Positions 1 to 64,000 of a stretch of DNA of 64,000 nt are shown in pieces (positions within the stretch are counted from its first letter, which is position 1; each line of letters begins with the position of its first letter). A program made the position numbers and the translations under genes. The DNA is from an uncultured Litoreibacter sp. (GTDB taxonomy: Bacteria > Pseudomonadota > Alphaproteobacteria > Rhodobacterales > Rhodobacteraceae). Location: NCBI GenBank assembly GCA_947501685.1, contig CANMWQ010000002.1, positions 310,001 through 374,000 on the forward strand, read 5' to 3'. A model generated the notes under the pieces. The model did no database searches, was not told the origin of the DNA, and saw only the letters and a list, made by a program, of their open reading frames with translations.

Positions 1-25
1 AGAACGCCACGCGCGCAGGCCCGCC

Positions 26-271
26 TTAGCTGTCGAGTTCTTCGGTCGGGCTCGCCGCGGCCTCTTCGTCGCGCAGCCGGTGAATATGGGCGATGAAATA
101 GCGCATATGCGCATTGTCCACCGTCCGCTGCGCCTCGGATTTCCAGGCGTTATAGGCGCTGTCGTAATCCGGGAACATGCCGACGATATGAATGTCATCG
201 ACATCCTTGAAGGCGTTTTTGGTCGGGTCGATCAGCTCGCCACCAAAGACCAGATGAAGACGTTGTGTCAT
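26..271 (-). CDS. DUF4170 family small protein
   Basis: An 81-residue cytosolic protein with no signal peptide or membrane segment. The sequence (MTQRLHLVFGGEL near the start, then IVGMFPDYDSAYNAWKSEAQ) matches what I know of DUF4170, a short family largely confined to Alphaproteobacteria and without an assigned reaction. A GGGAG ribosome site lies a few bases before the ATG. It is followed upstream on the same strand by the CysQ-like and PmbA genes, so it probably ends that transcript. The acidic C-terminus (EEAAASPTEELDS) is likely flexible. The family call is from memory of the N-terminal pattern; the function is unknown. Confidence 0.8.
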   Translation of the reverse strand: MTQRLHLVFGGELIDPTKNAFKDVDDIHIVGMFPDYDSAYNAWKSEAQRTVDNAHMRYFIAHIHRLRDEEAAASPTEELDS

Positions 272-349
272 GAAGAAGCTCCCTTATTTCCGCGCCTGAG
301 TTTACGGGAAGCGCCCGCCACGCAACAGAGGAGATTTACGCACCCGCAC

Positions 350-1126
350 TCAAAGCGCCCGCAGCCGGGGCAATAGCGCCGCATGCAAATCCGGTCCCGC
401 CGCCAAACACCCCGAAGTTTGGGCAGTGGGGCTGTTGAACCGCAACGGCGCGCCAGAAATTTCGGTGGCCGCACCGCCTGCCTGCTGCACAATCAACGCG
501 CCCGCTGCGATGTCCCATTCCCAGCACGGCCGCAGCGTCAGCATCGCGTCAAACCGCCCCTGCGCCACCAGCGACAAACGGTAAGCCAGCGATGGTCTGA
601 AATGCCGCGTCACAGGCGGCACGCCGCCATGCCAATGCCGCTCTTCCATGTTGGATTTTGCCGCCAGTACCGTGGCCCCGTCCATCTCCGGCCGCGCCGT
701 CGCGGTGATGGCCTCGCCATTCAACGTCGAAACCGCGCCTGTTTCTGCGGAATAGAGCCTATCAATCACCGGCGCCAGCACCACAGCCTTTGTGATCACA
801 CCGCCCTCCGCAATCGCCAGCGAATGCGACCAGGTCTTCTCCCCCGCGATAAAAGCCCGCGTCCCGTCGATGGGATCGACAATAAACACCCGCTCCCGGT
901 CCAGCCTGTCGCCGCTGTCTTCCGTCTCCTCCGAGAGCCAGCCATAATCAGGCCGCGCGGCGCGCAGTTCGGCTTTCAGCATCGTGTCAATCGCCAGATC
1001 AGCCTCCGTCACCGGGCCCTGATTGCCGCCCTTATCCCACGTCTCCGGGTCCTCCCGAAAGAAGCGCAGGGCGATCTCAGCGCTGGCGCGCGCAGCGTCA
1101 ATCAGCAGGGTCAGGTCGTCACTCAC
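350..1126 (-). CDS. CysQ-like 3'(2'),5'-bisphosphate nucleotidase / inositol monophosphatase family
   Basis: A Mg-dependent phosphatase of the inositol monophosphatase superfamily. The metal-binding motifs are intact: SEETED around residues 65-70, DPIDGT at 84-89 and WEWDIAAG in the C-terminal half. Within this superfamily the sequence looks closest to CysQ, which removes the 3' phosphate from PAP produced by sulfate assimilation, but inositol-1-phosphate or another sugar phosphate cannot be excluded. I take the GTG at 1126 as start because it lies in the GTGAGTGA overlap with the end of the upstream pmbA-like gene; a TTG at 1132 is the alternative. The 8-bp overlap implies translational coupling. 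The length of about 258 residues is normal. Confidence 0.85.
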   Translation of the reverse strand: MSDDLTLLIDAARASAEIALRFFREDPETWDKGGNQGPVTEADLAIDTMLKAELRAARPDYGWLSEETEDSGDRLDRERVFIVDPIDGTRAFIAGEKTWSHSLAIAEGGVITKAVVLAPVIDRLYSAETGAVSTLNGEAITATARPEMDGATVLAAKSNMEERHWHGGVPPVTRHFRPSLAYRLSLVAQGRFDAMLTLRPCWEWDIAAGALIVQQAGGAATEISGAPLRFNSPTAQTSGCLAAGPDLHAALLPRLRAL

Positions 1127-2465
1127 CGGCAAGGATCAGGCCTTCAACCGCGAGGCTCGGCACCACCCGGCTCAAATGCGCCCGCGCGTCATTGGCCGGG
1201 CGTAAGCTCAGCATCATATCCCGCAAATTGCCCGCCAGCGTGCATTCGTTCACCGGGTAGGCCAGCTGGCCGCCTTCGACCCAGAACCCCGACGCGCCCC
1301 GCGAATACTCGCCCGTATTCGGGTTAATCGTCGAGCCGATCATTGAGGTCACCAGCAACCCGGTGCCCATATCGGCCAGCATCTCCTCCAGCGATTGGGC
1401 CCCTTGCGTCAACGCAACATTGCTCAGCGACGGCGACGGCGGGCTCGACGTCCCCCGCGCCGCATTCGCGGTGCTGGCCATCCCCAATTTCCGCGCGTTC
1501 GCCAGATCCAGCGTCCAGCTTTGCAATACGCCGTCTTTCACAATATGGCGCGGCGTGGTGGCCAGCCCTTCGCCGTCAAACGGTTTAGACCCTGAAATCC
1601 GTGCACGATGCGGGTCCTCGATCACGTCCAGACCGGCGGGCAGCACCTGCTCCCCCATCGCGTCCTTCAACCAGCTGGACCCGCGCGCAATCATCGCGCC
1701 ATTCGTCGCCGTCAGCAAATGCCCGATCAGCCCGGAGGCCACGCGCTCGTCAAAGATCACCGGATACGCTCCGGTCTTCGGTCTGCGCGCGCCAAGCCGC
1801 TCAACCGTCCGCTCCCCGGCAATCCGGCCAATCTCTTCCGGAGACGTCAAATCCCCTTGATAGACCCTGCTTTCGCCAAAATAGTCCCGCTCCATCCCGG
1901 TGCAATCACCGGTGATCGCGACGCAGGACATATGCCGACTGGTCCGCGCATACCCCCCGCTGAACCCCTCCGAGCTGGCCAGATGGATGCGCTTGCTGCT
2001 ATAGCCCGCCGTCGCCGCCTGTACTTGGGTCACGCCTTTGACAGCCAAAGCCGCGGCCTCCGCCCGCCGGGCATCGTCCTCCAGAGCGCTGGCATCCGGC
2101 TCCGCCGCAGGGTCCGCCAGATCAAGCGCCCGGGCGTCGCGCACATCCGACAATTGGTCCGCACCGGCTAGCCCGATAAAGGGATCTTCCGGGGCCTCGC
2201 GCGCCATGAACACCGCGCGTTCCGCCATGGTCTCGATCGTGTCTGCGTCAATCAGCGAAGAGGACACACAAGACTGCCGCTGCCCCACCAACACGCGCAA
2301 GCCCACCTCCGTCCCTTCCGAGCGTTCCGCATGTTCAAGCGCGCCGCCAAGCACGTCAATCGACACCGACCGCCCGTCCACCGCGACCACATCCGCCCCA
2401 TCCGCACCTGCGCGTTTCGCGGCCTCAAGCAAGGACTGAGCGAGGTCTGACAAAGAGTGGGACAT
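1119..2465 (-). CDS. pmbA: TldD/PmbA family metallopeptidase
   Basis: A 448-residue protein of the TldD/PmbA (peptidase U62) family, whose TldD-TldE pair is a zinc protease acting on modified peptides and unfolded proteins. The N-terminal region (SDLAQSLLEAAKRAGADGADV) and the C-terminal glycine-rich block (SRGASGFWVEGGQLAYPVNE) are typical. The PmbA/TldE subunit lacks the HEXXXH zinc motif of TldD, and I see none here, which supports PmbA over TldD. The ATG at 2465 is preceded by AAAGGCGA; an earlier in-frame start would add 19 unrelated residues. It overlaps the CysQ-like gene. No tldD partner lies in this window. Confidence 0.85.
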   Translation of the reverse strand: MSHSLSDLAQSLLEAAKRAGADGADVVAVDGRSVSIDVLGGALEHAERSEGTEVGLRVLVGQRQSCVSSSLIDADTIETMAERAVFMAREAPEDPFIGLAGADQLSDVRDARALDLADPAAEPDASALEDDARRAEAAALAVKGVTQVQAATAGYSSKRIHLASSEGFSGGYARTSRHMSCVAITGDCTGMERDYFGESRVYQGDLTSPEEIGRIAGERTVERLGARRPKTGAYPVIFDERVASGLIGHLLTATNGAMIARGSSWLKDAMGEQVLPAGLDVIEDPHRARISGSKPFDGEGLATTPRHIVKDGVLQSWTLDLANARKLGMASTANAARGTSSPPSPSLSNVALTQGAQSLEEMLADMGTGLLVTSMIGSTINPNTGEYSRGASGFWVEGGQLAYPVNECTLAGNLRDMMLSLRPANDARAHLSRVVPSLAVEGLILAGE

Positions 2466-2574
2466 GAAGTTCGCCTTTCGCTGTGTTCCGCCTGAGGTAG
2501 TGCGCGGCGCGGGGTGGTGCAAGCGCGGTTGTTATTGTGTATGTCTGCGGCGGGTAGGCGAGGAATGACCGAGA

Positions 2575-3183
2575 ATGATTGAAACGACCCAAACGGGCGA
2601 CATGGCGTGGGTGACGATAAACCGTCCCGACAAGGCCAACGCGCTGACCGAAGAGATGCTGGACCAGATCGCGCAGGCGGTCGAAAGCTGCACCGCCAAA
2701 GTGCTGGTCCTCACCGGGAAGGGCAAAGTGTTCAGCGCCGGGGCCGATCTTGATGCCGCGCGCGCGGGCCTCGCCACCAGCCCCGTTTGGGAGCGTGTTT
2801 CAGGCTCTATCGCAGCCTTTCCCGGCCTCAGCATCGCCGCGTTGAACGGCACCGTCGCGGGCGGCGCCTGCGGCATGGTGCTGGCCTGCGACCTTCGGAT
2901 CGCCGCCGAGGGGGCCAAGCTTTTCTACCCCGTGATGAAGCTAGGCTTCCTGCCGCAACCCAGCGACCCCTTGCGTTTGACCGCCCTGATCGGCCCCGCA
3001 AAAGCCAAGCTGATCCTCGTGGCTGGCGCAAAATTTACCACGGAGGAGGCGCAGGACTGCGGGTTGTTCGACCGTGTCACCGCCCCGGACGCGTTGCACG
3101 AAACGGTTGAAACCCTTGCCGCCGATTGCCTTGCCGCCGACATGTCCCACGTGGCCGCCATCAAGCAGATGATCCATGTCTAG
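2575..3183 (+). CDS. Crotonase-fold protein (enoyl-CoA hydratase/isomerase family), catalytic glutamates replaced
   Basis: A 202-residue crotonase-superfamily protein, shorter than the usual 255-260 because the C-terminal helical domain is cut down. The CoA and oxyanion-hole motifs are present (SAGADLDAAR near residue 55, NGTVAGGACGM near 91-101). Aligned by eye with enoyl-CoA hydratase, the two catalytic glutamates are Val120 and Leu146, so ordinary hydration is unlikely; an isomerase, thioesterase or non-catalytic role is possible. It overlaps the next gene by 8 bp, suggesting a coupled pair, although the partner flavoprotein has no known link to acyl-CoA chemistry. The fold is certain, the reaction is not. 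Confidence 0.8.
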   Translation: MIETTQTGDMAWVTINRPDKANALTEEMLDQIAQAVESCTAKVLVLTGKGKVFSAGADLDAARAGLATSPVWERVSGSIAAFPGLSIAALNGTVAGGACGMVLACDLRIAAEGAKLFYPVMKLGFLPQPSDPLRLTALIGPAKAKLILVAGAKFTTEEAQDCGLFDRVTAPDALHETVETLAADCLAADMSHVAAIKQMIHV

Positions 3184-4351
3184 CGCTTTGGTTGTCGGCA
3201 CAGGCCCCGCAGGTCTCATGGCGGCAGAGGTCATGGCGCAAGCCGGGCTGTCCGTGGTGATGGCGGAGCACAAACCCTCCGTCGCCCGCAAATTCCTGAT
3301 GGCCGGAAAATCGGGTCTAAACCTGACGAAAGACGAGAAAGACGCAGATTTCCTGCGCGCCTACGGCACCGCTGCCCCGTGGCTTGTACCCATGATCGAC
3401 GCCTTCGGCCCGGCGGAGGTCATGGCTTGGGCAGAAGACCTCGGCCAGGACATCTTCACCGGCACGACGAAACGCGTCTTTCCCAAAGCCATGAAGGCCT
3501 CCCCCCTGCTGCGCGCCGCGCTGGCGCGGTTGGATACGTTGGGCGTGGAGCGCAAAACCCGCTGGCGCTGGACCGGCTGGGATACCGAGGGCGTCACATT
3601 CGACACGCCCGACGGCCCGCAGGTGATCACCGCCGACGTCACCATTTTCGCCTTGGGAGGCGGCTCTTGGGCCAGATTAGGGTCTGATGGCGCATGGCTG
3701 GACCTGTTCGCAAAAGACGGCCACGCAACCGCCCCCTTCGCGCCCTCCAATAGCGGGCTTCACGTAAAGTGGAGCGACCACATGGCCCGCCATTTCGGCA
3801 CCCCGGTCAAAAACATCGCGCTCAAAGCAGACGACCTGACCAGTCGCGGCGAGATCATCCTGACCGCCAAGGGCATTGAGGGCGGCGGCATCTACGAGCT
3901 GACCTCTGCCCTGCGCGACGGCGCCAAGCTCCATGTGGACTTGCTGCCCGACCTCACGCAAACCGCCATCGCCACCCGTCTCAAACGCCCGCGCGGGAAG
4001 GCCAGCATGGGCACCTATCTGCGCAAAGCGCTGAAGCTGGACCCCGCCAAAATAGGCCTGCTGAATGAATGCCGGCGGCCTTTGCCGGACGGGGTCGAAC
4101 TGGCGGCGCTGATCAAGGCCTTGCCCGTGTCCTACACAAGCCTCGCGCCGCTCGATCAGGCGATCTCCACCGTCGGCGGCGTGACCCGCGACGCGGTCAA
4201 CACCGAGCTGATGCTGCGCGCCCGCCCCGGCACTTTCGTCGCGGGGGAAATGCTCGATTGGGACGCCCCCACCGGGGGCTACCTGATCACCGCATGCCTT
4301 GGGACCGGCGCTTGGGCGGGCAAAGCCGCTGCCCGCTACGCCCAGCGCTAG
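3176..4351 (+). CDS. TIGR03862/BaiN-like flavoprotein (NAD(P)/FAD-dependent oxidoreductase)
   Basis: A 391-residue FAD-binding protein of the HI0933/BaiN group. It opens with the dinucleotide motif VGTGPAGLMAAEV (about residues 7-19) and has the family block RKFLMAGKSGLNLT (about 38-51), with a second motif GGVTRDAVN and the C-terminal FAD contact GGYLITACLGTG. The substrate is unknown for most members; BaiN itself was linked to bile-acid reduction in Clostridium, which need not apply here. The start overlaps the crotonase gene by 8 bp and the stop codon overlaps that of the convergent GST gene by 3-4 bp. Length is normal for the TIGR03862 subgroup. Confidence 0.82.
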   Translation: MSSALVVGTGPAGLMAAEVMAQAGLSVVMAEHKPSVARKFLMAGKSGLNLTKDEKDADFLRAYGTAAPWLVPMIDAFGPAEVMAWAEDLGQDIFTGTTKRVFPKAMKASPLLRAALARLDTLGVERKTRWRWTGWDTEGVTFDTPDGPQVITADVTIFALGGGSWARLGSDGAWLDLFAKDGHATAPFAPSNSGLHVKWSDHMARHFGTPVKNIALKADDLTSRGEIILTAKGIEGGGIYELTSALRDGAKLHVDLLPDLTQTAIATRLKRPRGKASMGTYLRKALKLDPAKIGLLNECRRPLPDGVELAALIKALPVSYTSLAPLDQAISTVGGVTRDAVNTELMLRARPGTFVAGEMLDWDAPTGGYLITACLGTGAWAGKAAARYAQR

Positions 4352-4941
4352 GCCGCCTTTTCGCGGCTCAACTTGTAGGCGTCCCGGTCGCGCATGCGGT
4401 CCAGATAAGCGGACAAAACAGGCTCTGTTACGCCGAATTTCGCCACCAAGGCCCAGCCCAGACAATGGGTCAGCAAGATATCCGGCACTGTCATCGCCTC
4501 GCCCATCAAAAACGGCCCGTTGCCCATGTCGCGTGCCAAAGCGGCCTCCGCCCGCGCGAATTCCCATTTGGCCGACGGCTTCACCTCAGGCACGCGCTGC
4601 TCTTCCGGAAGCACGAAACTATGCCGCGCGGCCAGCCACAACGGCCCGTCAATCTCGTCCACAATCCGCTGCGTCATCGCATCCTGCCGCGCGCGCGCCA
4701 AAGTGCCCGCAGGTGCGGTCAGCGCGCCATGCTTATCCGCCAAATAGGTCATGATCGCCACCGAATCCGTGACTGCCACATCCCCGTCCAACAGCACCGG
4801 GATCTTGCCCGAGGGGTTATGCGCCACCACCTCGTCGCTGCGGGGCCCGACCTTCAAATGGGTGTAGTCCAGGCCCAATTCCTCAAGCAGCCACAACACA
4901 CGAAACGCGCGGCTCGCAAGCCCTCCTATGACAGTATACAT
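4348..4941 (-). CDS. Glutathione S-transferase family protein
   Basis: A 197-residue cytosolic GST. Residues 1-75 form the thioredoxin-like N-terminal domain, with the glutathione contacts NPSGKIPVL (including the cis-proline) and TDSVAIMTYLADKH; the rest is the all-helical C-terminal domain with the MTVPDILLTHCLGW segment typical of GSTs. No clear catalytic Ser, Tyr or Cys stands out at the start (MYTVIGGLASRAFRVLW), although Ser10 is a candidate. The substrate is unknown. It is probably monocistronic, lying 22 bp beyond the start of holA on the same strand and convergent with the flavoprotein gene. Confidence 0.85.
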   Translation of the reverse strand: MYTVIGGLASRAFRVLWLLEELGLDYTHLKVGPRSDEVVAHNPSGKIPVLLDGDVAVTDSVAIMTYLADKHGALTAPAGTLARARQDAMTQRIVDEIDGPLWLAARHSFVLPEEQRVPEVKPSAKWEFARAEAALARDMGNGPFLMGEAMTVPDILLTHCLGWALVAKFGVTEPVLSAYLDRMRDRDAYKLSREKAA

Positions 4942-4963
4942 CGCAAATTCCTCTATTTAGGGT

Positions 4964-5986
4964 CTAGTTTCGAGCCATCATGGCCAACCGGATCATCGCC
5001 CGTTCGACCAAAGCCATCTGCGGCACAGGCTGCGCCGAGCGCAGTTGTAAGTCCGTATCAATCAGCACCCGCAGCGCCTGTTCCAGCTTCGGAGCCCCCC
5101 ATCCGCGCGCCTGCTTGGCCAGTCGGTCTTTACGCATATAAGGCACCGGAGGCCGCGCGCGGGCCAACCCCGCCTCGGGCCCACCGGGATCAGAGGCCGC
5201 CGAATATAATTTCCGAAAATGCTGGTTCGCCCCGATGCACAGCCGCACAGGCTGCACGCCTTGCCCCTCCAGTTTGCTCAAAATCGGCCCGATCTCCGCA
5301 AACCGCCCTTCGGCCACAATATCAAGCGCGTCATCCAGCCCGGCCTCCATGGTCAAGGGCGCGCAGGCTTCGATATCCTCCGAGCTCACCGGCGCGGCAT
5401 CACCATGCTTATACAAGCCCAGCTTCTCCACCATTTGCCGAAAATCGCCGGGGTCCAGCGCGCGCCCCAAATCAATCAGGTCCGACATCGCGTCGGTGGA
5501 CACATCGGTCAGCCCGGCTTTGCGCAAAATCTCTTCGATCTCGTCGCGCCCCGGCGGGTCGGCGTAAATCGCGGCGGCATAGGCGTTGTTATGCCCCTCA
5601 AACAGCTTCCGCAGTTTCGAGGTCGGCTTCAACTGCCCCGCCGTCACCACGACAAACGCGTCACCCGGCCGCCATTCGTTCATCGCGGCCTCGACGGATT
5701 TGATCACCGTGTCATTCGCCTCTTCCACAAACGCCACGCGCTGGCCGGGGAAAAACCCCTGCGCGGTCATCGCGTCCATCAACATCGCGGGTTCGCGGCG
5801 CAGCTCCGAGGCCGGGATGCGCGTCAGGCGCATTTCTTCGTCGCCTTGCGGGCCGACCAACGCCTTGATCACCTCTTGGCGGCGGAGCGCCGTGCGCATC
5901 GGGTCGGGGCCGTAAATCAGCAATCCCGCCCGTTTAGGGTCTGGTTTGGAGAAAAATCCACGCGCGTCACGGGCGTTCAGTTTCAT
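4964..5986 (-). CDS. holA: DNA polymerase III delta subunit
   Basis: A 340-residue clamp-loader subunit. The sequence follows the delta pattern: an N-terminal region (LLIYGPDPMRTALRR), a middle AAA+-like fold without a Walker A motif, and a C-terminal collar domain ending EQALRVLIDTDLQLRSAQPVPQ-like. Delta opens the beta clamp during loading onto primed DNA. It starts one base after the lptE stop, so leuS, lptE and holA are one transcript; the leuS-lptE-holA order is widespread in Proteobacteria and strengthens the call. Confidence 0.93.
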   Translation of the reverse strand: MKLNARDARGFFSKPDPKRAGLLIYGPDPMRTALRRQEVIKALVGPQGDEEMRLTRIPASELRREPAMLMDAMTAQGFFPGQRVAFVEEANDTVIKSVEAAMNEWRPGDAFVVVTAGQLKPTSKLRKLFEGHNNAYAAAIYADPPGRDEIEEILRKAGLTDVSTDAMSDLIDLGRALDPGDFRQMVEKLGLYKHGDAAPVSSEDIEACAPLTMEAGLDDALDIVAEGRFAEIGPILSKLEGQGVQPVRLCIGANQHFRKLYSAASDPGGPEAGLARARPPVPYMRKDRLAKQARGWGAPKLEQALRVLIDTDLQLRSAQPVPQMALVERAMIRLAMMARN

Positions 5987-5987
5987 C

Positions 5988-6467
5988 TCAAAGCTGGTCC
6001 GTGTTCAAAAGCAGCTGCGTGACTATCTTGTTGGCCAGTGACGCCATCAGCCGGGCCTGCGCGTCGCGCTGCGCGGCCAAAGTCGCCACCGGCTGCTCGG
6101 AGGCGGAATAGGCGGTGAACGTATTAACCGTGTCGCTGAAGACCGCTTGCCCGGTGCTCAGGTCGCGCAAAGTAAATTCGGCCTGCCCGATAATGTTGAA
6201 CCGCTCAATGTCGTTCGAGCCGGAGATCGCCAGCCCTTCTTGCTCCGTGCTTAACCCAACGGCCAGCCCGTATCGCGGCGCGGACGACCGTCCCAAACGC
6301 AGCTCCAACTGCTCGTTCAGGCGGAACTCGTCGCGGGTTGTGGGCGCGTCCATTTGCACCGTGCCGCGCAGCGCATTGGCGGTGCCGCGCGTGCCATAGA
6401 CCGGCTCGAACCCGCAGCCGCCAAGCGCCGCAAGGCCAAGCAGGAAGTGCCGTTTAGATAACAACAT
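5988..6467 (-). CDS. lptE: LPS-assembly lipoprotein LptE
   Basis: A 159-residue predicted outer-membrane lipoprotein. The N-terminus ([20 protein letters not shown]) is a lipoprotein signal with the acylated cysteine at position 18. LptE plugs the LptD barrel that inserts lipopolysaccharide into the outer membrane. Sequence identity in this family is low, so the position between leuS and holA is the best support, together with size and lipobox. The start overlaps the last 14 bp of leuS, implying coupled translation. Confidence 0.88.
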
Positions 6468-9000
6468 TGATGATGCGCCCCGGAACCACGATCAGCTTTT
6501 TCGGCGTGCCGCCATCCAAAGCCTTGATCACAGCTTGATCGGCGAGGGCCAGCTTTTCAACCTCTTCCTTGGGCAGGTCCGCAGGCACCTGAATTTCCGA
6601 GCGCCGCTTGCCGTTGATCTGAATGGGCAGCGTGACGCTGTCTTCTTTCAACAGGCTTTCATCAGCGACGGGCCATGCAGCCTGCGCAATCAGCCCTTCG
6701 CCCCCCAGATGCGCCCAAATCTCTTCGGCCAGATGCGGCGTCATCGGAGACATCAGCTGCGCCAACACCTTCACCGCTTTGCGCTTCGCGCCGGGCCCCG
6801 CCTTGGATTTCTGGATCGCATTGGCAAACTCGTACAGTTTGGCCACGGATTTGTTGAAGCCGAACGTCTCGATCCCGACAGTGACCTCATGGATCGCCTT
6901 GGCGGTCTCGCGCTCCAGCGCCTCGTCCGTATCCGCGCCGTCCTCCAAATCAGCGGCCAACCGCCAGACCCGGCCCAAGAACTTCCAGGCCGCTTCCGCG
7001 CCCGAGGCCGTCCATTCCACATCCCGCTCCGGAGGCGAATCCGACAGCACAAACCACCGCGCCGTATCCGCGCCGTATTGGTCGATGATATCCACCGGAT
7101 CGACGACGTTCTTCTTGGATTTCGACATTTTGGCAGAGGGAATCACCTCCACCGTTTCGCCTGTTTCCCGCAGCACAGTCTTCTCTTGGTCCACATCTTC
7201 GGGAAGATGGTAAACGGCGCGGCCCTTGTCGTCGCGGGTCTGGTAAATCGCATGCGTCACCATTCCTTGGGTAAAGAGCGCGTCAAACGGCTCTTCGGTG
7301 CCTTGCGGCAGATGCCCGGTCTTGCCCATCGCGCGGGCAAAGAAGCGCGAATACAAGAGGTGCAAAATCGCATGCTCAATGCCGCCAATATACTGATCGA
7401 CATTCATCCAATAGGCGGCGTCATCAATATCCGTCGGCGTCTGCGCGCGGGGAGACGTGAACCGCGCAAAATACCAAGACGAATCGACAAACGTGTCCAT
7501 CGTATCGGTCTCGCGCTTGGCCGGTTTGCCACAAGACGGGCAGGGTGTGTCGCGCCATGTCGGATGCCGGTCCAGCGGGTTGCCGGGAATGTCGAAGCTG
7601 ACATCGTCGGGCAAAACCACCGGCAGGTTCTCTTTCTTCTCCGGCACCACGCCGCAATCGTCGCAATGGACCACCGGGATCGGACAGCCCCAATAGCGTT
7701 GCCGCGACAGGCCCCAATCGCGCAGCCGGAATTTGGTCTGACCCGTCCCCCAACCCTCGGATTCGGCCTTGGCGATGGCGTGGTCCACGGCCTCATTTCC
7801 TGTACAAAATGGGTTTAGGCCCTCCAAATTTTGTACAAATTGTACAATTTCGTCTTTTGGAGGCACATAGGCCTCCCCGCTGGTCTCCGGCCGCACAAAG
7901 CCCGCGTCGTCTTTTGGCACGAAGGTGGAGATCACCGGCAGCTCATATTTGCGGCAGAAATCGAGGTCCCTTTGGTCATGCGCCGGACAGCCGAAAATCG
8001 CACCGGTGCCGTAATCCATCAGGATGAAATTCGCGACCCAGACGGGCAATTCCCACTCAGGGTTCAAAGGATGTTTGACCGTCAGCCCGGTGTCATAACC
8101 CAGCTTCTCGCCGGTTTCCAACGCCTCCGCCGTGGTGCCACCCTTGCGGCATTCGGCAATGAATTCAGCAGCTTGAGAGTCGGACGCCTCGATCTCCTTG
8201 GCCAAAGGATGATCCGGCGAGATGCCCACAAAAGACGCGCCCATCAGCGTGTCGGGCCGCGTGGTATAGACCTCAATCGCCTCGCCCCCATCGCTGCGCT
8301 CAAAGCTGAACTGAAGCCCGCGCGATTTGCCGATCCAGTTGGACTGCATCAGCTTGACCTTGGCGGGCCAATTGTCGAGCCCGTCAATCGCGCTCAAAAG
8401 CTCCTCGGCCATGGAAGAAATGTTGAAAAACCATTGGGTTAGCTCCCGCCGCTCCACAGGCGCATCCGACCGCCACCCCTTGCCGTCAATCACCTGCTCA
8501 TTGGCCAACACGGTCATATCGACCGGGTCCCAATTGACCATGGCGTTCTTGCGGTAGACCAGATCCGCATTGAGCATATCGAGGAACAAAGCCTGCTGCT
8601 GCCCGTAATATTCAGGGTCGCAGGTGGCAAATTCGCGCGTCCAGTCGATCGACAGACCCAGCGGTTTCATCTGCTCTTTCATCGCGGCGATGTTGCCATA
8701 GGTCCATTCCTTGGGGTGGCCGCCAATGGCCATCGCCGCGTTCTCCGCAGGCATTCCGAAGGCGTCCCAACCCATTGGATGCAATACAGAAAAACCACAA
8801 GACGCCTTATAGCGCGCGATCACATCGCCCATCGTGTAGTTGCGCACATGGCCGATATGGATGCGGCCCGACGGGTAGGGGAACATCTCCAAAACATAGT
8901 ATTTTGGCTTGTCCGGGTCGCGCTTTGCCAGAAAGGCCTCGGCCTCGTCCCAGGCCTTTTGCCATTTGGGTTCAGTGGTGCGCGCGTTGTAGCGGGACAT
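6454..9000 (-). CDS. leuS: Leucyl-tRNA synthetase
   Basis: An 848-residue class I aminoacyl-tRNA synthetase charging tRNA-Leu. The HIGH signature is at residues 41-52 ([12 protein letters not shown]) and the KMSKS loop near residue 625 (AKMSKSKKN); the CP1 editing domain lies between them. I use the ATG at 9000, preceded by GGAAGA, instead of an upstream in-frame start that would lie in the terminator stem. A short stretch encoding [17 protein letters not shown] (7797-7850) uses AT-rich, otherwise rare codons and contains nested palindromes, unlike the rest of the gene. A rho-independent terminator lies immediately upstream, so expression may depend on read-through or on a promoter inside the DUF3576 gene. 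Confidence 0.96.
7801..7850. repeat. Cluster of TGTACAA palindromes inside leuS
   Basis: TGTACAAAAT at 7801-7810 is repeated inverted as ATTTTGTACA at 7828-7837, with 17 bases between. The right arm runs into a perfect 14-bp palindrome AAATTGTACAATTT at 7837-7850, and TTTGTACAAA at 7830-7839 is also self-complementary. The patch is AT-rich inside a GC-rich gene yet keeps the reading frame open. I read it as a short palindromic repeat that has entered a coding region at a tolerant surface loop; a protein-binding site is the alternative. Confidence 0.7.
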
Positions 9001-9013
9001 GGTGTCTTCCTTG

Positions 9014-9044
9014 CAAACAAAAAGGCCGAGCAATGAGGCCCGGC
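9014..9044 (-). terminator. Rho-independent terminator between the DUF3576 gene and leuS
   Basis: On the minus strand a 7-bp stem GCCGGGC / GCTCGGC (one G-U pair, six-base loop, 9044-9025) is followed by CTTTTTGTTT. It ends the DUF3576 gene and stops only about 14 bases before the leuS ATG. On the plus strand the same stem is followed by a short GCTTTT, so it could act weakly in both directions. Confidence 0.75.
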
Positions 9045-9073
9045 GCTTTTCTATGGGTGATGAGACGCAGGGT

Positions 9074-9604
9074 CTAGAGTCTGGTGTCGCGAATCCGCAG
9101 CTGACGCGCCCGCGTCAGGATGGCGTCTTCAATGGCACGGGTCGTCTCCGTGCTCACCGCGGCACCACCCGCACCCTGAACCGCAACCCGCAGCGACCGC
9201 GCATCCAGCGCCGGGTCCGTTATGAAGACTGTCGCGCGATACGCCCGGTTGGAGCCCTGCGGACGTCCGTATCCCATAGAGATCGTACCCGTGAAGGGAT
9301 CGGCGCGCTGGACAGGCATGAAGTTCAGCACATCCAGTGACGCGTTCCAGAGGTATTTGTTAACCTCCAGCGTGACGTTTGGGTCGTCATTGTTGCGGAA
9401 CAGATCAAAAATGGAATCACCGCGTTCCTCCGCTGCTTGGCGCGCCGCGCTGTCAAAATCGCGTGAGAATCCATTGTTATCGTTCTCGCGACGGTCCTGA
9501 TTTCCGCCTCCGCTGAACGGGCCGCTTGCGCTGTTTCCGCACGCCGACAAAGCCAGCAGACAAAGCGCAACCGCGCCGAATTTCGCTATTTGAGTGACTG
9601 GCAT
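9074..9604 (-). CDS. DUF3576 domain lipoprotein
   Basis: A 176-residue predicted lipoprotein with signal [22 protein letters not shown] and the acylated cysteine at position 22. After a low-complexity, Asn/Asp-rich linker (about 30-60) comes the conserved part with [16 protein letters not shown] and [21 protein letters not shown], which I recognise as DUF3576, an alphaproteobacterial family of unknown function. Location is probably the periplasmic face of the outer or inner membrane. It sits immediately upstream of leuS but is separated from it by a terminator. The function is unknown; a role at the cell envelope is only suggested by the lipid anchor and the nearby lptE. Confidence 0.82.
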
Positions 9605-9884
9605 CGCGCCCCGACCCCTTATTTACTTAAGGCTTTGTGCAGTCATACCCCTGCGGCCTCACCTCCACAAGAATAATCAAGGTGCGGGCGCGGGGGCTCC
9701 TTGTGAGAGAGCGCGTTCACGGACCCACGCGGCGGTGTGACATGAGTGCACCAGTTCCGAGGCTTCAAAATCAGAGTCCGGTGGAATTGTTGCAAAGTGC
9801 CCGGGAAAGGCAGAGACAGGATGCGTACTCAGTTCGGATTCCCTGAATTGAGGTGGAAACATTAATAACCTTCGAGGGAAAACG

Positions 9885-10859
9885 ATGAAAAAAGTTCTCT
9901 TCGCATCGACCGCTCTGGTAGCCTTCTCTGGCGCCGCAGTTGCTGATGTTGCCCTGTCCGGCCGTGCCGAAATGGGTATCTTTGATTCTGACGCCGTTGC
10001 TGGCGTTCAGTTCTTCACAGACATTGACGTCACATTCACAATGTCCGGCGAGACAGACAACGGTCTGACTTTCGGCGCATCTGTTGATCTGGACGAAGGC
10101 GGCTCCGGTGCCGCTGCTGTTGCAGACAACACCGACGACGGTGGCGCAACCATCTTCATCTCCGGTTCCTTCGGTACCGTCACCATGGGTGACACCGACG
10201 GCGCTCTGGATTGGGCCCTGACCGAAGCCGGCAACGTTGGCAACCCAGGTTCGATCAACGATGACGAAACATCGCACGCTGGTTACGTTGGTTCGTACCT
10301 GGACGGCGCGAACGACGGCCAAATCCTGCGTTGGGATTACTCCTTCGGTGATTTCGGTGTTGCTGTGTCGGTTGAAGACGACAACGGCGGCGCTGGCATC
10401 GATGGCATTGCAAACACTGCTGACGATGACGGCGATATCGGTTACGCAATCGGTCTCCGCTACAACCTCGACCTGGGCGGCACAACCGTTGCTCTGGGTA
10501 TTGGTCACCAGGAAGCTGCATCTGCGACAGGCGGCCCAACTGCCTCCGCAACTGGTATCTCTGCTTCGGCTAACTTCGCAGGCGGTTTCTCCGCAGGCAT
10601 CGTATACGCTGACTGGGACGATGACGATGACACAGTGAATGGTCCAGATAGCAACTACGGTATCGGCGTTGGCTACACTACTGGTGCCTTCACAGTCCAC
10701 GCCAACTACGGCGAAGTCGAATTCGACGATGGTACAGATGTTGACGGCTTCGGTGTCGCAGCAGCTTACGACCTCGGCGGCGGCGCAGTGGTACACTTCG
10801 GTTACCGCGACGACGACGTAATCGACTCGTTCTCGCTGGGTCTGGGCCTGAGCTTCTAA
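9885..10859 (+). CDS. Rhodobacter-type porin (trimeric beta-barrel)
   Basis: A 324-residue outer-membrane porin. The signal peptide MKKVLFASTALVAFSGAAVA is followed by the mature start DVALSGRAEMG, typical of the Rhodobacter capsulatus porin family; alternating beta strands fill the chain and it ends in an aromatic residue (LGLGLSF), the signal for barrel assembly. The protein is very rich in Asp and Gly, as is usual for marine porins. Codon use (GGT, GCT, GTT, TCT) differs from the G/C-ending neighbours and fits very high expression. GAGGG lies 7 bases before the ATG and a strong terminator follows. The 280 bases upstream (9605-9884) show no gene and should hold the promoter. Confidence 0.92.
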   Translation: MKKVLFASTALVAFSGAAVADVALSGRAEMGIFDSDAVAGVQFFTDIDVTFTMSGETDNGLTFGASVDLDEGGSGAAAVADNTDDGGATIFISGSFGTVTMGDTDGALDWALTEAGNVGNPGSINDDETSHAGYVGSYLDGANDGQILRWDYSFGDFGVAVSVEDDNGGAGIDGIANTADDDGDIGYAIGLRYNLDLGGTTVALGIGHQEAASATGGPTASATGISASANFAGGFSAGIVYADWDDDDDTVNGPDSNYGIGVGYTTGAFTVHANYGEVEFDDGTDVDGFGVAAAYDLGGGAVVHFGYRDDDVIDSFSLGLGLSF

Positions 10860-10886
10860 GCTTACCCTTCTCAGAAGAATTGGAGA

Positions 10887-10917
10887 GAGCGGGCCCCCGG
10901 GTCCGCTCTTTTCTTTT
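10887..10917 (+). terminator. Porin terminator
   Basis: GAGCGGGCCC / GGGTCCGCTC forms a long GC-rich stem (one G-U pair, very tight loop), followed directly by TTTTCTTTT. It lies 28 bases after the porin stop. Confidence 0.88.
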
Positions 10918-10973
10918 GTGCGGCTTTGTGATGATCAAAGAGACGAACCACACTGCTCAGGAGCGCGCACCCA

Positions 10974-11627
10974 ATGTCCCTGCAAGACATCACCGCCCGT
11001 ATGAAAGCCGAGGAGGCCCGCACAGGCCGTCCCACCGACACCACCAAGCTGATCGCCGTCTCCAAAGTGCAGCCTGACGAGAGGGTGCGGGCCGTTCTGG
11101 AAGAAGGCCATCGCATCTTTGGCGAGAACAAAGTGCAGGAGGCGCAGGGCAAATGGCCCGCCTTCAAGGAAGAGTTCGAGGGCGTCGAGCTGCATCTGCT
11201 CGGGCCGCTGCAAACCAATAAGACCAAACAGGCGATGGAGCTCTTTGACGTCATCCACAGCCTCGACCGCATGAAGCTGGCCAACAAGCTGGCCGCTCTC
11301 AGCGCGGAGCTGGGCCACTGCCCCGACCTCTTCATCCAGATCAACACCGGCGAAGAAGAGCAAAAGGCGGGCATCCTCCCCTCCGAGGCCGATCAGTTGA
11401 TTGCTGATTGCCGCGCGCTGAAACTGCCGGTCATTGGCCTGATGTGCATCCCGCCCGCGGAGGAAGAGCCGTCGCTGCATTTTGCCCTGCTGGCCAAGAT
11501 CGCCAAACGCAATCGTCTCGACGGGCTGTCCATGGGGATGAGCGGCGACTTTGAAACCGCCATCGCCCAAGGGGCCACCCATATCCGGGTGGGCTCCGCC
11601 ATCTTTGGGGAACGCGACTACGGCTGA
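10974..11627 (+). CDS. YggS/PLPBP family pyridoxal-phosphate homeostasis protein
   Basis: A 217-residue member of the YggS (PLPBP) family, a non-enzymatic PLP-binding TIM-barrel protein that buffers vitamin B6 and affects amino-acid pools. The PLP lysine lies in LIAVSKVQ (about residue 27), followed by FGENKVQEAQGKW, and the C-terminal phosphate-binding part is MGMSGDFETAIAQGATHIRVGSAIFG. AGGAG lies about 10 bases before the ATG. It converges with, and overlaps by 10 bp, the L,D-transpeptidase gene. Confidence 0.93.
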   Translation: MSLQDITARMKAEEARTGRPTDTTKLIAVSKVQPDERVRAVLEEGHRIFGENKVQEAQGKWPAFKEEFEGVELHLLGPLQTNKTKQAMELFDVIHSLDRMKLANKLAALSAELGHCPDLFIQINTGEEEQKAGILPSEADQLIADCRALKLPVIGLMCIPPAEEEPSLHFALLAKIAKRNRLDGLSMGMSGDFETAIAQGATHIRVGSAIFGERDYG

Positions 11628-12115
11628 ACGATCAACCGCGTCTGGTGCCGTACCCGCTGCGCGATCCACAGCAAATGATCCGGCCTGAAAGCGACGCAGC
11701 CCTCCGTCGGATATCTGGGCTTGCGCCAGGCATGGATAAAAATCGCAGAGCCGCGTCCTTTAACTGGGTAGGGCCAGTTCCAATCCGTGAGCATCACCAG
11801 ATCATAAAGCGGATCCGCCCGCGCCAGCCTCTCATGCGACGGCGCGTAAGGCGCGCGCACCATCATATTGTAGTCGGCGTCGGCCATATCATCGGACCAC
11901 AGGTCACCAGGGCCAATCGGCAGCGCCCAATCCGCGGGCCGCGCCATTCGGTCACGTCGGTACAGCATCCCCACAATCCGGTGCGTGCCAACAGGCGTCG
12001 CGCCATCCCCCTCCCGCTTGCGGCCAGAGATCCCGCCCTTACCAATGCTGCACGGGAAATCGCGCCCCATGAAGCGGCAACCCCAGCGGGTCACGACCAA
12101 ATCAACAGGGCTCAC
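11618..12115 (-). CDS. L,D-transpeptidase (YkuD) family protein without signal peptide
   Basis: A 165-residue YkuD-domain protein. The catalytic motif is present as IFIHAW (His128) and PTEGCVAF (Cys140), the residues that form the acyl-enzyme on peptidoglycan stem peptides. Unlike secreted L,D-transpeptidases, the N-terminus (SPVDLVVTRWGCRFMGRDFPC) shows no signal peptide or membrane helix. Start is the GTG at 12115 in a GTGA overlap with the ribA stop, so it is translationally coupled to ribA. The substrate and cell compartment are uncertain for this reason; a second, clearly exported YkuD protein is at 46087-46647. Confidence 0.85.
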   Translation of the reverse strand: MSPVDLVVTRWGCRFMGRDFPCSIGKGGISGRKREGDGATPVGTHRIVGMLYRRDRMARPADWALPIGPGDLWSDDMADADYNMMVRAPYAPSHERLARADPLYDLVMLTDWNWPYPVKGRGSAIFIHAWRKPRYPTEGCVAFRPDHLLWIAQRVRHQTRLIVQP

Positions 12116-13188
12116 AAAAGATGTCCCGACTTGGCCGCCTTGGTCGCCAGATAGGCCCGGTTCTGGGCGGTCTCTCCCACTTTCAGCGGCACGCGTTCGA
12201 CCACGTCCAACCCGCAGGCCGACAGCATCTCAACTTTGCGCGGGTTGTTGGTCATCAGTCGGATTTGCGAGAAACCCATGCTCCGCAAAATTTCAGCCCC
12301 GATCCGAAAATCGCGCTCGTCATCCTCAAAGCCCAGCCGGTGGTTCGCCTCGACCGTGTCAAACCCTTGATCCTGCAACGAATAGGCCCGCATCTTGTTG
12401 GCCAGCCCGATCCCGCGCCCCTCTTGGTTGAGGTATAAAAGCACGCCCGCGCCTTCCTCGCCCATCTGCACCATAGCCGTGCGCAATTGCGGCCCGCAGT
12501 CACATTTCGCGCTGCCCAACACGTCGCCGGTAAAGCAGGCCGAATGCAACCGGGTCAAAACCGGCACGCCCCGGTCGGGGGAGCCGATCTCAACCGCAAA
12601 ATGATCCTCCCCGCCATCATCGGGGCGGAAGATATGCAGCCGCCCGGCATCAGACACATCCATCGGCAAGCGCGCGTGAATGGTCCGCAGCAGCTCGGGC
12701 GGGCCGTCTTTTATAATGGCCGCCATCGACACCAGTGTCAGATTATGCGCGGCGGCAAAACTGGTGGGGTCCTCTATCTCGACACTGATCGCGGCCGGCA
12801 GCAGGCGCGCGTCCTTGATCAAGGCAATCGCCGCGCGGTGCGGTCCGGCGGGCCCGTCTCGCAGGCTCATCAGCGGGCCCTTCATAGGATGGTCCAGATC
12901 CCCCGCAGGGTCGGCAATCGACTGCACCCAGGTTCTGGTCGCGCCCTTTGGCAAGGAAATCCGAGCAATGTCGCCGTCATAGGCCCGCGCCTTCAGGGTC
13001 TGCGCCCGCCACCCGGTGATCGCCACCACGGGCGCGGGGCCAAGGCTGCACACATTTTCAAACCGCTCCGCTGTCAGCGTCTCAACAGCCAGCACCACCA
13101 GACCGTCGCTGAGCACAACCGGAACGCCCATGCGCAGGTCGGCCCGCGCGCGCGCCAGAAGCTCGTTTATGTCAGGCAGCAGGCTCAT
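12112..13188 (-). CDS. ribA: GTP cyclohydrolase II
   Basis: A 358-residue protein catalysing the first step of riboflavin synthesis, GTP to 2,5-diamino-6-ribosylamino-4-pyrimidinone phosphate. The C-terminal domain has the zinc site SACFTGDVLGSAKCDCG (roughly residues 215-230), the GTP-binding QEGRGIGLANK segment and the LMTNNPRK motif. The first 140 residues resemble a degenerate DHBP-synthase (RibB) domain; I see no intact RibB catalytic acidic motif, as in other long alphaproteobacterial RibA proteins. No FMN riboswitch is visible in the 162 bases upstream. It is followed by a coupled L,D-transpeptidase gene. Confidence 0.93.
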   Translation of the reverse strand: MSLLPDINELLARARADLRMGVPVVLSDGLVVLAVETLTAERFENVCSLGPAPVVAITGWRAQTLKARAYDGDIARISLPKGATRTWVQSIADPAGDLDHPMKGPLMSLRDGPAGPHRAAIALIKDARLLPAAISVEIEDPTSFAAAHNLTLVSMAAIIKDGPPELLRTIHARLPMDVSDAGRLHIFRPDDGGEDHFAVEIGSPDRGVPVLTRLHSACFTGDVLGSAKCDCGPQLRTAMVQMGEEGAGVLLYLNQEGRGIGLANKMRAYSLQDQGFDTVEANHRLGFEDDERDFRIGAEILRSMGFSQIRLMTNNPRKVEMLSACGLDVVERVPLKVGETAQNRAYLATKAAKSGHLL

Positions 13189-13350
13189 CTGGCTCCGTTC
13201 TGTAACATTCTCACCTGCTCTTTACTGCGAAGTGAGGAAATTTGAAACATTTGCCGCCTCAGTGACACGACGGCGTGAATAACGGCGCCGTGAGTTGTTC
13301 AAACGCTGCATGCCAGACATCTTGGATACAAGTTAGAAAAGGACGGCGAA

Positions 13351-14037
13351 ATGGCTAATCTCAAGAAAATCCTGCTGGTAGACGACGATGACGACCTCCG
13401 CGAGGCGCTGTCCGAGCAATTGGTCATGACCGAAGACTTTGATGTATTCGAAGCCGATAACGGCGCCAATGCAATGGAAAAGGCGAAAGAGGCGATCTAT
13501 GATCTGGTGATCCTCGATGTGGGCCTGCCCGACACTGATGGCCGCGAGCTGTGCCGCCTGATGCGCAAGCAAGGCGTAAAATGTCCGATCGTGATGCTGA
13601 CCGGCCATGACAGCGACGCCGACACCATTCTGGGCCTTGATGCGGGCGCCAATGACTACATCCCCAAACCGTTCAAATTCCCGGTCCTGCTGGCCCGTGT
13701 CCGCGCCCAGCTGCGCCAGCACGAGCAATCCGAGGACGCCGTCTTCCAGCTTGGGCCATACACGTTCAAGCCGTCCATGAAGATGCTGATGACCGAGGAC
13801 GAAAAGAAGGTTCGCCTGACCGAGAAAGAGACGAACATTCTAAAATTCCTCTACCGTTCCACCGACAATGTGGTGGCCCGGGACGTGCTGTTGCATGAGG
13901 TCTGGGGCTACAATGCCGGCGTGACCACGCACACATTGGAGACACATATCTACCGTCTCCGTCAGAAAATTGAACCAGAACCGTCCAATGCCCGCCTTCT
14001 TGTGACCGAATCGGGCGGTTATAGATTGAACGTCTGA
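13351..14037 (+). CDS. OmpR/PhoB-family response regulator (CenR-like)
   Basis: A 228-residue two-domain regulator. The receiver domain (1-120) carries the acidic pocket DDDDD (11-15), the phosphorylation site Asp56 (LVILDVGLPD), the Thr in MLTGHDSD and the Lys in IPKPFK. The C-terminal winged helix (about 130-226) ends in the wing motif LLVTESGGYRLNV. No histidine kinase is adjacent. Orphan OmpR regulators of this length with a DDDDDLREALSEQL start are highly conserved in Rhodobacterales and resemble CenR, an envelope regulator, but I cannot prove orthology. AAAGGA lies before the ATG. It is divergent from ribA, with ACGGCGCCGT in the shared intergenic DNA. Confidence 0.88.
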   Translation: MANLKKILLVDDDDDLREALSEQLVMTEDFDVFEADNGANAMEKAKEAIYDLVILDVGLPDTDGRELCRLMRKQGVKCPIVMLTGHDSDADTILGLDAGANDYIPKPFKFPVLLARVRAQLRQHEQSEDAVFQLGPYTFKPSMKMLMTEDEKKVRLTEKETNILKFLYRSTDNVVARDVLLHEVWGYNAGVTTHTLETHIYRLRQKIEPEPSNARLLVTESGGYRLNV

Positions 14038-14090
14038 TACAGTACCCTTGGCCACATCGGGGTTATGATGTGGCACCTCCCTGTTGGACT

Positions 14091-14117
14091 GCCCGGGCTT
14101 CGGCCCGGGCGTTTTTT
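14091..14117 (+). terminator. Terminator with UUCG tetraloop
   Basis: A perfect 8-bp stem GCCCGGGC / GCCCGGGC closes a TTCG loop (very stable in RNA) and is followed by GTTTTTT. It ends the response regulator gene, 53 bases after its stop, and separates it from the convergent MFS gene. Confidence 0.93.
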
Positions 14118-14128
14118 GCAGATAGCGT

Positions 14129-15376
14129 TTAGGGCAGCCGCAGCCTCCATGCGCCGTAGAGCGCCAAACCTGCAGTGATGACAGCCCCAAGGAGATAGGG
14201 CGCGCGCAACGCCGCTTCACGCCCCCAATCAGCCTCTAATCCTGACACCATGACCCCCGCCAGCATCGCGCCCAGCGGGATCGTGCCCCAGCCGAAGAAC
14301 CGGTAGATGGAGTTCACACGACCCAAAAGCCCATCCGGGATCAGCCGTTGGCGCAAGGACACAGTGACCACATTCCACGTCATCCCCATGAACATCTCGA
14401 CAAACAGCGCTGCCCCGGCGATCCACGCGTTGCCCGTCACCGCCAGCGCCACAAAGGGCAGGGGGAAAACGCAGAGCGTTAGCAGCACCGTCCGCTGCCC
14501 GCCCAACCGCTTGGCAATCCACGGTCCGGCCAAGCCGCCCAAAACGCCGCCCGCCGCCCCTGCGGTCAGCAAGATGCCATAGCCTGCCGCGCTGAGCCCG
14601 AACACCTCCTGCGACAGCAGCACCAGAATGGTGGCCGACATCATCGTGGCGAAGTTCAGCACCCCCAGCATCACCGCCAACCGCAGGATCAACGCGTGGT
14701 TGCGCATCCAATCAATGCCTTCGCGCATCTGCCGCCAGAACCCCTCAGGCAGCACAATCGCCGCGCGTGGGGCCAGCCGCACCTGCCACATGAACCACGC
14801 CGCCAGCGCGAACATCACCGCATCCACCACAAACGGCACTGGCACTGCCATGGCAATGAGCAACCCCGCCACGGGCGGTCCGATAAACTGCCCCATGATC
14901 TGCTCGATGCTCCACAGCTGCCCATTGGCGCTCTCCAATTGCGCAGGTTCCACAATCGAGGGCATCGCGGTTTGCGCCGCGTTGTCGCGCACCACCTCCG
15001 CGCTGCCCAATAAAAAGGCGGCCGCGCAAAGCCCCGCGATCAACGGCAAGACCTGCGATGACCCATCCGCCAGCGGCAGGGCAGGGGCCGACAGCACCAA
15101 CCCCACAACGCCAACCGTCAACAACATGCGAAATATATCAGCCTGCACCATCAAGCGGCGGCGGTCGAACTGATCGGTGATCACCCCCGCAGGCAGCGAG
15201 AACAGCAACCACGGCAACCGCGTTGCGGCGGCCACCAAGGCAATCAATGTGGCGTCTCGGGTGATCAGCGTGGCCAACCACGGAAAGGCCAGCATCGCGA
15301 TCCCGTCACCCAGATTGGACACCGCCGCCGCCGAGAAGAGCAGCCGAAAATTGCGGTTTCTTGCGAGAAGCGACAT
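14129..15376 (-). CDS. MFS transporter (MFS_3 / EntS-like)
   Basis: A 415-residue major facilitator with about 12 predicted membrane helices. The motif between helices 2 and 3 is PAGVITDQFDRRRLM, the MFS signature, and the start MSLLARNRNFRLLFSAAAVSNLGDG is typical of the MFS_3 (enterobactin-exporter-like) group of drug or siderophore exporters. There is no substrate clue nearby: it is convergent with the response regulator and divergent from xthA with a 74-bp gap. Confidence 0.87.
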   Translation of the reverse strand: MSLLARNRNFRLLFSAAAVSNLGDGIAMLAFPWLATLITRDATLIALVAAATRLPWLLFSLPAGVITDQFDRRRLMVQADIFRMLLTVGVVGLVLSAPALPLADGSSQVLPLIAGLCAAAFLLGSAEVVRDNAAQTAMPSIVEPAQLESANGQLWSIEQIMGQFIGPPVAGLLIAMAVPVPFVVDAVMFALAAWFMWQVRLAPRAAIVLPEGFWRQMREGIDWMRNHALILRLAVMLGVLNFATMMSATILVLLSQEVFGLSAAGYGILLTAGAAGGVLGGLAGPWIAKRLGGQRTVLLTLCVFPLPFVALAVTGNAWIAGAALFVEMFMGMTWNVVTVSLRQRLIPDGLLGRVNSIYRFFGWGTIPLGAMLAGVMVSGLEADWGREAALRAPYLLGAVITAGLALYGAWRLRLP

Positions 15377-15450
15377 ATGGACCGAACCTCTGCTGGCAAT
15401 GGCCCAAGCGTCGGACTAACGTGCCGCAAAGTCAAACCGGAGCCGCGCCC

Positions 15451-16239
15451 ATGTCCTTCACACTCTGCACCTGGAACATCAACTCGGTCCGCCTGCGCGA
15501 GCCGATTGTCCTCAAGCTGCTGGAGGAAGAGGCCCCCGACATCCTCTGCCTTCAGGAATGCAAAAGCCCGGTCGACAAAATCCCCACCGAAGGCTTTGCC
15601 GCCCTTGGCTACACCCACATGCTGGCGCGCGGGCAGAAGGGCTATAACGGGGTCGCGATCCTGTCGAAACTGCCCATCACCGAAGCCGGAGCGGAGGATT
15701 ACGCCCAGCTTGGCCATGCCCGCCACATCGCTGGCACGCTGGAAAACGGCGTCACCATTCACAACCATTACGTGCCCGCAGGCGGCGACGTGGCGGACCG
15801 GACGGTAAACGAGAAGTTTGGCCAAAAGCTCGACTACCTCACCGACATGCGCGACGCCTACCGGGCCGACGCGCCGAAGAAATCCATCCTCGTAGGCGAC
15901 CTCAACATCGCACCGCGCGAAGACGACGTCTGGTCGCATAAACAACTGCTCAAAGTCGTCAGCCACACGCCCATCGAGGTCGAGCATTTCGGCGATGTCA
16001 TGGAGGCCGGCAACTGGGTCGATGTGACCCGGCAGGATATCCCCGACGGGCTGCTCTATTCATGGTGGTCTTACCGCGCCAAGGATTGGGATGCCGCTGA
16101 CAAAGGCCGCCGCCTCGATCACGTCTGGGCCACAGGCGACATTTCTGCTGCCGCCCACGGCTCCCGCGTATTGCGCGACGCGCGCGGCTGGGAAAAGCCC
16201 TCTGATCACGCGCCGGTGTTTGCGACATTTGATCTTTGA
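15451..16239 (+). CDS. xthA: Exodeoxyribonuclease III
   Basis: A 262-residue AP endonuclease / 3'-5' exonuclease of base-excision repair. The metal and catalytic residues are in order: CTWNINSVR (Asn), LCLQECKS (Glu), NHYVPAGGD, VGDLNIAP (Asp/Asn) and the terminal SDHAPVFATF (His). I place the start at 15451 (MSFTLCTWNINS), where the domain begins; an upstream in-frame start would add 30 unrelated residues overlapping the MFS gene. Length is normal. Confidence 0.93.
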   Translation: MSFTLCTWNINSVRLREPIVLKLLEEEAPDILCLQECKSPVDKIPTEGFAALGYTHMLARGQKGYNGVAILSKLPITEAGAEDYAQLGHARHIAGTLENGVTIHNHYVPAGGDVADRTVNEKFGQKLDYLTDMRDAYRADAPKKSILVGDLNIAPREDDVWSHKQLLKVVSHTPIEVEHFGDVMEAGNWVDVTRQDIPDGLLYSWWSYRAKDWDAADKGRRLDHVWATGDISAAAHGSRVLRDARGWEKPSDHAPVFATFDL

Positions 16240-16288
16240 GCCCCGCGCCCTCATATAGGCGTCAACAGAGGTACGAAATGAGGCTCCC

Positions 16289-17203
16289 ATGCTTGAACTG
16301 AACACTGGCCCCGCCGCCCCCGCTGGCGACCTGATCAAAGACGGATCAGAAGCGACCTTCATGGAGGACGTCATTCAAGCCTCCCAAGAGGTCCCGGTGA
16401 TCGTCGATTTCTGGGCACCTTGGTGCGGCCCCTGCAAAACGCTCGGCCCCGCGCTGGAGCAAGCCGTGACGGAGGCCAAAGGCACGGTCAAAATGGTCAA
16501 GATCGACGTGGATCAGAACCAAAGCATCGCGGGCCAGCTGCAAATCCAGTCGATCCCCACGGTCTATGCCTTCTATCAGGGCAAGCCCGTCGACGCTTTT
16601 CAAGGCGCGCTGCCCGGCAGCGAGATCAAAGCTTTCATCGACAAGCTGGTCGCCCTGTCCGGCGGTGAAGCCGATGGCGGGCTGGCCGACGCGCTTGAGG
16701 CCGCAGAGGCCATGCTTGAGGAAGGTGCCGCCGTCGATGCGGCCCAGACCTTCGCGGCGATCTTGGGCGAAGATGCAACCAGCGCTGCCGCTTACGGCGG
16801 CCTGATCCGCGCCAATCTGGCCGCAGGGGAGGTCGATCAAGCCCAAATGCTGATCGACAACGCCCCCGATGACATTGCCGCCACGCCTGAGTTTGAAACC
16901 GCCAAGGCGCAGATGGATTTGTCTAAACAGGCCGAACAGGCAGGCCCTGTGGCCGAGCTTGAAGCCGCGTTGGCCAAGGATGAAAACGACCATCAGGCCC
17001 GCCTCGATCTGGCCATCGCCCTGCATGCCAACGGCAATGCGGAGGCCGCGATTGACCAGCTGCTCGAGCTTTTCCGCCGTGACCGGGAGTGGAATGACGG
17101 AGCCGCCAAAACGCAGCTCTTCACCGTGTTCGATGCGCTCAAGGCGGATGACCCGATTGTGTTGGCCGGGCGGCGCAAACTGTCCTCGATGATATTTGCC
17201 TGA
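16289..17203 (+). CDS. Thioredoxin-domain co-chaperone (YbbN/CnoX-like)
   Basis: A 304-residue protein with an N-terminal thioredoxin fold (about 20-130) carrying an intact WCGPC site (Cys46, Cys49), followed by a helical TPR-like half. This is the architecture of YbbN/CnoX, which protects unfolded proteins under oxidative stress and hands them to DnaK or GroEL. E. coli YbbN lacks the redox CXXC; here, as in Caulobacter CnoX, it is intact, so reductase activity is plausible. It is the first gene of a three-gene run with a Lon-domain protein and Trm112. Confidence 0.9.
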   Translation: MLELNTGPAAPAGDLIKDGSEATFMEDVIQASQEVPVIVDFWAPWCGPCKTLGPALEQAVTEAKGTVKMVKIDVDQNQSIAGQLQIQSIPTVYAFYQGKPVDAFQGALPGSEIKAFIDKLVALSGGEADGGLADALEAAEAMLEEGAAVDAAQTFAAILGEDATSAAAYGGLIRANLAAGEVDQAQMLIDNAPDDIAATPEFETAKAQMDLSKQAEQAGPVAELEAALAKDENDHQARLDLAIALHANGNAEAAIDQLLELFRRDREWNDGAAKTQLFTVFDALKADDPIVLAGRRKLSSMIFA

Positions 17204-17229
17204 TCGCTGGCACGGGCTAGGTAAGCATC

Positions 17230-17871
17230 ATGTTCTCAGCCGCTGACCTTCCCGACACGATCTCGATCTTCCCGCTGCCCGGCGCGTTGCTGTTGCCGCG
17301 CACCCGGCTGCCGCTGCATCTGTTCGAGCCGCGCTATCTGCAAATGTTCGAAGATACGCTCAAGACGCAATCCCGGCTGATCGGCATGGTGCAACCCCAT
17401 GACGGCCCCGGCGGCAAAGGCCAGCTGCATGCCATCGGCTGCGCGGGTCGCGTCACGCAATTCTCCGAAACCGAGGATGGGCGCTACATGATCACGCTGT
17501 CGGGCATCTCACGGTTTCGCCTGCAAGAAGAGGTCACCGGTTTCAGCCCCTACCGCAAGGCCCGTGTCAGCTGGCAAGGGTTCGAGCGCGATCTCGGCTT
17601 TGTCGAGAAGGACAAGAATTTCGACCGTGACTCTTTCATGGTGCTGCTTGAAAAATTCTTCACCGAACACGACCTCAAGACCGACTGGGACAGCCTGAAA
17701 GAGGCGGAGGACGAGCTGTTGATCAATTCGCTCTCCATGCTCTGCCCGTTTGACCCCGAAGAAAAGCAGGCGCTGATGGAGGCCCCCTCCCTCACCACCC
17801 GCCGCGAAACGCTGGTCACCCTCATCGAATTCGCCCTGCGCGGCGGCAACACGGAAGACATCCTGCAATGA
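17230..17871 (+). CDS. LON substrate-binding domain protein
   Basis: A 213-residue protein consisting of the Lon N-terminal substrate-binding domain alone ([27 protein letters not shown] at the start); there is no AAA+ or protease domain. Such free-standing proteins are common in Alphaproteobacteria and are thought to bind unfolded proteins, but the role is not established. It lies 26 bp after the thioredoxin co-chaperone gene, consistent with a protein-quality-control operon, and its stop overlaps the Trm112 start (ATGA). Confidence 0.88.
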
Positions 17872-18047
17872 GTGAAAACAAGTTCGACCGCCGCATGCTG
17901 GACGGGCTGGTCTGCCCCATATCGCAAGGCCCGCTTAGCTATGATGCCGACAAACAGGAACTGGTCTCAAAGGCAGGAAAAATAGCCTTCCCGATCCGCG
18001 ACGGCATCCCGATCATGCTGCAAGACGAGGCGCGCAACCTCGATTAA
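17868..18047 (+). CDS. Trm112-family zinc-ribbon-like protein
   Basis: A 59-residue protein starting [19 protein letters not shown], then [17 protein letters not shown] and ending [19 protein letters not shown]. This is the Trm112/YcaR pattern (LVCP...L.YD...EL.S...[10 protein letters not shown]). In eukaryotes and archaea Trm112 activates several methyltransferases; the bacterial role is less clear. Only one of the usual zinc cysteines remains, as in most bacterial members. Its ATG overlaps the stop of the Lon-domain gene, and its last 4 bases overlap the convergent ubiH-type gene. It is easy to miss because of its length. Confidence 0.9.
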
Positions 18048-19267
18048 AGCGGCTTGCCCTGAAGCAGCTTCGGCAGGTCTCCGGTCAGCCCGGCGGCCTC
18101 CCGCATGAATCCGCGCCGTAGTGCAGGTGTCGCATTCACGATCCCCAACCCAATGTCGCGCAGCGCCCTGACGGTTCTATTGTCGTTCGAAAACAACGCA
18201 TTGAACGTATCCGTCGCCCGCGCCAGCATCGTCGCATCAAACCTGCGCCACGCCGCATAACGCGCCAACACGTCCTCGGCGCCAATATCCTCGCCCCGCC
18301 GCATCGCGTCGGTCAGAACTTCCGCCAAGGCGGCAGCATCGCGCAGGCCTTGGTTCAGGCCCTGACCCGCAATCGGGTGAATACCATGCGCGGCATCGCC
18401 AACCAGTGCCACTCGCTCCGCCACCAGGCTCTCCGCCTCCGTCAGGTTCAACGGGTAGGAGAACCGCGCCCCGGCCACATGCAACGCCCCCAGAAAATCG
18501 CCAAAAGCAGGCCGCAGCGCTTCGATAAACGCGTCATCATCCAGCGCCGAAAGCGCCTCCGCCCGCGCGGTCTCTTCCGCCCAGACAATCGCGCTGCGGT
18601 TGCCTGTCAGCGGCAAAATCGCCAACGGCCCCGCTGGCATGAAAAACTGATGCGCCACGCCGCCATGCGGCTTCTCATGGCCAATCGCGGCCACCAAAGC
18701 GGTCTGACCGTAATCCTTGAAACTGCGCTTGATCCCGGCCCGCTCCGCCACGCCTGAGCGCCGCCCGTCACAACCCACAATCACCCGCGCACGCACCTCG
18801 TGCCCATCCGCCAGAACCCGCGCCCAAGGCCCGTCCACTTTCTGTTCGGTCACCATTGCAGGTGCAAGATGGGTGATGCCGTCATGCGCGGCCACCGCGT
18901 CCAGATAGGCGCGGCGCAAATGGCGGTCCTCGACCATGAAGCCCATCGGCCCTTCGCCCAGCTCCGCATGGTCGAAATGCATCCAAAACGGAGACGGCCC
19001 TTCGCCCGCGCGCCCATCCGTCACCTTGATCTCCAACATCGGCTGCGCATCCGGCGCCAGCACGTCCCACACACCCACCGCGTCCAGCATCCGGGTGGAG
19101 GCCAGCGCCAACGCGTAGGACCGCCCGTCAAACTCCGCGTCGCGCCGCGCGTCGGGGGCATGGCTGTCGATCAGGGTCACGGTCAATCCGCTGCTGGCCA
19201 AGGCCAGTGCCAAGCCGGTGCCATTCAATCCGCCGCCGACAATGGCGATGTCGCTCTGAATACTCAT
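18044..19267 (-). CDS. UbiH/UbiF/Coq6-family FAD monooxygenase
   Basis: A 407-residue flavoprotein hydroxylase of ubiquinone biosynthesis. It has the N-terminal FAD motif [16 protein letters not shown] (about 7-22), the family motif [10 protein letters not shown] and the second FAD motif [21 protein letters not shown] (about 280-300), diagnostic for the UbiH/F/VisC group. Which ring position it hydroxylates cannot be told from sequence alone. Start is the ATG at 19267 ([13 protein letters not shown]); a longer in-frame opening of 50 residues has no resemblance to the family. It is divergent from the amidase gene. Confidence 0.9.
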
Positions 19268-19352
19268 GATCTGCAATATGCGCCCAGCGTCGGGATTGTC
19301 CATGCGCCCAACCGCCGCTACCGTCGCCAAACGCAAATAAGGGAGCGCGCAG

Positions 19353-20684
19353 ATGTCCGACACCTGGTTAACAATGACCGCCACCGATCTGGGCCGGGGT
19401 ATCGGCAAAGGCGACATCGACCCGGTGGCGCTGACGCAAACCTATCTGGACGCCGCGAAAGCCCACGACTTCACCCACCGCATCTACACAACCCTCACAG
19501 AGGATCGCGCCCTGTCCGAGGCCCGCGCCGCCGCTGACCGCGCAAAGCTGGGCCTGCGTCGCAGTCTGCTGGACGGCGTGCCGATCTCTTGGAAGGACCT
19601 CTTTGACAGCGCGGGCACCGCGACGGAGGCAGGCAGCAAGCTGCTCGAAGGCCGCGTCCCCGACACCGACGCCGAAACCTTGCGCAACGCGACAGGCCAA
19701 GGCCTCGTCTGCCTTGGCAAAACCCATATGTCCGAGCTGGCCTTTTCCGGCCTTGGCCTCAACCCCTCCACCGCCACGCCGCCTTGCGTCAACGATCACG
19801 ACGCGGTGCCGGGCGGCTCGTCTTCCGGCTCTGCGGCCTCCGTGGCCTTCGGGCTGGCGGCGGGCAGCATCGGGTCGGACACAGGTGGGTCAGTGCGGAT
19901 CCCGTCCGCGTGGAATGACCTTGTAGGCCTGAAAACCACCATCGGCCGGGTTTCCGTCAAAGGCTCCGTCCCGCTTTGCGCGCGCTTCGACACGGTCGGC
20001 CCGCTTTGTCGCTCTGTGGAGGATGCCGCCCACCTGCTGGCCGCGCTCGAAGGCACCAAGCCCGCCGACCTGCGCGGAGCTTCGCTGGACAATGCCCGCC
20101 TTCTGGTGCTGGAAACCGCAGCTTTTGATGATATCCGTGACGCGCCCCAAAAAGCCTTCCGCAGCGCCGAAAAGCGCCTGAAACGTGCAGGCGCGCAGAT
20201 CACCCGCGCCGAAATCCCGGAGGTCGCGGACGCGCTGGCCCTCTCTCCCATCCTCTTCGCCACGGAGGCCTATGCCCAATGGCAAGACGTGATCGAGGCC
20301 AACCCAAGCGCCATGTTCCCCGAAATCCTCGACCGGTTCCGCTCCGGCAAGGATACGTTGGCGCGGGACTTCTTGGGCGCGTGGCACAGGTTGCATGCCC
20401 TGCAACAGATCTGGCTTGAGAAAACCGCTGGTTATGACGCGGTGATCCTGCCCAGCTCGCCCATCCTGCCGCCCAACCTTGAGCGGCTGATGACCGACAG
20501 CGACTATTACGTCACGGAGAACCTGCTGTCGCTCCGCAACACCCGCATCGGCAATCTCATGGGGCTGGCCGGGCTGACCCTGCCCACGGATGTACCCTCC
20601 GCCGGGATCATGTTTTTGAGCGCGCCAAATTCCGAGGAAAAGCTGCTCCGTTTGGGCGCCGCCGCCGAGGCCGCGCTGGCCTAA
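19353..20684 (+). CDS. Amidase-signature family amidohydrolase
   Basis: A 443-residue amidase. The Ser-cisSer-Lys triad is visible: Lys81 in GVPISWKDLF, the cis-Ser in PGGSSSGSA (about 153-160) and the nucleophile Ser180 in GSDTGGSVRIPS. It resembles GatA, but the window has no gatB or gatC and the C-terminal part is shorter, so it is more likely a catabolic amidase of unknown substrate. A GGGAG site lies before the ATG. It is transcribed alone; 167 bases without a gene follow, holding a small palindrome GCAAAATTTGC (20718-20728). Confidence 0.87.
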   Translation: MSDTWLTMTATDLGRGIGKGDIDPVALTQTYLDAAKAHDFTHRIYTTLTEDRALSEARAAADRAKLGLRRSLLDGVPISWKDLFDSAGTATEAGSKLLEGRVPDTDAETLRNATGQGLVCLGKTHMSELAFSGLGLNPSTATPPCVNDHDAVPGGSSSGSAASVAFGLAAGSIGSDTGGSVRIPSAWNDLVGLKTTIGRVSVKGSVPLCARFDTVGPLCRSVEDAAHLLAALEGTKPADLRGASLDNARLLVLETAAFDDIRDAPQKAFRSAEKRLKRAGAQITRAEIPEVADALALSPILFATEAYAQWQDVIEANPSAMFPEILDRFRSGKDTLARDFLGAWHRLHALQQIWLEKTAGYDAVILPSSPILPPNLERLMTDSDYYVTENLLSLRNTRIGNLMGLAGLTLPTDVPSAGIMFLSAPNSEEKLLRLGAAAEAALA

Positions 20685-20851
20685 AGGGCCAAAAAGTCAC
20701 AACAGCCTGACCTGCTTGCAAAATTTGCTGTGGTTTTGCTGGACCGGGCGGCGTCACGCGGCTACTTTCGGACCAAACGGGGCGCAATGACCCCGATCTG
20801 AGGCAGTAAAGACCCCTGAATTGGGGCCATTAAAAGCAGTGTACCCGGTCC

Positions 20852-22045
20852 ATGACCCATCCTGAGCGGTTTTCGAACCTGCCCCCTTATGCGTTTCCGC
20901 GTCTGCGGTCTCTTCTCGCCGGACTTGAGCCGGGCGGTCCCGTTGTGGACATGACCATCGGCTCGCCGCTACATCCCTTCCCGCATTGGGTCGGTGACAT
21001 CGTGGCGCAAAATGCCAAAGGCTTCGGCGGCTACCCCCCCAATGACGGCACGCCCGAGCTGCGCAGTGCGATCTCCGACTGGATCATGCGGCGCTACGGC
21101 GTCGGCATGTCGCCCGACACGAATATTTTCCCGCTCAACGGCACCCGCGAAGGGCTGTTCAACGCCTCGCTGGCGCTGTGTCCTGAGCAAAAGAACGGCG
21201 AGAAGCCCGTCATTCTGACGCCGAACCCCTTCTATCAGGTCTACGCCGTGGCCGCGTTGGCGGTGGAGGCAGAGCCCGTCTACGTGCCCGCCACCAAGCA
21301 AACCGGCTTCCTGCCCGACTACCGCGCGTTGCCCAAAGACATCCTGAACCGCACGGCGATTTGCTACATCTGTTCGCCCTCCAATCCGCAAGGCGCAGTA
21401 GCGACGCGCGAGTACTGGGCCGATCTGCTGGCGCTGGCCGAAGAATTTGATTTCACCATCTTCGCCGATGAGTGCTATTCCGAGATCTACCGCGACACGG
21501 CCCCTGTGGGCGCGCTGACCGTCGCAAAGGAAGTCGGCGCAAACCCCGAGCGGGTGATGCTGTTCAACTCGCTCTCCAAACGCTCCAACCTCGCCGGGCT
21601 GCGCTCGGGGTTCTGCGCCTCTGGCCCCGAAAACATCAAGGCGATGAAATCCCTGCGCAACTACGCGGGCGCGCCGCTGGCGTTGCCATTGCAGCGCGTG
21701 GCGGAGAAAATCTGGGCCGACGAAGAACATGTCGAAGCCAACCGCGCGCTTTACCGCGAAAAGCTGGCCTATGCCGACGAGCTCTTCTCCGGCATCCAGG
21801 GTTTCAGCGCCCCGCAGGCAGGCTTTTTCCTGTGGCTTCCCGTCGCAGACGGGGAGGAAGCCACCAAAAAGCTTTGGGTCGAGAAGGGCGTCAAAGTGCT
21901 GCCCGGCGGCTATCTGGGCCGCGATGGCGGGAAGAAAATCGGCGGTGGCAACCCCGGCGACACATATATTAGGGCCGCTTTGGTGGCCCCCATGAACGAA
22001 TTGCAGCAGGGACTCAAAGCCCTGAAAAACTGCATCTACGGCTAA
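20852..22045 (+). CDS. Class I/II aminotransferase, DapC-like
   Basis: A 397-residue fold-type I PLP enzyme. The internal aldimine lysine is in [18 protein letters not shown] (about 240-257), with PSNPQG (about 178) and [10 protein letters not shown] upstream. The overall pattern, including the start [14 protein letters not shown] and [12 protein letters not shown], matches proteins annotated as N-succinyldiaminopimelate aminotransferase (DapC) in Alphaproteobacteria; a general amino-acid aminotransferase is the alternative. dapB is elsewhere in the window (58169), so no operon supports the lysine role. It lies 16 bp before ftsK and probably shares its transcript. Confidence 0.82.
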
Positions 22046-22061
22046 GGCGAGGAACGAGCAT

Positions 22062-24827
22062 ATGGCATTTCAGGCAAGACGGCGCGATCCATTTCTGGAC
22101 AGCGACATGCAGGCGGCAATCGAGCAGCGCGGCAAAGAGCTGTTCGGCCTCGCCCTGCTGAGCATCGGCGTTCTTGTCACCTTGATGCTGCTCTCCTACG
22201 TGCCCGAAGACCCCAGCTGGCTGTCTGCCACTGATGAGCCTGCGCAGAACTGGCTTGGCCGTTTCGGCGCGTCGCTGGCTTCGCCACTCTTTGTCATTGT
22301 GGGCTTTGGCGCATGGGCAATCCCCTTTGTCACCGTCATCTGGGGCCTGCGCTTCCTGCTGCACCGGGGCGAGGACCGCGCCCTCTCCCGGCTCCTGTTC
22401 GCGCCGCTCGCCGTCGCACTGGCCTCGGTCTATGCCTCGACCCATTTGCCGCTATCCGAATGGACGCATTCCTTTGGCCTCGGCGGCCTCTTTGGCGACA
22501 CGGTTCTGGGTGCGATCTTGGGCGTGGCCCCGGTCAGCGCCATTTTCGGGCTGAAAGTTGTGGCTTTCATTGTGTTCCTGTCGCTTCTCGCCCTGTCGCT
22601 CTACGTGCTGGGCTTTGACCGCGAGGAACTGCGCACCGTCGCGCGCACCACCTTCATCGGCCTTGTTCTTAGCTACGCCGGTATCGCGAAGCTCTTTGGC
22701 GCGGCTTCCAAAGGCGCGGCCCGTGGCGCCTATGCCGCAGCGCATAAAGCCAGCACCGCAAGGGCCGAACGTCGCGAGGCGCGTCTGACAGCCCAAGCTG
22801 ATCAACCCTATGACGACCATCCCATCGAGGGCCCCGCCCTGCGCCGCCCCCCCGTCATGCACGCGCCTGCTTACGAAGAGCCTGCGCAAGAGCCGCAGCC
22901 AAAACCCGGCCTGCTGGCCCGCGTCCCCATGCTGGTCAAACGCGTGACCGAGCCTCAGGAAGAGCCGCTGCAAGACGTCACCATCCACGAGCTGGACCCC
23001 GAAGATCGCATCAAATCGCGCATCACCGACGTCATCAAGAACCGCGCCCGCCGCGTCCCAGTGCTGGAGGCCGATACCGGCCCACGCCCGGAGCCGCAGC
23101 TGACCCGTGGTCGTGGCCCTGATCCGCTGCACATCTCCGAGCCGGTGCTTGAGGATCAGGCCATCCCAACGATCCCAACCCCGCCCGAGCCGCAACAGGT
23201 CTACACCCCGCAGCCCAAAGCCGTGGTGCAACAACCTGTGCGCAAGGCCCCCGAACCCTCCACCCGCGCCATCGCGGAGGCCCAGCCGACGCTGAAATTT
23301 GACGACAACAAAACCGACTTCGAGCTGCCGCCGCTGAACCTGCTGGCCAGCCCCGAAACCGTGGAGCGTCACATCCTCAGCGACGAGTCGCTGGAAGAAA
23401 ACGCCCGCATGCTGGAAGCCGTCCTTGATGATTACGGCGTCAAAGGCGAGATCGTCTCTGTGCGCCCCGGCCCCGTCGTCACCATGTACGAGCTGGAGCC
23501 TGCGCCGGGCTTGAAAGCCTCCCGCGTCATCGGCCTGTCCGACGACATCGCCCGCTCTATGTCCGCGCTCTCCGCGCGGGTCTCTACTGTGCCGGGCCGC
23601 ACTGTCATCGGCATCGAGCTGCCCAACGAGAAACGCGAGATGGTCGTGCTGCGCGAAATCCTCGCCTCCCGCGACTTTGGCGACGGCGCGCAGAAATTGC
23701 CGCTCGCTTTGGGCAAGGATATCGGTGGCGAAAGCATCGTCGCCAACCTCGCCAAAATGCCTCACCTGCTGATCGCGGGGACCACCGGTTCGGGTAAATC
23801 CGTGGCTATCAACACCATGATCCTGTCGCTTCTCTACAAGCTGACGCCCGAGGAGTGCCGCCTGATCATGATCGACCCCAAGATGCTGGAACTCAGCGTC
23901 TATGACGGCATCCCGCACCTGCTCTCCCCCGTTGTGACCGACCCGAAAAAGGCGGTCGTGGCCCTGAAATGGACCGTCGGCGAGATGGAAGAGCGTTACC
24001 GCAAAATGTCCAAAATGGGCGTGCGCAACATCGACGGCTACAACGGCCGCGTGAAAGAGGCGCTCGCCAAGGGCGAGATGTTCTCCCGCACCGTGCAGAC
24101 CGGCTTTGACGAGGAAACCGGCGAGCCGATGTTCGAGACGGAGGAATTCCAGCCCGAAGCCATGCCTTACATCGTCGTCATCGTCGACGAGATGGCCGAC
24201 CTGATGATGGTCGCAGGCAAAGAGATCGAGGCCTGTATCCAGCGCCTTGCTCAAATGGCCCGTGCCTCGGGCATCCACCTGATCATGGCCACGCAGCGCC
24301 CGTCGGTGGACGTCATCACCGGCACGATCAAAGCCAACTTCCCGACTCGGATTTCCTTCCAGGTCACCTCCAAAATCGACAGCCGCACGATCCTTGGCGA
24401 AATGGGGGCCGAACAGCTTCTGGGCATGGGCGACATGCTCTACATGGCTGGCGGCTCTAAAATCACGCGGGTCCACGGGCCGTTTGTGTCGGATGAAGAG
24501 GTCGAGGAAATCGTCAACCATCTGAAATCCTTTGGCCCACCTGAATACATGTCCGGCGTGGTCGAAGGCCCCGATGACGAGAAAAGCTCCGATATCGACA
24601 TGGTGTTGGGCTTGGGCGGCAACACCGACGGTGAAGATGCGCTCTATGACACCGCCGTTCAGGTCGTCATCAAGGACCGCAAATGCTCCACCTCCTACAT
24701 CCAGCGCAAGCTGGCCATCGGCTACAACAAGGCCGCGCGCCTCGTGGAGCAGATGGAGGAGCAGGGCCTCGTCTCCCCCGCCAACCATGTCGGTAAACGC
24801 GAAATTCTGGTGCCCGAACAGAACTGA
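22062..24827 (+). CDS. ftsK: DNA translocase FtsK
   Basis: A 921-residue septum-located DNA pump that moves the chromosome termini during division. The first 200 residues hold about four or five membrane helices; residues 210-430 are a proline- and charge-rich linker; the motor follows, with Walker [10 protein letters not shown] near 572-580 and Walker [14 protein letters not shown] near 703-715; the last 65 residues are the winged-helix gamma domain that reads orienting DNA repeats and activates XerCD. All parts are intact and the length is typical. It is followed by lolA, as in many Alphaproteobacteria. Confidence 0.96.
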
Positions 24828-24943
24828 CCACGCAAAACCAAGCGCACAGGTTTTCGCCTATCGCGGCGTTGTTATTGCCTATCACTGGCAGGTCCTGCGA
24901 CGCATGCCTATATCAAGGGCAACGCAGGTAAGGACCCAAAGCT

Positions 24944-25543
24944 ATGAAACGCAGACATTTTATCGCCGCCGCCTTCGCGGTGCTCGCGGCCCCGGCCATG
25001 GCGCAAAAAATCCCGCTGGGCGAGCTGGCAGGCTATATCAACGGCATCACTTCGGCCAAAAGCGGCTTCACGCAGGTCAATGATGACGGCTCCATCACCA
25101 CCGGTGAAATCTTCATCAAACGCCCCGGCCGCGCGCGGTTCGACTACGCCGCCCCTGACAATTCGCTTGTCATCGCAGGCGGCGGGCAGGTGGCGATTTT
25201 CGATCCCAAATCAAACGTCCCGCCGGAGCAGTTCCCGCTGGCGCGCACGCCGTTGAACCTGATCCTAGGGCGCAACATCGACTTCAACAAATCCAACATG
25301 ATCGTCGGCCACGCCGAAGACGGGGAGGCCACGGTTGTCACCGTCCAGGACCCCAAACACCCTGAATACGGCAACATCCAGCTGAAATTCACCGGCAACC
25401 CGATCCAGCTGCGCCAATGGGTCATCACCAATGATGCAGGCCAGCAAACCACCGTGATCATGCAGTCGCTTGAGAAAACCAGCTCAATCCCCTCGCGTAT
25501 GTTCAACATCCCGCAAGAGATACAGGCCCGCGGCCTGAACTAA
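24944..25543 (+). CDS. lolA: Outer-membrane lipoprotein carrier protein LolA
   Basis: A 199-residue periplasmic chaperone that ferries lipoproteins from the inner membrane LolCDE complex to the outer membrane. The signal peptide is MKRRHFIAAAFAVLAAPAMA, with cleavage before QKIPLG. The mature part has the family pattern SGFTQVNDDGSITTGEIFIKRPGRARFDY. AAGGA lies before the ATG. The ftsK-lolA order supports the call. It is convergent with the transglycosylase gene, with 10 bases between the stops. Confidence 0.92.
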   Translation: MKRRHFIAAAFAVLAAPAMAQKIPLGELAGYINGITSAKSGFTQVNDDGSITTGEIFIKRPGRARFDYAAPDNSLVIAGGGQVAIFDPKSNVPPEQFPLARTPLNLILGRNIDFNKSNMIVGHAEDGEATVVTVQDPKHPEYGNIQLKFTGNPIQLRQWVITNDAGQQTTVIMQSLEKTSSIPSRMFNIPQEIQARGLN

Positions 25544-25553
25544 GCGCTCAGGC

Positions 25554-26150
25554 TCAGGCCTTGCCGCAGCTCACCAACTGGGCGCGGTAGGTCTGCGCCC
25601 GCGCATCGACCTCATTAGCCACCCGCAGCAGCCATGATTTGCCGTTGTAAGACCCACGTGCAAATCCAGTTCGGCCTTCGTGATAGGCAAGATACTGGTT
25701 GCGGGTGTCAAACTTGGAAATGCCGACCCGCTCCTCGCTGCCATCCATATACCAGCCCATAAAATCCACCGCGTCGCCGAACCGTGTGCGTTTCGCCCGG
25801 TAGGCACCTTGGTCGCGCTGATACTCTTCCCACGTCCCGTCCAGTGCCTGACTGAACCCCAGCGCGGAGGATTGCCGCCCAAACGGGATCACCCCAAGCG
25901 CATAGCGGAACGGAGGCCGCGCATCAGAGACAAACTTGCTCTCTTGGTAGATGGTGGCCATCTGCACATGCACCGGAACGCCCCATTTGCGCTCCGTGCG
26001 TTTCATCTCCCGCAGCCAGTTCGGGTTCTGCGACACGATGGAACACGCGTTATCGAGGTTGCGGGGGGCCGTGCCTGTGTTCGACCCACATGCGGCCAAA
26101 AACAAAAGAAGCGCCATGGCGCGGAAAGGTCGGATCATATGCCTGCTCAT
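25554..26150 (-). CDS. SLT-family lytic transglycosylase lipoprotein
   Basis: A 198-residue lipoprotein with a transglycosylase SLT domain. The signal is MSRHMIRPFRAMALLLFLAAC with the acylated Cys21; the catalytic glutamate is probably Glu70 in MATIYQESKF, followed by ALGFSQALDGTWEEYQ, the substrate-groove motif. It would cleave peptidoglycan glycan strands from the outer-membrane side. I chose the ATG at 26150; the ATG at 26138, preceded by GAGCAGG, is nearly as good. A longer open frame upstream encodes a Gly/Arg-rich stretch that belongs to the neighbouring gene's antisense and is not real. Confidence 0.88.
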   Translation of the reverse strand: MSRHMIRPFRAMALLLFLAACGSNTGTAPRNLDNACSIVSQNPNWLREMKRTERKWGVPVHVQMATIYQESKFVSDARPPFRYALGVIPFGRQSSALGFSQALDGTWEEYQRDQGAYRAKRTRFGDAVDFMGWYMDGSEERVGISKFDTRNQYLAYHEGRTGFARGSYNGKSWLLRVANEVDARAQTYRAQLVSCGKA

Positions 26151-26230
26151 AATTTTTTTCGCCGGTTTGCCAGCTTTTGCAGGGAGAATACGCCAAAACG
26201 GCAAAATCGCAAAGACCGTCTTGTCGCAGC

Positions 26231-27112
26231 CTAGATCAAAAAGGCGAGTGTCAGCGGGATGAAGCCGACCGACATCAGCGTCGAGACCACAACCAGCCCC
26301 GCCACCGGGTCCGCATCCGCCTCGTATTTCGCGGCCAACAGGTAAGACGTCACCGCCACCGGCGTCACGGCTTGCAGCACCAACACGGCCAAGGCCACGT
26401 CCGGCAGCTCGAAATAGACCCCCGCGCCCAAAGCCACCGCCCCGCAAAGCAGCACCTTCACCGCCGACAACCAGATCGCCTGCGACACGGCTTTCAATTT
26501 CAGCCGTGCCACGGCCACGCCAAGCGTGATCAGCATCAACGGGATCGCCATCTGCCCGATCAGCTCAATCGTGTTGGTCAGGAACCTTGGCGTCTCCCAG
26601 CCCAGCCACAGAAACAACGCGCCCAGAAGCGTGGCACCCACCAGCGGCTCCTGCACCACTTTGCGCAAATCGCCGCCGCCAGAGACCAGCCACACCCCGA
26701 AGGTAAACGAATACATCCCCATCATCGCGAAAATCACCACCGCATAACCCAATCCTTCATTGCCAAAGGCAAACAGCGCCAATGGAAGCCCCAGATTACC
26801 GGTGTTGCCGAAAATCAACGGGGCGAGGAAGGTCCGAATGTCCAGCCCGGCCAGCTTCACGACCGCGAAACAGCCCAACGTGATCAGCCCGTAAGTGGCA
26901 ATTGTCGCGAAGAAAACGGTGGTCAACGCATCCGGCGCGATCTCTGTTTGCATCAAGGCCACAAAGATCAGGCAAGGCACCGACAGGGTCATCGCCAGCC
27001 GGGTGACGAACTCGATCCGGTAGTCAAATCCCAGCTTCACCCAGGCAAAGCCGATGCTGGCCAGAATGAAGACGGGGGCCACGACCTCGAACACTGTCAG
27101 TATCAGGTTCAC
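26231..27112 (-). CDS. AEC-family auxin-efflux-carrier-like permease
   Basis: A 293-residue inner-membrane protein with about ten hydrophobic helices. The family motif PCLIFVALMQTEI and the C-terminal APVAVTSYLLAAKY-like segment are typical of AEC transporters, which in bacteria move malonate, malate or similar small anions; the substrate here is unknown. I set the start at the GTG at 27112 (VNLILTVFEVVAPVF), preceded by AAGGAAA at the right distance; an ATG further up adds 27 residues without family character. It is divergent from hspQ. Confidence 0.85.
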   Translation of the reverse strand: MNLILTVFEVVAPVFILASIGFAWVKLGFDYRIEFVTRLAMTLSVPCLIFVALMQTEIAPDALTTVFFATIATYGLITLGCFAVVKLAGLDIRTFLAPLIFGNTGNLGLPLALFAFGNEGLGYAVVIFAMMGMYSFTFGVWLVSGGGDLRKVVQEPLVGATLLGALFLWLGWETPRFLTNTIELIGQMAIPLMLITLGVAVARLKLKAVSQAIWLSAVKVLLCGAVALGAGVYFELPDVALAVLVLQAVTPVAVTSYLLAAKYEADADPVAGLVVVSTLMSVGFIPLTLAFLI

Positions 27113-27198
27113 AGACTGTTTCCTTAAAAGTAACTCTGATTTTATGGACAAACCTGCCCGGCAAGGTCTATCTATCACCATCAGGGGTTGCAATTTTT

Positions 27199-27528
27199 AT
27201 GCTAAAACAACAAGCAAAATACACACTTGGCCAAATCGTTCGGCACAAGAAGCATCCGTTTCGCGGTGTGATCTTCGACGTAGACCCCGAGTTTTCCAAC
27301 AGCGATGAGTGGTACGCCAACATTCCGGAGGCCTCCCGCCCCCGCAAGGATCAGCCCTTCTATCACCTGCTCGCGGAAAATGACGAAAGCTACTACGTGG
27401 CCTATGTCTCAGAGCAAAACCTGATGCTGGACGAGACCGGCAAGCCGGTAGAGCACCCCGATCTCAGCGCCATGTTCGGCTCTTTCGACGGGCGCGGCGC
27501 GTACCCGTTGCAGTTCGACTTCAACTAG
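27199..27528 (+). CDS. hspQ: Heat shock protein HspQ
   Basis: A 109-residue protein with the HspQ/YccV hemimethylated-DNA-binding-like fold: GQIVRHKKHPFRGVIFDVDPEF at the start, then PFYHLLAENDESYYVAYVSEQNL. In E. coli HspQ binds Lon and specifies its degradation of certain proteins. This protein is close to the usual 105-110 residues. It is convergent with the gamma-glutamyltransferase-like gene, 9 bases between the stops, with no terminator in the gap. Confidence 0.92.
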   Translation: MLKQQAKYTLGQIVRHKKHPFRGVIFDVDPEFSNSDEWYANIPEASRPRKDQPFYHLLAENDESYYVAYVSEQNLMLDETGKPVEHPDLSAMFGSFDGRGAYPLQFDFN

Positions 27529-27537
27529 TCTTCTGAC

Positions 27538-29118
27538 CTAATACCCCAAGGCACAGCCATCTTTGCGCGGGTCCGACGCCCCGTGCAAAACGCCGTTCTC
27601 CTCATCCATGAAGATCGCCTGAGCGCCGCCAATCGGTGTTTCTGGAATGGAAACAATGTGCCCCAAATCCGTTAATTCCCGCCGAACAGCGTCGGAATAT
27701 CCGCGCTCCACTTTCAGCTCTCCGGCATCCGAGAAACTGCGCGGCGCATCAATCGCCTGCTGCGCATGCATCCCGAAATCCACGACATTGCTCAGGAACC
27801 GCGCATGGCCGTTGGGCTGATACTGCCCGCCCATCACGCCAAAGGGCATGATCACCTTGCCCTCTTTCTTCAGCATCCCCGGAATGATCGTATGCATCGG
27901 GCGCTTGCCGCCCTTGGCCTCATTCGCATGGCCCTCTTCAAGGCTGAACCCCGCACCACGGTTCTGGAACAAAATGCCGAACTTGTCCGACGCAATCCCC
28001 GACCCAAAGCTGTGGAAGATCGAATAAATCAGCGACACGGCCATCCGGTCGCGGTCCACGACGGTCAGATAAATCGTCTCCTTATGTACCTGCTCGGAAA
28101 CACGCGCCGGGCTCTCCATCGCGCGGGCGGGGTCGATTAATGCGGCCAAATGTTTGGCCGTTTTCTCCGACAGCATATGCTCTAGCCGGGTCATATGATC
28201 ATGATCCGCCAGAAACCTGTTGCGCGCGTCATAGGCCAGCTTGGCTGCTTCGGCCTCAAGATGTGCGCGCGCGCTGCCAAAGGGCTCCATCCTGGCAATG
28301 TCGAACTGCGCCAGAATGTTGTTCATCAAAATCGCCGTCGCCCCTTGCCCGTTGGGCGGATGCTCGACCAGCTCGATCCCCTTATAAGTACCAGAAATCG
28401 GCGTCGTATAATCGCATTCCACTGCCGCGAAATCGTCCAGACTATGCGTCCCGCCCGCCTTTTGCAGGCTGGCGACCATGTCTTCGGCCACCTCGCCCTC
28501 GTAAAACCCGGCCCGGCCATGTTCGGCCACACGCTTCAAGACCTCCGCCTGCAACGGCGCGCGGACCACCTGTCCGGGCTTTGGCGCTTTGCCGTTCAAA
28601 AGATAATGCTGCGCCGCGGCGCCTTTCGGCGTCCCCTCCGCCTCAAGCCAGTCAAAGCTGGTGCGCGGCCCGACCACCACACCGGCTTGCGCGTAATGAA
28701 TGGCCGGGGCCAGCACGGCTTTCAGCCCCAGCTTCCCGTGATCTTTCGACAAGCGGCAAAACGCATCAATCGCGCCGGGCAACGTCACCGCGCTGGCGTC
28801 ATAAGCAGGCATCACACTATGCCCGGCGGCGCGCAAATTGGCCGCGTCCAGCCCAGCAGGCGCGCGGCCCGATCCATTGAGCGCGATCACCTCTTCGCTG
28901 CCCGCCGGTTTCAGCAACACAAAGCAGTCGCCGCCGATGCCGGTCATTTGCGGTTCGCACAACCCCAACAGCACCGCCGCCGAGATCGCCGCGTCCACGG
29001 CATTGCCGCCCGCCTCCAGCATCTGGATCGCAACTTTTGCGGCCAATGGGTCAGAGGTGGCGCACATTCCGTTCTGGGCAAAGACGGTTGAGCGGCCGGG
29101 CATATGAAAATCGCGCAT
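27538..29118 (-). CDS. Gamma-glutamyltransferase family Ntn-hydrolase
   Basis: A 526-residue GGT-family protein. The autocatalytic cleavage site and nucleophile is Thr348 in HKETIYLTVVDRD, matching the TTHYSVVD motif of E. coli GGT with Ile-Tyr in place of Thr-His. The large-subunit landmark MTGIGGDCF (about 58-66) and the small-subunit GSGIASDKFGI are present. No signal peptide is seen, so it is probably cytosolic, unlike periplasmic glutathione GGTs; such members may act on other gamma-glutamyl or acyl amide substrates. GAGGA lies before the ATG. The 260 bases upstream (29119-29378) contain no gene. Confidence 0.87.
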   Translation of the reverse strand: MRDFHMPGRSTVFAQNGMCATSDPLAAKVAIQMLEAGGNAVDAAISAAVLLGLCEPQMTGIGGDCFVLLKPAGSEEVIALNGSGRAPAGLDAANLRAAGHSVMPAYDASAVTLPGAIDAFCRLSKDHGKLGLKAVLAPAIHYAQAGVVVGPRTSFDWLEAEGTPKGAAAQHYLLNGKAPKPGQVVRAPLQAEVLKRVAEHGRAGFYEGEVAEDMVASLQKAGGTHSLDDFAAVECDYTTPISGTYKGIELVEHPPNGQGATAILMNNILAQFDIARMEPFGSARAHLEAEAAKLAYDARNRFLADHDHMTRLEHMLSEKTAKHLAALIDPARAMESPARVSEQVHKETIYLTVVDRDRMAVSLIYSIFHSFGSGIASDKFGILFQNRGAGFSLEEGHANEAKGGKRPMHTIIPGMLKKEGKVIMPFGVMGGQYQPNGHARFLSNVVDFGMHAQQAIDAPRSFSDAGELKVERGYSDAVRRELTDLGHIVSIPETPIGGAQAIFMDEENGVLHGASDPRKDGCALGY

Positions 29119-29378
29119 CTGGGGTCCTCGGACAATGGGGTCAGAGGCGCAGGATAGATGCGATGATCGGAATGTCTAGGGAGACGCTGGTAGGTTCCTC
29201 GACGCCACGCATCTGGGTGGGGGCTGATAAACGCGGCGCCGAGGGAAGCTATGCAGCTACCCGATCTGTATCGCCCTTGATTCAGTCTGGCGTGGGTAAA
29301 AAGTAAGGCGAAACTGTGTCTTACCGGGAAAATATGTGGACAATAAAAGCAACTGTCCTCGGATCGGAAACAACGGGT

Positions 29379-29870
29379 CTAGGACGTCTCGGCCTGTGCC
29401 GATGCACAGCGCATCTTGAAGAACAGCCGGTTGGTGTTCCCGCGCCTTGTATAGCTGGGGTTGGGCGCAAGGCTGTGGATCAAAAACCAGCCAAACCCAC
29501 CTTCCGGCAATGCGTCTTTGGGCACTTCGACCTCGGGGCGATGGATCGGAGGAATGGTCAATCCCGGCATCGGCGTGCCAAAATCACGGGTCGCGACCTG
29601 AATCATATTCCCCAGCACGGTGACAGAGACCTGAACAGGCATGCCCGGAATGCCCGCATAGCCATGTTCTTCGATATTGTTCAACGCCTCCGCAAGCACC
29701 AGCTCGGCATTGCCGCATAACTCCGGGTTGTCCGGCAGGGCCAGCGCCAGATGCTGCATAATCTCGCGAACCAGATTGCGGATCGCGCCGGTCTTGCCGG
29801 TGAAGAATCGCGCCTCGCTCAATCCATCCTCAGGGCTTGCTGCGCGCAGGAATGGGCGCTCATGCTGCAT
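29379..29870 (-). CDS. RsbW-like anti-sigma-factor / serine kinase (HATPase)
   Basis: A 163-residue protein with the HATPase fold of RsbW/SpoIIAB anti-sigma kinases: N box LVLAEALNNIEEHGY, G1 region RDFGTPMPG and glycine lid PEGGFGWFLI. Such proteins bind a sigma factor or another target and phosphorylate a STAS antagonist. The gene for a STAS protein lies just upstream and overlaps it, so the two almost certainly form a partner-switching pair. The ATG at 29870 has AAGG 11 bases before it; a GTG at 29882 is possible. No sigma factor or PP2C phosphatase gene is nearby. Confidence 0.85.
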   Translation of the reverse strand: MQHERPFLRAASPEDGLSEARFFTGKTGAIRNLVREIMQHLALALPDNPELCGNAELVLAEALNNIEEHGYAGIPGMPVQVSVTVLGNMIQVATRDFGTPMPGLTIPPIHRPEVEVPKDALPEGGFGWFLIHSLAPNPSYTRRGNTNRLFFKMRCASAQAETS

Positions 29871-30204
29871 TTGCGCCGTCACCCTTGGTCACGTCGGACA
29901 GCGCTTGGTGTATCCTAAAGACCTGATCCATCTGCGTCAGTTTGAAGACCTTGGCCACCACCGGGGTCAGCCCCGCCAGCTCTAACTTACGCCCCGGCAG
30001 CAGCTTCAGCGCGGAGACAATCGCCCCCAGCCCGCTGCTATCCATAAAGGTGACGCCCGCCAAATCCATGACCACCCGCCCCTCGACCCCCGCAGTGGCG
30101 CTGCGAAACTGATCTTTGAGGTAAATCGCCCCCGCCGCGTCAATCCGGTCAGTATCAGGGGTCAGAATGAGTATCCCATCATGGGTTCGGCTGGTCAGAT
30201 TCAT
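29860..30204 (-). CDS. STAS-domain anti-sigma-factor antagonist
   Basis: A 114-residue single-domain STAS protein (SpoIIAA/RsbV type). The phospho-acceptor is in FMDSSGLGA (Ser56 or Ser57), with GRVVMDLAGV before it and KLELAGLTPVVAKVFKLTQMD after. Unphosphorylated, it should bind the kinase encoded by the next gene and release that kinase's target. The ATG at 30204 has GGAG six bases before it, which decides against the ATG four codons upstream. It is divergent from the thiolase operon. Confidence 0.88.
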   Translation of the reverse strand: MNLTSRTHDGILILTPDTDRIDAAGAIYLKDQFRSATAGVEGRVVMDLAGVTFMDSSGLGAIVSALKLLPGRKLELAGLTPVVAKVFKLTQMDQVFRIHQALSDVTKGDGANAA

Positions 30205-30297
30205 GGCATGCTCCATCGGTAGTCGCGCACAGCTCTAGACTTCAATCCTTACTATTCGGTATTCACGTCTCAGATTTATCCCGATTGGAGCCCAACC

Positions 30298-31470
30298 ATG
30301 AAGACAGTCGTAATTGCCGGTGCCAGCCGCACGCCGATGGGAGGCTTTCAGGGGGAGTTTCAGGACGCAGATGCGCCGACCCTTGGGGGCGTTGCCATCA
30401 AAGCCGCGCTGCAAGCCGCAGGGGCCTCGACCGTTGACGAGCTCCTGATGGGCTGCGTCTTGCCCGCAGGTCTGGGCCAGGCCCCCGCGCGTCAGGCAGG
30501 CTTCAAAGCAGGTCTCGGCGAAGAGGTCCCCGCGACGACCCTGAACAAGATGTGCGGCTCGGGCATGAAGGCCGCGATGATGGCCTTTGATCAAATCGCG
30601 CTGGGCCACGCCGACACCATGGTTGCGGGCGGGATGGAAAGCATGACCAACGCGCCGTATCTTCTGCCCAAAATGCGAAACGGAGCCCGCATCGGCCATC
30701 AAAACGTGCAGGATTCCATGTTCCTCGACGGTCTCGAAGACGCCTATGACAAAGGTCGCCTGATGGGCACCTTCGCCGAAGATTGCGCGGAGAAATTCCA
30801 GTTCACCCGCGAGGCGCAGGACGACTACGCTTTGGCTTCCCTCAGCCGGGCGCTCGACGCCCAAAAGAGCGGAGCGTTCGACACCGAAATCGCACCCGTC
30901 ACGCTGACCTCCCGTCGCGGCGACACAACCATCACCGCCGACGAGCAACCCGCCAAGGCCCGCCCCGAGAAAATCCCTCAGCTCAAACCCGCCTTCCGCA
31001 AGGACGGCTCGGTCACGGCCGCCAATGCGTCGTCAATTTCCGACGGGGCGGCGGCGCTGGTTCTTGCCTCTGAAGAGGCCGCGCAGACGCAAGGCCTTAA
31101 AATCCGCGCCAAGATCATGGGCCATGCCAGCCACGCGCAGGCGCCGGGCTGGTTCACCACCGCTCCCGTGCCCGCCGCGCAAAAGCTGCTCAAATCCATC
31201 GGCTGGGCCAAAGACGATGTTGACCTCTGGGAGGTCAACGAGGCCTTCGCCGTTGTCCCCATGGCCTTCATGCACGAAATGGGCCTCGAGCACGACAAGG
31301 TGAACGTCAACGGCGGGGCCTGCGCTTTGGGCCATCCCATCGGGGCCTCCGGCGCGCGCATCATGGTCACGCTGCTCAATGCGCTCGAAACCCGCGGCCT
31401 GAAACGCGGCGTAGCTGCTATTTGCATCGGCGGCGGCGAGGGCACAGCCATCGCGATCGAGTGCCCGTGA
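30298..31470 (+). CDS. Acetyl-CoA C-acyltransferase (thiolase)
   Basis: A 390-residue thiolase II family enzyme. The acyl-accepting Cys86 is in NKMCGSGM; the other active-site motifs NEAFAVVP, GGACALGHPIGASGAR and the terminal CIGGGEGTA, with the second catalytic cysteine, are intact. It could condense two acetyl-CoA units (polyhydroxybutyrate or acetoacetate route) or cleave 3-ketoacyl-CoA; sequence alone does not decide. GGAG lies before the ATG. It heads an operon with fRMsr and an L-threonate-dehydrogenase-like gene, the first overlap being GTGA. Confidence 0.92.
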   Translation: MKTVVIAGASRTPMGGFQGEFQDADAPTLGGVAIKAALQAAGASTVDELLMGCVLPAGLGQAPARQAGFKAGLGEEVPATTLNKMCGSGMKAAMMAFDQIALGHADTMVAGGMESMTNAPYLLPKMRNGARIGHQNVQDSMFLDGLEDAYDKGRLMGTFAEDCAEKFQFTREAQDDYALASLSRALDAQKSGAFDTEIAPVTLTSRRGDTTITADEQPAKARPEKIPQLKPAFRKDGSVTAANASSISDGAAALVLASEEAAQTQGLKIRAKIMGHASHAQAPGWFTTAPVPAAQKLLKSIGWAKDDVDLWEVNEAFAVVPMAFMHEMGLEHDKVNVNGGACALGHPIGASGARIMVTLLNALETRGLKRGVAAICIGGGEGTAIAIECP

Positions 31471-31934
31471 GAGCCGAATACAAAGAACTGGCGCAGGTCA
31501 TCACAAGCCTGACCGAGGGCGAAACCGATGCCGTCGCCCTCATGGCCACTGTCGCCTGCGAGGTGCATCATGCCGATGACCGGTTCGACTGGACCGGTTT
31601 TTACCGCGTCGTGGCCCCAGAGCTGATGAAGATCGGCCCCTATCAAGGCGGACATGGCTGTCTGGTCATCCCGTTCTCGCGCGGCGTCTGCGGCGCGGCG
31701 GCCCGCACCGGCGAGGTCCAACTGGTCGCCGATGTCGATGCGTTCCCCGGCCACATCGCCTGCGCCTCCTCCACCCGCTCAGAGCTGGTCCTGCCCGTTT
31801 GGGACGGCACCGGCACCCTGATCGCGGTTTTTGATATCGACAGCGACCAACCGGACGCATTTACCCAGGCCGACGCCGACGCGTTGGCGGCCATCCTCAA
31901 GCAGGTCTTCGATCAGACCCGCGCCACAGATTAA
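31467..31934 (+). CDS. msrC: Free methionine-(R)-sulfoxide reductase (GAF domain)
   Basis: A 155-residue GAF-domain enzyme that reduces free methionine-R-sulfoxide. All three cysteines of the fRMsr family are present: Cys65 (GGHGCLVIPF), Cys75 (RGVCGAA) and Cys99 (GHIACASS), with the domain ending VFDIDSDQPDAF. I use the GTG at 31467, which overlaps the thiolase stop as GTGA; an earlier in-frame ATG lies inside the thiolase gene and adds a basic, unrelated stretch. Translational coupling to a thiolase is unusual and has no obvious metabolic reason. Confidence 0.88.
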   Translation: MRAEYKELAQVITSLTEGETDAVALMATVACEVHHADDRFDWTGFYRVVAPELMKIGPYQGGHGCLVIPFSRGVCGAAARTGEVQLVADVDAFPGHIACASSTRSELVLPVWDGTGTLIAVFDIDSDQPDAFTQADADALAAILKQVFDQTRATD

Positions 31935-31944
31935 GGAACATATC

Positions 31945-32841
31945 ATGAGCAACATCGCGGTTTTCGGCCTTGGGGCAATGGGCTACGGCATCGCCAGTTC
32001 GGTGCTGCGTGCGGGGCACACGACCTACGGGGTCGACGTCGTTCCCGCGCAGATCCAGAAGTTCCAAAGCGAAGGCGGCGCGTCAGGGGATGTGTCCGAC
32101 AACGCGGCCTCGCTGGATGCGGTCGCCGTGGTGGTGCTGAATGCCGCCCAGACCGAAGCTGTGATGTTTGGCGACAACGGCATCGTGCCCAAGCTGCGCA
32201 AAGGCGCGGTCGTTCTGGCCTGCGCCACCGTGCCGCCCGACTTCGCCCGCTCCATGGAGGCCCGTTGCGCCGAGCACGGCGTCCACTATCTCGACGCGCC
32301 CATCTCCGGCGGGGCAGGGAAGGCCGCCAGCGGGCAGCTCTCCATCATGGCCTCAGGCAGCGCTGACGCTTTCAAAGCCGCCAAGCCCGTTCTGGATGCC
32401 ACGTCTGAAACCGTCTTCACCTTAGGCGACAGCGCCGGCGCGGGCTCTGCCATGAAAGCGGTCAACCAGCTGCTGGCAGGCGTCCATATCGCCACCATGG
32501 CGGAGGCGCTGACCTTTGGCATGACCCAAGGCGTCGCCCCTGAGAAATTCGTCGAGGTGATCTCCAAATGCGCGGGCTCCAGCTGGATGCTGGAAAACCG
32601 CGCGCCGCATATCGTGGACGGCGATTACACCCCGCTCTCCTCGGTCAATATCTGGCCCAAGGACCTCGGCATCGTGCTCGACATCGCCAAATCCGCCCAG
32701 TTCAGCGCGCCGATCACCGCCGTCGCACTGCAACAATTCATCGCCGCCGCAGGCATGGGGCTCGGCGGCGAGGATGACGCCGCTGTCGCAAAGGTCTACG
32801 CGCGAAACGCTGGGCTGACATTGCCGGGTGAAAAGGGCTGA
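31945..32841 (+). CDS. Beta-hydroxyacid dehydrogenase family, L-threonate dehydrogenase-like
   Basis: A 298-residue NAD(P)-dependent dehydrogenase. The Rossmann motif FGLGAMGYG (about 5-13), the substrate signature DAPISGGAGKAASGQL and the catalytic lysine in GSAMKAVNQLL are all present. Within the family it looks closest to LtnD, which oxidises L-threonate at C2, but no partner kinase or isomerase genes of that pathway are nearby, so the substrate remains open. AAGGA lies before the ATG and it is 10 bp after the fRMsr gene. The 108-base gap that follows carries the regulator's inverted repeat. Confidence 0.83.
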   Translation: MSNIAVFGLGAMGYGIASSVLRAGHTTYGVDVVPAQIQKFQSEGGASGDVSDNAASLDAVAVVVLNAAQTEAVMFGDNGIVPKLRKGAVVLACATVPPDFARSMEARCAEHGVHYLDAPISGGAGKAASGQLSIMASGSADAFKAAKPVLDATSETVFTLGDSAGAGSAMKAVNQLLAGVHIATMAEALTFGMTQGVAPEKFVEVISKCAGSSWMLENRAPHIVDGDYTPLSSVNIWPKDLGIVLDIAKSAQFSAPITAVALQQFIAAAGMGLGGEDDAAVAKVYARNAGLTLPGEKG

Positions 32842-32893
32842 GGCCGAGCCGCTACAACACAATTTTCTTGCACGACTCGCGATTTTTCTTTTA

Positions 32894-32920
32894 CGTGAAA
32901 AAAGCGGCATAAATTTCACG
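32894..32920. promoter_or_regulatory. Candidate operator of the XRE-cupin regulator
   Basis: CGTGAAA (32894-32900) and TTTCACG (32914-32920) form a perfect 7-bp inverted repeat with 13 bases between, half-site centres 20 bp apart (two helical turns), 30 bases before the regulator ATG. A second, interleaved stem AAGCGGC / GCCGCTT (32902-32908, 32923-32929) is present. The position fits autoregulation; the protein that binds is not proven. Confidence 0.5.
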
Positions 32921-32949
32921 ACGCCGCTTCCACTCATGAAGGTCGGCGC

Positions 32950-33522
32950 ATGAAATTCGACAATCCAGCTCACACCCAAACGCTCGGCGCGGATCTGCGC
33001 GCCCTGCGCAAGGCGCGTGGGCTGACATTGGCGGAACTGGCCGACAAGTTGGGTCGTTCCGTGGGCTGGCTCAGTCAGGTGGAGCGCGACAAATCCGAGC
33101 CCGGCGTCACCGACCTGCGCCATATGTCCAAGGCGCTCGACGTGTCGGTCTCTAGCCTGTTTCGCCAAGACGCTGTCCCTGCGCATGAGCAAGGCTATAT
33201 CGTCCGCGCAGGGGCCCGCCGTCCCATCGGGTCGCGCGAGGCTGGCCTCGTCGAAGAGCTCCTCTCTCCCGACCTCACCGATGATTTCGAGATGGTGCAT
33301 TCCACGTTTCAACCCGGCGCAGAGATCACGCAGCCGGTCACCCGACCGACCCAGGAGGTGGGCTATATCGTCTCCGGCTCGCTCGACATCTGGGTCAACG
33401 GCACCACCCACTCCCTGAACGCGGGCGACAGTTTTCGTGTGCGCGGCGAGCCGTTTCGCTGGATGAACCCGCACCCGGACCCCGCCGTGGTGATCTGGGT
33501 CATCGCACCTCCGGTTTATTGA
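32950..33522 (+). CDS. XRE-family regulator with cupin sensor domain
   Basis: A 190-residue regulator. The N-terminal helix-turn-helix (about 10-65: LGADLRALRKARGLTLAELA then LGRSVGWLSQVER) is followed by a cupin_2 domain (about 110-185: FQPGAEI, VGYIVSGSLDIWVNG, NAGDSF). This class (PuuR/SutR-like) senses small metabolites and often controls adjacent catabolic genes. Its own stop overlaps or abuts the LysE gene, and co-oriented downstream genes to 41.9 kb encode methylated-glycine metabolism, so I infer that it controls them. AAGG lies before the ATG. Confidence 0.9.
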   Translation: MKFDNPAHTQTLGADLRALRKARGLTLAELADKLGRSVGWLSQVERDKSEPGVTDLRHMSKALDVSVSSLFRQDAVPAHEQGYIVRAGARRPIGSREAGLVEELLSPDLTDDFEMVHSTFQPGAEITQPVTRPTQEVGYIVSGSLDIWVNGTTHSLNAGDSFRVRGEPFRWMNPHPDPAVVIWVIAPPVY

Positions 33523-33524
33523 CC

Positions 33525-34145
33525 ATGTCTTGGGAGGGATGGGTCATATTCGCGCTGTTCTGGGTGGTCTTCGTCACCACACCCGGCCCCAACGCGGTCA
33601 ATTGCGTGACCAACGGCATGACCCACGGCTTCAAACGCTCCCTCTGGGGCGTGCTGGCGATCCTCACCCAAGCCACGCTCTTCCTGCTCTTGTCCGCCGC
33701 CGGGGTCACCGCGCTTTTGGCCCAAGCGCCAGAGGCCTTCTTTTACGGCAAACTCTTAGGGGCCGCAGTCCTGATCTATCTCGGGGTCCGAGGCTGGCTG
33801 AACGCCGCCAAACCCGTCGCCCCCCGGGCGGTCTCCGCCACATCCATCTACGGCAAGGCGTTTCTCATCGCCACGATCAACGTCAAATCCGTCGCGGGCT
33901 ATTTCGCGGCCTTCACGCAATTCGTGCAGCCGGACGTCGCCGTCTGGCAGCAAATGTGGGTCATCATGCCCACCGCCCTCGCCATTACCGCCGCCAGCTA
34001 TCTGACTTACACCGCCATCGGCGCAGGCCTCGGCCGCTCCGCCATGAGCGCGATCCTCAACATCTGGGTCCGCCGCGTCATGGCCGCCTGTTTCATCCTC
34101 TACGGGCTGGCCTTGGGCAGCGCCTCCTCACCGGGGAGGGCGTGA
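33525..34145 (+). CDS. LysE/RhtB-family amino-acid exporter
   Basis: A 206-residue inner-membrane exporter with five or six hydrophobic helices and the family signature TPGPNAVNCVTNGMTHGFKR in the first loop. The family exports lysine, homoserine, threonine and related compounds. Translation could start at TTG 33519, overlapping the regulator stop, but the ATG at 33525 (MSWEGWVIF) matches the family start better. The next gene starts within its stop codon (TGATG), so it is part of the same operon. In a betaine/sarcosine context it might export an amino-acid product such as glycine or methionine; that is inference. Confidence 0.87.
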   Translation: MSWEGWVIFALFWVVFVTTPGPNAVNCVTNGMTHGFKRSLWGVLAILTQATLFLLLSAAGVTALLAQAPEAFFYGKLLGAAVLIYLGVRGWLNAAKPVAPRAVSATSIYGKAFLIATINVKSVAGYFAAFTQFVQPDVAVWQQMWVIMPTALAITAASYLTYTAIGAGLGRSAMSAILNIWVRRVMAACFILYGLALGSASSPGRA

Positions 34146-34516
34146 TGAAAGGCACCTGCAACTGCGGCGCTTGCGCTTTCGAGGTGACTGGCAAAACATG
34201 GGGCACCTCAAACTGCCATTGCGGGCAATGCCGGAAGCAATCGGGCAATGTCTGGGCCTCCGCCGTGGTGGAGCAAGCCGATATCGCAACCAGTGGCCCC
34301 GTCACATGGTACGCCTCCTCGGCCAGTGCCAAACGCGGCTTTTGCCCCACCTGCGGCTGCAACCTCTTTTGGAAGCATGACGAGGAAAGCTCCATGAGCT
34401 TCTCGCTCGGTGCCATCGACGGCCCCACGGGCCTGACAATCGAAAAACACATCTTCGTCGCCGACAAGGGCGACTATTACAACATCGCGGACGGACTGCC
34501 GCAGCACGATCAATAA
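34145..34516 (+). CDS. GFA (CENP-V/GFA-like) zinc-binding protein
   Basis: A 123-residue protein of the glutathione-dependent formaldehyde-activating (GFA) family. The zinc ligands are in the expected order: GTCNCGAC near the start, NCHCGQCRK (about 24-32) and FCPTCGCNLFW (about 73-83). The founding member was reported to promote the glutathione-formaldehyde adduct, although that activity is disputed and many members have unknown roles. Next to two demethylating flavoproteins that can release formaldehyde, a formaldehyde-related role is attractive but unproven. It starts in the stop codon of the LysE gene. Confidence 0.87.
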   Translation: MKGTCNCGACAFEVTGKTWGTSNCHCGQCRKQSGNVWASAVVEQADIATSGPVTWYASSASAKRGFCPTCGCNLFWKHDEESSMSFSLGAIDGPTGLTIEKHIFVADKGDYYNIADGLPQHDQ

Positions 34517-34527
34517 GGGAGACACCC

Positions 34528-36972
34528 ATGTCTGATTTTCCAACAACGGCCCGCGTGGTCATCATCGGCGGCGGTGTCGTCGGCACCTCCACGCTGTATC
34601 ATCTGGCCAAGGCAGGCTGGACCGACTGCGTGCTGCTGGAGAAAAACGAGCTGACCGCGGGCTCCACATGGCACGCGGCGGGCAACTGCCCCAACTTCGC
34701 GCCCAACTGGGCGGTGATGAACATGCAGCGCTACGGGTTGGCCATGTACCGGACACTGGCCAAGGACGTGGACTACCCGATGAACTACCACGTCACCGGC
34801 TCTATCCGGTTGGCCCATAGCAAGGAGCGGATGCAGGAGTTCGAAAAAATCTCAGCCCAGGCCCGCTACCAAGGCTTGGAGATGGATGTCTGCACAAATG
34901 AGGAACTGCGCGCCCACAACCCGTTCATGGAAACCCACGACCTGATGGGCGGCCTCTGGGACAGCCTCGACGGCGATATCGACCCCGCACAGCTGACCCA
35001 GGCGCTGGCCAAAGGCGCACGTAATGCAGGGGGCAACATCCAGCGCTTCTCCCCCGTCACTGGCATCGAGCGCGACGGCGATGAGTGGGTCGTGAAGACC
35101 GAAAAAGGCGATATCCGCTGCCAATATGTCGCCAACTGCGCGGGCTATTACGCGCAGCGCGTGGGCGAGATGTTCAAGCCTTTCGGCGGCCGGACCGTGC
35201 CCATGGTGACCATGTCCCACCAATATTTTCTGACCGGCCAATTGCCCGAGCTGGAGGCCTGGACCAAGGAGACCGGCCATAAGGTGCCTCTGCTACGCGA
35301 CCCCGATATCAGCTACTATCTGCGTCAGGACAAAAACGGCCTGAACCTTGGCCCCTATGAGCGCAACTGCAAGGCGCATTGGGTCACGCCCGAGGATCCC
35401 TTGCCCGAGGACTTCTCCTTCCAGCTGTATCCCGACGACCTGGAACGGCTTGAGTTCTACATCGAAGACGCCATGGCGCGGGTGCCGTTGCTGGGTGAGG
35501 GCGGGGTGGAGCGCAACATCAACGGCCCGATCCCATATGCCCCCGACGGCTTGCCCATGATCGGCCCCATGCCCGGCGTGAAGAACGCGTTTGAGGGCCA
35601 CTCCTTTACCTTCGGCATCGCTCAGGGCGGCGGCGCGGGGAAGGTGCTGTCGGAATGGATCATGCATGGCGAGACCGAGATGGATATGTGGTCCGTCGAC
35701 CCGCGTCGCTACACCGATTACGCCGATCACGACTATTGCCACGCCAAGGCGCTGGAAACCTATGGCCACGAATACGCCATGCATTTCCCGCATCACGAAT
35801 GGCCCGCAGGCCGCGACAAGAAGCTGTCGCCTTTGCATTCCCGCCTGCTCGACGCGGGCGCACAGATGGGGGCTTATAATGGCTGGGAACGCGCCAATTG
35901 GTACGCCAAGCCGGGCGACGACACATCGGAAGAATCGACCCAGACATGGGGCAGAAACGGCCCATGGCAGCCGCGCATCAAGGAGGAGGTCGAGGCCGTC
36001 ATGAACGGCGCTGGCATCCTGCCCATCACCGGCTTCACCCGCCTGTCGGTCGAAGGTCCCGGCGCGCGGGACTTCATCGACGGGCTCAGCGCGTCGCGCC
36101 TGCCCTCCGTGGGTCGGGTCGGGCTGGCCTACTTCGCCGACAGCCGTGGTCGCATCGTGACCGAGATGTCCGTGATTCCGAAATCTGACGATGTGATCTG
36201 GCTGATCACCGCCGCCATGGCGCAATGGCACGACGCGGAGTTCCTGCGCAAACACGCCCCTGAAGGGATCGAGGTCCACGACCGCACCACGAAGCATGAA
36301 TGCCAGCTGGTCACCGGCCCAAAATCCCGCGAGGTGCTGGCCGCTGTCAGCGACGCGGATCTCTCCAAAGGCTGGCTGACCTATCAGGAGGCCAATGTCG
36401 CGGGCAAGCCTTGCGTGCTCCTGCGCGTCTCCTTCGCGGGCGAGCTGGGTTGGGAGGTGCACTCCACCATGGAAGACGCGCCTGCCGTCTGGGACGCCGT
36501 CACCGGCGCGGGCGCGCAGCCTTTCGGGATGTACGCGCTGAATTCGATGCGTCTGGAAAAAGGCTACCGCGCGTGGAAGGGCGATCTGTCCACGGATTAT
36601 TCGCTGCTGGAAGGCGGCCTCGACCGGTTCATCAAGTTCGACAAGCCGCAAGACTTCCCCGGCAAGGCCGCGCTGCTGGCGGAGCAACAACAAGGCCGCA
36701 AGAAAGGCTTTGTCACCATGGTCATGGAGCCCGGCGACACGGACGCGCCCTATATGTCGCCCGTCTATCAAGGGGACGATATCGTGGGCGAGGTGACCTC
36801 CTGCGGGATGGGGTATCGCACCGGCAAATGCGTGGCCTTGGGCATGGTGAAGCTCGACGCAACGGTCGTGGGCACCGAGCTGGAGGTCGACGTCTTCGGC
36901 ACCCGCCGTAAAGCGGTGGTGCAAGACGACGTCCCTCTCTGGGACCCAAAAAACGAAAGGCTCCGCGCATGA
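34528..36972 (+). CDS. Dimethylglycine dehydrogenase-like FAD/GcvT fusion protein (paralog 1)
   Basis: An 814-residue protein with four domains in order: a DAO-type FAD domain (1 to about 370, VVIIGGGVVGTSTLYHL), an FAO_M linker domain (about 370-430), a GcvT folate domain (about 440-700) and a GcvT C-terminal barrel (about 715-805). The motif STWHAAG holds His49, the residue to which FAD is covalently bound in dimethylglycine dehydrogenase and dimethylglycine oxidase. The likely reaction is oxidative demethylation of an N-methylglycine, with electrons passed to ETF. In the GcvT domain the usual acidic folate contact (DRGGIE.D type) reads SRGRIVTEMS, unlike the second paralog, so folate coupling may be altered. 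GGGAG lies before the ATG. Confidence 0.87.
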   Translation: MSDFPTTARVVIIGGGVVGTSTLYHLAKAGWTDCVLLEKNELTAGSTWHAAGNCPNFAPNWAVMNMQRYGLAMYRTLAKDVDYPMNYHVTGSIRLAHSKERMQEFEKISAQARYQGLEMDVCTNEELRAHNPFMETHDLMGGLWDSLDGDIDPAQLTQALAKGARNAGGNIQRFSPVTGIERDGDEWVVKTEKGDIRCQYVANCAGYYAQRVGEMFKPFGGRTVPMVTMSHQYFLTGQLPELEAWTKETGHKVPLLRDPDISYYLRQDKNGLNLGPYERNCKAHWVTPEDPLPEDFSFQLYPDDLERLEFYIEDAMARVPLLGEGGVERNINGPIPYAPDGLPMIGPMPGVKNAFEGHSFTFGIAQGGGAGKVLSEWIMHGETEMDMWSVDPRRYTDYADHDYCHAKALETYGHEYAMHFPHHEWPAGRDKKLSPLHSRLLDAGAQMGAYNGWERANWYAKPGDDTSEESTQTWGRNGPWQPRIKEEVEAVMNGAGILPITGFTRLSVEGPGARDFIDGLSASRLPSVGRVGLAYFADSRGRIVTEMSVIPKSDDVIWLITAAMAQWHDAEFLRKHAPEGIEVHDRTTKHECQLVTGPKSREVLAAVSDADLSKGWLTYQEANVAGKPCVLLRVSFAGELGWEVHSTMEDAPAVWDAVTGAGAQPFGMYALNSMRLEKGYRAWKGDLSTDYSLLEGGLDRFIKFDKPQDFPGKAALLAEQQQGRKKGFVTMVMEPGDTDAPYMSPVYQGDDIVGEVTSCGMGYRTGKCVALGMVKLDATVVGTELEVDVFGTRRKAVVQDDVPLWDPKNERLRA

Positions 36973-37054
36973 CCAAACACGGGCCCACCCACCTCCCTTC
37001 CATGCTGCGCATGTCACCATCGGTGGCGCCGCTGTGCGGCGAAGGGCGCGTGCT

Positions 37055-37927
37055 ATGAGCGTTACAATTCTCGATGGCGGCATGGGGCAAGAGCTGGTCG
37101 CCCGCATGGGCCGCGCCACGGGCCTATGGGCCACGCAAGCGCTGCTTGAAGCCCCGCATCTCGTGCGCGAGGTGCATGACGACTATTTCGCTGCGGGCGC
37201 GCAAGTCGCGACCGTCAACAGCTACGGCATCCTGCCCGATCGGCTGGTGGCGCATAATATCGGCGACAGCCTGCGGCGGCTGACGGAGGTGGCTTGCCAG
37301 ATCGCCGTTGATGCCCGCGACGCGCATGGCTCGGGGCTGGTTCTGGGCTCTGTCGGGCCGATGGGGTTCTCCTACCAGCCGCATCTGGCCCCGCCTTCTG
37401 AGCGTGCCGCCGAGGACTACGCGCAGCTGGCCCGGTTTCAGGAGCCATTCGTGGATGCTCATATCGCCGAAACCATGGCCTCCGTCGATCAGGCCAAGGG
37501 CGCGTTGATGGGGTTGGGCGTCACCGGCAAGCCGGTCTGGCTGGCTCTGTCTGTCAGCGACACTGACGGCACCAAGCTGCGCTCCGGCGAGCCGCTGCGC
37601 GACGTCCTGCCTTTGCTGGACGAATACAAACCCGCCGCCGTCCTGATCAATTGCTCCATGCCCGAGGCGGTCACCCAAGCCCTGCCCGAACTGTCGGGCC
37701 TCTCTATGCCGTTAGGTGCCTATGCCAACGGCTTCACTGGCATCAACTCCGACTTTGACCATATCGGCGCAACCGTCGACGTGCTCAGCGCGCGCACCGA
37801 TCTTGACGCGGAGGCCTACGCCGCGTTCGCCGAAGGCTGGGCCAGCAAAGGTGCCACGCTCATCGGTGGCTGCTGCGAGGTTGGCCCCGCTCATATCGCC
37901 GAACTCGCCAGAAGGTTCGCAAAATGA
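37055..37927 (+). CDS. Homocysteine S-methyltransferase family protein (betaine-type)
   Basis: A 290-residue zinc-dependent methyltransferase with the pterin-independent homocysteine S-methyltransferase fold. It opens with ILDGGMGQEL and has the zinc cysteines in LINCSMPEA and, near the C-terminus, IGGCCEVGPAHI. Such enzymes move a methyl group from betaine, dimethylsulfoniopropionate or S-methylmethionine to homocysteine. Sitting between two dimethylglycine-dehydrogenase-like genes, betaine is the natural donor. I use the ATG at 37055; an earlier non-ATG opening adds seven basic residues. The stop overlaps the next ATG (ATGA). Confidence 0.87.
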   Translation: MSVTILDGGMGQELVARMGRATGLWATQALLEAPHLVREVHDDYFAAGAQVATVNSYGILPDRLVAHNIGDSLRRLTEVACQIAVDARDAHGSGLVLGSVGPMGFSYQPHLAPPSERAAEDYAQLARFQEPFVDAHIAETMASVDQAKGALMGLGVTGKPVWLALSVSDTDGTKLRSGEPLRDVLPLLDEYKPAAVLINCSMPEAVTQALPELSGLSMPLGAYANGFTGINSDFDHIGATVDVLSARTDLDAEAYAAFAEGWASKGATLIGGCCEVGPAHIAELARRFAK

Positions 37928-38379
37928 TCCCGCAATCCACGCAACAGCTGATCACCCGCTGGCGCTTGGGCCATATCGCCACCGTCACCCCCGGCGGCAG
38001 GCCGTCGGTCAGCCCGAAAGGCACCTTTCTGGTGGTCGACGACAGCACTATCGCCTTTGGCGAAATCCGCTCGCCTCAAACGGTCAGCAACCTGACCCAT
38101 AGCCCCGAATGCGAGGTCAATTTCGTCGATGCCTTCACCCGCAAAGGCGCCCGCCTGCGCGGCACTGGCGAAATGGTGCGGGAAGGAACGGCGGAATTCG
38201 ACGCCTTGTTTCCGCGCTTCAAGGAGGTCTGGGGCGATCTCTGCGACCGCATGAACCTCATCGTCAAAATCAACGTCACAGAGGTCAAACCCCTCAACAC
38301 GCCGCTTTATGACGACGGGGCCACGGAGGCCGAAGTGATCGCGCTGAACAAGGCCAAGTTTTCGGAGATGTATCCGTGA
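37924..38379 (+). CDS. Pyridoxamine 5'-phosphate oxidase-fold protein
   Basis: A 151-residue split-barrel flavin-binding protein of the PNPOx-like superfamily (RLGHIATVTPGGRPSVSPKGTFLVVDDSTIAFGEI near the start). Such short members bind FMN, F420 or heme and rarely make pyridoxal phosphate. A role in the demethylation operon is unclear. Start and stop overlap the neighbouring genes (ATGA and GTGA), so it is firmly embedded in the operon. Confidence 0.82.
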   Translation: MIPQSTQQLITRWRLGHIATVTPGGRPSVSPKGTFLVVDDSTIAFGEIRSPQTVSNLTHSPECEVNFVDAFTRKGARLRGTGEMVREGTAEFDALFPRFKEVWGDLCDRMNLIVKINVTEVKPLNTPLYDDGATEAEVIALNKAKFSEMYP

Positions 38380-39437
38380 GCCTGCCCACAACCATGTCCG
38401 GGGTGCAGCTGACAGGCCATGGCGGCCCTGAAAAGCTGGTCTGGTCCGACGCCCTGCCGGCGCCACGCCCGCGCAAGGGCTGGGCGCTGGTCAAAGTGCT
38501 GGCCGCCGGGGTGAACAACACCGATATCAACACGCGTATCGGCTGGTATGCGCGCGAAAACACCGGCTCGACGCAGGACACGCATGGGGCCTCCGGCGAC
38601 GTCCAAGGCGGCTGGTCCGGCGCGCTGCCTTTCCCGCTGATCCAAGGCGGCGATTTGTGTGGGGAGGTCGTGGCACTGGGCCCTGACACCACCGGTCCCG
38701 CCATCGGCGCGCGCGTGGTCTGCGCCAATGTGCAACCCGACCCGGACAGCGACAGCCCGGTGGGCTACCGCGTCATCGGATCGGAATATGACGGGGCCTT
38801 CGCGCAATATTGCGCGGTCCCGGTAGACGCGCTTTACGACGTCACCCGCTCCCCGCTGTCTGATGTTGAAATAGGGGCCATGCCCTGCGCCTTTGGCACG
38901 GCAATGGGGCTGGTCCACCGCTCCGGCGTCGCGGCCAACTCGCGGGTTTTGGTCACCGGGGCCTCAGGCGGGGTCGGCATGGCCGCCACCAGCATCGCCG
39001 CCCATCTGGGCGCGCAAGTGACCGGCATCTGCCATGCCGATAAGGCGGCCTTCGTGAAGGAGGCAGGCGCGACCCACACGCTGGCGCGCGACGCGCAGCC
39101 CCCGGCGCAAAGCTATGACATCGTGATCGACCTTGTCGGCGGCCCCGCCTTTCCCGCGCTTCTGGATGCGCTGAAGCCCGGCGGGCGCTACGCGGTCTCT
39201 GGTGCCATCGCGGGCCCGATTGTCGAGGCGGATTTGCGCACCATCTACCTCAACGACCTGACGCTGATCGGCTGCACCTTTCAAAGCCCCGAGAGCTTTG
39301 CGGCTCTGATCGCGCTGATCAATGACGGGGCGATCCGCCCCCGGATTGCGCAAACCTTCCCGCTTAAAGACATCGCGCAGGCCCAAGCCGCCTTCGCCGA
39401 AAAATCCTATGCCGGCAAGCTGGTGCTGATCCCATGA
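38376..39437 (+). CDS. MDR-superfamily oxidoreductase (quinone oxidoreductase-like)
   Basis: A 353-residue medium-chain dehydrogenase. The NADP-binding motif is VLVTGASGGVGMAATSIAAHLGA (about 187-209). The catalytic zinc cysteine found near residue 40 of alcohol dehydrogenases is replaced here (AAGVNNTDINTR), as in zinc-free quinone oxidoreductases and enoyl reductases. A loop with ENTGSTQDTHGASGD (about 63-78) is longer than in typical QOR. The physiological substrate is unknown; an aldehyde or electrophile detoxification role within the demethylation operon is a guess. Start is a GTG overlapping the preceding stop. Confidence 0.82.
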   Translation: MSLPTTMSGVQLTGHGGPEKLVWSDALPAPRPRKGWALVKVLAAGVNNTDINTRIGWYARENTGSTQDTHGASGDVQGGWSGALPFPLIQGGDLCGEVVALGPDTTGPAIGARVVCANVQPDPDSDSPVGYRVIGSEYDGAFAQYCAVPVDALYDVTRSPLSDVEIGAMPCAFGTAMGLVHRSGVAANSRVLVTGASGGVGMAATSIAAHLGAQVTGICHADKAAFVKEAGATHTLARDAQPPAQSYDIVIDLVGGPAFPALLDALKPGGRYAVSGAIAGPIVEADLRTIYLNDLTLIGCTFQSPESFAALIALINDGAIRPRIAQTFPLKDIAQAQAAFAEKSYAGKLVLIP

Positions 39438-39474
39438 CCCCGCACCTTTGCCCCCTACGTTCGGAGTATTCGCT

Positions 39475-41913
39475 ATGACCCTTCCCACCTCCGCCCGCGT
39501 CGTCATCATCGGCGGCGGCGTCATCGGCTGCTCGGTCGCCTATCATCTGGCCAAGCAGGGCTGGAAAGACGTGGTGCTGCTGGAGCGCAAGCAACTGACC
39601 TCCGGCACCACATGGCACGCCGCGGGCCTCATCGCGCAGCTGCGCGCCACCAAGAACATGACCAAGCTCGCGAAATACTCCCAAGAACTCTACGGCAATC
39701 TGGCCGCCGAAACTGGCGTCGAAACCGGCTTCAAACGCTGCGGCTCCATCACCGTGGCGCTGACCGACGAGCGGCTGGAGGAGATCAGCCGCCAAGCCGC
39801 CATGGCCCGCAGCTTCGGGGTGGAGGCCGAACCAATCTCCCCACAAGAAGTCAAAAAGCGCTACGAACACCTCAACATCGACGGCGTCACTGGCGGCGTC
39901 TACCTGCCGCTCGACGGCCAAGGCGACCCGGCCAATATCGCGCAAGCCTTGGCCAAGGGCGCGCGCCAGAACGGGGCGCTGGTCAAGGAAGGCTACCTCA
40001 TCACCGCCATCCAGACCGAAAACCGCCGCGCCACCTCCGTCACATGGGAGGGCCATGGCGAAACCGGCACGATAGAGGCCGAGCACATCGTCAATTGCGG
40101 CGGCATGTGGGGCCACGGCGTGGGCCGCATGGCGGGCGTCAACGTCCCGCTGCATAGCTGCGAACATTTCTACATCGTCACCGAATCCATCCCCGGCCTC
40201 ACCCAAATGCCTGTGCTGCGCGTCCCCGACGAATGCGCCTACTATAAGGAAGACGCCGGAAAAATGCTGCTCGGCGCGTTCGAGCCGGTCTCCAAGCCCT
40301 GGACGCTTCAAATCCCCAAAGACTTCGAATTCGACCAGCTGCCCGAGGATTTCGACCATTTCGAGCCCATCTTGGAAAACGCGGTCGCGCGCATGCCGAT
40401 GCTGGCGGATGCGGGTATCCATACCTTCTTCAACGGGCCGGAAAGCTTCACGCCCGATGACGCTTACCATCTTGGCCTCGCGCCCGAGCTGGACAACTTC
40501 TGGGTCGCCGCAGGCTTTAACTCCATCGGTATTCAGTCCGCGGGTGGGGCAGGCCAAGCGCTGGCGCAATGGATGGAGGCAGGCGAAAAGCCCTTCGATC
40601 TGGGCGACGTTGATATCAGCCGCATGCAGCCGTTTCAGGGCAATAAAACCTACCTCTTCGAGCGCTCCAAGGAGACGCTGGGCCTGCTCTACGCCGACCA
40701 CTTCCCCTATCTGCAAAAGAAAACCGCCCGCGGGGTGCGCCGCACGCCGTTCCACCAGCATTTGCTGGACCAAGGCGCGGTGATGGGCGAGCTGGCAGGC
40801 TGGGAACGCGCCAATTGGTTCGCGCGCGAGGGCCAGGAGCCGACATACGAATACAGCTGGAAGCGGCAGAATTTCTTCGACAACGTTGCCGCCGAGCATA
40901 ACGCCGTGCGCAGCAACGTCGGCATGTATGATATGTCCTCTTTCGGTAAAATCCGTGTGGAGGGCCGCGACGCCGAGGCCTTCATGAACCATGTCGGCGG
41001 CGGCGATTACGCCTGCCCCATCGGCAAGATCGTCTACACGCAGTTCCTCAATTCCAAGGCAGGCATCGAGGCAGACGTCACCGTCACCCGCCTGTCGGAG
41101 ACCGCCTATCTCGTCGTCACCCCCGCCGCCACGCGGCTGGCCGATGAAACATGGCTACGCCGCAACATCGGCGATTTCAACGTGGTCATCACCGATGTCA
41201 CCGCCGCCGAGGGCGTGCTGGCCATCATGGGGCCAAACGCGCGCGCGTTGCTGGAAAAAGTCAGCCCCAATGACTTCACCAACGCCACCAACCCCTTCGG
41301 CACCGCTCAGGAGATCGAGATCGGAATGGGGCTCGCCCGCGCCCACCGCGTGACCTATGTGGGCGAGCTGGGTTGGGAGATCTACGTGTCCGCCGATCAG
41401 GCCGGCCATGTCTTCGAGACCCTGCATGAGGCGGGGCAGGAGATGGATCTGAAGCTCTGCGGCATGCATATGATGGACAGCTGCCGCATGGAAAAAGGCT
41501 TCCGCCATTTCGGCCATGACATCACCTCGGAAGATCACGTCATGGAGGCCGGCCTCGGCTTCGCCGTCAAAAAGGACAAGCCGGATTACATCGGCCGCGA
41601 CGCCATCCTGCGCAAACAGGATGAGGGGCTGCAAATGCGCCTGCTGCAATTCAAACTCACCGACCCCGAGCCGCTTTTGTACCACGCTGAACCCGTCTAC
41701 CGCGACGGGGAGCTGGCGGGCTATCTGACATCTGGCAGCTACGGCCACCATCTGGGCGCCGCGATGGGCATGGGCTACGTCCCCTGCGCAGGCGAAAAGC
41801 TGGCAGATGTGCTGGCCTCCAGTTTCGAGATCGACGTCGCGGGCACGCGCGTGAAGGCGGAGGCGTCCTCTAAGCCGTTCTACGATCCGACATCTGAGCG
41901 CGTGAAAGCCTGA
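39475..41913 (+). CDS. Dimethylglycine dehydrogenase-like FAD/GcvT fusion protein (paralog 2)
   Basis: An 812-residue protein with the same four-domain order as the 34.5-kb gene: DAO FAD domain (VVIIGGGVIGCSVAYHL at 9-25), FAO_M, GcvT and GcvT C-terminal barrel. The covalent-FAD histidine is His48 in TTWHAAG. Here the GcvT domain keeps the acidic contact in NSKAGIEADVTVTRL, expected to bind tetrahydrofolate and catch the released methyl carbon as methylene-THF, so this copy looks like a complete dimethylglycine or sarcosine dehydrogenase. The ATG at 39475 is chosen; nine in-frame residues upstream are not conserved in character. It is last in the operon, followed by a GC-rich hairpin. Confidence 0.88.
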   Translation: MTLPTSARVVIIGGGVIGCSVAYHLAKQGWKDVVLLERKQLTSGTTWHAAGLIAQLRATKNMTKLAKYSQELYGNLAAETGVETGFKRCGSITVALTDERLEEISRQAAMARSFGVEAEPISPQEVKKRYEHLNIDGVTGGVYLPLDGQGDPANIAQALAKGARQNGALVKEGYLITAIQTENRRATSVTWEGHGETGTIEAEHIVNCGGMWGHGVGRMAGVNVPLHSCEHFYIVTESIPGLTQMPVLRVPDECAYYKEDAGKMLLGAFEPVSKPWTLQIPKDFEFDQLPEDFDHFEPILENAVARMPMLADAGIHTFFNGPESFTPDDAYHLGLAPELDNFWVAAGFNSIGIQSAGGAGQALAQWMEAGEKPFDLGDVDISRMQPFQGNKTYLFERSKETLGLLYADHFPYLQKKTARGVRRTPFHQHLLDQGAVMGELAGWERANWFAREGQEPTYEYSWKRQNFFDNVAAEHNAVRSNVGMYDMSSFGKIRVEGRDAEAFMNHVGGGDYACPIGKIVYTQFLNSKAGIEADVTVTRLSETAYLVVTPAATRLADETWLRRNIGDFNVVITDVTAAEGVLAIMGPNARALLEKVSPNDFTNATNPFGTAQEIEIGMGLARAHRVTYVGELGWEIYVSADQAGHVFETLHEAGQEMDLKLCGMHMMDSCRMEKGFRHFGHDITSEDHVMEAGLGFAVKKDKPDYIGRDAILRKQDEGLQMRLLQFKLTDPEPLLYHAEPVYRDGELAGYLTSGSYGHHLGAAMGMGYVPCAGEKLADVLASSFEIDVAGTRVKAEASSKPFYDPTSERVKA

Positions 41914-41931
41914 CTGGTTTCGACGGGCCTT

Positions 41932-41966
41932 TGGCCCGCCGATCCGCCGGGGGGCCAGCCCCCCGG
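41932..41966 (+). terminator. GC-rich double hairpin after the demethylation operon
   Basis: Two hairpins follow the stop: GGGCC-TTT-GGCCC (41934 region) and CCGGGGGG-CCAG-CCCCCCGG (41947-41966). There is no T-run directly after; a TATTTTT comes 12 bases later. It may end the operon imperfectly or be a repeat element. Confidence 0.5.
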
Positions 41967-42077
41967 ACCCCCCGACATATTTTTGGCAAAAAGAAGCATA
42001 CCGCCGGGCTGAGCAACGGGTGCACCCATAGGGGTGGCGCTGGCGTTCCGCGCGACCTCCATGCTAAGGGCGCGGCC

Positions 42078-42734
42078 ATGACAAATGCTACGAGCAGTGA
42101 CTACACCCCGCCGCAAGATCCGCTTGACGTGATCCACGAAGATGCGGAGCTTCTGTTGGTCAACAAGCCCCACGGGCTGCTATCGGTGCCGGGCAAAGGC
42201 GCGCATCTGGCCGATTGCCTAATCGCCCGCGTCCAAAAAGCCTTCCCCACCGCGCTGCTGGTCCACCGGCTGGACCGCGACACTTCCGGCGTGATGGTTT
42301 TCGCGCTGACCAAAGCCGCGCAGCGCCATCTCGGGCTGCAATTCGAGAAACGTCACACCAAGAAAACCTATGTCGCCTTGGTTCATGGCGAGGTGGCCGA
42401 AAAATCCGGCAGTATCGACCTGCCCTTGATCGTCGACTGGCCCAACCGCCCGCTGCAACATGTCAATTTCGAGACCGGCAAACCCGCTTTGACCGAGTGG
42501 CGACGCGGTCCGGTCAAAGACGGCACCACACGGATGCGGCTTTTCCCAAAAACGGGGCGGTCGCACCAGCTGCGGGTCCATATGAAAGAGCTGGGCCACC
42601 CGATCATAGGCGATCCGTTTTATTCAGAAAACTGGCAGGATCACCCCCGCATGATGCTGCATGCCGAAAGCCTGAAACTGCGCCACCCCGAGGGCGGGCG
42701 CGGGATGGAATTCAAGGCCAAAGCCCCTTTCTAA
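42078..42734 (+). CDS. RluA-family pseudouridine synthase
   Basis: A 218-residue RNA pseudouridine synthase. The catalytic aspartate is Asp66 in HRLDRDTSG; further family motifs are GRSHQLRVHM (C-terminal) and PIIGDPFY. There is no S4 domain, so it is of the short RluA type, acting on 23S rRNA and/or tRNA-Phe position 32. Start is the ATG at 42078 (MTNATSSDYT); a longer reading frame upstream runs through the GC-rich hairpin and is not credible. It overlaps the convergent VOC gene by 4 bp. Confidence 0.88.
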   Translation: MTNATSSDYTPPQDPLDVIHEDAELLLVNKPHGLLSVPGKGAHLADCLIARVQKAFPTALLVHRLDRDTSGVMVFALTKAAQRHLGLQFEKRHTKKTYVALVHGEVAEKSGSIDLPLIVDWPNRPLQHVNFETGKPALTEWRRGPVKDGTTRMRLFPKTGRSHQLRVHMKELGHPIIGDPFYSENWQDHPRMMLHAESLKLRHPEGGRGMEFKAKAPF

Positions 42735-43309
42735 TACGGGTCTTTCGCGCCCCGGTCGTCGGACAGCGAGGGGCGCTGATGTGCCAGATGCTCGATCGCG
42801 TCGGCCAAATGCACCTCCCCGATGGCCTTGTCGCCCGCAGCCACCCGGCGGCGATGCGCCTCGATCATCACGTCGGCATGGGTGCAGCCCACGGGCGGCT
42901 CGAACTTGTAGCAGGCGCATTCGATCAAAAACCCAAGCGGGTCCTTGAAATAGATCGAGTCCATGAACCCGCGATCCTTATGCCCGGAATGCTTGATCCC
43001 CCGCGCGTCCAGCCGTTCGGCAATCTGGCGGTAGGTGGCCAGCGACACGTTGATCGCCAGATGATGCACGCAGCCCGCATCCATGGGCGTTCGCTTATGA
43101 ACAGGCTTGCGGCTCTCATTGGTGAAGATGGTGATCAGCCGCCCGTCGCCGGGGTCGAAATACAAATGCCCCTCATCGGGATCGTCCAAATTGGGCTGGT
43201 CAAAGATAAACGGCATGCCCATCACGCCCTCCCAAAAATCAATCGAGCTCTGACGGTCCGCCCCCATCAGGGTGATATGGTGAACGCCTTGGGATTGAAT
43301 TTTGCGCAT
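42731..43309 (-). CDS. VOC-family (glyoxalase/dioxygenase-like) metal enzyme
   Basis: A 192-residue vicinal-oxygen-chelate protein. The metal ligands appear as HHITLMG at the start, VHHLAINV in the middle and YFKDPLGFLIE near the end, the usual His/His/Glu set. Family members are ring-cleavage dioxygenases, glyoxalases or antibiotic-resistance proteins; the substrate is unknown. AGGAG lies before the ATG at 43309. A 14-bp palindrome TTGCCG-AA-CGGCAA lies 40 bases upstream (43349-43362) and may be its operator. Confidence 0.82.
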   Translation of the reverse strand: MRKIQSQGVHHITLMGADRQSSIDFWEGVMGMPFIFDQPNLDDPDEGHLYFDPGDGRLITIFTNESRKPVHKRTPMDAGCVHHLAINVSLATYRQIAERLDARGIKHSGHKDRGFMDSIYFKDPLGFLIECACYKFEPPVGCTHADVMIEAHRRRVAAGDKAIGEVHLADAIEHLAHQRPSLSDDRGAKDPY

Positions 43310-43348
43310 GCGGGGCTCCTGTTTTGCGGGTTTCAGACTAGCTGGAAA

Positions 43349-43362
43349 TTGCCGAACGGCAA
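43349..43362. promoter_or_regulatory. Palindrome upstream of the VOC gene
   Basis: TTGCCG and CGGCAA are perfect inverted repeats around AA, in the 219-base stretch between the divergent VOC and cold-shock genes. It could be an operator for the VOC gene. No regulator gene is adjacent. Confidence 0.35.
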
Positions 43363-43528
43363 ATGGGGCAGGGATCACAGCCCTTGATTAATGCGCGCAA
43401 CGGGTCCATGTGGGGAAGGCGACGTTACATCTCTCGGAATCACTGCTCCTTTCAGGCTCAGTCACACGATCCAGACATGACCTTGCCGACCTGCCGCATT
43501 CCGTGGGCAGTATTAAAGGAGACTTACG

Positions 43529-43735
43529 ATGGCTACTGGCACCGTAAAATGGTTTAACACTACAAAAGGCTTCGGCTTTATCGCCCCCGATGGCGGCAGC
43601 AAAGACGTGTTTGTACACATCTCGGCTGTTGAGCGCGCTGGCCTGACTGGCCTCAGCGACGATCAGAAAGTCACGTTCGATATCGAGCCTGGCCGTGACG
43701 GTCGCGAAAGCGCCGTAAACATCGCGCTGGCCTAA
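43529..43735 (+). CDS. Cold-shock-domain protein (CspA family)
   Basis: A 68-residue single cold-shock domain. RNP1 (KGFGFIAPD) and RNP2 (DVFVHIS) are intact, so it binds single-stranded RNA and DNA as an RNA chaperone. AAGGAG lies 7 bases before the ATG and a long untranslated leader is likely, since nothing else occupies the preceding 200 bases. A strong terminator follows. Whether it is cold-induced cannot be read from sequence. Confidence 0.95.
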
Positions 43736-43774
43736 GCCGCGCATCCCTGATCTTTCAGGGCTTTAGGAATTAGA

Positions 43775-43806
43775 ACGGGGCGCATCATCAAAATGCGCCC
43801 CGTTTT
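43775..43806 (+). terminator. Bidirectional terminator between csp and aldehyde dehydrogenase
   Basis: An 11-bp perfect stem ACGGGGCGCAT / ATGCGCCCCGT (43775-43785, 43793-43803) with a 7-base loop is followed by TTTT on the plus strand. On the minus strand it serves the aldehyde dehydrogenase gene ending at 43829, though with a weaker T-run. Confidence 0.92.
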
Positions 43807-43828
43807 CGTTCTCAAAAGGCCGTAGCGC

Positions 43829-45253
43829 CTATTTCCAGGCGCTCACCGCTTTCACTTCGCAGAACTCTTCGAGGCCAAACACGCCGCCTTCGCGGCCATT
43901 GCCCGATTGCTTGTAGCCGCCAAAAGGCGAGCCTTGCGCAAAGCCCGAGCCGTTCGTCTCCACCATGCCGGAGCGCACCCGCCGCGCCACGCGGCGACGC
44001 TTCTCAAGGTCCTCGGTCTGGATATAGTTGGTCAGCCCGTAAGGCGTGTCATTGGCCAGCGCAATCGCGTGTTCTTCATCGTCAAACGGCATGATCGACA
44101 GGACCGGTCCGAAAATCTCCTGCTTGTAGATCTCCATGTCAGGCGTCACATCGGCAAAGACCGTCGGGCGGCAGTAGTAGCCCCGGTTCAGGTTCTCAGG
44201 CCGGCCCACGCCGCCCGCAACCAGCTTGGCACCCTCGGAAATCCCCTGCTCGATCAAGGCTTGCACCTTGTCGAACTGCATCTCGGAGACCAGCGGCCCG
44301 ATATGCTTGCCCTCTTCCGAGGCCGGGCCCACGACGGTCTTGTTGGCCATCTCGGTCGCCTGCTCCACGGCTTCGTCGTAGCGCGAGCGCTCCACAAGCA
44401 TGCGGGTCGGCGCGTTGCACGACTGCCCGGTGTTGCGGAAGCAGCGGACCACGCCTTGCGTGACGGCTTTCGGGTCCGCATCCGCGAAGATGATGTTGGC
44501 ACCCTTGCCGCCCAGCTCCAAAGACACGCGTTTCAGCGTCTCGGCCGCGGCCACAGAGATCAGCTTGCCCGCCCGCGAAGAGCCGGTGAAGGACACCATA
44601 TCCACCTCAGGATGCGCGCTCAGCTGCGAGCCCACGCCGGGGCCGTCGCCATTGACCATGTTGAAAACGCCCTTAGGAAAGCCCGCCTCGTGGATGAAAT
44701 CGGCAAACAAGATACCCGACAGGGGCGAAATTTCCGACGGTTTCAGCACCGTGGTGCAGCCCACGGCCAGCGCCGGAACCGCCTTCAGCACGATCTGGTT
44801 CATCGGCCAGTTCCAGGGCGTGATCAGCGCGCAGACCCCGATGGGCTCATACAATGTGGCCTCGGTCTCGGTGAACATGCGGTCAAATTCGAAGCTTTCC
44901 AGCGCCTTCAGGAAGCCGCCCAGGTGCCAGGACCCGGCACCCACTTGCTGCGCCCGCGCCAAATCCTGAGGCGCGCCCATCTCCAGCGAAATCGCCTGCG
45001 CCATCTCCTCCGCGCGGTCATTATAGACCTCCGACAGCGTTTTCAGCAGCGCGATCCGCTCCTCTTTGGAGGTCTGCGACCATGCCTCAAAGCTGGCCCG
45101 CGCGGCGGCGACAGCGGCGTTGGTATCGGCTTCGGAGCCCAGCGAAATCGTCTCGCAAACCTCCTCCGTGGAGGGGTTGATCACGTCGAAATCATGCGGG
45201 GCAGAGGGGGCAACCCATGCGCCATCGATGTAGAAGTCTTTTGCGTTTTTCAT
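43829..45253 (-). CDS. Aldehyde dehydrogenase family protein
   Basis: A 474-residue NAD(P)-dependent aldehyde dehydrogenase. The catalytic glutamate is in LELGGKGANI and the nucleophilic cysteine in NTGQSCNAPTRM; the cofactor site TPWNWPMNQ and the C-terminal PFGGYKQSGNGREGG are intact. The substrate is undefined; it resembles broad aldehyde or betaine-aldehyde dehydrogenases. The ATG at 45253 (MKNAKDFYIDG) has GAGG six bases before; an earlier ATG adds 13 residues. It is divergent from a peroxiredoxin gene across 96 bases that carry an inverted repeat. Confidence 0.9.
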   Translation of the reverse strand: MKNAKDFYIDGAWVAPSAPHDFDVINPSTEEVCETISLGSEADTNAAVAAARASFEAWSQTSKEERIALLKTLSEVYNDRAEEMAQAISLEMGAPQDLARAQQVGAGSWHLGGFLKALESFEFDRMFTETEATLYEPIGVCALITPWNWPMNQIVLKAVPALAVGCTTVLKPSEISPLSGILFADFIHEAGFPKGVFNMVNGDGPGVGSQLSAHPEVDMVSFTGSSRAGKLISVAAAETLKRVSLELGGKGANIIFADADPKAVTQGVVRCFRNTGQSCNAPTRMLVERSRYDEAVEQATEMANKTVVGPASEEGKHIGPLVSEMQFDKVQALIEQGISEGAKLVAGGVGRPENLNRGYYCRPTVFADVTPDMEIYKQEIFGPVLSIMPFDDEEHAIALANDTPYGLTNYIQTEDLEKRRRVARRVRSGMVETNGSGFAQGSPFGGYKQSGNGREGGVFGLEEFCEVKAVSAWK

Positions 45254-45311
45254 GGAGGGCCTCAAATTTGGAGTGGATGCGAGGGTGTTCATTCGCGTTT
45301 AATCGGCACTA

Positions 45312-45336
45312 TATTGAAGAGATGTGAGTTTCAATA
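45312..45336. promoter_or_regulatory. Inverted repeat between aldehyde dehydrogenase and peroxiredoxin genes
   Basis: TATTGAA (45312-45318) and TTCAATA (45330-45336) are perfect 7-bp inverted repeats with 11 bases between, 14 bases before the peroxiredoxin ATG. The spacing suits a dimeric regulator. A TATATT overlapping the left arm could be a -10 element. Confidence 0.4.
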
Positions 45337-45349
45337 GAAAGGGAGCGCC

Positions 45350-46000
45350 ATGGGCCTTCGTATTAACGACACTATCCCCGATTTGACGGTCACCACTGAC
45401 AAGGGCGATATCTCTCTGCATGACTGGGTGGGCGACAGCTGGGCTGTGATCTTCTCGCATCCCAAGGATTTCACACCCGTCTGCACAACCGAATTCGGCG
45501 CCGTCGCGCAGCTGGCCGATGAATGGGCCAAGCGTGGCACCAAGGTGCTGGGCGTCTCCGTGGACGGGGTCGAGGACCATGTGAAATGGAAAGCCGACAT
45601 CGAGAAAGTCGCACAAGCCAAAGCCGAATTCGCCATCGTCGCAGATGAGGGCCTAGAGGTTGCCAAAGCCTTCGACATGCTGCCAGCCGAAGCCGTGCTG
45701 CCCGACGGCCGCACCCCCGCGGACAGCGCGACGGTGCGTTCGGTCTTTATCATTGGGCCGGACAAGCAGGTGAAACTGATGATGACCTACCCGATGACCG
45801 TGGGCCGCAACTTCGCCGAGATCATCCGCGCGTTGGACGGGTTGCAAATGTCCGCCAAGGGCGTGGCGACACCCGCGAATTGGGAAGTGGGCCAAGACGT
45901 TATCGTGCCCCCCGCGGTCTCCACGGAAGATGCGGAAGCCAAGTTTGGCACGGTCACAACCGTCTTGCCTTACCTGCGGACCGTTGCAGCCCCCGGCTAA
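45350..46000 (+). CDS. 1-Cys peroxiredoxin (Prx6 family)
   Basis: A 216-residue thiol peroxidase. The peroxidatic Cys45 is in PVCTTEFG; the C-terminal dimer arm (IVPPAVSTEDAEAKF then LPYLRTV) is the long Prx6 type and there is no resolving cysteine, so it should work with an external thiol. It removes hydrogen peroxide and organic peroxides in the cytosol. GGGAG lies before the ATG. Confidence 0.93.
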   Translation: MGLRINDTIPDLTVTTDKGDISLHDWVGDSWAVIFSHPKDFTPVCTTEFGAVAQLADEWAKRGTKVLGVSVDGVEDHVKWKADIEKVAQAKAEFAIVADEGLEVAKAFDMLPAEAVLPDGRTPADSATVRSVFIIGPDKQVKLMMTYPMTVGRNFAEIIRALDGLQMSAKGVATPANWEVGQDVIVPPAVSTEDAEAKFGTVTTVLPYLRTVAAPG

Positions 46001-46086
46001 GGGCGTCTTCTAAGCATTCTTTGCCAAAAAGAAGGGCTGCTGGGTTTGATCCCGCCGCCCTTCAATCTGTCTGGTGGTCGCCCGCC

Positions 46087-46647
46087 CTAGTGGAGCACGG
46101 CCTTCGTGCCATTGGGCACCTGCTGATACAGATGCGCGATATGGGCATTGGTCAGCCGCACGCAGCCATTCGAGACCGCAGAATTAATCGTCCACGGCGC
46201 GGAGGTGCCATGGATGCGCAGGAACGTGTCGCCAACCCCCGGCACAAACAGGTACAGCGCACGCGCGCCCAGCGGGTTATCCGGCCCGCCCGGCTGGCCA
46301 TTCTCCCATTTCTTATATTTCGGTTCACGCTCGATCATATCAGGCGTCGGCGTCCAGGAGGGCCACTCTTTCTTGGCCCCGATGGTAAACGTGCCGCTTT
46401 CATAAAGCCCGGCCCGGCCAATGCCGCAGGTGTAGCGGATCGCCTTGCCTTCGGGCAGCGTCCAATACAGCGCAAAGGCGCTGGGATCGACATGGATTTC
46501 GCCCGCCGGCAGGTCCCCTGCCAAACGGATCACGCGTGGTTTGAATTCCTCAGGCATCACCCAGGCTTTGCGCTGCGCCAGCGCGGGCGTGGCAAGCATG
46601 GCAGCACTGGCAAGGCCGGTGGTCAAAACGGAACGACGGTTCATCAT
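46087..46647 (-). CDS. Exported L,D-transpeptidase (YkuD family)
   Basis: A 186-residue protein exported by a signal with a twin-arginine-like start, NRRSVLTTGLASAAML, cleaved after ALAQ or nearby. The YkuD catalytic motif is HGTSAPW (His146) to SNGCVRL (Cys162). It would form or edit 3-3 peptidoglycan cross-links or attach outer-membrane proteins to the wall. Unlike the 11.6-kb YkuD protein, it has a standard exported layout. The 220 bases upstream (46648-46867) contain only the GDSL gene terminator. Confidence 0.9.
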   Translation of the reverse strand: MMNRRSVLTTGLASAAMLATPALAQRKAWVMPEEFKPRVIRLAGDLPAGEIHVDPSAFALYWTLPEGKAIRYTCGIGRAGLYESGTFTIGAKKEWPSWTPTPDMIEREPKYKKWENGQPGGPDNPLGARALYLFVPGVGDTFLRIHGTSAPWTINSAVSNGCVRLTNAHIAHLYQQVPNGTKAVLH

Positions 46648-46810
46648 CTAAAATACCCCTTGTATTGCAGAGCCAGTGTCGAGGTGAGTCGCGTGGCAGC
46701 CGACACGGCTACAGACGCGGTACTTTGTGCCAAAACGGGCAATTTTGGCAGTCACAGGTTCTTGAAGTCACAGACTGTGGCCGTGTCGCCACAACGCAAC
46801 ATCCCCCACG

Positions 46811-46843
46811 AAAAAGGCCCGGTTCCGTCGGGAAACCGGGCCT
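46811..46843 (-). terminator. Terminator of the GDSL hydrolase gene
   Basis: On the minus strand AGGCCCGGTT pairs with AACCGGGCCT (46843-46834 with 46824-46815), a perfect 10-bp stem, followed by TTTTT (46815-46811). It lies 24 bases after the stop codon. Confidence 0.92.
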
Positions 46844-46867
46844 CACTCTTAGTCTAAAAGGGCGTGT

Positions 46868-47830
46868 CTACGCAGCTTTGCGACGCGCCAGCACACCCAT
46901 GCCGAACATGCCAACCAGCATCAGCGGCAGCGTTGCAGGCAGCGGCACCACGTTCAGGTCAGCTTCGTAGCGGGCGATGATCGCATCGGCCAGCAGCTCA
47001 TGCGCAATGGCATTCGGGTGCACGGCATCCGCAAACAGCAGCGTGTTTGGGTCGATCCCCAGATCAAGACAGCTTGGACCGGGCTCGCTGAGCGATACGG
47101 TGCAAGGCGTGGTCACATCCAGAATGCCAAACTCAAACGTGCCGCCTTCGACGCTGTCGATGACGCTTTGGAAGACAGCATCCGTGTCGAAATTGGTGAT
47201 CGACAGGCCATAATTCACTTCAAAGGAGCGCACGTAAGCCGCCAGCTTGGCGTTGAAGATCATCGTAGCCGCACTTGCCGCCTCGGACCCTTCGCCAGCG
47301 AAGGCCGGGGTGCTGCCAATGTCGGGCAGGCCCAGAAGCAGGAAGTCGTCAAACCCCTCACCCAAAGCGGCGATATCGCGAATGCCCTGTGCCACGTCGC
47401 CAGCCGCCTCGATCGGGTTGCGGCCCTGGAAGAAGTCGTTGGCCCCGAAGAACACCGAGACCAGCGGGTTGCTGCCCGGTGCCACAGCCCCTGCGCCCAA
47501 AGCGCCGCCAAAGGTGGCGATCTGGCCAGCAAAGGTGGACAGCACGCTCAGCGGCTCAAGGTTCACATCATTTGCGGTGGCGCCGCCCAGAGCGAAATTC
47601 GCGCTGTCCAGCCCGGCATCCGTGAACTCGTCTGCCAGAATTTCTGCGTAGGTCGGTCCGTTCGAGAACCGTCCGTCAAGGCTCGGCGGGAACAGCTGTC
47701 CCAGCTTGCCGTCGTCGGTCAGGCTGTCGCCAAACGCGTAGTAGCTTGTAAATGTATTGGTCAGCACCGAGGCCGACGCTGGCACGGAAAGCGCCAGCAC
47801 AGCGACCCCTGCCTTCAGAATTACGGACAT
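46868..47830 (-). CDS. Secreted SGNH/GDSL hydrolase with VPLPA-type C-terminal sorting tail
   Basis: A 320-residue exported esterase/lipase-like protein. A signal peptide (VILKAGVAVLALSVPASA) is followed by the GDSL block YYAFGDSLTDDG (Ser36), the FFGANDFF block with Asn and a C-terminal Asp-His pair in ADAVHPNAIAHE. The tail VPLPATLPLMLVGMFGMGVLARRKAA has the three parts of an exosortase substrate: VPLPA motif, hydrophobic helix and basic end. It is therefore probably processed and attached or released at the cell surface; the exosortase is not in this window. The substrate is unknown. Confidence 0.88.
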   Translation of the reverse strand: MSVILKAGVAVLALSVPASASVLTNTFTSYYAFGDSLTDDGKLGQLFPPSLDGRFSNGPTYAEILADEFTDAGLDSANFALGGATANDVNLEPLSVLSTFAGQIATFGGALGAGAVAPGSNPLVSVFFGANDFFQGRNPIEAAGDVAQGIRDIAALGEGFDDFLLLGLPDIGSTPAFAGEGSEAASAATMIFNAKLAAYVRSFEVNYGLSITNFDTDAVFQSVIDSVEGGTFEFGILDVTTPCTVSLSEPGPSCLDLGIDPNTLLFADAVHPNAIAHELLADAIIARYEADLNVVPLPATLPLMLVGMFGMGVLARRKAA

Positions 47831-48089
47831 GATGCCCTCCCCTTTTACGAACCTTTATAATGACCCTTTTTCCCAAAAAGAGCACCATTAAATCGCCACT
47901 CTTTCACCGCATTTCGTAGCGTCAACTTCACGTTCTTGATAGGACTGTTGAGCCAATGGAAACAGTAGGTGCCAAGGATGACAACAAGCCAAAAATTCTG
48001 AACAGCGCGAAAGCGCATCGCAGGCCGCAATGCCCAAAATCCGCCTCATTTCGATGCGTCAATCGCCCGTCAGAACGAGCGTTAAGCCG
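47831..48089. other. Non-coding or decayed stretch upstream of the GDSL gene
   Basis: 259 bases without a convincing gene, AT-richer than the surroundings. On the minus strand a 61-codon opening (48030-47845, ...FWLVVILGTYCFHWL...) has a short hydrophobic segment but no ribosome site and no recognisable family. It should include the GDSL gene promoter; no clear -35/-10 pair stands out. Confidence 0.4.
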
Positions 48090-48266
48090 TCAACCTTTGC
48101 CGAACAGGCCTTTTAACAGTCCCTTTGACCCGATCGGGGTGCCGGGCCGTTCCACAATACGCGCCTGCGGGGCAATGAACTCGGCAACCGGCATCACCGG
48201 CGACGGCACAAAGCCGCGCGCCTTGAATTTCTCCAGCCAGGTGTCGATAGGTGTTGTTAAACGCGT
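48090..48266 (-). pseudogene. 3' end of a lost gene (about 58 codons, no start)
   Basis: In the frame one step off from the upstream FkbM gene, the minus strand reads PIDTWLEKFKARGFVPSPV, continues with MPVAEFIAPQARIVERPG and TPIGSKGLLKGLFGKG and stops with TGA at 48092-48090. Codon use is strongly G/C-ending like the core genome, unlike the AT-richer FkbM gene. There is no plausible start and the frame closes in the FkbM gene end. I read it as the C-terminal remnant of a native gene replaced by the incoming FkbM/RgpF genes. I do not recognise the family. Confidence 0.55.
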
Positions 48267-48991
48267 TCAAAGGCAATCACTTGTTCGGTAGAAAGCTCAA
48301 TCACGGGATAGAGGCCCGCCCCCACACAGGCATCGAAAATATCTTTCATGCCTTTTCGCGACATAGTGGCCGGATGCACTTCCAATACCAATGCCCGCAA
48401 GTTTGAAAGGGCGGCATTCGGTATGACAATCTCTTCAGCACCCTCAATATCGCATATCATGAAGGTGGGTTTGAAGTTCGCAATCACGGTGTTCAGATCC
48501 ATAACCGGAACCTCAATCACGTCCTCACTCATATCCGTTTCGATGATTGATCCCTCCGAGAAATACTTATGGATGTGAAAGCGACGCGTGTCCTGTGTGG
48601 GTGAGGGTTCAAGCATAGCGTTTGTAACGTCAACGTTGGAAACGTTGTTCATATCGTGCAGCTGCGCGATGAATCGGATGAGGCTGGGGTTGGCCTCAAA
48701 ACTGCGCACTTCGATGCCGTCTTTCATCCGGCTTATAATCGCAGAGACGATGCCAAGCCCTGTACCCATTTCCAGAACCCGGTCCCCTTCACGAAGGAGC
48801 CCCTCAGCGGCAAGAAGTTCTGGCTTCTCGTAAGCGTCGTCATGAATCTGCTGTATGATCGGAAGTGGCAGGTGATCAGAGACGGGAACGCTAAGCCCAT
48901 GATACACCATAGGTTTTGCAGCGTTCAGAATAGCTTGGTACTTTCGCATTGAGTCCGAACGGACCTTAGCTTTTCTCTTGAATAGAGGCAT
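48257..48991 (-). CDS. FkbM-family methyltransferase
   Basis: A 244-residue SAM-dependent methyltransferase. The SAM site is DRVLEMGTGLGIVSAII (about 75-91), followed by VRSFEANPSLIRF, and the FkbM signature MICDIEGAEE lies in the second half. FkbM enzymes methylate sugar hydroxyls of polysaccharides and natural products. The start at 48991 (MPLFKRKAKVRSD) has AGGTGAG just before and overlaps the end of the RgpF-like gene by 26 bp; a longer in-frame opening lies wholly inside that gene. The composition is AT-richer than the core genes, suggesting transfer. Confidence 0.85.
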   Translation of the reverse strand: MPLFKRKAKVRSDSMRKYQAILNAAKPMVYHGLSVPVSDHLPLPIIQQIHDDAYEKPELLAAEGLLREGDRVLEMGTGLGIVSAIISRMKDGIEVRSFEANPSLIRFIAQLHDMNNVSNVDVTNAMLEPSPTQDTRRFHIHKYFSEGSIIETDMSEDVIEVPVMDLNTVIANFKPTFMICDIEGAEEIVIPNAALSNLRALVLEVHPATMSRKGMKDIFDACVGAGLYPVIELSTEQVIAFERV

Positions 48992-50207
48992 TGGGCTCAC
49001 CTTTCTGGATAACCAATTCAAGTTCAGATCCCTCATCGAGAGCATTCGAGAACCCCTTGGATTTTCGCATATCCCGCATTTCGTCGCGAATAATCTCGCC
49101 GTCGACGCCGCCAATCAGCGTTGCAAACCGATACATGATATCCGAGTCGGACTGAGACATCGTAGTGGGGGATTTTTTGACAAAGGGGAATTGATGCTTT
49201 CGATACAGGAATTCTGGCAAGACATAGCTCACCCCAATCCGCGCAGCGAATGTCATCAGCATCAGTTGTACTTTTTTCCGATCCTCTATGGATTTGGTCG
49301 CATCAAGATTTCCTCGTATCTCGTCAATATTTTTGATCGAGTATTGGTCATCGAGAAGGATAAGTGACTTGAGGTAGTGGTTCAGTTCTTCATCGGAACA
49401 CAGATCAAGCGCCTTAGGTAGGCTCTCGATGTCATATGTTGCGGAATGGGTAAAACCAAGGTCGACGGCAAATCGGCTCATTCCCATCTCGCCACGACGC
49501 ACCACTTTTCGCTTGTTATTGCTCAAGACATATCTGCGCCATTTCCTAAAATAGCGAGGGTCTTGCAAGATACGCCGCCCGACCATGATTGCGTATGAGC
49601 AATAGTGAAAATTGCGCAGGCTCGTATCGAGCTTCCAGACAATATCCTGGTAATTTTCCAGAAGCACACGTTTTATACCGTAACTTGTCGCGGCCGAAAC
49701 GTAGTCAGCGCTCAGGGCGTCGGCTTCTGTGAACCAGTTCTGGGTGTTCGGGATAGGAAACCAAGACGAGTCATTGAGAAAGACCAGCTTCTCCAATGAC
49801 TTAATGTCTGAGCCTATGCTCATGATGCCTTCCCTGTAGCCCCCGAAATCATATCCCCGGTTGGGTCGCGATAGAAACTTCCAACTATGCCGCTCCAAAT
49901 AATCTCGATCCACTTCGACGAGCGGAAGATTCGATATGACAAAAGGCGCATATCCGTTTTCAGTGATGAACTCGATGGAACGCTTGTGGCTTGGCAGCAA
50001 TCCAGTCTTTGGAAAAATCAGATAAAGGGCAACCTTTTGCCCCCTAGGGATAATCCCATCTCCCCGCACAACATTCTTTCGTTCGAAAAAATCATAATAT
50101 GCGGTGCTCAAAAATCGATCAAAAAACAGGCTCGGCATGTTGGAGATATCTCTCCAGAGCCTCCAAGCTTCCCGCCGTACTTTCCAAGCTGGTGGAAAAT
50201 TCACCAT
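48966..50207 (-). CDS. RgpF-like (rhamnan synthesis F) polysaccharide protein
   Basis: A 413-residue cytosolic protein. The central region (FVISNLPLVEVDRDYLERH, FLSRPNRGYDFGGYREGIMS, LEKLVFLNDSSWFPIPN) matches the RgpF/rhamnan-synthesis-F pattern of glycan-assembly glycosyltransferases. The C-terminal half is less conserved and ends in a polar, acidic tail (GSELELVIQKGEPNASIQEKS). It would build or modify a surface polysaccharide together with the overlapping FkbM gene. Codon use is AT-richer than that of pnp next to it. Only 66 bases containing the pnp terminator separate it from pnp, so its own promoter is unclear. Confidence 0.72.
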   Translation of the reverse strand: MVNFPPAWKVRREAWRLWRDISNMPSLFFDRFLSTAYYDFFERKNVVRGDGIIPRGQKVALYLIFPKTGLLPSHKRSIEFITENGYAPFVISNLPLVEVDRDYLERHSWKFLSRPNRGYDFGGYREGIMSIGSDIKSLEKLVFLNDSSWFPIPNTQNWFTEADALSADYVSAATSYGIKRVLLENYQDIVWKLDTSLRNFHYCSYAIMVGRRILQDPRYFRKWRRYVLSNNKRKVVRRGEMGMSRFAVDLGFTHSATYDIESLPKALDLCSDEELNHYLKSLILLDDQYSIKNIDEIRGNLDATKSIEDRKKVQLMLMTFAARIGVSYVLPEFLYRKHQFPFVKKSPTTMSQSDSDIMYRFATLIGGVDGEIIRDEMRDMRKSKGFSNALDEGSELELVIQKGEPNASIQEKS

Positions 50208-50230
50208 TATGAACCCACCATTCCCTGATG

Positions 50231-50262
50231 ATAAACGGGGCAGCCAATAATCAGCTGCCCCG
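50231..50262 (-). terminator. pnp terminator
   Basis: On the minus strand CGGGGCAGC / GCTGCCCCG (9 bp, 9-base loop) is followed by TTTAT. It lies 11 bases after the pnp stop. The T-run is short, so some read-through into the RgpF-like gene is possible. Confidence 0.8.
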
Positions 50263-50273
50263 CCACAACGCTA

Positions 50274-52406
50274 CTATTCGCCGTCGTCGTCTTTCTTGAC
50301 CTCTTCGCCGGTCTCCTGATCGACAACTTTCATCGACAGGCGCACCTTGCCGCGGTCGTCAAAGCCCAGCAGCTTGACCTTTACCTCTTGGCCCTCTTTC
50401 AGGACGTCCGATGGGTGGTTCAAGCGGCGGTTCTCGATTTGGCTGACATGCACCAACCCGTCGCGTTTGCCAAAGAAGTTCACGAAGGCGCCGAAATCAA
50501 CGATCTTCACGACGGTCCCGGTGTAGACCATACCTTCTTCCGGCTCAGCCACGATCGAATGGATCATGTCATATGCCTTCTTGATGGCCTCGCCATTCGG
50601 GCTTGCGATCTTGATGATACCATCATCGTTGATATCGACCTTGGCACCGGACACTTCCACGATCTCGCGGATGACCTTGCCGCCCGTGCCGATAACCTCA
50701 CGGATTTTATCCGTCGGCACCTGCATGGTCTCGATCCGTGGCGCATGAACAGAAAAGTCACCAGCCGAAGACAGCGCCTTATTCATCTCACCAAGGATAT
50801 GCATCCGGCCCTCTTTGGCCTGCGCCAGAGCGGTCTTCATGATCTCAGGCGTGATGCCCGCAACCTTGATGTCCATCTGCAGCGAGGTGATCCCGTTCTC
50901 GGTCCCGGCCACTTTGAAATCCATGTCGCCGAGGTGATCCTCGTCACCAAGGATATCCGACAGAACCGCATAGGAGCCATCGTCTTCGAGGATCAGACCC
51001 ATGGCCACACCAGCAACCGGCGCTTTCAGGGGCACACCCGCATCCATCATCGACAGCGAGCCGCCACAGACAGACGCCATCGAGGAGGAGCCGTTCGACT
51101 CCGTGATCTCGGACACCAGACGGATCGTGTAAGGGAAGTCGGTCGAGGCTGGCAGAACCGCCTGCAACGCCCGCCAAGCCAGCTTGCCGTGACCAATCTC
51201 ACGACGACCCGGAGGGCCAAAGCGCCCAACTTCACCAACCGAATAGGGCGGGAAGTTGTAATGCAGCAGGAAGTTCGACTTATACATGCCTTGCAGGCTG
51301 TCGATCATCTGCTCGTCATCTCCGGTGCCCAGCGTCGTCACAACCAGACCCTGCGTCTCGCCCCGCGTAAACAGCGCCGAGCCATGCGTCCGTGGCAGCA
51401 AACCAACTTCGCTGACAATGTCGCGGATCTCGTCGAGGTTACGCCCGTCGATCCGCTTCTTGTTCTTCACCACGTCGCCGCGCAGAACAGTCGATTCAAG
51501 CTTCTTCAGAGCGGAGCCGAGGTTCTCGTCCTCCAACTGCTCTTCCGTCAGCTTCGCAATCGCGGTTTCTTTCGCAGCGGCCACAGCCGCCGTGCGCTCC
51601 TGCTTGTCGGTGATCGCATAGGCGGCCCGCATGGCTTTCTCGCCCGCTTTGGCCACGGCCTTATAGAGGTCGCTGTAATCCGGAGGCGTGAAGTCAAACG
51701 GCTCCTTCGCGCAGTCCTCGGCAAAGTCCACAATCAGGTCGATAGCAGGCTGAATTTGCGCATGGGCAAACTCAACAGCGCCCAGCATCTCGTCTTCGGT
51801 CAGCTCATAGGCTTCCGATTCGACCATCATCACGGCGTCTTTGGTGCCGGCCACAACTAGATCCAGACGCTGCTCAGGGTTCATGCGCAGGTTGTGCATG
51901 TCATCCATCTCAGGGTTCAGGATGTAATCGCCATCCTCAAAGCCCACGCGGCAGGCCGCAATCGGGCCCATGAACGGAGCGCCAGAAATCGTCAGCGCCG
52001 CAGAGGCCGCAATCATCGCAACCATATCGGGGTCATTGACCAGATCGTGGCTCAACACGGTACAGATCACCAAAACTTCGTTCTTGAAGCCCGGCACAAA
52101 CAGCGGGCGGATCGGACGGTCGATCAGGCGCGATGTCAGCGTCTCTTTCTCGGTCGGACGCGCTTCGCGTTTGAAGAAGCCACCCGGAATTTTACCGGCG
52201 GCATAGTATTTCTCGTTGTAATGGACGGTCAGCGGGAAGAAGTCCTGACCGGGCTTTTGCTTCTTGGCAAAAGTGACGGCGGCCATAACGGAGGTCTCGC
52301 CGTAAGTGGCAATCACGCAGCCGTCAGCCTGACGGGCAACCTTGCCGGATTCGAGCGTAAGAGTCTCCTCACCCCACTCGATGGATTTTTTAGTCACATT
52401 GAACAT
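50274..52406 (-). CDS. pnp: Polyribonucleotide nucleotidyltransferase (PNPase)
   Basis: A 710-residue phosphorolytic 3'-5' exoribonuclease, a core part of the RNA degradosome. Two RNase PH domains are separated by a helical domain; the KH domain ([20 protein letters not shown], about 560-580) and the S1 domain ([20 protein letters not shown], about 620-690) follow. I start at the ATG at 52406 ([12 protein letters not shown]); an upstream ATG would add 22 residues over the untranslated leader. In most bacteria pnp directly follows rpsO; here 2.7 kb with a fic gene and a methyltransferase gene separate them. Confidence 0.96.
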
Positions 52407-52573
52407 GTATCGTTTCCTATCAGGGAGCACTCGCGGGCCTTCCCGCGTCTCCCATTTCAATGGCGGCCCCATTGCCGCCGACCCCTCTGTCCTGTGTATA
52501 GCGTCGGGGTCTTTCCGCTACGTCTCAGATGAGGGGTCTATAGAGGGCTTTTGTGGCTTTGGGAAGTGGGGGA

Positions 52574-53659
52574 TTACGTTCCGGCATCACCTGCCAAAAG
52601 CTTAACGAGGGCCACGTTAACGTAGTAGTTATTCCGGCCCTCAGATATCTTCTGAACAGGGAGTGCGTCGTCGTCGGCCAGTATCTCTAGATAGCGCGTT
52701 GCAGTAGGCCTGGTGACGCTGAGCTCCCGCATCACGAACTCAATTCTGGTGTAGGGATGTCTAAAGAGATTGTTGATCAGATCTTGCGAGTAGATCTTGG
52801 CGTGGTTGGTCCTGATGGCTTGTTTGAACAGGTTCATCTGGTCTCTGATCCCTTCAATGAGGGTCAAAGTAATTTCCGAGGTTTCGGTCACAATATTGAG
52901 AATGTAGATAATCCACTCTTCCCACGCGCCGTCGTCCCGAACCGCTTGCAGCAATCGGTAATAGTCGTCTTTGGTCCGGTTGATGCCGCGGCTCATATAG
53001 AGGATTGGGATATTCAGCAGTCCTGTTTTGGTTAGGTATAGGACGTTCAGCATTCGACCAATGCGACCGTTTCCATCGGGGAAGGGATGTATACTTTCAA
53101 ATTGGTGATGAATGATTGCCATCCTGATTAGGGGGTCAAGCGTGTCATCAGTGTTGATGTAAGTTTCCAGCTCAGCCATTTGCTTTTCAATGGCATCAGC
53201 TTGCTGGGTTGGTACGTAGACATTTCGTCCTGCCTTGTCTTGTAATGCGTGCCCGGGCATCTTTCGAAAACCGTCGTCTCGTGCTTTTAGAATGCGAAAC
53301 ATTTCGACCAGTGTTCGGTTGGTGATCAGATCATGCTCGTGCAAGCTGTCAAAACCTAGCCTCATCGCGTCGCGGTACATCGCAACCTCTTTCGGTGCGC
53401 CGGTTAGTCCAGAGTCGCGATCCCACCCGCCGCGAAAAAGCTGGTCGTTGGTAGTAACAATGTTCTCTATCTCAGAACTGTCCTTTGCTTCTTGCAGGGA
53501 CAATGTGTCGATCAGAATGCCTTGGTTCGGTATCGCGGCCGCTAGCCCTTTCACCTCAGCAAGTCGCCTCGTCGCCTGATTAAGCGCTTTCAGAATACCC
53601 ATCGTTTCAAAGTTGAAGTCGGGCGGCAGGCTAGGAATGTGATAAGTTTCTTCGAGCAT
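52574..53659 (-). CDS. Fic-family AMP-transferase with N-terminal inhibitory motif and winged helix
   Basis: A 361-residue Fic protein. The active-site loop HPFPDGNGRIGR is at residues 191-202, complete for AMP transfer or de-AMPylation. The inhibitory motif [ST]xxxE[GN] is present before the Fic core as SSEIEN (61-66), which makes it a class II (self-inhibited) enzyme. A C-terminal winged-helix region (about 300-340, MRELSVTRPTATRYLEIL) suggests DNA binding. Targets are unknown. The gene is AT-richer than its neighbours and sits between rpsO and pnp. Its upstream DNA has concentric inverted repeats. No toxin-antitoxin partner is visible. Confidence 0.9.
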   Translation of the reverse strand: MLEETYHIPSLPPDFNFETMGILKALNQATRRLAEVKGLAAAIPNQGILIDTLSLQEAKDSSEIENIVTTNDQLFRGGWDRDSGLTGAPKEVAMYRDAMRLGFDSLHEHDLITNRTLVEMFRILKARDDGFRKMPGHALQDKAGRNVYVPTQQADAIEKQMAELETYINTDDTLDPLIRMAIIHHQFESIHPFPDGNGRIGRMLNVLYLTKTGLLNIPILYMSRGINRTKDDYYRLLQAVRDDGAWEEWIIYILNIVTETSEITLTLIEGIRDQMNLFKQAIRTNHAKIYSQDLINNLFRHPYTRIEFVMRELSVTRPTATRYLEILADDDALPVQKISEGRNNYYVNVALVKLLAGDAGT

Positions 53660-53667
53660 GGGGCCTC

Positions 53668-53742
53668 ATATGCAAAGAAAAGCAGATTTTTTTTACACGT
53701 TATGATGGATATGTAAAAGAATGAAGCAATGATTTTGCATAT
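53668..53742. promoter_or_regulatory. Concentric inverted repeats in the fic promoter region
   Basis: ATATGCAAA (53668-53676) pairs with TTTGCATAT (53734-53742), and inside them TTTTACA (53691-53697) pairs with TGTAAAA (53712-53718). Both are centred at about 53705. The left arm lies 9 bases upstream of the fic ATG. This looks like an operator for a protein with two-fold symmetry, possibly Fic itself through its winged helix. Confidence 0.5.
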
Positions 53743-53760
53743 ACGGGCTACGTGACGTCC

Positions 53761-54711
53761 TCACCTCCGCGCCTTACGGCGCTTTCCGTTCCAGGCGCGG
53801 ACCTTGTCCACCAGCTTGTCGCCCAGAACAGCGCGCGCCCATTTTTTCGAGCTGCTCTTCTGGATGCTGTCTTCCGTGCCCTTAATGCCCAATTGCGCAT
53901 TGATCGCGCGCAGCAGCTCCAGCCGTTTGGTGTAGAACGCATCGTCGCTCTCGCTTGAGGGGTGCTCGGGTTTGCGCAGATACACAAAGAACTCGATACC
54001 GATGGTTCTGGTCACCTCAATCACCTCCAGGTCGATCAGACCAAGGTGTCTCAGGTCGCGCAGCATCAGTTCCAGAAGCGGGCCGAAGAACAGGCTGCAA
54101 TGCGCGTCGCGGTACTCGGACGGGGCTTCAACCTCCGCGACATAACTCTGATACGCGGCCTTCAGATTGCGCCGCGGCGTCACATATTCCAGCTTGCCGT
54201 GATCCGGCGTGTAGGACCCGACCGTGCCATCTGGCAGCACATAAGGCGCGTGATGGGCATTGCTGTCAAAGAGGGTCTCAGCCGACGGTTGCGTGCGCTT
54301 TTCATGATAGGCCGCCAGCCAATCGGCGAGCCGCGTGGGCAACCGGTAATGGTCAAACGTCACCCGGCAATCGGGCACCGCCATGGTGATGGTCCCACCC
54401 GGTTTCAGCGCGACAGAGCACCCTTGCAGGAACAGGATCGGGTTCGGCAGATGCTCGAAATTATGCGACGACACGATATAGTCGATCTGCCCCGCCATCT
54501 CTTTTTCGGTGATGACCTCCCCAAGCCGGGAGGCGTCCGAGACGATGTCCACCTCCTCAATCCGCGAGATCGTATCATTGTCGATCATCGGATCCGCCAG
54601 CGCGTTTTTATGCAGCTGCTCGGTATCGAAAATATCAACCACAAGCGCGTTATACCCGTCAGCTTTCGGCACGGCCGGGTTGAAGTAAGGCGCAATTTCA
54701 AGCCCAAGCAC
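53761..54711 (-). CDS. Class I SAM-dependent methyltransferase, restarted after a 5' nonsense codon
   Basis: A 316-residue methyltransferase-like protein. The C-terminal side of the fold is clear: IDYIVSSHNFEHLPNPILFLQ and VALKPGGTITMAVPDCR, as in Methyltransf_11 proteins; the SAM-binding start is probably LGLEIAPYFNP. The tail is strongly basic (KVRAWNGKRRKARR). The open frame begins at GTG 54711, with AAGGCG just before it. Upstream in the same frame ATG GAC AGG TTT GAT ATG CTC CGC AGA is closed by TAA (54726-54724), so the original start may have been at 54753. The substrate is unknown; similar proteins sit in glycan clusters. No partner gene is adjacent. Confidence 0.75.
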   Translation of the reverse strand: MLGLEIAPYFNPAVPKADGYNALVVDIFDTEQLHKNALADPMIDNDTISRIEEVDIVSDASRLGEVITEKEMAGQIDYIVSSHNFEHLPNPILFLQGCSVALKPGGTITMAVPDCRVTFDHYRLPTRLADWLAAYHEKRTQPSAETLFDSNAHHAPYVLPDGTVGSYTPDHGKLEYVTPRRNLKAAYQSYVAEVEAPSEYRDAHCSLFFGPLLELMLRDLRHLGLIDLEVIEVTRTIGIEFFVYLRKPEHPSSESDDAFYTKRLELLRAINAQLGIKGTEDSIQKSSSKKWARAVLGDKLVDKVRAWNGKRRKARR

Positions 54712-54723
54712 CGCCTTGTGCGC

Positions 54724-54753
54724 TTATCTGCGGAGCATATCAAACCTGTCCAT
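54724..54753 (-). other. Probable original start of the methyltransferase, closed by a TAA codon
   Basis: Nine codons (MDRFDMLRR) with a GGACGGA site before the ATG are followed by TAA and then, in frame, AHKAVLGLEIAPYFNP of the methyltransferase. A single-base change from CAA or GAA would explain it. Translation can only reach the main frame by a restart at GTG 54711 or by read-through. Confidence 0.45.
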
Positions 54754-55087
54754 ATTCCGTCCCACCTGTCTCTTATTTGGCCAGAATATCTGGCCCGCAC
54801 CCTGTGCCCGCATTACCAAATAGCCACCTCGAAAGCCACAGAATTTGCGTGATGCGGAGGGCATGACGGAACGACACCCGGACAGTTTTTTCCTCTACAA
54901 CCTGCACGCCATCCGCCGCATCACACGCGGTCACTGCCTGCGTTTCGCTCAGATCCCGATCGAAAATCGCTGCAAAAGTTTTGGGACATTTTGGGGAATG
55001 GCCGAAAATATTTTGTCCCAAAATGTCCCAAAAGCCCCCTCGCAAGGCAAGATCGTCCCCGACAGCTTTTACTGAGCTCAAACGCAA
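54754..55087. other. Region between the methyltransferase and rpsO terminator
   Basis: A stretch of 334 bases (430 with its flanking elements) without a firm gene. On the plus strand a 76-codon opening (54845-55075) reads MTERHPDSFFLYNLHAIRRI from its second ATG and has G/C-ending codons in its first half, but the middle is occupied by a perfect inverted repeat and I see no family, so I do not call it. The region is mainly AT-rich repeat plus the methyltransferase leader. Confidence 0.4.
54979..55033. repeat. Perfect 17-bp inverted repeat made of TTTTGGGACA decamers
   Basis: TTTTGGGACATTTTGGG (54979-54995) is repeated inverted as CCCAAAATGTCCCAAAA (55017-55033) with 21 bases between. Each arm is itself a tandem of the decamer TTTTGGGACA or its near copy, and the spacer ends in another TTTTGTCCC. 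The layout (decamers at one-helix-turn spacing, mirrored around a spacer) resembles the TGTACAA cluster inside leuS at 7801-7850. Confidence 0.8.
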
Positions 55088-55119
55088 AACGCGGCCCCTG
55101 ATCGAACAGGAACCGCGTT
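55088..55119 (-). terminator. rpsO terminator
   Basis: On the minus strand AACGCGG / CCGCGTT, continued inward by CCTG / CAGG, forms an interrupted stem followed by TTTGCG. It lies 22 bases after the rpsO stop and would cut rpsO off from the downstream methyltransferase and pnp. Confidence 0.75.
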
Positions 55120-55141
55120 GAATTTGGAAAGGCGCAGATGC

Positions 55142-55411
55142 TTAACGGCGAATGCCGAGGCGCTTGATCAGGTCTTGGTAACGCGCTTCGTCCTTGGCCT
55201 TCGTGTAGTCCAAAAGCTTGCGGCGCAGGGCAACCATTTTCAGCAGCCCACGGCGGCCATGGTTGTCTTTCTTATGCGTTTTGAAGTGCTCGGTCAGCGT
55301 CGAGATGCGCGATGTCAGGATCGCAACTTGGACCTCTGGCGAACCGGTATCGCCTTCTTTGGTCGCAAATTCTTTCATGACGCGTGCTTTTTCTTCAGCA
55401 GTGATCGACAT
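55142..55411 (-). CDS. rpsO: 30S ribosomal protein S15
   Basis: An 89-residue primary rRNA-binding protein of the 30S platform. The sequence is diagnostic: [17 protein letters not shown] and [25 protein letters not shown] use the ATG at 55411 ([12 protein letters not shown]), with GGAGAC just before it; an open frame of 38 codons upstream is leader. Length matches the universal 88-89 residues. In other bacteria it is flanked by truB and pnp; here both neighbours are displaced by inserted genes. Confidence 0.97.
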
Positions 55412-55552
55412 CGGGGTCTCCTTCATAAGGTTAAGGGTTATGGCGCAGGCCGGGATGTCGTCCAGCAAGGCCCGTGGAGGCTCCACCCGAGGGCGGATGA
55501 GCGCGTATAGGGCGACGTCAAACAAAAGGGAAGCGATTCCTTGCGCGAGGAT

Positions 55553-56059
55553 TTAGTCCCAAAGAACCGGCTGCTGCGCATAGGCGATATAGAGCGGGTG
55601 TTTCGGGTGCCCCGCCTTGCTGAGCCCAAGGTGATAGAGCGGCTTGCCGGAGCCCCGCATCAGCACCTCGACCTGCGGCCCTCGACCCATATGCGCGCCA
55701 TGCGTACCCCAAGCAGCCACAACGGTGTCCGCCCACAAGCAAGCATCGGAAATTGCAGTGTTATTCAATGGTCCAACGGGTTCAGGGGCCTTGCGCATCG
55801 CAAATGGATCAGTGTCGCGCCAGGCAAAAATGTTGCAGACCCGGATCGCACCATAGCCCAACGTGCGGGCGCGTCGTTCGCAGCGCTCAACGGTGGGGTC
55901 GTTCTGTACCTCGGTAGCGGTGGATGGGTTCAGCATTACAAACGCGATTTTGCGGCCAGCCTCGTCCCACACCCGCGTCAGATCATAGCGATACCGTTCG
56001 CAGTCAGAGTAGGTCGCGATGCTGGCCGCGTCGTCTTTGAGATGGGAGCGTGTGATCAT
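55553..56059 (-). CDS. DUF1643 family protein
   Basis: A 168-residue cytosolic protein. The core VWDEAGRKIAFVMLNPSTATEVQNDPTVERCERRARTLGYG followed by VCNIFAWRDTDP is the DUF1643 pattern, a small family of unknown function seen in bacteria and phages. I set the start at 56059 (MITRSHLKDDA); an ATG 12 codons earlier lies in the end of the neighbouring gene. It sits between truB and rpsO, where most relatives have nothing. Function unknown. Confidence 0.83.
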   Translation of the reverse strand: MITRSHLKDDAASIATYSDCERYRYDLTRVWDEAGRKIAFVMLNPSTATEVQNDPTVERCERRARTLGYGAIRVCNIFAWRDTDPFAMRKAPEPVGPLNNTAISDACLWADTVVAAWGTHGAHMGRGPQVEVLMRGSGKPLYHLGLSKAGHPKHPLYIAYAQQPVLWD

Positions 56060-56091
56060 GGCCCACCTTGTGGCAGGCCATGTTTTTGTCT

Positions 56092-56571
56092 TCAAGCCTC
56101 GGCGGGCTTAAAGCTTTGGGTCAGAGGCGCTTTTTCAATCGCCCAGACCAGCACGACAGCATAGAGGATATGGCCCCAAAGTGCGACCCAGGTGATGCCG
56201 GTCCACCCCAGGAAGGGCTTGTTGCCAGCGATCAGGTGAGCCACGCCGTAAAGCGCGAAGATCCACAGCCCGATGCCGTAAACCACGGCCGTCGCGGACC
56301 AGTGCAGGTTGGGCCAAACGCGGGATTGGATGGGGCGCGCAACCAGCGCATAGCCGAGCGAGTAGATCAGCAGCCCATTGATGATATGCACTGCGTCGCC
56401 AATGCCTTTGGGCGCGGAGCCGAACACGGTTTTGATGGTGGCTTGCGCCAGGCCAACAGGGGCCAGCTTGGAAAAGCCAAGCAACGGTGAGAGCGCTTGG
56501 CCGAAGAAGTCAAAGGCCAAAGTGGCCAATGCGCCAGCGATGAGGATGGTCCAGGGGGAAGTACGGGTCAT
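56092..56571 (-). CDS. Small inner-membrane protein, unknown function
   Basis: A 159-residue protein with about four hydrophobic helices (roughly 6-26, 55-75, 90-112 and 120-145). The N-terminal segment WTILIAGALATLAFDFFGQALSPLLG and the residues GDAVHIINGL and GHILYAVVLVWAIE look like a conserved family of small membrane proteins, but I cannot name it. The ATG at 56571 (MTRTSPWT) has a moderate AAGTAC-like leader; GTG or earlier ATG starts are possible. It precedes the DUF1643 gene by 32 bp on the same strand, so they may be co-transcribed. Confidence 0.65.
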   Translation of the reverse strand: MTRTSPWTILIAGALATLAFDFFGQALSPLLGFSKLAPVGLAQATIKTVFGSAPKGIGDAVHIINGLLIYSLGYALVARPIQSRVWPNLHWSATAVVYGIGLWIFALYGVAHLIAGNKPFLGWTGITWVALWGHILYAVVLVWAIEKAPLTQSFKPAEA

Positions 56572-56736
56572 GTGTTTTGTCCTTAGCAAGGAATGTATGT
56601 TGCGGCATTTCTAGCCAAACAGCTCCGTACCAAGATACCCCGCTCACGCGGACCTGACCGCCACATGGGTTCCGTGATTGGTTTTGTAACAATACCGGGT
56701 GGAATCCTGTGGTTCTTCTGGAAAATGCACCACAAA

Positions 56737-56754
56737 GCGTGCACTCATGCACGC
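56737..56754 (-). terminator. Hairpin after truB
   Basis: GCGTGC / GCACGC with a six-base loop, followed on the minus strand by TTTG, 34 bases after the truB stop. The T-run is poor; it may be a weak terminator or an RNA-stabilising stem. Confidence 0.35.
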
Positions 56755-56787
56755 ATCTGAAATATTTCCTAGGATATACCTGCAATT

Positions 56788-57690
56788 TTATCGAAAAACT
56801 CGGCTCGGATGCAGTTCCCCGGCCTTGTAGCGCCCAACGGCGATGGCCTGACCGTTCAGTGAGGCCCAGGCCTCGTCTCCGTATTCGGCATCTGCCGCAA
56901 GAACTATGCCGGGGTTGCCATTGCGCAGTTTGGTGGCCCCATCCACTGTGGTCGGCAGCTCGGGCAAATCGGCAAGCCCGGTTTCCAGCGGCAACAGCAG
57001 CGCGTCGATCTCAGGCGCTTTGGCCAGTGCCTCCACCTGTTCCAGCGTCACGGCGTCCTCCAGCTCGAACGGACCGGACCAGACGCGCCGCAACCCGCGT
57101 ACATGCGCGTGACAGCCCAAGGCCTCGCCAAGATCACGCGCTATAGAGCGCACATAGCCGCCCTTGCCGCACACCATATGCAAAGTGACATGATCCGTGT
57201 CCATACGCTCAAGCAGGGTCAGCTCGTCTACAAAAAGCGGGCGGGCGGCCAGCGTGACATCCTCCCCGCTGCGCGACAGGGCATAGGCGCGCTTACCATC
57301 GAGTTTGACGGCGGAGAATTTCGGCGGCACTTGCAAAATGTCGCCCGTAAAAGGCGCAAGGGCCTCGGCAATCTGCGCGTCGGTGGGACGCAGCTCCGAG
57401 GTGGCGATCACCACCCCCTCGCTGTCATCCGTGTTGGTCGCCTCGCCCAGCCGGATTGTGAAGTCATAGGCCTTCAGCGCGTCGGTGATGTAGGGAACGG
57501 TCTTGGTGGCCTCGCCCAAAGCGATCGCCAGAATGCCGGTGGCCTCAGGGTCCAAAGTCCCGGCATGACCTGCCTTATTGGCTGAAAAAGCCCAGCGGAT
57601 TTTGCCCACAACCGAGTTTGAGCTGACGCCCGCAGGCTTATCAACTACCAGCCAGCCGGAGATGTCGCGACCCTTCTTGCGCCGTGCCAC
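56788..57690 (-). CDS. truB: tRNA pseudouridine(55) synthase
   Basis: A 300-residue enzyme forming the T-loop pseudouridine of nearly all tRNAs. The catalytic Asp47 is in [24 protein letters not shown] at the start and [16 protein letters not shown] later are family motifs. The C-terminal PUA-like part is complete. It is three bases after rbfA on the same strand, the usual rbfA-truB pair. Confidence 0.96.
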
Positions 57691-57693
57691 AGA

Positions 57694-58092
57694 TTATTGG
57701 CCTTCTACGTCGCGCCGCACGGCGTCTTGGCTCAGCAGCCGCTTGGTCTCGTCCATCCGGTCAAAGCTTTCGTCCAGCAAGAAGCGCAGGTCAGGCGCGT
57801 ATTTCATGGTCATCTCCTTGCTCAAAACCCGGCGCAGCTCGCCTTTGTTGCGGGCCAGCGCCTCGATGGTTTCCTCGCGCTTATCGCCGCCCAAGGGCAG
57901 AACGAAGGCGGTGGCGATCTTGAGGTCCGGGGTGATGCGCACCTCGGAGACGGTGATCGACAGCCGGTTCAAGTCGGGGTCATGAATGTCGCCACGGTTC
58001 AGCACATCCGCCAGCGTGCGTCGGATCAGCTCTCCGACGCGCAACTGCCTTTGGGACGGACCCGCCCCGGAGAAATGAGATTTCTTTGCCAT
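57694..58092 (-). CDS. rbfA: 30S ribosome-binding factor A
   Basis: A 132-residue KH-like protein that helps mature the 5' end of 16S rRNA in the cold. The pattern [22 protein letters not shown] then ISVSEVR-like and [14 protein letters not shown] is typical. I use the ATG at 58092 ([17 protein letters not shown]); an upstream start adds 12 basic residues. It is followed by truB; infB and nusA, the usual upstream genes, are absent because dapB lies divergent on the other side. Confidence 0.94.
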
Positions 58093-58168
58093 AGCGTGCC
58101 ACTTAAGCCCCTTGCGAGGACGGTGCAATGGGGCCTAAACCTCTCGGGCATCAGGAAGGGACGATCAC

Positions 58169-58978
58169 ATGACCAGCGGACCAGGTATAGTCATCACAGG
58201 CGCGTCGGGCCGCATGGGCCGGATGTTGATCGAAACCGTGCAGGCCTCTGATAAATGCCAGCTGGTGGGCGTCACGGAACGCGAGGGCCATGACTGGGTC
58301 GGCAAAGATCTCGGCGAGGCGCTGGGCGGCGCGGCGGTTGGCGTGCCCGTGGTCAGCGACGCCATTCAGGTGGTCAAGGACGCGCAGGCGATTATCGACT
58401 TTACGTCTCCGGCGGCAACTGTGGCCCATGCCGAACTGGCCGCTCAGGCCCGCGCGGTGCATGTCATCGGCACCACCGGGATGGAGCCCAGCGATCTGGC
58501 CAAAATCGCCACCGCCGCCCGCCACGCCCCGATTGTGCGCGCGGGCAATATGAGCCTTGGCGTGAACCTGCTGACCAAGCTCACTCAAAAAGTGGCGGAG
58601 GCGTTGGATGCGGATTTCGACATCGAGATCATCGAAGCCCATCACCGCCACAAGGTAGACGCGCCCTCCGGCACCGCGCTGATGCTGGGCGAAGCCGCCG
58701 CAAAAGGGCGCGGCATTGCATTGGACGACGTCAAAGACAGCGGCCGTGACGGCATCACCGGCGCCCGCAAACGCGGCGATATCGGCTTCAGCGCCATCCG
58801 CGGCGGCGATGTCGTGGGGGAGCATGACGTGGTCTTTGCCGCCGACGGGGAGCGCATCGTGCTGCGCCACCTGGCTACTGATCGGGCCATCTTTGCCCGT
58901 GGAGCGTTGAAGGCGGCGCTCTGGGGGCAAGACAAAGGCCCCGGGGAATATGACATGATGGACGTGCTGGGGCTCTAG
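58169..58978 (+). CDS. dapB: 4-hydroxy-tetrahydrodipicolinate reductase
   Basis: A 269-residue NAD(P)H enzyme of lysine and diaminopimelate synthesis. The cofactor motif [17 protein letters not shown] is at 6-22 and the catalytic signature [16 protein letters not shown] near 155-170, with the second FDIEIIE before it. Length is normal. It is divergent from rbfA with a 76-base gap. GGAAGGGA lies before the ATG. Confidence 0.96.
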
Positions 58979-59070
58979 CGAGCAGCTCACCTATTTTGCC
59001 GCAAAAGTGAACCGAAACGCCACTCCGCGCGTATCGTCAAAGACGATGCAAAAATGCAGGAGCACACCAA

Positions 59071-59436
59071 ATGCAAGATATCTCCAAAACAGCGGCTGTG
59101 ATCGCGGGGCTTGCTTGCGCGATTGTTCCGGCAGCAGCGGCGGCGTTTGACAAGATCGACACCCGCGAAGAGTTTGTCGAGGCCATTCAAGGCAAAGACC
59201 TCAAGATCACCGGCATCTCCGTGAACGTGACCCCCGCAGGTCAGATCAAAGGCCGCGCCTTTGGCATAAGGGTTCAAGGTGAGTGGGAGTGGCAGGACGG
59301 CTATTTCTGCCGGTCACTGTTCTGGGGCCGCCAAGACCTCGGGCCGAACTGCCAAGAGGTCAAGATTGATGGTGACACCATCCGCTTCACATCGGACCGG
59401 GGCGCTGGCGAGTTCGCCGACCTGACAATGCGCTAA
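59071..59436 (+). CDS. Small exported protein, family unknown
   Basis: A 121-residue protein with a signal peptide (TAAVIAGLACAIVPAAAAA, cleaved near residue 25) and a mature part of about 95 residues with TREEFVEAIQGKDLKITGISVNV, WEWQDGYFCRSLFWG and DLGPNCQEVKIDGD. The two cysteines probably pair. Similar alphaproteobacterial proteins carry the name dihydrodipicolinate reductase in annotations, most likely by spread of the name from the adjacent dapB; nothing here resembles that enzyme. It follows dapB by 92 bases and is convergent with the SDHAF4-like gene. Confidence 0.75.
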   Translation: MQDISKTAAVIAGLACAIVPAAAAAFDKIDTREEFVEAIQGKDLKITGISVNVTPAGQIKGRAFGIRVQGEWEWQDGYFCRSLFWGRQDLGPNCQEVKIDGDTIRFTSDRGAGEFADLTMR

Positions 59437-59449
59437 GGCCCTTCGCCCA

Positions 59450-59629
59450 CTAGAAGTCTACCGCGATCCCTTTGCGTTCCCAATCACCGTAGCGCACGGG
59501 CTCCGGCCCGTCGCGGCCCCCAAGCTCGGGTGGCATCTCGGTCGCCTTGGCCTTTTTGCGCCGTTCCTCCGCCTCAGCCAATGCGCGCTGTGCGGCCTCA
59601 GGGATAGGTTTGTCTGCTTGTTTGCTCAT
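59450..59629 (-). CDS. DUF1674 / SDHAF4-like succinate dehydrogenase assembly protein
   Basis: A 59-residue protein. The C-terminus PELGGRDGPEPVRYGDWERKGIAVDF (split here as GGRDGPEPVRYGDWE and GIAVDF) is the DUF1674 signature shared with mitochondrial SDHAF4, which shields the flavinated SdhA subunit during complex II assembly. The N-terminal half is a charged helix (EAAQRALAEAEERRKKAK). I start at the ATG at 59629 (MSKQADKPIP); a longer opening upstream overlaps the divergent rsmB leader. Confidence 0.85.
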   Translation of the reverse strand: MSKQADKPIPEAAQRALAEAEERRKKAKATEMPPELGGRDGPEPVRYGDWERKGIAVDF

Positions 59630-59697
59630 ACCTGCTGATATACGTCGGCAGAAAGTAGAAGCAAGGCCCAGCTCCAGCGGCCAATGAAAGGCACCGC

Positions 59698-61014
59698 ATG
59701 GCCGAGACGCCGCCAAAATCGCCCAAGCCCGACACATCGGCCTTCGCCGCGCGCGAGGGGGCCATCGGGTTGCTGGACGGCGTCTTGGAAGACAAGCTGC
59801 AACTGTCTGAGCTGACCCAAGGGATCGGCCCGCTTTCTGGTCTGGCCCCCGCCGACAAGGCCCGCGCCCAGCGTCTTGCCACGGAAACGCTGCGCCATCT
59901 CAGCCGGGCCGATGCATTGATCGAGCGTTACGTTGACCGAATGCCACCCCTGACGGCCCTGAACGTGCTCCGCTTGGCGGTGATCGAGCTGCTGGTCGAG
60001 CAGGAGGCCCCGCATGGCGTGGTCGACAGCGCCGTAACCTTGATGCGCCGGAGCAGGCAGTCGCGCCGCATGTCCGGGCTGGCCAACGCGGTCTTGCGCA
60101 AAGTCGCCACCGAAGGTCCAGATATCTGGGCAGGACTGCCTGTGCCGACCCTGCCCAAATGGCTCCGCCGCCGCATCGTGCACATCTACAACGAGGAGAT
60201 TGTGCAGGCAATTGAAGCCGCCCATCTGGCCGGAGCCCCGCTGGATCTGACCTCAAAAGACCCTTCTGCGGCCAAGGCACTTGCCGACACGCTTGGTGGT
60301 ATCCTGCTGCCCACGGGAACGGTGCGCCTGCCAAAAGGCGGGCAGGTCTCGGCCCTGCCGGGATATGAGAACGGAGACTGGTGGGTGCAGGACGCAGGCG
60401 CCGCCTTGGCCGTGAAGCTGCTGGCCCCGCAAAGGGGTGAGGCCGTGCTTGACCTCTGCGCCGCGCCGGGTGGCAAGACGATGCAGCTTGCCGCCGCCGG
60501 GGCGCAGGTGACAGCGGTGGATTCCAGTTCGAAACGGATGGTCCGCGTCAAAGAGAACCTGGCCCGCACCGGTCTGGACGCTGAGCTGATCCGCGCAGAC
60601 GTCCTGGAATGGGAGGCAGAGCAGTTTTACGACGCGATCCTGCTGGATGCGCCGTGTTCAGCCACAGGCACGATCCGCCGCCACCCCGATCTGCCGTTTG
60701 CAAAAACCGGCAAGGACATGGACCCGATTTTTGGGCTGCAAGCCGCGATGATTGACCGCGCGCTGATCGCTCTGAAACCCGGCGGGCGTTTGGTCTATTG
60801 CACCTGCTCTCTGCTCACCGAGGAGGGCGAGCGTCAGGCAAAGACCGCCATAGAGCGCCATGGCCTGACCGAGATCGTGCCGGACGCGAAGACCTTCGGA
60901 CTTGACCTGGCTTGGCTGCATCCAAATGGCGGCATCCGCCTGCGACCTGACTTTCTGGGGGAGTGTGGCGGAATGGACGGCTTCTTCATGATTTCGCTGC
61001 GCAAGCCGGGCTAG
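59698..61014 (+). CDS. rsmB: RsmB/NOP-family rRNA (cytosine-5)-methyltransferase
   Basis: A 438-residue enzyme with an N-terminal NusB-like RNA-binding domain (about 15-140) and a C-terminal SAM domain. The SAM motif is VLDLCAAPGGKTMQLAAAG (about 250-268); the two catalytic cysteines are in LLDAPCSATGTIRRHP and YCTCSLLTEEGE. It probably makes m5C967 of 16S rRNA. The start ATG 59698 is preceded by a leader shared with the divergent SDHAF4-like gene. It is followed by the heparinase-like gene and purH. Confidence 0.92.
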   Translation: MAETPPKSPKPDTSAFAAREGAIGLLDGVLEDKLQLSELTQGIGPLSGLAPADKARAQRLATETLRHLSRADALIERYVDRMPPLTALNVLRLAVIELLVEQEAPHGVVDSAVTLMRRSRQSRRMSGLANAVLRKVATEGPDIWAGLPVPTLPKWLRRRIVHIYNEEIVQAIEAAHLAGAPLDLTSKDPSAAKALADTLGGILLPTGTVRLPKGGQVSALPGYENGDWWVQDAGAALAVKLLAPQRGEAVLDLCAAPGGKTMQLAAAGAQVTAVDSSSKRMVRVKENLARTGLDAELIRADVLEWEAEQFYDAILLDAPCSATGTIRRHPDLPFAKTGKDMDPIFGLQAAMIDRALIALKPGGRLVYCTCSLLTEEGERQAKTAIERHGLTEIVPDAKTFGLDLAWLHPNGGIRLRPDFLGECGGMDGFFMISLRKPG

Positions 61015-61066
61015 GCCATGACAGGTTCACCTGCGGACCATTAAGATCAGCGCAAGACGAACAGGC

Positions 61067-62818
61067 ATGAAGTTGCAAACTATGGTCCTGAAACGGGGCG
61101 GCGGAGCGGCGCGACAGGCTCCGATTGCCAAACAATCTCTGTTGGACAGGCTCCACACACGGCTGACGACGCGGTCGGGTCAGGTGACCGGGTTCGTGTA
61201 CCAGCCCGAGCCGCGCAGCAGCGGGTCCTTTGCCCGTGGCCGCCAGCTTTTGAGCGGCAACTTTCAGTTCAGCGGGCATATTCTGAGGCACCCCAACATT
61301 GCAATTTGGGATTTGGCTTGCCCCGACCACCTGTTTGAAACCGAGATCCACGGGTTCGAGTGGCTTGATGATCTCGCCGCCGTCGGCGACGGCCCCGCGC
61401 GGAAAAAGGCGCAAGGCTGGCTGCAGGGCTGGATCACACATTACGGCAAAGGCACCGGCCCCGGATGGTCGCCCGATGTGACCGGACGGCGGCTGATCCG
61501 TTGGATCACCCACGCATTGTTCCTGCTCAACGGGCAATCCACAGAGGAAAACCGTGACTACTTCCGGTCGCTGTCGCGGCAAGCCGCCTATCTCGCGCGC
61601 AATTGGCCAAAAGCCTCGCCGGGCTTGCCACGGTTTGAGGCGCTGACCGGGTTGCTTTATGCAGGCCTCAGCCTCAGCGGGTTGGAAGACATGATCGACA
61701 CCGCCGCCAATGCACTGGCCGCCGAATGCGAGGCGCAAATTGGCGCGGATGGGGGTCTGCCCACGCGAAACCCAGAAGACCTGATGGAGGTGCTGACCCT
61801 GTTGTGCTGGGCCGACGCCCTTCTTCGAGACGTCGGTCGCACTCCGGCCGTTGCGCTTGGCGCGGCCATCACCCGCATTGTCCCTACGCTTCAGTCCTTG
61901 CGGCACGCCAATGGCGGTCTCGCGGCATTTCACGGCTGCGCGCATGGGGTGGAGGTCAAGATGGAGCGCGTGCTGGCCGAGGTTGCGAGCGCGCTGCAAT
62001 TTGCGGTCGATCTACCTATGGGCTATGCCCGCCTCAGCGCAGAGCAGACCACCGTGATCGCAGATGTTGCGGCCCCGCCCAAGGACAAGGCGGCGCTCAA
62101 CGCGCATGCAGGGACCCTCGCGTTCGAACTGACTTCCGCCCGCAGGCAAGTCATCGTGAATTGCGGGGCGGGGATGACGTTTGGGCCGGAATGGCACCGC
62201 GCAGGACGCGCCACCCCCTCGCATTCGACACTTGCAATCGACGGGGTGTCGTCGGCCCAGTTGGAGGTCAGACCACATGGCGAGCGGCTGGTTGATGGAC
62301 CAACCTTGGTCACCGCGCATAAAGCATCTGGTGAACACGGCAGCGATGTAACCGCAAGCCATGACGGCTACCTCAAAGACTACGGCTTGACCCATAGCCG
62401 CAGGTTGTCCCTCAGCCGAGATGGCCGCGTGTTGCAGGGCGAGGATACCCTCGAGGCCACCACCAGCGCCCAAAAGCTGGCCTTTGACAAACATATGGAC
62501 CGTATTGCGTTGCAGGGCGTGCCGTTCTCCATCCGGTTTCATCTGCACCCGGATGTCGAGGCCTCCATCGATATGGGGGGCACGGCCGTCTCGCTGATGC
62601 TCAAAAACGAGGAGATCTGGGTCTTCCGCCCGGTCCAGCGCGTCGATTTGGCGTTGAAACGAAGCGTTTATCTTGAAAAAGGGCGTTTGAACCCGCGTCC
62701 GACGCAACAGATCATTTTATCTTTGCGGGCGATGGAGTATGCGACCCATGTCAGCTGGGTTCTGGCCAAGGCGCGGGAGATTCCGTCTTCTCTGCGTCAG
62801 GTTGGTTTCGACGTCTGA
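61067..62818 (+). CDS. Heparinase II/III-like protein
   Basis: A 583-residue protein of the heparinase II/III family: an N-terminal alpha/alpha-toroid (about 100-300, VTGRRLIRWITHALFLL, AYLARNWPKASPGLPRFEA) and a C-terminal beta-rich domain (about 320-560, FHGCAHGVEVK, HDGYLKDYGLTHSRRLSLS). No signal peptide is seen, so it may be cytosolic or use another export route. The family cleaves acidic polysaccharides, but this alphaproteobacterial subgroup, placed between rsmB and purH, has no assigned substrate. The usual catalytic Tyr/His set cannot be assigned by eye. Confidence 0.85.
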   Translation: MKLQTMVLKRGGGAARQAPIAKQSLLDRLHTRLTTRSGQVTGFVYQPEPRSSGSFARGRQLLSGNFQFSGHILRHPNIAIWDLACPDHLFETEIHGFEWLDDLAAVGDGPARKKAQGWLQGWITHYGKGTGPGWSPDVTGRRLIRWITHALFLLNGQSTEENRDYFRSLSRQAAYLARNWPKASPGLPRFEALTGLLYAGLSLSGLEDMIDTAANALAAECEAQIGADGGLPTRNPEDLMEVLTLLCWADALLRDVGRTPAVALGAAITRIVPTLQSLRHANGGLAAFHGCAHGVEVKMERVLAEVASALQFAVDLPMGYARLSAEQTTVIADVAAPPKDKAALNAHAGTLAFELTSARRQVIVNCGAGMTFGPEWHRAGRATPSHSTLAIDGVSSAQLEVRPHGERLVDGPTLVTAHKASGEHGSDVTASHDGYLKDYGLTHSRRLSLSRDGRVLQGEDTLEATTSAQKLAFDKHMDRIALQGVPFSIRFHLHPDVEASIDMGGTAVSLMLKNEEIWVFRPVQRVDLALKRSVYLEKGRLNPRPTQQIILSLRAMEYATHVSWVLAKAREIPSSLRQVGFDV

Positions 62819-62855
62819 CACCAGGTTAAACCGCTTACCTTGACGAAGGACTTCC

Positions 62856-64000
62856 ATGACCGATCTTGCGCCCCTCCGCCGCGCCTTGCTTTCCGTCTCC
62901 GACAAAACCGGCCTGATAGAGCTGGGCCAGGCGCTTGCCGCGCGCGGGGTTGAACTGCTCTCTACGGGGGGTTCAGCTGCGGCCCTTCGCGCGGCAGGTC
63001 TGCACGTGGGCGACGTCGCAGAGATCACCGGCTTTCCAGAGATGATGGACGGGCGGGTCAAGACATTGCATCCGGCTGTGCATGGTGGCCTGCTAGCCCT
63101 GCGCGACGACAAAGCCCACGTCGCGGCAATGCAAGAGCATGATATCGGTCCCATCGACCTGCTGGTCGTGAACCTCTACCCCTTTGAGGAGACCGTTGCC
63201 AAAGGGGCCGATTACGACACTTGCATTGAGAATATTGATATCGGCGGCCCTGCCATGATCCGGGCAGCGTCCAAGAACCATAAGTTCGTCTCGGTGGTCA
63301 CTGATGTTGAGGATTACGCCGCACTTTTGGCTGAGTTGGACGCCCATGACGGGCAAACAAGCTACGCCTTCCGCCAGACGCTTGCGCTCACCGCGTATTC
63401 GCGCACGGCGGCTTATGATGCGGCGGTCTCCGCCTGGATGGCGGACGCATTGGGAGAGGTTCCGCGCCGTCGCGCTGTGGCTGGCACGCTGGCCCAAACT
63501 CTGCGCTACGGCGAGAACCCGCATCAAAACGCGGCCTTCTATGTCGATGGCTCTTCCCGCCCCGGCGTGGCCACGGCCAAGCAACACCAAGGCAAAGAGC
63601 TGTCTTACAACAACATCAACGACACCGACGCTGCCTTTGAACTGGTCGCGGAGTTTGACCCCAAAGACGGCCCGGCGGTTGCGATTATCAAGCACGCCAA
63701 CCCCTGCGGCGTGGCGCGCGGAGCGACGGTGGCTGAGGCCTATGAAAAGGCGTTTCAATGCGACCAGACCTCGGCCTTTGGCGGCATCATTGCCGTGAAC
63801 CAGCCGCTGGATGGGGCCACGGCTGAGGCTATCAGCGGCATCTTCACCGAGGTGGTGATCGCCCCCGGCGCGGACGCTGATTCACTGAGCATCTTTGCCA
63901 AGAAGAAAAACTTGCGCCTGCTGACCACTGACGGCTTGCCGGACGTTAGCGCTGGCGGGCTGACCTATCGGCAGGTTTCCGGCGGGTTGTTGGTGCAGGA
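62856..64000 (+). CDS. purH: Bifunctional IMP cyclohydrolase / AICAR formyltransferase, 3' part outside the window
   Basis: The first 381 codons of purH, running off the right edge. The N-terminal MGS-like IMP cyclohydrolase domain (about 1-145: [58 protein letters not shown]) is complete; the AICAR transformylase domain begins near 200 ([25 protein letters not shown]) and is truncated. The two activities carry out the last steps of IMP synthesis. AAGGA lies before the ATG at 62856. The frame is open throughout, so this is a window edge, not a broken gene. Confidence 0.96.

Follow-up and report, generated by a model that had tools for sequence, protein, structure and literature searches.

A marine-bacterial operon probably serving the last two demethylation steps of betaine catabolism

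In Roseobacter litoralis, the genes for a sarcosine dehydrogenase (SARDH), a homocysteine S-methyltransferase (HMT) and a dimethylglycine dehydrogenase (DMGDH) are co-located as RLO149_c039090-c039110, according to the accessible part of a 2011 paper (PMC3141670). The same part proposes the HMT, RLO149_c039100, as a new class of betaine-homocysteine methyltransferase (BHMT), and describes R. litoralis and R. denitrificans as growing on betaine and not on dimethylglycine. The interpretation of such an operon is therefore not new and has been in print since 2011. For Ruegeria pomeroyi, a 2015 paper names SPO3400 as dimethylglycine dehydrogenase and SPO3396 as sarcosine dehydrogenase, and SPO3398 is named as an HMT in print (PMC4744692, PMC4809877). 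In the available sections of a further study, mutants in the cobalamin genes mtgC and mtgD of R. pomeroyi show no growth on betaine, even with methionine, and betaine, choline and carnitine raise the predicted dimethylglycine and sarcosine steps, for which these sections give no locus names (PMC12478193). The sarcosine step in Rhodobacteraceae has also been assigned to SoxBDAG (PMC7574528). Bmt of P. inhibens, an enzyme of the MtgE type, reportedly accepts both betaine and DMSP in an in vitro assay; by its methods, enzyme and donor were each at 200 uM.

The window analyzed here is a stretch of 64,000 nucleotides from an uncultured Litoreibacter sp. The ORF list holds eight plus-strand ORFs between 32950 and 41913, at the positions found by a sequence-only reading. 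The Pfam domains of all eight proteins (helix-turn-helix and cupin, LysE, GFA, S-methyl_trans, PNPOx_N, ADH_N/ADH_zinc_N and others) exceed the curated cut-off. The genes, domains, single strand and overlaps described in that reading are thus borne out. The genes are as follows.

32950..33522, + strand: REG, regulator with XRE helix-turn-helix and cupin domains, 190 aa (Pfam HTH_31, HTH_3, Cupin_2)
33519..34145, + strand: LysE-family exporter, 208 aa (PF01810)
34142..34516, + strand: GFA-domain protein, 124 aa (PF04828)
34528..36972, + strand: FADA, DAO-FAO_M-GcvT-GcvT_C flavoprotein, 814 aa, probable dimethylglycine dehydrogenase (Pfam)
37055..37927, + strand: HMT, homocysteine S-methyltransferase, 290 aa, MmuM-like, accessory (PF02574)
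37924..38379, + strand: PNPOx-fold protein, 151 aa, optional (PF01243)
38376..39437, + strand: MDR-type oxidoreductase, 353 aa, optional (ADH_N, ADH_zinc_N)
39475..41913, + strand: FADB, DAO-FAO_M-GcvT-GcvT_C flavoprotein, 812 aa, probable sarcosine dehydrogenase (Pfam)

Four-base overlaps join REG to LysE, LysE to GFA, HMT to PNPOx and PNPOx to MDR, and gaps of 11, 82 and 37 bases separate GFA from FADA, FADA from HMT and MDR from FADB, respectively. Judging purely by the shared strand and the overlaps, the eight genes may form one transcription unit. A promoter and terminator scan against shuffles found no promoter-like sites (0 versus 1.7 expected) and no excess of terminator-like sites (9 versus 8.2 expected).

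In FADA and FADB, the DAO, FAO_M, GCV_T and GCV_T_C domains all score over the Pfam cut-off and the WHAAG motif is present. We placed the active-site residues by alignment to 1pj5, for FADA via the FADA-FADB comparison. The FAD histidine of the motif (His49), the dyad His231/Tyr263 and the folate-site Glu546 are invariant in 81/81 aligned FADA sequences; in FADB, His48, the dyad His231/Tyr256 and the folate-site Asp534 are invariant in 75/75. This confirms two proteins of this architecture with the motif, in which FAD is probably linked covalently. The Asp missing from the folate site of FADA was considered as a sign of altered chemistry and rejected, as mammalian DMGDH also has Glu there. FADA and FADB are 32% identical, which argues against a recent duplication. 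Their top solved relatives are human and rat DMGDH and the dimethylglycine oxidase of A. globiformis (AgDMGO). FADA scores 544 bits against rat DMGDH and is 36.1% identical to human DMGDH and 27.6% to AgDMGO, while FADB scores 453 bits against rat DMGDH and 402 bits against AgDMGO, with identities of 32.9% to human DMGDH and 32.7% to AgDMGO. Of the solved structures that FADB matches, none is named as a SARDH reference, and its designation as a sarcosine dehydrogenase follows the published annotation of SPO3396.

The genome encodes six flavoproteins of this kind. Paralogs C3 (36.1%) and C6 (35.9%) match human DMGDH just as closely as FADA does, so we rejected similarity to human DMGDH alone as grounds for calling FADA the dimethylglycine enzyme. 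Three full-length SoxA genes are further candidates for sarcosine-type enzymes, and paralogs C8 and C4 directly adjoin MTTB genes. With two more paralogs equally DMGDH-like and three SoxA, the sequence-only proposal of one paralog per N-methyl step is unproven. What stands of its N-methylglycine-dehydrogenase pair is that both proteins are of the folate-linked type, with an intact His-Tyr dyad, in a conserved module; their substrates are predicted. Most likely, FADA would act on dimethylglycine and FADB on sarcosine.

Conservation was counted over 80 loci, the top scorers of a genome scan, selected with FADA. The most constant genes are REG (79/80), FADA (80/80, the selection gene) and FADB (77/80), followed by HMT (69/80), GFA (61/80, in two or three copies in some loci) and LysE (56/80). 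PNPOx (9/80) and MDR (4/80, at varying positions) are rare. Recurrence of the gene set in many genera, which a search in relatives had been proposed to check, means more than chance. The idea of a conserved module thus holds for REG, FADA and FADB, mostly for HMT, GFA and LysE, and not for PNPOx and MDR. HMT lies between the two flavoprotein genes in the window, as it does in loci titled Roseobacter (e.g. L023, L024, L027, L029). At 15 of the 80 loci there is a GbdR-like AraC regulator, GbdR being the top NCBIfam match, below cut-off, for the three AraC proteins scanned. GbdR is the choline/betaine regulator of Pseudomonas.

The zinc cysteines of HMT (Cys200, Cys273 and Cys274), noted as intact from the sequence, are indeed kept, and all three are invariant in 70/70 aligned PF02574 sequences, namely 69 operon HMTs and the MtgE of this genome. 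The equivalent of Trp44 is also intact in the alignment. HMT scores 97 bits against E. coli MmuM (5dml) and 50 bits against rat BHMT (1umy). The MmuM-type model PRK09485 is its best-scoring model at 129 bits, below the cut-off of 215, and the model named BHMT, PRK07534, gives 69 bits against a cut-off of 338. Tyr77 and Tyr160 we take to be betaine-site residues of BHMT; we searched the literature for these residues without useful result. Tyr is absent from both columns in 70/70 sequences, and the HMT of the window has Gly58 and Thr140 there. The absence is not decisive, because MtgE also lacks both and the P. inhibens enzyme of its type is reported to be active on betaine in vitro. Pairwise-identity correlations among FADA, FADB and HMT are moderate and similar (0.45 to 0.53), which leaves a swap of HMT between lineages unsupported. 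Within open-licence papers, we found no functional test of an operon HMT of the SPO3398 type.

Outside the operon, the genome holds mtg-type candidates, so that the first betaine step has another candidate. Five MTTB (PF06253) genes are candidates for MtgB. An MtgC-like protein scores 188 bits, where the MtgC model has a cut-off of 370, and an MtgD candidate passes PRK07535 and adjoins a corrinoid-activator-like gene. These would be putative counterparts of the R. pomeroyi loci SPO2108, SPO2134, SPO2160 and SPO1863. Upstream of the MtgD candidate lies a gene that matches no model (Pfam at 0.001, NCBIfam at 1e-10), and we do not identify it as metF2, the gene that stands beside mtgD in R. pomeroyi. 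MtgE passes PRK07534 at 578 bits. The BHMT name of this model is doubtful, because the MtgE type that passes it is treated as a methionine synthase subunit in the accessible account (PMC12478193). Paralog C3 carries the BHMT name from NCBIfam as well; we did not accept it at face value, since accounts of R. pomeroyi and P. inhibens describe that type as part of methionine synthase. In a family sample of 80 genomes, 47 carry FADA and 33 do not. A strong MTTB match occurs in 47/47 and MtgC in 46/47 of the former, and MtgC in 30/33 and strong MTTB in 29/33 of the latter. With each at 76/80 overall, both are nearly universal in the sample and show no specific association with FADA. When the 80 loci with their fetched flanks, in part short, were searched with three of the genome's own five MTTB proteins, MtgC and MtgE as queries, no mtg gene turned up near the operon (threshold E <= 1e-10).

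Taken together, we favor, with a probability of about 0.68, the reading that the operon encodes the dimethylglycine-sarcosine-glycine half of betaine catabolism, fed by MtgBCD encoded elsewhere, with HMT as an accessory. It is an ordinary marine-bacterial cluster that probably strips the last two methyl groups of the osmolyte betaine, and removal of the first methyl most likely falls to a vitamin-B12 enzyme whose genes lie elsewhere in the genome. The cobalamin methyltransferase MtgB/MtgC/MtgD would convert betaine to dimethylglycine, and FADA and FADB would oxidize the other two N-methyl groups, one after the other, through covalent FAD. Their GcvT domains would pass the methylene to tetrahydrofolate, giving 5,10-methylene-THF and finally glycine. 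REG, by its position, may control the operon; GFA could plausibly deal with stray formaldehyde and LysE with excess amino acid, and the MmuM-like HMT may convert homocysteine to methionine as a side function rather than act as the main betaine demethylase. PNPOx and MDR would be optional parts. The gene content, the conservation, the active-site residues and the presence of mtg-type genes are direct observations.

This reading is supported by the constancy of REG, FADA and FADB, the FAD histidine and dyad, DMGDH and AgDMGO as top relatives, the failure of the mtgC and mtgD mutants, the names given to SPO3400, SPO3396 and SPO3398, the gene order of a Ruegeria sp. locus (L082), the genome's own mtg-type genes and their co-occurrence with FADA, the GbdR-like AraC gene and the genomes in which HMT is undetected. 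It is weakened by the equally DMGDH-like C3 and C6, the SoxBDAG assignment and the three full-length SoxA genes, R. litoralis and R. denitrificans without growth on dimethylglycine, the flanks without mtg genes, the MtgC-like score below cut-off and the near-universality of MtgC and MTTB.

The sequence-only reading, like the 2011 paper, had instead taken the operon to be complete from betaine to glycine. HMT, as a divergent BHMT, would then transfer the first methyl to homocysteine and leave the rest to the flavoproteins. The position of HMT between the flavoproteins in most loci, its zinc cysteines and Trp44 equivalent, the 2011 proposal for RLO149_c039100 (accessible text of PMC3141670) and the activity of P. 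inhibens Bmt all speak for it, even though that assay used enzyme equal to donor. However, R. pomeroyi possesses the HMT SPO3398 and, in the available account, its mtgC and mtgD mutants still fail on betaine plus methionine. HMT is nearer to MmuM than to BHMT, lacks the two tyrosines, and goes undetected in 15 of the 47 family genomes with FADA (two of the 15 being less than 90% complete) and in 11 of the 80 best-scoring loci. We therefore consider completeness unlikely; the last two steps are retained as probable, on the dyads and the published assignments. A different substrate for FADA and FADB, some other methylated amine or amino acid, with C3, C6, C8, C4 and SoxBDAG handling dimethylglycine and sarcosine, fits the six flavoproteins, the MTTB neighbors of C8 and C4, the closeness of C3 and C6 to human DMGDH and the three SoxA. 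The R. pomeroyi assignment, the finding in the accessible results that betaine, choline and carnitine raise the predicted steps, and the GbdR-like regulator at 15/80 loci count against it, and we regard it as quite improbable.

A further idea concerns HMT, GFA and LysE as a separable side module for homocysteine/methionine and formaldehyde, which would protect cells while N-methyl groups are oxidized; the MmuM-like HMT would take its methyl from a donor other than betaine. We fetched 12 stretches in which HMT lies away from FADA. Five keep an adjoining GFA (L121, L122, L124, L125) or LysE (L126), which counts for such a module; six have no other operon gene nearby, and the genomes of L121, L122, L124 and L125 still carry FADA elsewhere, which count against it. 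This idea is tentative and rather doubtful.

With the preferred reading of a dimethylglycine-to-glycine operon, the likely part of a widespread marine operon in betaine turnover is removal of the last two methyl groups and not of the first. The analysis sets the 2011 proposal of HMT as BHMT against the 2025 cobalamin model, the two being genetically separable, and singles out the operon HMT of the SPO3398 type as a conserved gene of predicted function.

Compared by description, R. litoralis RLO149_c039090-c039110 shares the SARDH-HMT-DMGDH co-location with the window; the PNPOx, MDR, LysE, GFA and regulator genes of the window are unmentioned for it in the accessible part of the paper (PMC3141670). 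R. pomeroyi was compared by locus numbers. In L082, the order is FADA-MDR-HMT-AraC-FADB, five genes that fit the numbering SPO3396-SPO3400, and the R. pomeroyi cluster is presumably orthologous to the operon of the window. L082 places MDR ahead of HMT and an AraC regulator ahead of FADB, and it lacks PNPOx; in the window, PNPOx and MDR both follow HMT, and no AraC gene stands before FADB. Mammalian DMGDH and the A. globiformis oxidase resemble FADA and FADB in the full-length match, the FAD histidine, the His-Tyr dyad and the GcvT domains. E. coli MmuM and rat BHMT share the PF02574 domain and the three zinc cysteines with HMT, which is closer to MmuM by score, lacks Tyr77 and Tyr160 of BHMT and falls under the cut-offs of both NCBIfam models. 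Candidates for the cobalamin betaine methyltransferase MtgB/MtgC/MtgD occur in this genome, outside the operon.

The segment 32950-41913 is filled by eight ORFs, and Pfam confirmed the domain identity of all eight proteins:

32950-41913, + strand: XRE-cupin regulator (REG), LysE, GFA, FADA, HMT, PNPOx-fold protein, MDR oxidoreductase, FADB, in that order

FADA (814 aa) and FADB (812 aa) are the probable dimethylglycine and sarcosine dehydrogenases (DMGDH, SARDH), and HMT (290 aa) is a MmuM-like homocysteine S-methyltransferase. Neighboring genes overlap by 4 bases at four junctions, and the remaining three gaps measure 11, 82, and 37 bases. The ORF listing, the Pfam domains, and these distances bear out the same-strand gene arrangement described by the sequence-only reading.

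Searching genome contigs with FADA returned 514 relatives. We kept the 80 best, a sample that is chosen by FADA and biased toward close relatives. By record title, most of the loci belong to genera of the Roseobacter group; two are from Rhizobiaceae MAGs and two from Ahrensia. At E <= 1e-10 we found REG in 79, FADB in 77, and HMT in 69 of these 80 loci, followed by GFA (61), LysE (56), a GbdR-like AraC regulator (15), PNPOx (9), and MDR (4). Among the three loci missing FADB, the contigs of L057 and L078 end early, and L068 has no FADB in the 10 kb downstream. HMT was not found in 11 of the 80 loci, and FADB still follows FADA, directly or one gene later, in 10 of these. REG, FADA, and FADB form the operon core; HMT, GFA, and LysE are common members, and PNPOx and MDR occur as optional additions. 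Among the three enzymes compared, HMT has the lowest median identity to the copy in the window, 50% (68 loci); the values are 74% for FADA (80) and 81% for FADB (74).

The AraC regulator lies between HMT and FADB, and in L078 it is truncated where the contig stops. In the three copies scanned, the best NCBIfam match is GbdR at 140-146 bits, below the cut-off of 480.

Loci with the AraC regulator: L043, L046, L058, L066, L067, L075, L076, L077, L078, L080, L082, L083, L084, L085, L088

Upstream of the operon, a GAF-domain gene (31422-31934; Pfam gives only GAF), presumably of the free methionine sulfoxide reductase type, is kept in 65/80 loci. This may be plain synteny, because thiolase (50/80) and STAS (49/80) genes farther upstream are also kept. 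Between the GAF gene and REG, a gene at 31945-32841 exceeds the L-threonate dehydrogenase model cut-off (416 vs 350 bits); it looks like a recent insertion, since it is matched in 1/80 loci.

Six FAO_M proteins are encoded in this genome. FADA is 32% identical to FADB, and 39%, 36%, and 35% identical to the DMGDH-type paralogs C4, C6, and C3, respectively, while FADB is 30-32% identical to each of the five others. All aligned orthologs (81 FADA, 75 FADB) keep the FAD histidine and His-Tyr dyad present in A. globiformis DMGO. The folate-site acid is Asp in FADB and Glu in FADA, the latter as in mammalian DMGDH. In a small tree with long branches, FADA groups with human DMGDH and the four remaining paralogs; FADB groups with A. 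globiformis DMGO. Sequence does not single out FADA, because C3 and C6 are equally near human DMGDH (FADA 36.1%, C3 36.1%, C6 35.9%). Three full-length SoxA genes provide further candidates for the sarcosine step, which has been assigned to SoxBDAG in Rhodobacteraceae (PMC7574528). Elsewhere in this genome (L090, L093), an MTTB gene (C8:35095-36588) directly adjoins a DMGDH-type flavoprotein gene on the same strand (C8:36609-39032), and a second such pair is divergent (C4:216378-217850 and C4:218057-220492). These pairs may form demethylation modules that act on other quaternary amines.

HMT scores 129 bits against the MmuM-type NCBIfam model and 69 bits against the model named BHMT, both under cut-off; its matches to E. 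coli MmuM, a methionine synthase, and rat BHMT reach 97, 59, and 50 bits. The zinc cysteines are invariant, as is the residue equivalent to Trp44. The BHMT residues Tyr77 and Tyr160 are replaced in all 69 aligned operon HMTs and also in this genome's MtgE, another PF02574 protein. The replacement makes betaine use by HMT less likely. It is not decisive, since the MtgE-type Bmt of P. inhibens is reported to act on betaine and DMSP in vitro, in an assay with enzyme and donor each stated as 200 uM (PMC12366255).

We further surveyed 80 genomes of the same family, each from another genus, with thresholds of E <= 1e-200 (FADA), 1e-35 (HMT), 1e-40 (corrinoid protein MtgC), and 1e-150 (strong MTTB). 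FADA occurs in 47, HMT in 40, and MtgC and strong MTTB in 76 each. Of the 47 FADA genomes, 24 have HMT within 8 kb and 8 have it elsewhere (two being assemblies of about 400-500 contigs); in 15 it is undetected (two only 82% and 86% complete). HMT also occurs in eight census genomes that lack FADA. In a by-eye comparison of the row lists, strong MTTB accompanies FADA in 47/47 genomes and MtgC in 46/47, the exception (G008) being 82% complete. This co-occurrence is not specific, because MtgC and strong MTTB are common without FADA (30/33 and 29/33). All 40 HMT genomes carry both by the same comparison, so among the genomes sampled HMT is not a substitute for the cobalamin betaine methyltransferase (Mtg) system.

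In 16/80 family genomes HMT occurs away from FADA, and stretches from 12 were fetched. GFA or LysE adjoins HMT in five (L121, L122, L124, L125, L126), FADB is present in L118 and L121, and six (L116, L117, L119, L120, L123, L127) contain no close match to other operon genes. L121, L122, L124, and L125 share the neighborhood of the window operon, with matching flanking genes (STAS, GAF, and others), so loss or relocation of the flavoprotein genes has left GFA and HMT in place there. L121 (G053:C2:45000-60000) keeps REG, GFA, HMT, and FADB; a 472-aa opposite-strand ORF occupies the expected place of FADA, which is on another contig.

In this genome, MtgE passes its model, the MtgC-like protein falls short of its own, and a candidate for the pterin-binding MtgD, above cut-off, adjoins a corrinoid-activator-like gene. 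There are five MTTB genes; three of their proteins, MtgC, and MtgE as queries gave no match in the 80 loci. The MtgE paralog, at L089:7384-8406, scores 578 bits and passes the NCBIfam model that carries the name BHMT. PMC12478193 describes proteins of this type, its MtgE, as a subunit of methionine synthase, so the public name of the model may be misleading.

The operon is real, conserved, and largely anticipated in the literature, and its most likely role is the conversion of dimethylglycine to glycine, downstream of a cobalamin betaine demethylase. In Roseobacter litoralis, RLO149_c039090, c039100, and c039110 were described as SARDH, a candidate BHMT regarded as a new bacterial class of that enzyme, and DMGDH4 (PMC3141670). 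The same source reports two Roseobacter species growing on betaine but not on dimethylglycine, and attributes this to intracellular dimethylglycine; such growth does not simply fit the dimethylglycine-to-glycine reading. For R. pomeroyi, growth on dimethylglycine and on sarcosine is reported, with SPO3400 and SPO3396 named as the two dehydrogenases (PMC4744692) and SPO3398 as HMT (PMC4809877). Its mtgC and mtgD mutants do not grow on betaine, even when methionine is supplied, and the steps predicted for dimethylglycine and sarcosine rise on betaine, choline, and carnitine (PMC12478193; its main text gives one SPO3... locus, and the text covered here does not name SPO3396, SPO3398, or SPO3400). 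Compared by locus numbers only, the R. pomeroyi cluster SPO3396-SPO3400 fits the five-gene order that we observed in Ruegeria sp. (L082).
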